A stretch of 24,675 nt of DNA from a bacterium (lineage in GTDB: Bacteria > SM23-81 > DAOVCL01). The notes under the pieces were generated by a model, which worked only from the letters and a program-made list of their open reading frames with translations, searched no databases and was not told the origin of the DNA. Made by a program: the position numbers and the translations under genes. This document shows positions 1-24,675 of this stretch, in pieces. The stretch is taken from assembly GCA_029932675.1 (NCBI GenBank), contig JAOZPP010000042.1:1-24675 (forward strand). Direction: 5' to 3'. Each line of letters starts with the position of its first letter. Within the stretch, counting starts at the first letter, position 1.

Positions 1-170
1 TTTTATAACCCATTGTTATTCCAAAAGTTATAACTGCAACTGTCAAACTTGGGTTAAAGGATAAAGGATTGATTAAAACGTAGGAGTTCTCTACATTGTG
101 CCTTCTAAGCCAGATAATCAGAAAATTCACCGCCAAGCGTTTAGCTCATGAAAATGATTCACGGGGTTCT

Positions 171-469
171 GTTGATAATGCTGTAGTTCTATTCATTTTA
201 AAAATTGATATAAGGAACCTTCTCGGCTTGATAACACCGAGTTCAGGCTGGCGAATGGGGAGACGATAACCCGCAAAAATGAGGGGCACTTTTCAAGGAT
301 GGAGGGAAGGGGGGTAGCCGATCTCATCTTTGGTGAACTTGATGGCACAAATCTCCTTGGAGCGTTTACCCTGGGGGCCTTAGGGTCGGCACTTGTCCCC
401 CTAAAGGGAGAACTCAAACCCTTACCTATGGTTATTGCCTCCTATTTTATGGGAATTACCAAAACTTAA
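171..469 (+). pseudogene. Clan AA (retropepsin-like) aspartic protease remnant, frameshifted
   Basis: This is a decayed gene read in two frames. From 171 one frame reads VDNAVVLFILKIDIRNLLGL, which resembles the family's VDTGA...LP..I...LGL active-site segment but with the DTG motif damaged to D-N-A. Near 225-232 the frame changes. From 215 to the TAA at 467-469 the second frame reads ...TEFRLANGETITR, then LIFGELDGTNLLG, then GALGSALVPLKGELKPLPM. That matches the family's AnG, vifGe, LLGaltLe and lvP..g.LkplPm pattern. No start codon or ribosome site lies in a sensible place, and the expected N-terminal residues are absent. The family identification is from memory of the pattern; the frameshift and damaged motif are read directly. 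These small proteases often occur in toxin-antitoxin-like or mobile contexts, but nothing here shows which. Confidence 0.6.
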
Positions 470-484
470 CCCCAGGAGGGCATA

Positions 485-871
485 GTGAACTTCGAGCTCA
501 AAAGGGTGGATGTATGGTCTCTGGTAAAGGTGACTTTCTTTCTTTATGCAGTCATTGGGCTCTTAGTGGGCTTGTTCTACACCCTAATCTTCACCCTTAT
601 AGGGGGAATGGCTGGTTTCTTGAGTGGAGCGGGGGAAGCCGGCCTTTGGGGTGAGGGGAGAGCCTTTCCGATGATGGGGCTCTTCTCCGGTTTTGTCGGC
701 TTTTTTATGTCCTTTGTTATGGCTTTATTCTATGCGGTATTTGGCTCCATCGGAACTGCTATCTTTGCTGGCCTTTACAACCTTTTGGCCAAATGGTTGG
801 GTGGGGTGAAACTCTCCCTATCTGAAGAGGTTCATCCTACGGAGCCACCCACTGAGGAGGAATCCACCTAA
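485..871 (+). CDS. Small membrane protein, DUF3566-like
   Basis: A 128-residue protein starting at a GTG preceded by a good Shine-Dalgarno (AGGAGG at about 473). It opens with a short charged stretch (FELKRVDVWSLVKV), followed by two long hydrophobic segments at about residues 16-45 and 60-100. The second is rich in Gly, Phe and Met, and the tail is acidic (PTEPPTEEEST). The opening and the two-helix layout resemble DUF3566-type transmembrane proteins found in many bacteria; the function is unknown. The stop codon is two bases before the gltX start, so the two genes are almost certainly cotranscribed. It probably sits in the inner membrane. The family assignment rests on pattern memory. Confidence 0.8.
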   Translation: MNFELKRVDVWSLVKVTFFLYAVIGLLVGLFYTLIFTLIGGMAGFLSGAGEAGLWGEGRAFPMMGLFSGFVGFFMSFVMALFYAVFGSIGTAIFAGLYNLLAKWLGGVKLSLSEEVHPTEPPTEEEST

Positions 872-873
872 CC

Positions 874-2310
874 ATGGGAGGAGTTAGGGTTCGTATTGCT
901 CCTGCTCCTACTGGATTTCTCCATATAGGGACAGCCCGTACTGCTCTCTATAATTGGCTCTTTGCTCGAAGCAAGGGGGGGAAATTTATCTTGCGGATAG
1001 AGGACACAGACCCCGCGCGGTCCAACCCTCAGATGGTTGAAGTGATCATTGACAGCTTAAGATGGTTAGGCCTGGATTGGGATGAGGGGCCCTATTTCCA
1101 ATCTCAGCGAATGGAGCTTTACAGAGATTACGCCCAGAGGCTCTTAGTTTCAGGATACGCATACTATTGCTACTGCACAGAGGATGAGCTAAGGGAGAGA
1201 AGGGAAAAGGCCCTTAAGGAGAAGAAGGATTGGAAACAGGATCGTCGATGTCTTCGACTTACTCCGGAAGAGAGGCAAAGATTGGACCAGGAAGGGAAAC
1301 CTAAAGCCCTCCGTTTCTTGGTTCCCAAGGGGAAAACAGTGGTCGATGACTTGGTTTATGGGCGGGTGGAAAAAGAAAATGCAGATATTGAGGATCTCAT
1401 CATTGTTCGTTCAGATGGTCTACCCACCTATAATCTTGCCTGCGTAGTGGATGACTTGGAGATGAGGATAACCCATGTAATTAGGGGCAACGACCACCTC
1501 ACTAATACTTTCAAACAGATATTAATCTATAAAGCCTTAGGTACCTCCCCACCCCTATTCGCTCATCTCCCCTTGGGCCTGGGGGAGGACCGGAGTAAGA
1601 TCTCTAAGCGACACGGGGCGGTTTCGGTGGCCGAATATAGGAAGATGGGGTTTCTCCCTGAGGCCCTGATCAATTATTTGGCCCTCCTGGGCTGGTCACC
1701 GGGGGATGACCGAGAGATAATGACCCGCACAGAACTGGTGAAAGCATTCAGCCTGGAGAGGGTAAGGCTAAGTAATCCCATCTTCGACCTGGAGAAGTTG
1801 GAGTGGATGAACTCTCAATATATAAAGGGGTTAGAAGCCGATGATTTGCTGCAACGTGTTCTTCCCTTTCTCCAGGAGAATGGGTGGTTCAAAGGGGATC
1901 TGGGAGAAGAAGAGAGGGAGTGGTTGAAGAAGGTGCTTTTACTCATTAGGGAGAGGGCCCATAAACTTACTGACTTTGTGAATCTGGGAGAATTTTTCTT
2001 TTCCTCTCAGATAGAGTATGAACCGCAAGCGGTCGAAGAACATCTGCACAGCCCAGGGGTAAGGGAGAAGATGACCCTATTAAGGGAGGAACTTGCCGAA
2101 TTGGAGGATTTTTCTGCCCATTTTATCGAAAGCGCCCTAAGGGCCCTAGCCACAGATTTAGGGGTGAAGGCTGCGAGTCTCATCCATCCCCTGAGGGTGG
2201 CTACGACCGGGAGAAAAGTGGGGCCAAGCCTCTTTCATCTACTGGAGCTTTTAGGCAAGGAAAAGGTCTTAAATCGGTTAGATGATGCGCTCAGGTTGAT
2301 ACCTAAATAA
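874..2310 (+). CDS. gltX: Glutamyl-tRNA synthetase
   Basis: A 478-residue class I aminoacyl-tRNA synthetase that attaches glutamate to tRNA in the cytoplasm. The first signature is at residues 8-20 (IAPAPTGFLHIGT, with the HIGH-like motif at 17-20). The KMSKS-equivalent is K242-I-S-K-R246. Sequences typical of the Rossmann core (ILRIEDTDPARS, DGLPTYNLACVVDD, THVIRGNDHLTNT) are present. Length and domain order fit bacterial GluRS, with the helical anticodon-binding part at roughly residues 330-478. The start ATG lies two bases after the upstream stop and has GAGGAGGA in front. tRNA-Gln and tRNA-Glu follow about 100 and 270 bases downstream. If the genome lacks glutaminyl-tRNA synthetase, this enzyme would be non-discriminating and work with GatCAB; the window does not settle that. 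Confidence 0.97.
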   Translation: MGGVRVRIAPAPTGFLHIGTARTALYNWLFARSKGGKFILRIEDTDPARSNPQMVEVIIDSLRWLGLDWDEGPYFQSQRMELYRDYAQRLLVSGYAYYCYCTEDELRERREKALKEKKDWKQDRRCLRLTPEERQRLDQEGKPKALRFLVPKGKTVVDDLVYGRVEKENADIEDLIIVRSDGLPTYNLACVVDDLEMRITHVIRGNDHLTNTFKQILIYKALGTSPPLFAHLPLGLGEDRSKISKRHGAVSVAEYRKMGFLPEALINYLALLGWSPGDDREIMTRTELVKAFSLERVRLSNPIFDLEKLEWMNSQYIKGLEADDLLQRVLPFLQENGWFKGDLGEEEREWLKKVLLLIRERAHKLTDFVNLGEFFFSSQIEYEPQAVEEHLHSPGVREKMTLLREELAELEDFSAHFIESALRALATDLGVKAASLIHPLRVATTGRKVGPSLFHLLELLGKEKVLNRLDDALRLIPK

Positions 2311-2412
2311 GTGTGGGATTCAATGATGGTGGAACAACTTGAGTCCCGAAGCGAGTAGGTAAAGACAAAAGGCTTTACGAAAAACTTTTTGAGCGGAGCG
2401 GCTAAGCTCGGT

Positions 2413-2486
2413 TGGGGAGTCGTCTAATGGCAGGACACGAGACTCTGGATCTCGGTATCGGGGTTCGAATCCCTGCTCCCCAGCCA
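2413..2486 (+). tRNA. tRNA-Gln (anticodon CUG)
   Basis: A full cloverleaf can be drawn. The acceptor TGGGGAG (2413-2419) pairs with CTCCCCA. The anticodon stem CGAGA/TCTCG encloses the loop CTCTGGA with anticodon CTG. The T arm is CGGGG-TTCGAAT-CCCTG. The discriminator is G2483, and an encoded CCA follows at 2484-2486. The U1-A72 pair of the acceptor is typical of bacterial tRNA-Gln. C34 reads only CAG, so a UUG isoacceptor must be encoded elsewhere. Confidence 0.93.
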
Positions 2487-2580
2487 AAGATTCCCCGCTA
2501 TGGTGAACCCAAAAAGGCTTATCATCCTTTAGGCCACACTCTATATCCTGGAATCTTTGAGAAGGTTCAAGCTTCAATTT

Positions 2581-2653
2581 GGCGCCATCGTCTAGGGGTC
2601 TAGGATACGTGGTTCTCAGCCATGAGACCGGGGTTCGATTCCCCGTGGCGCCA
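2581..2653 (+). tRNA. tRNA-Glu (anticodon CUC)
   Basis: The acceptor GGCGCCA (2581-2587) pairs with TGGCGCC (2646-2652), with discriminator A2653. The D arm begins GTCTAGG as in other tRNA-Glu. The anticodon stem CGTGG/CCATG encloses TTCTCAG with anticodon CTC. The T arm is CGGGG-TTCGATT-CCCCG. The apparent CCA at 2651-2653 is part of the acceptor stem plus the discriminator, so the 3' CCA is not genome-encoded, unlike in the neighbouring tRNA-Gln. A T-rich stretch follows at once (2654-2663) and may help end the transcript. C34 reads GAG only, so this is a secondary isoacceptor. Confidence 0.93.
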
Positions 2654-3113
2654 TTTTTATTTTGTAAATTAGTGACGAATTCGTTATTCAGAAGGGGCTT
2701 CCGGTAGGGAGAGATCTCCAAGCCTGTCTTTCTCTTTCAGACTTCTCCCCTACTTCAGTATGGATCAAAACCTTTGGGCCTCTGCTGGGGGCTTCGGCGG
2801 CCCTTGTTTGGTCACCGCTTAGTTTATTTATCTCCCGGCGAGCTCGCACCACAAGTGTGTTAAGCTCAAAGAAGAACTTTTGAACAGAATTGTTTAGGAA
2901 GATACAAAGAACTCACAAATCCTGTTCGCCCAATCCATCCATAAATTTGACATCAATGTGATCCATTGCGAGGCCCCAATTTATCTGAGCCTCCAAAGCA
3001 TCTCAACTGAATATGTTATATAATTTTGGGTGAATTGGCGGTACGGAACAAAAACTTCCTAAATCCACTCAGAAAGATTCCTCCTAATGGTTAACTTTAC
3101 CAGAAGGGGAAGG
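2654..3113. other. Intergenic region of about 460 bases, no intact gene
   Basis: No tRNA or complete ORF with start and ribosome site was found here. One frame, 2668-2883, stays open for 71 codons without ATG, GTG or TTG near its beginning. It reads SVWIKTFGPLLGASAALVW followed by RRAR, like the N-terminal membrane segment of a small protein, so it may be gene debris. Near the right end TATAAT (3019-3024) or TGTTATATA is a plausible -10 for the gene that follows, though without a convincing -35. A TTGACA at 2947-2952 has no matching -10 at normal spacing. Confidence 0.5.
3014..3024 (+). promoter_or_regulatory. Possible promoter -10 region for the beta-helix protein gene
   Basis: An extended -10-like TG-T-TATATA overlaps TATAAT at 3019-3024. 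The -35 position at 17-base spacing reads AAGCAT, which is poor, so this call rests on the -10 alone. It lies about 90 bases before the probable start. Confidence 0.3.
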
Positions 3114-5159
3114 ATGAAGCTGAACCAAATTGGGACAATTGTTTCCCTCATTGTTGCCCTCTCTCAGGGCACCCTAGCCCAAACCGAGGTGGGAGGAGAG
3201 ATACCATCAGATACCACTTGGTCTCTCACTGGTAGCCCCTATCTGGCGGTAGAATCGGTGCGAGTACTCGAAGGGGTAACTCTATCTATAGAGCCAGGGG
3301 TGATAGTGAAATTCGATTCCTCCTGTTCTCTTCGAGTCGGTGGCACTCTGATAGCCAAGGGCACAGCTTCAGATTCCATTGTCTTCACCTCAAACACTAC
3401 CCCCCCTCAGCCTGGGGAGTGGGGGGGTATATGGTTGGATAGCACAAGCGTTGATGCCACCTTTGATTCGTTAGATAATTATTTAGCAGGGACTATCATC
3501 GAACATTGTCGGGTGGAATATGGTAAAGAAGGTATCCGCTGTGATCGGTCCTCTCCCTTCATCCATCTAAACCTCATAACTGCCAATTCCATCTCTGGCA
3601 TCTCCTGCTATGGCTCATCCCCCAGGATTGTGGGAAATAGAATAGAGGGAAATGGAAGTCCCCTCAAAGACTACGGTGGCGGTATCCTCTGTGCCAGCTC
3701 ATCCCCTTTGATCCTGGAGAACCTTATCTGCGGCAACTCTGCTCAAAATGGAGGGGGGATCTCCTCCTATGGGAAATCGTCCCCCCATATCTTAAATAAT
3801 CTAATTGAGGAAAATTGGGCCTTGAGGGGAGGGGGAGTCTGTTGTCTCTTCTATCCTGTGGCTTCAGTCCTGCTCAGTAGTAATGAGATTAGGGGGAACA
3901 CTGCCGCTGATTTTGGTGGGGGAATCTACACCTCCGGTTCAATGGCTTGGGATATCAATGGGAACAAGATCATTGGAAACACAGCTACCAATGGGGGAGG
4001 TATCTATTGTGCAAGTTCATCCCGCCTGATGAATATCTCTCACAATACCATTGGCTACAATTTGGCCTCCCAGAACGGCGGCGGCATCTACTGCAGCTCT
4101 TCGGCCTTAACCATATCGGATAACTCCATCATTCATAACTCCGCCTCTTCCTCCGGTGGAGGCATATATACGTCTGGCATATCAGTCTATCACTTCCCCC
4201 TCAGCATCATTCAAAACAATATAACCGCTAATTATGCAGCTATCTGTGGAGGGATCTACTCCGCTGACTCCACCTACCTCGTAATGCACTATAACAATCT
4301 GGTTAACACCACCGGGTTCGAGGTCCATCTCAATGGGGCAGGGGAGAACGTTGAGGCAGACAGCAACTGGTGGGGAACAACAAATTTGGATTCCATTGAG
4401 GGGAGGATCTATGACTCCCAGGATGACACAAACTTGGCAGATGTCCACTTCCTCCCCTTCCTCACCCTTCCTGCAATTGGCAACCCCTTATCGGTACATT
4501 CCCTAAGGTTAAAATCTGATAGCACCTATTCCCAGGATTTGACCACCAACCTCTGGATCGGCGCGAAGATGTGGATCCAACTTGAAGGTCAAGATAGTGA
4601 CTCCTTGGCCAGGGATCAAACCACCGTTAGTTTGCGAGGTAACTTTACCGATACGGTAGGCATTCAGGTGGTGCTCACTGAGACGGACTCCGTATCGGGC
4701 GTTTTTCGGGGGTGCGCTAAGGTAGACTCAATGAGCATAGAAGGGGTTTCCATCGCTGCAGTATTGGGAGAATCACTTACGGTAATCTCCAACCTCGATT
4801 CCACCAAATCTGCTAAGGTTCTCGTGGGGGAAGAGGGGGTAGCTGAAGCCAACAGACCTTTGACTCCCAAGGAATTTGCCTTATTCCAGAACTATCCCAA
4901 CCCCTTTAATGCCACCACTCAGATCCGCTACCATCTCCCAGCTATCAGTGCTCAGCAACCAGTGGTCAGCTTGAAGATCTACAATATCGCCGGACAGGAG
5001 GTGGGAACATTGGTGGAGGAGAAGCAATCTCCTGGCTTCTACTCAGTTCTTTGGGAAGGAAGGGATAAAAGGGCCCAGGAAGTGGCCAGTGGTGTCTACT
5101 TCTGTAGGCTCTCCGTGGGGAACCTTCATCTGGTAAGGAAGATGGTCATATTGAGATGA
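3114..5159 (+). CDS. Secreted right-handed beta-helix protein with type IX-like C-terminal sorting domain
   Basis: About 681 residues if it starts at the ATG at 3114, which has AAGGGGAAGG directly before it. An in-frame ATG at 3087 has no ribosome site. The N-terminus MKLNQIGTIVSLIVALSQG-TLAQ is a clear signal peptide. The next part (GVTLSIEPGVIVKF...GGTLIAKGTASDSIVFTSN) is the usual cap of parallel beta-helix proteins. About ten PbH1-type turns follow to around residue 430, marked by repeating N-x-I-x-x-N and GGGI steps. The last 85 or so residues (FALFQNYPNPFNATTQIRY..., GQEVGTLV, GVYFCRL, RKMVILR) form the tail recognised by type IX secretion in Bacteroidetes-like bacteria. A role in surface polysaccharide binding or cleavage is typical of the fold, but no catalytic residues could be assigned. 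It is transcribed alone, convergent with the minus-strand row. Confidence 0.88.
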   Translation: MKLNQIGTIVSLIVALSQGTLAQTEVGGEIPSDTTWSLTGSPYLAVESVRVLEGVTLSIEPGVIVKFDSSCSLRVGGTLIAKGTASDSIVFTSNTTPPQPGEWGGIWLDSTSVDATFDSLDNYLAGTIIEHCRVEYGKEGIRCDRSSPFIHLNLITANSISGISCYGSSPRIVGNRIEGNGSPLKDYGGGILCASSSPLILENLICGNSAQNGGGISSYGKSSPHILNNLIEENWALRGGGVCCLFYPVASVLLSSNEIRGNTAADFGGGIYTSGSMAWDINGNKIIGNTATNGGGIYCASSSRLMNISHNTIGYNLASQNGGGIYCSSSALTISDNSIIHNSASSSGGGIYTSGISVYHFPLSIIQNNITANYAAICGGIYSADSTYLVMHYNNLVNTTGFEVHLNGAGENVEADSNWWGTTNLDSIEGRIYDSQDDTNLADVHFLPFLTLPAIGNPLSVHSLRLKSDSTYSQDLTTNLWIGAKMWIQLEGQDSDSLARDQTTVSLRGNFTDTVGIQVVLTETDSVSGVFRGCAKVDSMSIEGVSIAAVLGESLTVISNLDSTKSAKVLVGEEGVAEANRPLTPKEFALFQNYPNPFNATTQIRYHLPAISAQQPVVSLKIYNIAGQEVGTLVEEKQSPGFYSVLWEGRDKRAQEVASGVYFCRLSVGNLHLVRKMVILR

Positions 5160-5248
5160 AGCTTCCCAAGGGGAAGTGTATTCTCATACATAAAGATCCT
5201 AAAATTGTTCCAAGAGGCTGTTGACAGAAGGCATCTGACCATATCCCA

Positions 5249-6346
5249 TTAAGGGGCCGACCGGGCACAGCGGAACCCCGTGGAGTTTGTCCTCAGTAGA
5301 GGACAGATATCCTTCTCCCTCTCCTCCGGGCCCAGCCAGGAGGGGGTGGCCTTCCATCCGCCTCCTTTCAAGGCCCTATAGGCACAGATAAATGTGGCAT
5401 ACTGCACATTGCCCACCGCATCCTCACACCACTCCCAGCAATTCCCCACCATATCGCTTACTCCCCAGGGGCTGTCCCCTTGGGGGCTATACCAGCCCAC
5501 CGGGGCCGCATAGGGAAAGCCATCTGTGGCAAATCCTTGGTAGGTATAGCCCTTATACCCCAACCTCCAGTTGCAGAGTTTGTAAAGGGGAGGGGCCTGA
5601 TCCAGGAAGAAGTCATCTCCCCAGGGGAAGGAGAGGCCATCCACCTCTCCACTGGCCAGCTCCCATTCATAAAGGGAAGGTAGCCTCTTCCCAGCCCATT
5701 TGGCATATGCATAGGCCTCAAACCAGGAGACTCCAATTACTGGAGAATGGGGAAGGGGGGAGTAGGGATCACCGGAAAAGTAGGGTAGCCCTTTGAGGTC
5801 CCAAAATTTAGGGCAATTCCACCCATAGGTGAGGTTATAGTTCCACCCTATTTCAGGCTTGGTCACACTCCCATCAGTAATTAACCAATACTGCCTTTCG
5901 GCATATCCTCCCACCTCTACAAATGCCTCGAACTCCACATTGGTCACCTCATATTTGTCCAGATAGAAGACCTTCTTCCCCTTGGCGATCTTGATCATCT
6001 CCCCCCCGAAACCCGTTCCATCATAGGCCAAAAGAAGGGGAGGGGAGGGGAGGGAATCACCTCTGTAGTCGATCCAGATGCATCTCCCCTTGCCAGGATG
6101 GACATTCTCCCCGATATCCCCATATACGAACCTGGTTGGTCGTTTGAAGAAGGTGGAGTCCCGGGGAGAGAGCCTAATGCGCACCTCCAATTCATCGTTG
6201 TCCTCGTCAAGGAGGTCATAGAGGACCTTCACCTTATCTGGGGATGAACGGACCACCTTCACATTGGTGATCATGGGCAGGGAGTTGGCTACTCCCCTTT
6301 GGGTGAGGGCCAGAAGGAGAAGGCCAATGACCAAGCATCTAATCAT
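5249..6346 (-). CDS. SUMF1/FGE-sulfatase-domain exported protein, likely not a formylglycine-generating enzyme
   Basis: 365 residues. The signal peptide is MIRCLVIGLLLLALTQRGVA, followed by a beta-rich, FN3-like region at about 25-105, then a SUMF1 domain at about 115-365. Family landmarks are DKYEVTNVEFEAFV (130-143), PVIGVSWFEAYAYAKWAGKR and RLPSLYEWE (202-229), PWGDD, GVSDMVGNCWEWCED (295-309), GGGW (328-331) and STGFRCA at the end. In true formylglycine-generating enzymes the stretch after GG(S)W carries two copper-binding cysteines followed by NRYR; here it reads KATPSWLG with no cysteine. The domain is therefore more likely structural or binding. The gene starts 11 bases after the permease stop with GAGGGGAAG as ribosome site and is the last gene of the row. 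Confidence 0.88.
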   Translation of the reverse strand: MIRCLVIGLLLLALTQRGVANSLPMITNVKVVRSSPDKVKVLYDLLDEDNDELEVRIRLSPRDSTFFKRPTRFVYGDIGENVHPGKGRCIWIDYRGDSLPSPPLLLAYDGTGFGGEMIKIAKGKKVFYLDKYEVTNVEFEAFVEVGGYAERQYWLITDGSVTKPEIGWNYNLTYGWNCPKFWDLKGLPYFSGDPYSPLPHSPVIGVSWFEAYAYAKWAGKRLPSLYEWELASGEVDGLSFPWGDDFFLDQAPPLYKLCNWRLGYKGYTYQGFATDGFPYAAPVGWYSPQGDSPWGVSDMVGNCWEWCEDAVGNVQYATFICAYRALKGGGWKATPSWLGPEEREKDICPLLRTNSTGFRCARSAP

Positions 6347-6357
6347 AGTTCTTCCCC

Positions 6358-7491
6358 TCAGAGGACCTCCATCTGCTTACCAACAAGGGGGAGCATCAGA
6401 TTGATGACTGCCCCGATGACCACAGAACCAACCCAAAAATAGATGAGAAACCAAGCAGTCATCCTCCTCCCCAATACCTTGAGAAGTGGAGGGAGGGAGC
6501 TGAGGCAGATTCCTGCCCCTGCTATGCTAAAGGTTAGGGCATGGCCAAGGGGCATCCCCATCTGCATAAAGGGGGAGAGGATAAGCACCTCAGTGCCTGA
6601 ACATAGATGGATGGGGATACCCACTGAGGCCAAGGCGAATAACCCTTCAAGACCTTCCTGGAGGAATATTTTTAGAAAACTACTGGGCATGAGTGCAGCA
6701 AATGCTGCCCCTAAGAGGAGGCCTAAACCAATAAACTTAAAAAGGGAAGCGATGTATTCCCAGGTTCTCAGGGGGAGAGGGAACCGGGCAAGTGGGTTCT
6801 GGAATATAACCACTCCCCCCTCAACAGATGTGCCTCGGGGCTGGTGGTGTTTTACCCATAACCTACTGAGTAACCCTCCTCCAACAATGGCAAGGAGGAA
6901 GGTAGATGCAATCCGCAAAAGGGTATACCTAACCCCTAAAACCCCCCAGGAGAGGACAACTATCATCGGGCTGAGGAGGGGAGTGGTGATGAGGAAAGCC
7001 CCAACCACTTTCTTATGCAGATGAGATTGCTCAAGCATTGCCTTAACAATGGGAATTACCCCACAAGAACAAAGGGGTAAAACCGCAGCCAAGAGGAAGG
7101 AGGAGAAGAGACCTTTCGGCCAAAGCTTAAAACCGATTTGACCGACCAAGCTGGCGATAAAACAACCCAAGATGAAAATGGGGATGGTGGTAGCTGTGTG
7201 GAGAAATATAAGCCGGGGGAATTGGGTAGCTACCCTCGATAGGCTATATCCCTCTCCCGCCGTATAGAGGGGACAGGAGCGGCAAGCGGCATAGAAGGAG
7301 CTCCGCAGGCCAAGAGGGAAGAGGAGCATGACCAGGGCCCCCCCAATCAGAAGGGAGAGCAGGCCGACCTTAAGGGGGTAGCTCCAGGGGAGCCTTAGCC
7401 TCCCCCAGAGAGGAGGTCTCCACAAACGGGGAGAGGCCAAGAGAATTAAAAAAAAGACGGTAAGAAAATAACCAGCAATTACCTGGTTCAC
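6358..7491 (-). CDS. Permease of the ArsP/DUF318 metal(loid) efflux family
   Basis: A 377-residue polytopic inner-membrane protein with roughly eight to ten hydrophobic segments, starting at a GTG. The hallmark is LPLCSCGVIPIVKAM (C141-S-C143-G) at the start of one helix, with a second conserved stretch LCSGTEVLILSPFMQMGMPLG in the C-terminal half. Both fit the PF03773 permease family, whose members export organoarsenicals, copper or zinc. A CxxC pair (C70, C73) in the first loop could bind metal. No arsenic or metal regulator gene is adjacent, so the substrate cannot be assigned. It is embedded in the row between the rlpA-like and SUMF1 genes, with gaps of 21 and 11 bases. Confidence 0.85.
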   Translation of the reverse strand: MNQVIAGYFLTVFFLILLASPRLWRPPLWGRLRLPWSYPLKVGLLSLLIGGALVMLLFPLGLRSSFYAACRSCPLYTAGEGYSLSRVATQFPRLIFLHTATTIPIFILGCFIASLVGQIGFKLWPKGLFSSFLLAAVLPLCSCGVIPIVKAMLEQSHLHKKVVGAFLITTPLLSPMIVVLSWGVLGVRYTLLRIASTFLLAIVGGGLLSRLWVKHHQPRGTSVEGGVVIFQNPLARFPLPLRTWEYIASLFKFIGLGLLLGAAFAALMPSSFLKIFLQEGLEGLFALASVGIPIHLCSGTEVLILSPFMQMGMPLGHALTFSIAGAGICLSSLPPLLKVLGRRMTAWFLIYFWVGSVVIGAVINLMLPLVGKQMEVL

Positions 7492-7512
7492 AATACCTAT
7501 TTAAACACCTCG

Positions 7513-7926
7513 CTACTTGCCCTCCTTCACTACTTCCAATCTCACTTTAGCCGTCCCTGGGCCGAGCATCCCTATCCTGCGGGCGGCCTCATAGGAGAGA
7601 TCGATTATCCTCTTCTTCATAAACGGCCCTCGGTCGTTGATCCTCACGATCACCGAGAGGCCATTCTCCAGGTTAGTCACCTTCACCAAGGTGCCAAAGG
7701 GGAGGGTATTATGAGCAGCGGTGAGGGCATACATATCAAAGACCTCCCCTGATGAGGTCTTCCTCCCCTGGAATTTTGGCCCATAATATGAGGCGATACC
7801 CTCTTGGCGAAAACCCCCGCTCGGCCTTGACCCGGCCTGATAACGGGGATGGGCAGAGCAGGCCATAAGGAGGAACCCAAGGAGCAAAATGCTCCTGAGC
7901 ATATATTTCACTGGACAGTCCACCAT
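7513..7926 (-). CDS. rlpA: RlpA-like double-psi beta-barrel lipoprotein
   Basis: Up to 137 residues. The lipobox is LLMAC (C23), so it is a lipoprotein anchored in the outer or inner membrane. After a short linker comes the RlpA DPBB domain (about 42-135): [47 protein letters not shown] and [16 protein letters not shown]72 and D98 occupy the positions of the conserved His and Asp linked to lytic transglycosylase activity. There is no SPOR domain, so septal targeting by denuded glycans is not evident. The start is uncertain: the ATG at 7926, GTG at 7911 and ATG at 7902 are all in frame, and none has a good ribosome site. Later starts give a more usual signal peptide. It lies 30 bases or more after pyrD and 21 before the permease. 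Confidence 0.9.
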
Positions 7927-7956
7927 AAAATCTTGTGAGAATAAGAGCCTTAAAGA

Positions 7957-8883
7957 TTAGTCCCCCATCTCTAATCCGCCGATCAAATCAGAGATTTTAC
8001 TGATCTCCTCCCGTTCACAATAATCCCTTAGGCCCTTAACTATCTTGGGCATGGCCTGGGGGTCAACAAAGTTAGCCGTTCCCACCTGCACAGCGGTAGC
8101 CCCGGCCAGGATAAACTCGAGGGCATCCTCCGAGGTAAATATACCACCCACCCCTATCACCGGGATTTTAACCGCCCTGGCTACCCTCCAAACCAAGGCC
8201 AAGGCCACCGGTTTTATTGCCGGACCGGAGAGGCCACCGGTCCCTCTGGCTAAGATGGGCCTTTTAGAGCCAATATCAATGGCCATCCCCACCAGGGTGT
8301 TGATCGCTGAAAGGGCATCTGCCCCCGCTTCCTCTGCCGCCTGGGCGATCTCACTCATATTCCCTAAATTGGGGGAAAGCTTCACTATCAAGGGCCTGGA
8401 AGTGACCTCCTTTAAAGAGGAAATTAACTCAAATACCTCCTGCGGATCTGAGGATAACTCCATCCCCCCCCTCTCCACATTGGGGCAGGAGATGTTTATC
8501 TCATAGCCATCGATCCCCTCCGCTCCATCCAGCCTCCTAACTACCTCCCGATACTCCTCAGACCTCTCCCCGGCCACATTGACAATTACCGGAATGGGGA
8601 GCGAGGAGAGAAAGGGGAGCTTATCCTGGACGAAGCCCCCCAGTCCCGGATTGGCCAAGCCGATAGAGTTTAGCATCCCACAAGGGGTCTCCACTATCCT
8701 CGGTGGCGGGTTTCCTGGTATTGGGTTTAAGCTGACCGCCTTAGTAATCAAACCACCCAGGAGGCTGAGGTCAACAAGAGGGGAATACTCCTCCCCGAAG
8801 CCAAAGCACCCCGCGGCAGTCAGAACTGGATTTTTCAACTTGAGGTCCCCCAGGGAGACGGAGAGGTCTACCTTGATTCCCAT
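7957..8883 (-). CDS. pyrD: Dihydroorotate dehydrogenase, class 1B catalytic subunit
   Basis: A 308-residue cytoplasmic FMN enzyme oxidising dihydroorotate to orotate in pyrimidine synthesis. The catalytic base is the cysteine C133 in INISCPN, marking class 1 rather than the membrane class 2 (Ser). FMN-site features include LTAAGCFGFG, KAVSLNPIPGNPPPR, GMLNSIGLANPG, LIVKLSPN, SAINTLVGM, GTGGLSGPAIKP and GVGGIFTSEDALEFILAGA. It starts inside the end of pyrK (16-base overlap) with AGGAGGTGGT before the ATG. Together the two make the NAD-linked 1B heterotetramer. No other pyr gene is present in the window. Confidence 0.97.
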   Translation of the reverse strand: MGIKVDLSVSLGDLKLKNPVLTAAGCFGFGEEYSPLVDLSLLGGLITKAVSLNPIPGNPPPRIVETPCGMLNSIGLANPGLGGFVQDKLPFLSSLPIPVIVNVAGERSEEYREVVRRLDGAEGIDGYEINISCPNVERGGMELSSDPQEVFELISSLKEVTSRPLIVKLSPNLGNMSEIAQAAEEAGADALSAINTLVGMAIDIGSKRPILARGTGGLSGPAIKPVALALVWRVARAVKIPVIGVGGIFTSEDALEFILAGATAVQVGTANFVDPQAMPKIVKGLRDYCEREEISKISDLIGGLEMGD

Positions 8884-9659
8884 ACCACCTCCTGGGCAGG
8901 GAAGACGGGTCCATCCTTACAGATACGGCGATAGACTAACCCCTCATCAACCCGACATCGCACTGCACACCCCCAACAGGCGCCAATCCCACAGGCCATA
9001 TTCTCTTCCAAGGAGACCCAGCAGGGAAGATCCCTCTCCTTGGATAACTTATTCACTTCCTTAAGCATCCCCCAGGGGCCACAAGCATAGATGATCTGGT
9101 CATCTTTGGTCTTAGATAGGTAGGCGCCGAGGAGATCGGTGACCATCCCCCGATGGCCCAAACTCCCATCCTCGGTGGATACCCTCAATTCCCAGCCCCA
9201 AGAGGAGATCTCCTCCTGCAAAAAGATCTCTTCCCTCCCCCTTGCCCCCCAGAAGAACAACCCCTTCCTTACCGAGGATAACCTCTGAGCTAGCATAAAT
9301 AAAGGGGCTATCCCCGCCCCCCCGGCAACAAGGATAGGCAATTGGTCAGGGGAAGGAGGGGGAAAACCATTTCCCAGGGGGCCGATCAGATCGAGCTCCT
9401 CGCCCGCTGAACTTTGGGAGAGGGCCTGGGTCCCCTTTCCCCTCAGCTTAAAGAGGATGTAAAAAGTTCCCTGGGAAGGTTTTGTATTGTGCAAACTGAA
9501 GGGCCTGCGGAGGAGGGGATCGTAGTTTTCGGCAACCCGCAGATGGACGAACTGTCCGGGCTTGGCCTGGGAGGCAACAATGGGGGATTTGAGTTCAACT
9601 AAATAAAAGAGAGGGCTTAGCCTCTCGATCCCCAATACAAGGGCTCTGGTATGAATCAT
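8868..9659 (-). CDS. pyrK: Dihydroorotate dehydrogenase electron-transfer subunit
   Basis: 263 residues. It passes electrons from the PyrD flavin through a [2Fe-2S] cluster and FAD to NAD+. FAD binding is seen at RRPFSLHN (51-58) and the nucleotide-binding segment at VAGGAGIAPLF (111-121). The iron-sulfur ligands are C223, C228, C231 and C247 (CGIGACWGC ... RRIC) with the spacing expected of PyrK. The following KDGPVF is also characteristic. It begins three bases after the TPR lipoprotein stop (TAA GGG ATG) and overlaps pyrD by 16 bases, so all three are translated from one mRNA. Confidence 0.97.
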   Translation of the reverse strand: MIHTRALVLGIERLSPLFYLVELKSPIVASQAKPGQFVHLRVAENYDPLLRRPFSLHNTKPSQGTFYILFKLRGKGTQALSQSSAGEELDLIGPLGNGFPPPSPDQLPILVAGGAGIAPLFMLAQRLSSVRKGLFFWGARGREEIFLQEEISSWGWELRVSTEDGSLGHRGMVTDLLGAYLSKTKDDQIIYACGPWGMLKEVNKLSKERDLPCWVSLEENMACGIGACWGCAVRCRVDEGLVYRRICKDGPVFPAQEVVWESR

Positions 9660-9662
9660 CCC

Positions 9663-11612
9663 TTATTTCTCAGGTGGTTTCACCTCAAACTGATATAAAA
9701 ACCAGGAGTTATATAACTTTCTGTCGATATCGGCTGGATCGAATTTGGTCTGACGCATTGCATCCTCTATGGCCCAATCCAGCGCTCTATTTCCGGTTGA
9801 TTCCACGATGTGCGCCTCCTTGACATCTCCAAACTGATCGATCCTGATCTTAACCAGAACGGTTTCCTGAGTAACTACGGCCCCTGGGGGGTAGAAAAGC
9901 TCCCCTACCTTTATCGGTGGGGGAGCAAAGGGGAGGGAATCGATTTCGGTTAACTCAGGACCCTTCTGGGTTGAAGTGTCTGGGGCGGGAGAGATCTCTT
10001 TAGATGGTTTCTTCCCAAGCTTCTTCATAGCCAGTAGGGCATATTCTGACTCCGGATACCTATCAATCAAACTCTGGTAGGCCTCTGTAGCTAACCTCAA
10101 GGAGTCCCACCTGTTTTCATATATCCAACCCATCGCATAGATGGCCTTAGGGGCGAACTGACTCTGGGGGTATTCACCTGCTGCCCTTCCATACCAGGCC
10201 AAAGCCGAGTCCTCCTCCCCCTGCAACAGGAAATCTTCACCCTTGATGAAGAGGCTTTCAGCCGGTTCCCCCTCCTCGGCTGGGGGGAGCCCCAGCCTTT
10301 CCCTCGCCTTCTGGGCATACGAGGTATGGGGATAGTCCTTGAGGACCCTCTTATAGGCCTCCCTTGCTTGCAAGGTATCTCCCTTGACCTTGTCCCATAT
10401 CCAGGAGATGGCATAGGCAGAACGGGGAGCATAGCTTGATTCCGGGAAGTGCTCAATTACCGACCTATAAGCAGCAAGTGCAGAATCAGGCTCGTTTAGC
10501 TCCAAAAGATACATCTCCGCTAAAAGGAAAAGGGCCCTCACCGAACTTTCCGCCTCCTCTCCGGAGAGCTGTTCTTTGTATTCCTCCAACTTCACTATAT
10601 TAGCAGATTTTTCCTGTGCCCTTTTGGCTACATCCGATTTGGGCATCTCCTGGACACTCTCCTCGAAGAATTCCTTCGCCTTCTTCAGGTCCTTCAGCTC
10701 ATCTTCGTAGATTACTCCCAGGCTGTAAAGGGCTTGAGCAGACTCCTCTGTCTGAGGGAATTCCTGGGAGACCGCTTCATACTCCTTGATCGCCTCTTTA
10801 GTATGGCCGAGTTTAAGTTTACATTCGGCGATTTTTAACCTTACCCGAGGAAGATGGTGGTAATACCTCCCCTCGCGGGCGAGTCCCTCAAAGACCCTCA
10901 GGGCCTCTTGGGGTTGATCCAGCTTTAGATAAGACTCTCCCACTGCGAATTCCGCCTGGAAGCCAATCTCCCTCGCTGGTTTTAGCCCTTTAACCCTTTT
11001 GAAGGCCTTCAAGGCCTTTTCATAATTTTCCATCTCCCACCAACACTCCCCAATGCGGTATTGCGCCTGGGCCCTGATTCCTCCCCTCCCCTCAGCTACC
11101 AACCTGCCATACTCCTCAATCCCCCTCTGGTAGTCCTTGGTGACGAAACCGATCTCCCCTAACCAATACCTTCCCTCATCCAAAAGCTTTCTATCCTTCC
11201 CTTTGGCCAAAAGGTTCTTAAAGCTCCCCTCCGCCAGGGGATAGTCCTCCAACTTGTAATAGGCCAGGCCCATCCAGTAGTAGCTATCGTCCAAGTAGTC
11301 GCTCTTGGGGAGGTTGGTCTGCATTTCCTGAAACTTCCTGATGGCCTTGGTATACTCCCCTAAATGGTAGTAAGATTTGCCGATAAGCATAAGGGCATCA
11401 TCTACCCATCTGCTCTTCGGGTAATAAGCTAAAACCATAGCCGCCTTTTTTATCGCTTTTTCATAGTCCTCCTTCCCAGCACCTTCCCTCCCGTGGGAGG
11501 AGGTCCTGGCCTTTTCCGCCTTTTTGAAGAACTCCTGCGCATGGAAGAAAGTATTATAGTAGGCACATCCCAGGGCCAACAAGATAAGAAAAATGGGAGA
11601 GAGCCTCTTCAT
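9663..11612 (-). CDS. TPR lipoprotein with C-terminal TonB-like domain
   Basis: 649 residues. The N-terminus MKRLSPIFLILLALGC is a lipoprotein signal (C16), followed at once by AYYNTFFHAQEFFKKAEKA. About a dozen tetratricopeptide units of 34-38 residues cover roughly 55-540, with recurring YYPKSRWVDDALMLIGKSYY-like steps as in YbgF/BamD-type proteins. A proline-rich linker (about 545-575) leads to residues 575-649, which resemble a TonB C-terminal domain: VLVKIRIDQFGDVKEAHIVES, then NRALDWAIEDAMRQTKFDPA. Ordinary TonB carries this domain on an inner-membrane anchor; here it is on a lipoprotein with a scaffold in between. It overlaps the upstream gene by 4 bases (ATGA) and is three bases before pyrK. 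It likely acts in the periplasm in envelope assembly; this is inference. Confidence 0.88.
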   Translation of the reverse strand: MKRLSPIFLILLALGCAYYNTFFHAQEFFKKAEKARTSSHGREGAGKEDYEKAIKKAAMVLAYYPKSRWVDDALMLIGKSYYHLGEYTKAIRKFQEMQTNLPKSDYLDDSYYWMGLAYYKLEDYPLAEGSFKNLLAKGKDRKLLDEGRYWLGEIGFVTKDYQRGIEEYGRLVAEGRGGIRAQAQYRIGECWWEMENYEKALKAFKRVKGLKPAREIGFQAEFAVGESYLKLDQPQEALRVFEGLAREGRYYHHLPRVRLKIAECKLKLGHTKEAIKEYEAVSQEFPQTEESAQALYSLGVIYEDELKDLKKAKEFFEESVQEMPKSDVAKRAQEKSANIVKLEEYKEQLSGEEAESSVRALFLLAEMYLLELNEPDSALAAYRSVIEHFPESSYAPRSAYAISWIWDKVKGDTLQAREAYKRVLKDYPHTSYAQKARERLGLPPAEEGEPAESLFIKGEDFLLQGEEDSALAWYGRAAGEYPQSQFAPKAIYAMGWIYENRWDSLRLATEAYQSLIDRYPESEYALLAMKKLGKKPSKEISPAPDTSTQKGPELTEIDSLPFAPPPIKVGELFYPPGAVVTQETVLVKIRIDQFGDVKEAHIVESTGNRALDWAIEDAMRQTKFDPADIDRKLYNSWFLYQFEVKPPEK

Positions 11613-12361
11613 CCCACCCTCAGCTTGTCTATCACTTCAGCAAGCTTATGTAGCTGAACGATGTATTGGCCGAATAAAGACCTAAGCCTTTCTAAAGGAA
11701 GCCTTTGGGCCTTCTCCCTCTTCAGCCCCCAGACCCGGCGAAATGAGTTCCCATCGAGCCCATAATTCTTCTCCAATTGAAAAAAGACTTCCTCGGCTTT
11801 CTGCACCTCAATACCTCTATCCAACTGGAGGAGATGCCTCATCGCTGGGAGAAAGGAGGTTAAGGATTCAGTAAGGAGCTGAGGGAGCCTCCTCTTATCC
11901 AAACCCATCTCCAGGAAGGACTGCCTTACCCTTACCAGCTTTCCCTTTATCTCGGCCTCACACTGGAGCCTGAGGTTTTGGCGACCTATCTCCAATCCTG
12001 CAAAGGGATCTTCCCCGAAGAGGAGAAAGTGATGGGACTTTATATCCAGAAATTCCATGGGAAAGGAATCGGTGGAGGTGGCAATGTATTCTGAGGTGAA
12101 GAAAAGGGGGGCAACAAACCCCCTCTTTTTAAACTTTTGAAAGGCTATGTTCCCTTGCTCAAGCTCCTCCACCCCCACCTCGGTTAAAACTACTAAGAGG
12201 TTGAGATTGGACTTGTGGGGGATATAATCTCCCCGGGCGGCGCTTCCATAGAGGAGGACAGACTTTAACTTGGCCTCAAACCTCCTCTTCAATTCCTCGG
12301 TAAACTCCTTCAACCTCCCCTCTACCTCGGGGAGGAGAGGACTCTTTCCCGCAAGGTTCAT
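11609..12361 (-). CDS. Nucleotidyltransferase-fold protein with altered catalytic motif
   Basis: 250 residues. Residues 33-60 match the start of the Pol beta-type nucleotidyltransferase fold: SVLLYGSAARGDYIPHKS, followed by NLNLLVVL. Active members have S-D-x-D after the loop; here it is S-N-L-N, with both metal-binding aspartates replaced by asparagine (N52, N54). The remainder (about 130-250) is helical and basic with no motif I recognise. A regulatory or binding role is more likely than catalysis. Its stop overlaps the start of the TPR lipoprotein by 4 bases, indicating translational coupling. A GGAGGA ribosome site precedes the ATG. Confidence 0.8.
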   Translation of the reverse strand: MNLAGKSPLLPEVEGRLKEFTEELKRRFEAKLKSVLLYGSAARGDYIPHKSNLNLLVVLTEVGVEELEQGNIAFQKFKKRGFVAPLFFTSEYIATSTDSFPMEFLDIKSHHFLLFGEDPFAGLEIGRQNLRLQCEAEIKGKLVRVRQSFLEMGLDKRRLPQLLTESLTSFLPAMRHLLQLDRGIEVQKAEEVFFQLEKNYGLDGNSFRRVWGLKREKAQRLPLERLRSLFGQYIVQLHKLAEVIDKLRVG

Positions 12362-12362
12362 A

Positions 12363-12524
12363 TCATCCTCCAGCTAAAAAATTCTTCATTAAGATCTGCG
12401 AATTTCCCACCCAGTTCCCCTTTGTATGCGGTTGCAGCCAACTCCTACCGCACTTATGGTCTTTGACAACTTGATCGGTAATGATCCAGTGAATTCCTTG
12501 CTCATAATACCGGGCCAATAACAT
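12363..12524 (-). CDS. Possible 53-residue ORF between sirtuin and nucleotidyltransferase-like genes
   Basis: An ORF begins with ATG four bases after the sirtuin stop and ends with TGA one base before the next ATG, a spacing typical of coupled operon genes. GGGGAGG lies about 10 bases upstream. The product begins MLLARYYEQGIHWIITDQVV and contains three tryptophans, one cysteine and several basic residues. I do not recognise it. The exact fit between its neighbours favours a real gene. Against it are its short length and the lack of a family, and it could be a chance open frame or a remnant. Confidence 0.35.
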   Translation of the reverse strand: MLLARYYEQGIHWIITDQVVKDHKCGRSWLQPHTKGNWVGNSQILMKNFLAGG

Positions 12525-12528
12525 CCTC

Positions 12529-13323
12529 TTATAGCCTCCCCACTAAATTCGGGAGGACCTCCCCTGCCTTCCCCCTTAACGACTGATTAACCAGTTCAGA
12601 GATGGTGGTTGGCTCCGGATTTATCTCCACCACAAAGGCGCCATTTCTCAAGGCCAAAAGGGGTAGGGAAGCAGCAGGTTGCACTAAAGCCGAGGTTCCT
12701 ACGGATAAAAACAGATCACAGGATTGGGCCGCCCCAAGGGCAGAAGAGAGGGCCTCCTGAGGAAGGGCCTCCCCAAACCAGACAACATCTGGCCGCAGCG
12801 TCCCGCCACAGCCACATTTGGGGGGGAATTCCTCTGATTCGATCTCCCGGTAATCATAGAGCTTACCACACCGCAAACAGCGATCCCTCCAGATGTTGCC
12901 ATGGAGCTCTACCACCCTTCTGCTCCCTGCCCTCTGGTGTAACCCATCTATGTTCTGGGTGACAAGGAGGAACTCACCAAACTTATCCTCCAAGTCGCTG
13001 ATCGCATAATGGGTTGGATTCGGTTGGGCTTTCTGGATAAGCCTCCGCCGATATTCATACCATTCCCAAACCAGGCGGGGATCCCTTTTAAAGGCATCCA
13101 TCGTGGCCAACTCTTGGGGATTAAACTTCTTCCAAAGGCCATCCTTCCCCCTAAAGGTAGGAATCCCACTCTCCGCGGAGACCCCTGCTCCAGTGAGCAC
13201 CACTACGGAATGGGCAGATTTGAACCTCCGGAGAAGTTGGGAGGAGAAACCTTCACCTTCCTGCATTTCGCCTTTAAGATAATCCCTTACTTGGCCAAGG
13301 TCAAGCCATTTCTCTTTGGCCAA
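12529..13323 (-). CDS. cobB: NAD-dependent protein deacylase, sirtuin (CobB/Sir2 type)
   Basis: 264 residues. It removes acyl groups from lysines using NAD+, yielding nicotinamide and O-acyl-ADP-ribose. NAD-binding residues are GAGVSAESGIPTFRG (45-59), TQNIDGLH (122-129) and GTSALVQPAA; the catalytic His is H141 in ELHGN. The zinc site is C149, C152, C170 and C172, the last pair as C-x-C. Y89 and R92 (WYEYRR) match the YxxR motif of class III sirtuins, which favour succinyl, malonyl or glutaryl groups. The N-terminus before residue 37 is somewhat longer than usual; M20 is an alternative start. This is the first gene of the minus-strand row and is divergent from the lipoprotein gene at 13427. 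Confidence 0.95.
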   Translation of the reverse strand: MAKEKWLDLGQVRDYLKGEMQEGEGFSSQLLRRFKSAHSVVVLTGAGVSAESGIPTFRGKDGLWKKFNPQELATMDAFKRDPRLVWEWYEYRRRLIQKAQPNPTHYAISDLEDKFGEFLLVTQNIDGLHQRAGSRRVVELHGNIWRDRCLRCGKLYDYREIESEEFPPKCGCGGTLRPDVVWFGEALPQEALSSALGAAQSCDLFLSVGTSALVQPAASLPLLALRNGAFVVEINPEPTTISELVNQSLRGKAGEVLPNLVGRL

Positions 13324-13341
13324 ATTTTGGGGTGAAAAGGG

Positions 13342-13370
13342 TTGACAGAGAGTGCAGGCCGCCCTATAAT
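13342..13370 (+). promoter_or_regulatory. Perfect consensus sigma-70 promoter
   Basis: TTGACA (13342-13347) and TATAAT (13365-13370) are separated by exactly 17 bases, so both hexamers and the spacer are at consensus. Transcription would start near 13377 and give a leader of about 50 bases to the ATG at 13427. The leader can pair GAGA with TCTC around a GGGG/CCCC stem (about 13380-13410) just before the AAAGGAGGTG ribosome site. No operator palindrome was identified. Confidence 0.88.
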
Positions 13371-13426
13371 GAACGACGGGAGAGGGGACGGAAACCCCCC
13401 GGGTCTCTTCTCAAAGGAGGTGAATT

Positions 13427-14059
13427 ATGGGTTTCATCAAAAAACTGTTGCCCCTTTTCCTCATTATCCTCTCCTCTGGCCTGAGTGGGTGCACAACAAT
13501 CCCTAAGGAATCGGTTACCCTAAGTCAAGAGGTGGGCAAAGGAATCGCCGAGAACCAGCGGGCCTATCTGAACCTGTTCAACCTGTATTTCGCCGAGAAG
13601 AAACAACAGATCGATAGGGCAATTATTGATGAGTTCCTACCGAACTACATCAGGAACGTCCAGGAAGAACTGAGGAAGGGAGGTGAGAACCCGAACAGTT
13701 TCGATGCCCAGATGGTAAGGGATATGATCGGCGATGTCATCGAAAAACGTGATGAACTGCAAGAAGACCTGGAGAGAACGAAGAACGCTATATGGGAGAC
13801 CATCAGCAAGGACCACATCTTGCTGTTGCAGGCCAATGCCACCATCACTGCCCTCTTACAATCTGCCGTTAGCCTGAAAAAAGCCGCCTCCCCAATGGAG
13901 AGGGGGATTAAAGAGGTCAAGAAGAAGTCAAGGTTCAGCTTCGATGAGTTCGAGAGGCTATTCAATGAACATCTGAAGAAGGTGGGGAAGATCTCCACCA
14001 AAGCGAAAAGCCTTTATGATACCATGAGACCATTCATCGGGAGTGGGGGTGGGCAATGA
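13427..14059 (+). CDS. Uncharacterised lipoprotein, helical
   Basis: 210 residues. MGFIKKLLPLFLIILSSGLSGC is a lipoprotein signal with lipobox LSGC (C22). The rest is strongly helical and charged, with heptad-like stretches around 85-130 (MIGDVIEKRDELQEDLERTK) and a basic patch near 160-170 (EVKKKSRFSFDEF), ending GSGGGQ. I recognise no family. It follows a consensus promoter and an excellent ribosome site (AAAGGAGGTG, then ATT and ATG), so it is probably highly expressed. Its stop overlaps the next start (ATGA), so the two products are likely made together. Confidence 0.85.
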   Translation: MGFIKKLLPLFLIILSSGLSGCTTIPKESVTLSQEVGKGIAENQRAYLNLFNLYFAEKKQQIDRAIIDEFLPNYIRNVQEELRKGGENPNSFDAQMVRDMIGDVIEKRDELQEDLERTKNAIWETISKDHILLLQANATITALLQSAVSLKKAASPMERGIKEVKKKSRFSFDEFERLFNEHLKKVGKISTKAKSLYDTMRPFIGSGGGQ

Positions 14060-14325
14060 TCGATTCACAGAAGTGGGAGGAGATCAGGCGGAAGGCCAGG
14101 GAGAAGACGGAGAAGGAGTTCGCCTCCCTGGCTGCAAGCCTAACCCGGCTTACCGAAGAGGAGATAAAGGAGATTGCTCCCCAACGGATTGATCAGGATA
14201 GACTTGCCCATTTTATGGCCATCGTGAAGGATGGAACAAGGTCGAATGAGGAGAAGGCCCAGGCTATCCGGGATACCGAGGGGCTGGTGGTTATCGCTGT
14301 AAAGCTCTTGGCGAAACTTATCTGA
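14056..14325 (+). CDS. Uncharacterised small helical protein
   Basis: 89 residues, beginning MIDSQKWEEIRRKAREKTEK. It is charged and helical throughout, with a hydrophobic C-terminal run (GLVVIAVKLLAKLI) that could be an amphipathic helix. There is no signal peptide and no known motif. The 4-base overlap with the preceding lipoprotein gene suggests a coupled pair with a shared function, perhaps a cytoplasmic or membrane-contact partner; that is inference from position only. Confidence 0.75.
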   Translation: MIDSQKWEEIRRKAREKTEKEFASLAASLTRLTEEEIKEIAPQRIDQDRLAHFMAIVKDGTRSNEEKAQAIRDTEGLVVIAVKLLAKLI

Positions 14326-14383
14326 AGGGTTTATCTCCTTTGAGGGTGGCCCCGATCTTCCTTACCAAAAAGGGGGGAGAGGG

Positions 14384-15178
14384 ATGGAACTGGATATCTT
14401 TCAAGTGGATGCATTTACCGACAAGCCCTTTAGGGGCAATCCAGCGGGGGTCTGCATCCTCCCTGAACCGGGTGATGAGCGGTGGATGCAGGATGTGGCC
14501 AGGGAGATGAACCTCTCCGAAACAGCTTTCCTATATAGGCATAGGGACGGATTCAACCTGCGTTGGTTTACCCCTGCCGTCGAGGTAGAGCTCTGTGGTC
14601 ATGCTACCCTGGCCAGCGCCCACATCCTTTGGGAAACCGGCTGTCTGAAACCAGATAAACGTGCACTTTTTTATACGCAAAGTGGGCTTCTCATCGCTGA
14701 ACGAAAAGGGGGTTGGATCGAACTTGATCTCCCGGCTGAGCCAGAGGAACCATCAACAACCCCTGAGGGTCTTTCCCAGGCTCTGGGGGTGAGGCTGAAG
14801 TATGTCGGCAGGAACCGTTTTGACTATCTGGTGGAGGTTGATTCGGAGGAAACGGTGCGGAATATGAAACCGGATTTTGTCTTGCTGGACGATATCCCCA
14901 GTAGGGGGTTCATAGTCACCGCTCAGGCCTCATTCCGAGGATTTGACTTTATCTCCCGCTTCTTCGCCCCCGGTGTAGGGGTGAATGAGGACCCGGTCAC
15001 CGGTTCCGCTCATTGCTGTCTGGGCCCCTTTTGGGCAAGCAGGTTGGGCAAAAGGGAAATGGTCGCTTATCAAGCTTCCGCACGCGGAGGGATTGTGCGG
15101 ATCAGAGTAAATGAAAAGCGAGTGCGGCTGGGGGGAAAGGCGGTCACCGTCCTGCGAGGGAAACTAATATTTGGGTAG
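14384..15178 (+). CDS. PhzF-family isomerase-like protein
   Basis: 264 residues of the PhzF/diaminopimelate-epimerase fold. The N-terminal half has DIFQVDAFTDKPFRGNPAGV, the conserved glutamate E46 in MNLSETAF (the acid/base in PhzF), and WFTPAVEVELCGHATLASAH (C71-G-H73). The C-terminal half has RFFAPGVGVNEDPVTGSAHC with the conserved Asp. Most members outside phenazine clusters have unknown substrates, and no phenazine genes are present. A strong purine-rich ribosome site (AGGGGGGAGAGGG) abuts the ATG. It lies 58 bases after the small helical gene and could share its transcript. Confidence 0.93.
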   Translation: MELDIFQVDAFTDKPFRGNPAGVCILPEPGDERWMQDVAREMNLSETAFLYRHRDGFNLRWFTPAVEVELCGHATLASAHILWETGCLKPDKRALFYTQSGLLIAERKGGWIELDLPAEPEEPSTTPEGLSQALGVRLKYVGRNRFDYLVEVDSEETVRNMKPDFVLLDDIPSRGFIVTAQASFRGFDFISRFFAPGVGVNEDPVTGSAHCCLGPFWASRLGKREMVAYQASARGGIVRIRVNEKRVRLGGKAVTVLRGKLIFG

Positions 15179-15273
15179 AGTGTAGAGGGACATCTTTTGT
15201 AATCCTTTACAAATCAGCAATATAGCCATTTTTAAACTGAACAGCTTACCCTTTAAGCAGAGGAGGGGCGAAG

Positions 15274-15561
15274 ATGAGTTCGTCGCTTGAGGTCGGGATA
15301 GCCCAGATACTAACGGGGGTATGTCTTTGGTTTGCCATCTTTTACCTGATGGATTTAGGAAAGATGAAATTCCTGCGTCACCTCTCAGGTTGGTTTCTTG
15401 GGTTTTGGATTTCCCAATTTACCTTAACCGATAGATGGCACCCCCCATTAAGGGCAATTGACTATCTTGAGGGGCTCGCTATTGCCTTCTTGTCAGGTGC
15501 GGTAGCAGCAACTTTCTTTTTCCTTTTAATTAGGCGGTTTAAAAGAAGGCAAGCCAGTTGA
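15274..15561 (+). CDS. Small uncharacterised membrane protein
   Basis: 95 residues with about three hydrophobic segments: 7-27, 36-52 and 68-88. It ends in a basic tail (LIRRFKRRQAS), which by the positive-inside rule would lie in the cytoplasm. AGAGGAGGGG sits seven bases before the ATG. I recognise no family. It follows the PhzF-like gene by 95 bases; an AT-rich 7-base-pair hairpin (TTTGTAA/TTACAAA, about 15197-15214) lies in that gap. Confidence 0.7.
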   Translation: MSSSLEVGIAQILTGVCLWFAIFYLMDLGKMKFLRHLSGWFLGFWISQFTLTDRWHPPLRAIDYLEGLAIAFLSGAVAATFFFLLIRRFKRRQAS

Positions 15562-15671
15562 TGCATTAGAAGTTCAGCACATGGGTAACCTTATCCACCC
15601 ATAATCCGGAGATAGCCTGCTCCCATAGGCCGGCAGGAGCAGCGAAATGTGAAAAATCGGGGAGAAATGGC

Positions 15672-15700
15672 TTGACTTTTGCAGATGAGATTATTATTTT
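15672..15700 (+). promoter_or_regulatory. Promoter for the lamin-tail secreted protein gene at 15854
   Basis: TTGACT (15672-15677) is five of six to the -35 consensus, and TATTTT (15695-15700) is a fair -10 at 17-base spacing. Transcription starting near 15707 would give a leader of about 145 bases, long enough for the folded region described next. Confidence 0.6.
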
Positions 15701-15710
15701 TTATGAGAAT

Positions 15711-15853
15711 TTCTGTCACCAAAGGAGGTGAGGCTACGGGAAAATAGTTTCTTTTGGCTATTCAGCTAACTGAGCCTATGATCCCCTTTTTTACCATAGG
15801 GATTGGAGGTTAGTTAGCCTTTGCTTCAAAACCTTTTTAGGAGGGAGGTAAAG
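15711..15853 (+). promoter_or_regulatory. Long 5' leader with competing hairpins, possible regulatory RNA
   Basis: Several pairings are possible. CACC/GGTG forms 15717-15730. AGGCT/AGCCT (15731-15735 with 15773-15777) encloses a CAG/CTG hairpin. CCTATG (15775-15780) pairs with CATAGG (15795-15800) around a T6 run. GCTAACT (15765-15771) can instead pair with AGTTAGC (15812-15818), excluding the earlier fold. Mutually exclusive stems ahead of the AGGAGGGAGG ribosome site are what a switch would look like. I cannot assign it to a known riboswitch class; GGCTACGGG is only faintly reminiscent of c-di-GMP-I RNAs. Confidence 0.3.
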
Positions 15854-17902
15854 GTGAAGAGGATTAGTTTGCTGACTCTTATTGCAGTAATAGCTGTGGG
15901 AGTTTTTACCTATGCTATTGCCGCCGACCATCTACTGATCACCGAGTTCTGTGTTACACCAACCAATGGTGAGTTTGTAGAGATATATAACCCAACGGGA
16001 AGCACAGTTGACCTTACCCACTACTATTTGACTGATGACTCCTATAAGGGCAACAATGATTATATTTATGTGGTTAATGGGGCTACTAATGTATATAGCG
16101 CTGATTTCCTTGTTCAGTTTCCCAGCGGAGCCTCCATCGGTCCGGGAGAATACCAGACGATATCCATCCAGGGTGGAGACGACTTTTACGGCCAATATTC
16201 CGTTTATCCCACTTATGAGCTCAAGTCACAGAACGCCTCTGTCCCCGATATGATTCCCATTGATGTGAGCAGCGGGCCCACCCTTTCTAACTCTGGTGAG
16301 ATGATTATGTTATTCTACTGGGATGGGAGCAGCGATTTAGTGAAGGATGTTGATTATGTTATCTGGGGCGATAAAACGGAATATGTGGATAAAACGGGGG
16401 TCTCAATTGACGGTCCCGACCCAGATTCTGACCCCAGCACCTATTCTGCTGATACTGACTCATTAACTCAAACCACGGTAGACCCTGATGGCGGAGGAGG
16501 CCAACCACATAGTTATGGGAAGACGGCCCAACGATCCGGGATTACTGAGGCTACTGAGACCCTTACAGGGGGGAACGGTATCACTGGTAATGACGAGACC
16601 AGTGAGGATATGTCTGTCAGCGGTGGTTCATGGACGGTTGACGCCACTGCATCGCCGGGACAGGGCTACGGGGTTCCAGAAATAGATGCGGTGGAATGGA
16701 GCCCTTATGTACCTACGGTGACCGAGCCTGTCGTGGTTAAGGCAGTGGTAACAGATCCGGCGAAGAGCCTTGACTCTGTGCTAGTAATATATACTATCGA
16801 TGGGGAGGATACAACAAGCTTACAGATGTCCTTAGCTACTGGAGACACCTTTCAAGCGACAATCCCTCAACAGGCCAATGGAAAGCTTGTCGAATTCCGC
16901 GTAAAGGCCTGGGACAACGATGGGAACAGCTCGGTTTATCCCTATAAGAGTGGTTACTTCTCTGGCACGGTAAGTATCTCCAGGATAAGGGAAAATGATA
17001 CCAACGGGGTAAACATCTACAAATATTACGGAGCGAGGGTAACCGGGGTGGCTACTTTGGAGACCGGGATTCTTAGGGAACAAGGCAATGGCGTTGACTT
17101 CTATATCCAGGATGCAACTGGGGGCATTAATGTCTTCGACTACTCTGACGCCTCCTCAGTGGCTCGCGGTGACTCGCTAATAGTGGCTGGACGGATCTAC
17201 CAGTATAATGGAAACCTCGAGATAACCAAAGAGGAAAGCGTTCCCTTCATTACCAACCTTGGTCCAGGGACGCTACCCAATCCCACTATTATGACCTGTG
17301 CTGATTGGGGAGAAGACTACGAAGGGCTGCTTGTTGCTGTCCCCTATGTATCCAATGCAGGCACAGGTGACCCTTGGCCTGGTCTGGACACTTCCGCTGA
17401 CATTGCTATCTTTGACACCGCCCTTGTTGACACAGTATACATAAGGATAGACAATGGTACCAATATCGACGGCTGGCCGGAACCAACCTGGCCAAAGGAT
17501 GTGGTTGGTATCTTCTCCCAATACGATATGAGCCTACCATACACTTGGTACTACCAACTCCTCCCTCGGGATACTGCTGATTTCCTCCCCGCTGGGAGTG
17601 TAGGGATTGTGCAGCCCATCGCTCAAAGCTCCTTGCCTGAGCTATTCTCCCTTTCTCAGAACTATCCCAATCCCTTCAACCCGACGACCCAGATCAGCTT
17701 CTCTTTACCTACCAAGGGGCTGGTGAGGTTATCGATCTACAACATCGTCGGCCAAGAAGTGGCCGAACTGGTGAATAAGGAATTGGATACCGGAAGTTAT
17801 CAGGTGAGTTGGGATGCCAGATCTTTCTCCAGCGGGGTCTACTTCTACAAGATAGAGGCAGGAGACTACCAGATGACTAAAAAGATGGTTCTGCTCAAGT
17901 AA
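15854..17902 (+). CDS. Secreted lamin-tail-domain protein with OB-like domain and type IX-like sorting tail
   Basis: About 682 residues from a GTG at 15854, which has AGGAGGGAGG before it. The in-frame TTG at 15821 lacks a ribosome site and would bury the signal peptide. The signal peptide is KRISLLTLIAVIAVGVFTYAIA. The next part (LLITEFCVTPTNGEFVEIYN...) is a lamin-tail domain (about 25-190). A beta-sandwich region follows at about 260-370 (VLVIYTIDGEDTTSLQM), then an OB-fold-like segment at about 375-590 (GARVTGVATLETGIL, FYIQDATGGINVFD, GDSLIVAGRIYQYNGNLEI). The final 85 residues (FSLSQNYPNPFNPTTQISFSLP, GVYFYKIEAG, KKMVLLK) form the sorting tail. It is presumably exported to the surface; a role in binding or surface structure is inference. 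It is related to the gene at 18346. Confidence 0.88.
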   Translation: MKRISLLTLIAVIAVGVFTYAIAADHLLITEFCVTPTNGEFVEIYNPTGSTVDLTHYYLTDDSYKGNNDYIYVVNGATNVYSADFLVQFPSGASIGPGEYQTISIQGGDDFYGQYSVYPTYELKSQNASVPDMIPIDVSSGPTLSNSGEMIMLFYWDGSSDLVKDVDYVIWGDKTEYVDKTGVSIDGPDPDSDPSTYSADTDSLTQTTVDPDGGGGQPHSYGKTAQRSGITEATETLTGGNGITGNDETSEDMSVSGGSWTVDATASPGQGYGVPEIDAVEWSPYVPTVTEPVVVKAVVTDPAKSLDSVLVIYTIDGEDTTSLQMSLATGDTFQATIPQQANGKLVEFRVKAWDNDGNSSVYPYKSGYFSGTVSISRIRENDTNGVNIYKYYGARVTGVATLETGILREQGNGVDFYIQDATGGINVFDYSDASSVARGDSLIVAGRIYQYNGNLEITKEESVPFITNLGPGTLPNPTIMTCADWGEDYEGLLVAVPYVSNAGTGDPWPGLDTSADIAIFDTALVDTVYIRIDNGTNIDGWPEPTWPKDVVGIFSQYDMSLPYTWYYQLLPRDTADFLPAGSVGIVQPIAQSSLPELFSLSQNYPNPFNPTTQISFSLPTKGLVRLSIYNIVGQEVAELVNKELDTGSYQVSWDARSFSSGVYFYKIEAGDYQMTKKMVLLK

Positions 17903-17926
17903 AAACCGAGAAAAGTGCCGTTTGTA

Positions 17927-17961
17927 GGAGGGCAGGGGCTCTCTCCCTGCCCTCCTTTTTT
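17927..17961 (+). terminator. Intrinsic terminator after the 15854 gene
   Basis: GGAGGGCAGGG (17927-17937) pairs perfectly over 11 bases with CCCTGCCCTCC (17945-17955), with a seven-base loop and a T6 tail at 17956-17961. It lies 25 bases after the stop codon and should separate this transcript from the paralogous gene downstream. Confidence 0.93.
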
Positions 17962-18017
17962 CTGTTAGGAGGTATATAAAACTTAGGATTCGATCAATCC
18001 AATTTCCACAAAGATTT

Positions 18018-18026
18018 TGATATATA
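18018..18026 (+). promoter_or_regulatory. Possible extended -10 promoter upstream of the folded element
   Basis: TG-A-TATATA fits an extended -10, without a recognisable -35. If used, the transcript would contain the inverted-repeat element at 18091-18190. A second candidate, TGG-TATGAT at 18231-18239, lies after that element. The sequence does not tell which one serves the 18346 gene. Confidence 0.25.
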
Positions 18027-18090
18027 TGACCCGGATTCTACTGATCAAGATGAAACGGGACTCGAGGGTAAAAGTCAGAATTGATAGTTA

Positions 18091-18190
18091 GGCAAAAAGC
18101 CGAAAATTAGGGTAGCCGCAACTTAAGGTTGCGTAAACAATTGATTTATAAGGTTTCTTTTCGCAGGCTACCGATCCTATGGTTTTTGCC
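18091..18190 (+). promoter_or_regulatory. Strongly folded element with nested inverted repeats upstream of the 18346 gene
   Basis: GGCAAAAA (18091-18098) pairs over eight bases with TTTTTGCC (18183-18190). Inside, TAGG/CCTA extends toward GGTAGCC (18111-18117) paired with GGCTACC (18166-18172), seven base pairs. Within that, GCAAC/GTTGC (18118-18132) makes a small hairpin and AAAC/GTTT a second arm, giving a multi-branch shape about 100 bases long. It lies 155 bases before the start codon. It could be a cis-acting RNA or a DNA element such as a small repeat; I recognise no known riboswitch. Confidence 0.45.
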
Positions 18191-18345
18191 GTAGCATCAG
18201 AATTGTGATCTGGAATCTGTCGTGGTATCGTGGTATGATGGGTTCCAATGTCCAAAAACGCTCGTTTGAAAGGGGGGTGATAACATCAGAAAAATATTAA
18301 GGGGATAGGATGTCTATTTCAGGATCTTAAACTGAGGAGATCACA

Positions 18346-21300
18346 ATGAAAAAGCTTTATATCTGCTCAATACTTTGCTTAATTATTTTAGGTATAGCTA
18401 GCTATTGCCTGGCAGCAAATCCTGGGGATGTTGTGATAAATGAGGTAATGTATGATTCAAAAAGCTCGACGGATGAAGAGTGGGTAGAACTACACAATAC
18501 CACTGATTCTACTATTACACTTTCTGGTTGGGTGTTAATAGATGACAGTGTATATCCCTGTGATGGTGGTGAAGGGGAACTAATGATCCCTGGTGGAACT
18601 ACAATTGCGGCCGGAGGATATTTAGTCATTAGCAAAGCTGCTATTGATGAGATAACAGGTGAAGTGGTTTGTACACAAACTACCGGAAGTTTTGGCCTTG
18701 CCAATAGTGGAGATAACATCGCCCTTTACACCGCAGCTTCAGGGGGAACCCTTATAGATGGTTCCCTTACGGTAAAGTATCCTGATGATGCTCCAAGCAA
18801 TGCCGGTTACTCCATTGAGAAGATCGATGAATCATCCGGTTGGAGCGGTTCGACAGTCGAGTGGGATGCTTCCGTTAATGATTATGGAGGGAGTGAGCAT
18901 GTGAGGTGTACTCCAGGGACTACTAACAGTGTAAGCGGTGGCGACACCACTCCGCCTATGGTGGACGTGGCTTTTGCCACTGGATCCGTTGGTATTGACG
19001 TGCATTTCAGTGAGGCCGTGGATGAAACCTCCTCTGAGAATGCTGCCCATTACACCTTGACGAGTGGGCTGGGGGTTACTAATGCCTCCCGGGATGGTTC
19101 CGATAGCAGCATTGTCCATCTGACCACAGCAAGCCAAACCGATGGGCTTGCCGATACCCTAATCGTATCAGGGGTGGCTGATACCGCTGGAAATAATATG
19201 ACCACCCCGGATTCAGTTGCCTTTAGGCAAGGCATCACCCCTATCTCCTCGGTCCAGGACACATCCCCCAATGGGGATACATCCCTCTTAGAGGGGGAGA
19301 TGGTGACCATATCCGGCTTGGTTACGGCTTCCTTCTCCAGTTACCATTTCTATTTCCTGGAAAATTCACCGGGCGGCCCCTGGAGCGGCATCCTCATCTA
19401 TGATTCTGACCATTCACCTACAGTGGGGGATAGCCTCACCCTGGCTGGTGTGGTTGAAGAGTATTTCTACTCCTGCGGGGGGCGGGGGAAGACCGAGATA
19501 ACCCCAGTGGTACACTACAACCTGCAGAGCACCGGGAATAGCCTTCCTGATCCCGCATTGGTGAGCACCGGGGAGGTAAGCAATAGCTCTTCCACAGCAG
19601 AGATGTATGAGAGCGTGTTGATAAAGTTGACAGGTGTGCAGGTGGTGGATACATTCGATGTCTACAATGAGTGGAAGGTGGCCAATGCCGGTGAAGACTC
19701 CCTCGTTGTAGGCCACCATAGCAACTACAGCTATGTTCCTTCCCTTGGCGATAACCTTAACATCACCGGGCCTCTGAACTACGCCCACTGCAACTATAAG
19801 ATCGATCCGCGGGACGGCTCAGATATCGTCCTGATTACAGACCAACCCCCTCAGATCGCCAATGTATTCCAGCTTCCTACCTATCCAAGCAGCAGCGATA
19901 CGGTAGTGATCTCGGCTAAGGTTACCGATACGGAAGGAGGAAAAAGCATCATTTCTGTTTACCTTCTCTATTCCATAGATTCTGCCCCCTATGACAGCAC
20001 AGCGATGCTGGACGATGGGGTCCCTCCTGATCAGACCGTAGGTGACTCCATCTACACAGCCCAGATTTTACCTCAGACCGATGGCACCTTAGTCGACTAC
20101 TACCTGAGGGCTAAGGATAATATTGGGCAAGTGACTACCAGCCCTTCTAACGCCCCGACAACAACCTACTCCTACACTGTGGGTGAACTCCCTCCTACTG
20201 TCGTCATAAATGAGCTCTATTACGATTCCCCCGGCACAGATGTGCACACTTTTACCGAGCTTAAAGGTGAACCAGGGACGAGTTTAGATGGATATAATCT
20301 GGTAGGGGTAAATGGAGCTGATGGCTCAGCATATCGCACGGTCTCCCTCTCCGGGCACAGTATCCCATCTGATGGCTATTTTGTGATTGCTCAAGATGAT
20401 GGGGTGGAAAATTATGATATGATCACGCCCGATGTGGACTGGCAGAACGGGCCGGACAATGTCCTCCTCACCGATGCCTCTGGGGATACGGTGGATGCCG
20501 TAGGCTATGGGCCAATCGATACATCAAGTTGGTTCTTCGTCGGTGAGGTGACCCCCGCACCTGATGTTGCTTCGGGCAGTAGTCTGGGACGGTATCCGGA
20601 CGGAAGTGATACCGATACCAATTGGGTTGATTTTGCCATATTTGCCTCGCCTACCCCCGGTGAGGCCAATGAGTATCCTTCGCCTTTAGCTCTGTCTATC
20701 CATCAAATCCAGTATACCACCGACCCCTCTGGCGATTCGCCATATAAGGACTCCATTGTGGTAACCAGTGGGATAGTTACAGCAGGATCGGGGGTTTTTA
20801 ACAGTGGGGGGTTTTACCTCCAGGACGGCCAAGGGGCCTGGAATGGGATACTGATCTACGACACCGACGACAGTGTTGCCCAAGGCGATAGCGTCACTGT
20901 AACCGGGAAGGTTAATGAGTACCTCGGCAAGACGGAAATTGGAAATGTCAACCAATTAGTGGTACACAGTTCAGGCAACACCGTGCCTGATCCGGTGTTG
21001 ACCACTCCGGGTCAGGTGGATACCTCCGAGGCCTATGAGGGTGTTCTGATAAAAGTTGCGGGCGTTGCTGTGGCAGATACTATGGATGAATATGGCGAAT
21101 GGAAGATAACGGGAGCGGTATCCGATACCTGCATTGTGGACGATGATGGCCAATACACCTATGAACCTCGCGTAGGTGATACCCTGGACATAACCGGCAT
21201 TGTGAACTACTCATTCGGGCATTTTAAGATCGAACCCCGCTCTGATGCCGATATCATCCCTGGCGGTGTAGGGGTGAGATTCAGCCATCAATCAGTAGCT

Positions 21301-21600
21301 CCCGATGCCTTCTTCCTCTTCCAGAACTACCCCAATCCATTTAACCCCACTACCCTCATATGCTACACCATCCCAGCGCTCAGCAGCCACCAATCAGCCG
21401 TCAGCTTAAAGGTTTACAATATCCAGGGGCAGTTGGTGCGCACTTTAGTTGACGAGGAGCAAACCCCTGGCTACTACTCTGTGAACTGGGATGGAAGGGA
21501 TTACTTAGGCGAAGAGGTCGCCAGTGGAATATACTTCTACAGGTTAGAGGTAATGGGGGCGAAAGCTGAAATGACGAGGAAGATGGTGCTGCTGAGATAG
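18346..21600 (+). CDS. Large secreted protein with two lamin-tail and two OB-like repeats plus type IX-like sorting tail
   Basis: 1084 residues; the ATG is preceded by GAGGAGATC. Signal peptide MKKLYICSILCLIILGIASY, ending around CLAA. Order: lamin-tail domain (about 25-190; VVINEVMYDSKS, EEWVELHN); Ig/SwmB-like domain (200-297); first OB-like unit (about 300-495; GILIYDSDHSPTVGDSLTLAG); FN3-like domain (500-612); second lamin-tail-like domain (about 615-775; VVINELYYDSPG); second OB-like unit (about 785-975; GILIYDTDDSVAQGDSVTVTG); sorting tail (about 990-1084; FFLFQNYPNPFNPTTLICY..., GIYFYRLEV, RKMVLLR). The two OB-like units share IYD(S/T)D, YESVLIK/YEGVLIK, EWK and YKIDPR/FKIEPR steps, so they are an internal duplication. 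No nuclease or other catalytic motif was found. It is monocistronic and a paralogue of the preceding gene. Confidence 0.88.
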   Translation: MKKLYICSILCLIILGIASYCLAANPGDVVINEVMYDSKSSTDEEWVELHNTTDSTITLSGWVLIDDSVYPCDGGEGELMIPGGTTIAAGGYLVISKAAIDEITGEVVCTQTTGSFGLANSGDNIALYTAASGGTLIDGSLTVKYPDDAPSNAGYSIEKIDESSGWSGSTVEWDASVNDYGGSEHVRCTPGTTNSVSGGDTTPPMVDVAFATGSVGIDVHFSEAVDETSSENAAHYTLTSGLGVTNASRDGSDSSIVHLTTASQTDGLADTLIVSGVADTAGNNMTTPDSVAFRQGITPISSVQDTSPNGDTSLLEGEMVTISGLVTASFSSYHFYFLENSPGGPWSGILIYDSDHSPTVGDSLTLAGVVEEYFYSCGGRGKTEITPVVHYNLQSTGNSLPDPALVSTGEVSNSSSTAEMYESVLIKLTGVQVVDTFDVYNEWKVANAGEDSLVVGHHSNYSYVPSLGDNLNITGPLNYAHCNYKIDPRDGSDIVLITDQPPQIANVFQLPTYPSSSDTVVISAKVTDTEGGKSIISVYLLYSIDSAPYDSTAMLDDGVPPDQTVGDSIYTAQILPQTDGTLVDYYLRAKDNIGQVTTSPSNAPTTTYSYTVGELPPTVVINELYYDSPGTDVHTFTELKGEPGTSLDGYNLVGVNGADGSAYRTVSLSGHSIPSDGYFVIAQDDGVENYDMITPDVDWQNGPDNVLLTDASGDTVDAVGYGPIDTSSWFFVGEVTPAPDVASGSSLGRYPDGSDTDTNWVDFAIFASPTPGEANEYPSPLALSIHQIQYTTDPSGDSPYKDSIVVTSGIVTAGSGVFNSGGFYLQDGQGAWNGILIYDTDDSVAQGDSVTVTGKVNEYLGKTEIGNVNQLVVHSSGNTVPDPVLTTPGQVDTSEAYEGVLIKVAGVAVADTMDEYGEWKITGAVSDTCIVDDDGQYTYEPRVGDTLDITGIVNYSFGHFKIEPRSDADIIPGGVGVRFSHQSVAPDAFFLFQNYPNPFNPTTLICYTIPALSSHQSAVSLKVYNIQGQLVRTLVDEEQTPGYYSVNWDGRDYLGEEVASGIYFYRLEVMGAKAEMTRKMVLLR

Positions 21601-21701
21601 AGAGAAGAGGCGAAAGGCGGAAATAAGAAACTAAGAAAGGGAAATTGGGGAGAGCGAACCTCAACAACCGTAGGCCGAAGGGGGAGAGGGGGAAGCTCTC
21701 C

Positions 21702-22937
21702 TCAATTCAGCCCTCTGCAAAATTGGGGATTCCCCCCTTCTGCCGGTATTCTCCCTACCTCTTCCAGCTTTTCCAAAACCGCGGAGGGCTGGAGGGCATA
21801 TTTGAAGAAGATTACCGGTCCGGAGAAACCATCAGGGGAGCAGTTCAAGGTCTGGTTCACGGCCACGATGAGGTCTGCCCTTCCGGCTGTTCGAAGCTTC
21901 TCCAGTTTCTTTTCCAGATACTCCGGTGTCCAGAAACCCACTATCTCCAGGGAGGCCTTCCGCCCATCCTGATGGGTGAAGGTGAAATCCGGGATGAACA
22001 CCTTTCCCCCCAGATCAATTACCTCCCCCTCCCTCTTTAGCATCCATTGGGTGGATATCTTTTGGAACCTCCGGGCGAAAGTCTCTTCCAGTTTGGAGTC
22101 GAATAACCTCTCTGGATGGTAGTGGGAGTGGAGGCCACACTCCTGATCCAAGGAGAAGACCTTTAACCCGGCTCTGGTGGAGATATCGGCCCACATCCTC
22201 CACCGAGAGGCCAAGAGGAGGCCGGGGAGGAAACAGGCCATATTTACCCCATACTTCTGGGTGTGCCGCAGGAGGGATGCAGGGCCGGTGAGAGTGATGA
22301 AGTAACCACCTTTGGGGTTCCTTTCCATAAGGTAGATGAGCCTAGCCAGCTTGATATATCTGAACACCGATTTGTAATCAGAAAAGAGCTCAACCCTCAT
22401 CCTTAGAGCTCGATAGAGTATCCCCTGGGCCAGGGCGAGGTTATACCTGCGGAGAAGTTCCTCTGGGGTGACTTTCTCCATATCCACTAAGATGTGGTTT
22501 TCGGGGAGGTCGCCATAAAGGTCATCCTCCAATTCCTGGGTTGCTACGCCCAGGTCTTCAGCTATGGGCTCCAACACCTCCTCCCTTCTTGTCTGGTAGA
22601 GAAGGTCGGGCTGGGTAACGATGGGATATGCCTTGGCTGCTTTGCTGAAAACCTTCTCCCGTATTTGGGGATAGTTCCATTGGTGTGGCGGCGAGAAGGT
22701 AGCTTTCTCCTCCAGAAGCTTGGAGAGTCCCCGAAATACCCTGTATTCCGTGCTGGTCGATTCATAATCCTCCAGCCTTCTTCTTATCTCTCCCTTGGTA
22801 AGGCCAAAGGAACTTCTGTAGATCCGGATGAGATCCTCACCCACCCTCAGATACCTTGAGGATTCCCTTCTGGTGATGTAAGCCGGAACTACCTCTCCAT
22901 CGGTGACTTTATATCGGATAAGGTCAGAGGTGAGCAC
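21702..22937 (-). CDS. Bax1/DUF790 endonuclease, partner of XPB helicase
   Basis: 411 residues, starting at a GTG with GGAGGGG nine bases before it, inside the end of the helicase gene (14-base overlap). The N-terminus MLTSDLIRYKVTDGEVVPAY and the C-terminal nuclease core match the DUF790 family, known in archaea as Bax1, which binds XPB and cuts the DNA bubble it opens. PD-(D/E)XK-like residues are D280/E284-E285 (FDSKLEETFARRF), P316-D317 (FIPDFTF) and E331 (LEIVGFWTPEYLEKK), followed by ADLIVAVNQTLN. The middle (about 90-260) is helical. Identification is by remembered family pattern plus the diagnostic neighbour. It would act in the cytoplasm on damaged DNA. Confidence 0.87.
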   Translation of the reverse strand: MLTSDLIRYKVTDGEVVPAYITRRESSRYLRVGEDLIRIYRSSFGLTKGEIRRRLEDYESTSTEYRVFRGLSKLLEEKATFSPPHQWNYPQIREKVFSKAAKAYPIVTQPDLLYQTRREEVLEPIAEDLGVATQELEDDLYGDLPENHILVDMEKVTPEELLRRYNLALAQGILYRALRMRVELFSDYKSVFRYIKLARLIYLMERNPKGGYFITLTGPASLLRHTQKYGVNMACFLPGLLLASRWRMWADISTRAGLKVFSLDQECGLHSHYHPERLFDSKLEETFARRFQKISTQWMLKREGEVIDLGGKVFIPDFTFTHQDGRKASLEIVGFWTPEYLEKKLEKLRTAGRADLIVAVNQTLNCSPDGFSGPVIFFKYALQPSAVLEKLEEVGRIPAEGGNPQFCRGLN

Positions 22938-24285
22938 CCTTTCCCCTCCGTTGATAAGAGATCTGAGTCTCCTTTGTCCCCCTAACTACCACCTCATAGA
23001 GAAGGGCCTTCTTACCAGAGCTCTTCCTCAGTATCCTGCCCAGCCTTTGGAGATGTTCTCTGGGTGCCGCGCTCCCGCTGAGGATGACGGCAACCTTGGC
23101 CTCGGGGACATCTATCCCCTCGTTTAATACCTTTGAGGTGCAGATAATGGGGTAGCTCCCCCTCCGGAAATTGTCTAAGATGGCCTTCCTTTCCTTGGTC
23201 TTCGTTTGGTGAGTTATGCAGGGGATAAGAAATGTGCGGGAGATGTGGTAGACGAACTCGTTATCCTCGGTGAAGATGATCATCCTCTCCCGGTGGTGTT
23301 GTTTGATCAGGGCTTCCAAGATCTCCAATTTCCTCTGGGCATGGTAGATTATCTGGTGAACCCTTCTTCTGGCTAAGAGGGCCGTTCTCGCCTGACTGCT
23401 ATAGGAGCTTTTCCTGATAAAATCCTCCCATCTCCCACCCCAATACCTGACCTTCTTCTCCCGCACATAGCCGGTATACTCCCGTAGACTCCTCTCATAC
23501 TCCTCTCTCTCTGGGGAGAGCAAGCCTACCCTCAGCCTGATGATCTCATAATCGGAGAGGTGTTCCCCCTTCAGATCGGCAACCCTCTTCTGGTAGACCA
23601 CCCTTCCCACCAACTCCCCCAATCGGCGATGGAGCTCATCCGACCTACGGTAGGTAGCGGTGAGGCCCAACCTATAAGGGGCTACGGACATCTGAGGGAT
23701 ATGGGAATACTTCGGGGAGGGGAGATGGTGTACCTCGTCGAAGACGAGAAGGGCAAACCTATCCCCATAACGGTCTATATAGATATAGCCACTGTCGTAG
23801 GTAGCCACAGTAAGCCTCTCTATCTGGTGGTAGCCCCCTCCCAAGATGCCCACCTCTACCCCGAAGCTATCCTTAAGGAGGCCATACCACTGGTTCATCA
23901 GGTCTATGGTGGGGAGGACCACCAGGGTGGACTTGTCCAATAGGGCTATGGCCTTTAGGGCCAGGTAACTCTTTCCAGCTCCGGTGGGCAGAACGACCGT
24001 CCCTTGGTAGCCCGCCTTCTCCCAGGCCTGGATAGCCTCCCTTTGGTAGGGTCTGAGGACCAATCCGGAGCGGAGCTTAAGGCCAAGCCGGGGGAATTCA
24101 GGGACCCTATTGTCAATTAATATCCCCTGGAGGCGGAAGAAATCCACCGCTTCCTGATAATGGAGGGCCATTGCCCTCCACTTTCTCTCCCTCCTGTCCC
24201 AGAGAAAGAAGGGGGGAAGCTTCACCCTTCCTGGGTTCACCAAAACTATGGTTCCTGCTTCGTATTTTAAAGTAGGAAGAGCCAT
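22924..24285 (-). CDS. XPB/Rad25-type superfamily 2 DNA helicase
   Basis: 453 residues. The N-terminal damage-recognition-like region (1-75) precedes helicase domain 1: LRPYQREAI (77-85), Walker A PTGAGKS (100-106), Walker B DEVHH (183-187) and GLTAT (207-211). Domain 2 has MIIFTEDNEF, TSKVLNEGIDVPEA (motif V) and LQRLGRILRKSSG (motif VI). The position of the XPB RED motif after GLTATYR reads R-S-D (214-216), a conservative variant. The following helical section (about 270-310) would be the thumb. The gene overlaps the Bax1 nuclease gene, as in archaea, supporting a joint excision-repair role. No ribosome site precedes the ATG; a promoter lies so close that the mRNA may be leaderless. Confidence 0.92.
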   Translation of the reverse strand: MALPTLKYEAGTIVLVNPGRVKLPPFFLWDRRERKWRAMALHYQEAVDFFRLQGILIDNRVPEFPRLGLKLRSGLVLRPYQREAIQAWEKAGYQGTVVLPTGAGKSYLALKAIALLDKSTLVVLPTIDLMNQWYGLLKDSFGVEVGILGGGYHQIERLTVATYDSGYIYIDRYGDRFALLVFDEVHHLPSPKYSHIPQMSVAPYRLGLTATYRRSDELHRRLGELVGRVVYQKRVADLKGEHLSDYEIIRLRVGLLSPEREEYERSLREYTGYVREKKVRYWGGRWEDFIRKSSYSSQARTALLARRRVHQIIYHAQRKLEILEALIKQHHRERMIIFTEDNEFVYHISRTFLIPCITHQTKTKERKAILDNFRRGSYPIICTSKVLNEGIDVPEAKVAVILSGSAAPREHLQRLGRILRKSSGKKALLYEVVVRGTKETQISYQRRGKGAHL

Positions 24286-24294
24286 TGCAGGTTT

Positions 24295-24323
24295 ATTTTA
24301 ACAGTAGTTGGAAGGAAAATCAA
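24295..24323 (-). promoter_or_regulatory. Promoter for the XPB-Bax1 pair, probably leaderless
   Basis: On the minus strand TTGATT (24323-24318) and TAAAAT (24300-24295) are 17 bases apart. A start about seven bases after the -10 falls near 24288, three bases before the helicase ATG (24285). No Shine-Dalgarno fits between them, consistent with a leaderless mRNA. Confidence 0.6.
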
Positions 24324-24408
24324 GGGTTTTTGGGGAAGGGTTCTGACGCGCTTTACCCGATCTATTCATAAATTAGCACCAAGTCCCAAATTGTTATATG
24401 TCTTGGCT

Positions 24409-24477
24409 GTAGGGACAAGGTCTTTAGACCTGTCCGCAGGACCGGAGGAGCGGACAGACATAAATGTCTCTCCCTAC
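24409..24477. repeat. Cloverleaf-like inverted-repeat element (69 bases)
   Basis: The ends GTAGGGA (24409-24415) and TCCCTAC (24471-24477) are perfect inverted repeats. Between them lie three further hairpins: AGGTC/GACCT (24418-24431), GTCCGC/GCGGAC (24432-24455, 12-base loop) and AGACA/TGTCT (24456-24469). Such compact multi-hairpin units are typical of dispersed REP/MITE-like repeats in bacterial genomes. Only this copy is present in the window, so the repeat nature is inferred from its shape. Confidence 0.55.
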
Positions 24478-24578
24478 CGATGACCGCACAACCTCTGGAT
24501 AATGGGATCGTTATGAATAATTCGGGTTTAGCGCAGGCTTAATGGGTTAAGGGCAGTGAACAGGCTGAAGCCGGTTGG

Positions 24579-24609
24579 AAAAAAGGGGGCAGAACCGGAG
24601 TTCTGCCCC
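24579..24609 (-). terminator. Intrinsic terminator for a gene to the right of the window
   Basis: GGGGCAGAAC (24586-24595) pairs perfectly with GTTCTGCCCC (24600-24609) around a CGGA loop. The A6 run at 24579-24584 becomes T6 after the stem on the minus strand. A leftward gene beyond 24675 probably ends here. On the plus strand the hairpin is not followed by a T run. Confidence 0.85.
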
Positions 24610-24675
24610 TCAGCAGGATTTTATTACTCAGGTCATAAAGTAGTTTGCATTTTGATCTTTGATATGATATATTGA

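Follow-up and report, generated by a model that had tools for sequence, protein, structure and literature searches.

The window analysed here is a contig of 24,675 b, taken in its full length, and it carries near one end two overlapping genes on the minus strand. The upstream gene encodes an XPB-type SF2 helicase of 453 aa (22924..24285, ATG start), assigned from its open reading frame, Pfam domains and structure matches, and the second encodes a Bax1/DUF790 nuclease of 411 aa (21702..22937, GTG start), assigned from its open reading frame, Pfam and fold. As the initial annotation had read them, the two frames overlap by 14 nt (22924..22937, minus strand), and both family names hold, since the XPB domains and the full-length DUF790 protein are matched by Pfam and by solved archaeal structures. 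As contig and window end together, the sequence 5' of XPB can be followed no further than this. Just 5' of XPB lies a sigma70-like promoter match (TTGATT-17-TAAAAT, 24295..24323, minus strand; a consensus match only), and beyond it a predicted terminator-like hairpin with a T run (24586..24609, minus strand) would stop transcription coming from further upstream. From these matches the pair may form its own transcription unit; the counts of promoter- and terminator-like sites in the window are not clearly above chance. The same upstream region contains nested short palindromes (24412-24470), the core of which occurs once more in the genome with three mismatches.

Elsewhere in the window, three secreted proteins (3087-5159, 15821-17902 and 18346-21600) end in T9SS type A sorting tails that match TIGR04183 above its cut-off, two of them also containing lamin-tail domains. 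The type IX-like secretome proposed at the outset thus holds for these three proteins. The closest relative likewise encodes, directly upstream of XPB, a secreted protein whose C-terminal tail resembles these (L008:1608-3329). A minus-strand frame of 133 aa at 2320-2721 is spurious, as it covers the genes for tRNA Gln (2413-2486) and tRNA Glu (2580-2654). The gltX of the contig shares 81% identity within the same genus and ~42% within the same phylum, indicating that the contig belongs in its genome.

The helicase consists of four Pfam domains, namely XPB_DRD, ResIII, Helicase_C and ERCC3_RAD25_C, of which the N-terminal damage recognition domain (residues 6-61; 24103..24270, minus strand) matches PF18458 with 45 bits against a cut-off of 26. 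Its nearest solved relatives are exclusively archaeal, from Archaeoglobus fulgidus (2fwr/6p66_A, E=4e-104) and Sulfurisphaera tokodaii. Alignment revealed that the SF2 motifs are all intact as described initially, including the Walker A motif TGAGKS (residues 101-106; 23968..23985), the Walker B motif DEVHH (residues 183-187; 23725..23739), TAT and QRLGRILR. The thumb (ThM) region, known from archaeal structures to touch Bax1 and to act as a wedge in the fork (PMC7293015, PMC7672443), is located at residues ~264-305 (23371..23496) and is present in every aligned XPB of the bacterial branch. An AlphaFold2 model built from an alignment of homologues, with a mean pLDDT of 83.2, superimposes on S. 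tokodaii XPB bound to Bax1 and forked DNA (6p4f_C) with a TM of 0.82 and 3.5 A over 439 columns, the best TM match among the chains listed.

At the position of the RED motif (residues 214-216; 23638..23646, all these motifs being on the minus strand) the helicase reads R-S-D. This reading was correct in the initial annotation, but it is no distinguishing feature: among 26 sampled archaeal XPBs the position is RED in only 12, RPD in 6 and RDD in 5, S. tokodaii itself having RDD, and in the bacterial branch P, A, S, T, L or Q occupies the middle position. R-S-D as a peculiarity of this helicase was accordingly ruled out, the middle residue being variable throughout archaeal and bacterial XPBs. 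As the R and D are kept while the residue between them varies, R-E-D cannot serve as a strict hallmark of the family.

The assignment of the 411-residue protein to DUF790/Bax1, on which the initial reading had been staked, was upheld by PF05626, which scored 414 bits where 28.8 would suffice, residues 1-391 aligning with all 387 profile positions. As for the helicase, the nearest solved relatives are only archaeal, from Pyrococcus furiosus (8gy8), A. fulgidus (6p66_B, E=1.3e-40) and S. tokodaii. Two NCBIfam models, NF053694 and NF053695, scored 223.5 and 215.9 bits, below their cut-off of 500; they represent the proteins of A. fulgidus and Sulfolobus and are not family-defining. The AlphaFold2 model of Bax1, likewise built from an alignment of homologues, has a mean pLDDT of 89.1, is disordered beyond residue 399, and displays the Bax1 fold of an NTD, a Cas2-like CRD and a nuclease domain. 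Structural comparison with archaeal Bax1 chains gave Z-scores of 23.4-26.7 over 364-372 residues, with 6p4f_B at the top (Z 26.7) and the next chain at only 7.9. Modelled as single proteins, the helicase and the nuclease therefore both match chains of archaeal XPB-Bax1.

The PD-(D/E)XK-like residues noticed at first could be placed as E284, D317 and E331 together with a migrated lysine, K344, in a nuclease domain spanning residues ~280-380 (21798..22100, minus strand; from alignment and fold). Alignment of 64 Bax1 proteins (29 archaeal and 35 bacterial-branch members) showed D317 (AfD305) in every one of them, and E284, E331 (AfE318) and K344 each in 63. The position given in print as AfE275 (PMC7293015) varies among these sequences, and it is the neighbouring E274 that is conserved. 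Beyond K344, only 67 residues follow in the window protein and 51-73 in the bacterial branch, compared to 119-201 in 25 of the 29 archaeal proteins. The window protein thus lacks the C-terminal dimerisation domain, as do the other four archaeal rows, in agreement with its reported absence from many archaeal Bax1 (PMC7293015). In S. tokodaii Bax1 this domain has been proposed, from a model, to mediate a dimerisation that masks the enzyme's own active sites (PMC7293015). Lacking it, bacterial-branch Bax1 should, by analogy, be a monomer free of silencing by self-dimerisation.

The residues through which A. fulgidus Bax1 contacts XPB are largely conserved. Window D143 (22509..22511, minus strand), which corresponds to AfBax1 D133 in the XPB interface and a proposed N-terminal site, is invariant in all 64 proteins, and AfBax1 Y155 and N156 are kept in 63 and 62, respectively. 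At the six interface positions that have been mutated in archaeal Bax1, the window protein retains Y141, D143, Y165 and N166 and differs at two, F119 being replaced by L129 and E135 by P145; the F119 position is also leucine in 15 of the 29 archaeal proteins. The two substitutions count against a heterodimer. The thumb counts for it, as it is kept throughout the bacterial branch, whereas Mycobacterium tuberculosis XPB, with no known Bax1 partner, reportedly lacks it. On balance, by analogy with the archaeal complexes, we consider that the pair probably forms an XPB-Bax1-family helicase-nuclease heterodimer of a bacterial branch, which would open and cut DNA as in archaea.

A scan of the genome collection found 580 relatives, the closest 80 of which were retained; since these were chosen by likeness to the query, bacterial relatives are over-sampled, and archaeal rows were added as an offset, taken from two solved structures and otherwise from a single phylum, that of one haloarchaeon. 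The labels of these 80 include Gemmatimonadota, KSB1, Calditrichota, Armatimonadota, Poribacteria, Binatota, Latescibacterota, Planctomycetota, Chloroflexota and Cyanobacteriota, and altogether the xpb-bax1 pair was found under about a dozen bacterial phylum labels, although labels of metagenome-assembled genomes were assigned by the submitters and in some cases seem mistaken. For example, the assemblies titled Klebsiella pneumoniae and Actinomycetota (L023, L011) have a Bax1 near Myxococcota/Binatota-like and Calditrichota sequences, and their label or bin looks wrong. The survey of the phylum around the Gemmatimonadota relative covered one genome. DUF790 occurs in one of four genomes searched in the host phylum. 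It is also present on 40 plasmid records from Deinococcus and haloarchaea, and these very records encode XPB as well.

Such a patchy and plasmid-borne distribution might also suit an anti-phage or anti-plasmid helicase-nuclease system in place of a repair function. Restriction genes lie close to two of the plasmid copies (L003 and L005), and the helicase resembles the defence helicase PbeA and the dnd restriction enzyme, the dnd match being far below the curated cut-off. However, 86 neighbouring open reading frames of bacterial and haloarchaeal copies, counted without a control set, gave scattered PADLOC matches and no recurring system, DUF790 itself matches no PADLOC family, and no relative was found in viral contigs or phage records. 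We therefore regard a defence function as unlikely.

An overlap of exactly 14 nt was found in 32 of 47 adjacent homologous pairs, among them that of the window, two from Deinococcus and 21 from haloarchaea. The idea that this overlap is unique to the window was rejected, as it recurs in haloarchaea, Deinococcus and several bacterial phyla; it could derive from common descent, from selection for coupled translation, or from the ease with which a stop arises across Bax1 codons 4-5. In Halobellus salinus (L064:2309-5014), an XPB split over several frames, apparently broken, lies beside an intact Bax1. The genes are apart in Binatota, Poribacteria and many cyanobacteria, which might mean that XPB and Bax1 are both active but work separately, their adjacency being a relic of an old operon structure. 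Yet XPB is retained in all 16 Bax1-bearing genomes searched, linked or unlinked, with 38-61% identity to window XPB, and the contact residues are conserved, so that separate action seems very improbable. Both the retention of XPB in these 16 genomes and the joint presence on all 40 plasmid records count for the heterodimer.

Trees of both proteins against archaeal and bacterial homologues placed the window pair among bacterial neighbours. A branch with full support sets 29 canonical archaeal proteins apart from the rest of the Bax1 tree, and the window protein groups with Gemmatimonadota, BMS3Bbin03, KSB1 and Calditrichota (SH-aLRT 96; 99/90 in another tree). The XPB tree gives the same neighbours with a support of 96 and sets 26 archaeal XPBs apart. 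Both trees are unrooted and so set no direction between the domains. A second haloarchaeal Bax1 of 446-454 aa, often plasmid-borne, falls on the bacterial side of the Bax1 tree, whereas the XPB tree puts the second haloarchaeal group with archaea at a weaker support of 84, so the two trees disagree there. One haloarchaeon (G018) has an archaeal-type and a bacterial-type pair in the same genome (L114, L121). A recent lateral transfer of an archaeal operon into the host, suggested by the description of the family as archaeal in papers and by the single carrier among four genomes of the phylum, is rejected on both trees and is hardly credible, as window XPB and Bax1 group with bacteria outside the archaeal blocks and the GC content of the pair (~0.53) resembles that of the remaining window (0.46-0.55). 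Of the two origins offered in the initial annotation, lateral transfer or an old and little-studied bacterial branch, the old branch is thus favoured over archaeal import, both proteins nesting among bacteria. Exchange of the pair from one bacterium to another, and with haloarchaea, nevertheless seems likely, given the patchy occurrence within the phylum and the plasmid-borne copies elsewhere.

The host genome encodes full-length uvrA, uvrB and uvrC, as found in the search suggested at the outset. It also has a second, double-length UvrA (G000:C104:49510-54675), a single frame of 1761 aa with two UvrA matches, the normal uvrA lying on another contig (C83). Among 20 carriers, UvrB was found above cut-off in 15, as fragments on draft contigs in four, and as weaker helicase matches only in one. 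With UvrABC complete in the host and UvrB in most carriers, XPB-Bax1 accompanies UvrABC and does not replace it; it is an extra system beside that of the host. The complete UvrABC counts against a need for a second excision system. The initial description of archaeal XPB-Bax1 as a bubble-cutting excision-repair unit stands in part. The complex binds and cuts forks and bubbles in vitro (PMC7293015, PMC7672443), but no effect was seen in Sulfolobus islandicus when bax1, xpb1 and xpb2 were deleted, and deletion of xpb in T. kodakarensis had a marginal effect (PMC4471258), and in Halobacterium, which encodes XPB, the repair of UV lesions requires UvrABC (PMC7776575). In view of these absent or marginal damage phenotypes, a repair role is putative even in archaea.

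The pair is thus homologous to its archaeal relatives, with the same domain order and fold and with the active-site residues and most contact residues kept, and its two genes occur together and are linked; by analogy we infer that XPB and Bax1 also contact each other, unwind and cut DNA in the host. XPB would bind a bubble or fork via its damage-recognition domain, R-x-D motif and thumb and, driven by ATP hydrolysis, travel along the DNA. Bax1 would dock with its N-terminal domain onto the thumb and the second helicase domain of XPB, bringing in a PD-(D/E)XK domain that would cut one arm of the opened DNA close to the junction. Most likely, the pair serves here as an accessory to UvrABC that processes DNA which is opened or forked; with less certainty, the heterodimer might remove or trim damaged DNA as an accessory of UvrABC. 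More tentatively, and with the odds somewhat against it, the pair might represent a second helicase-nuclease pathway independent of UvrABC, belonging to a distinct bacterial XPB-Bax1 branch in about a dozen phyla that was handed to haloarchaea, with a Bax1 devoid of the self-inhibiting dimer domain; in that case XPB-Bax1 would not have been invented in archaea and passed from there to bacteria.

Altogether, a real and well-conserved bacterial XPB-Bax1 pair is confirmed. The gene pair itself is already annotated in databases, with DUF790-helicase pairs recorded on plasmids in RefSeq, and cyanobacterial DUF790 and its linkage to a helicase were reported in 2005. The open-access papers searched, with few mentions of DUF790 or COG3372, do not treat it as XPB-Bax1; according to a paper of 2012, bacteria were not known to have any XPB-Bax1-type complex (PMC3353954), and a review of 2026 lists XPB-Bax1 as archaeal (PMC13024598). 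The pair sits in a UvrABC-proficient bacterium, whereas papers on excision repair treat it as archaeal. Since relatives occur in groups with laboratory genetics, such as Deinococcus, relatives of Nostoc/Anabaena and Halobacterium, the cellular role of XPB-Bax1 becomes testable.

Compared to known systems, the window pair most resembles XPB-Bax1 of A. fulgidus (6p66) and S. tokodaii (6p4o, 6p4w, 6p4f) in domain order, catalytic residues, most interface residues and the thumb, and xpb and bax1 overlap in A. fulgidus too (in an A. fulgidus-identical locus, L117). However, the identities are only ~25-28% for Bax1 and 37-42% for XPB, and the window pair differs in its missing C-terminal dimerisation domain and in R-S-D for RED. 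P. furiosus Bax1 (8gy8) is similar in fold (Z 26.0) and, as a 375-aa chain, also has no long C-terminal domain, but it shares 28% identity with window Bax1 and belongs to the archaeal block. M. tuberculosis XPB, compared here through its published description (PMC3353954), is a bacterial XPB helicase as well, but it reportedly has no thumb, differs in its N-terminal domain and is without a known Bax1 partner. The pairs of DUF790 and a DEAD-DEAH helicase on Deinococcus plasmids and in cyanobacteria comprise the same two genes as the window, with the 14-nt overlap in two of the three Deinococcus loci read; their Bax1 proteins share 33-39% identity with that of the window, and many of the cyanobacterial pairs are separated.
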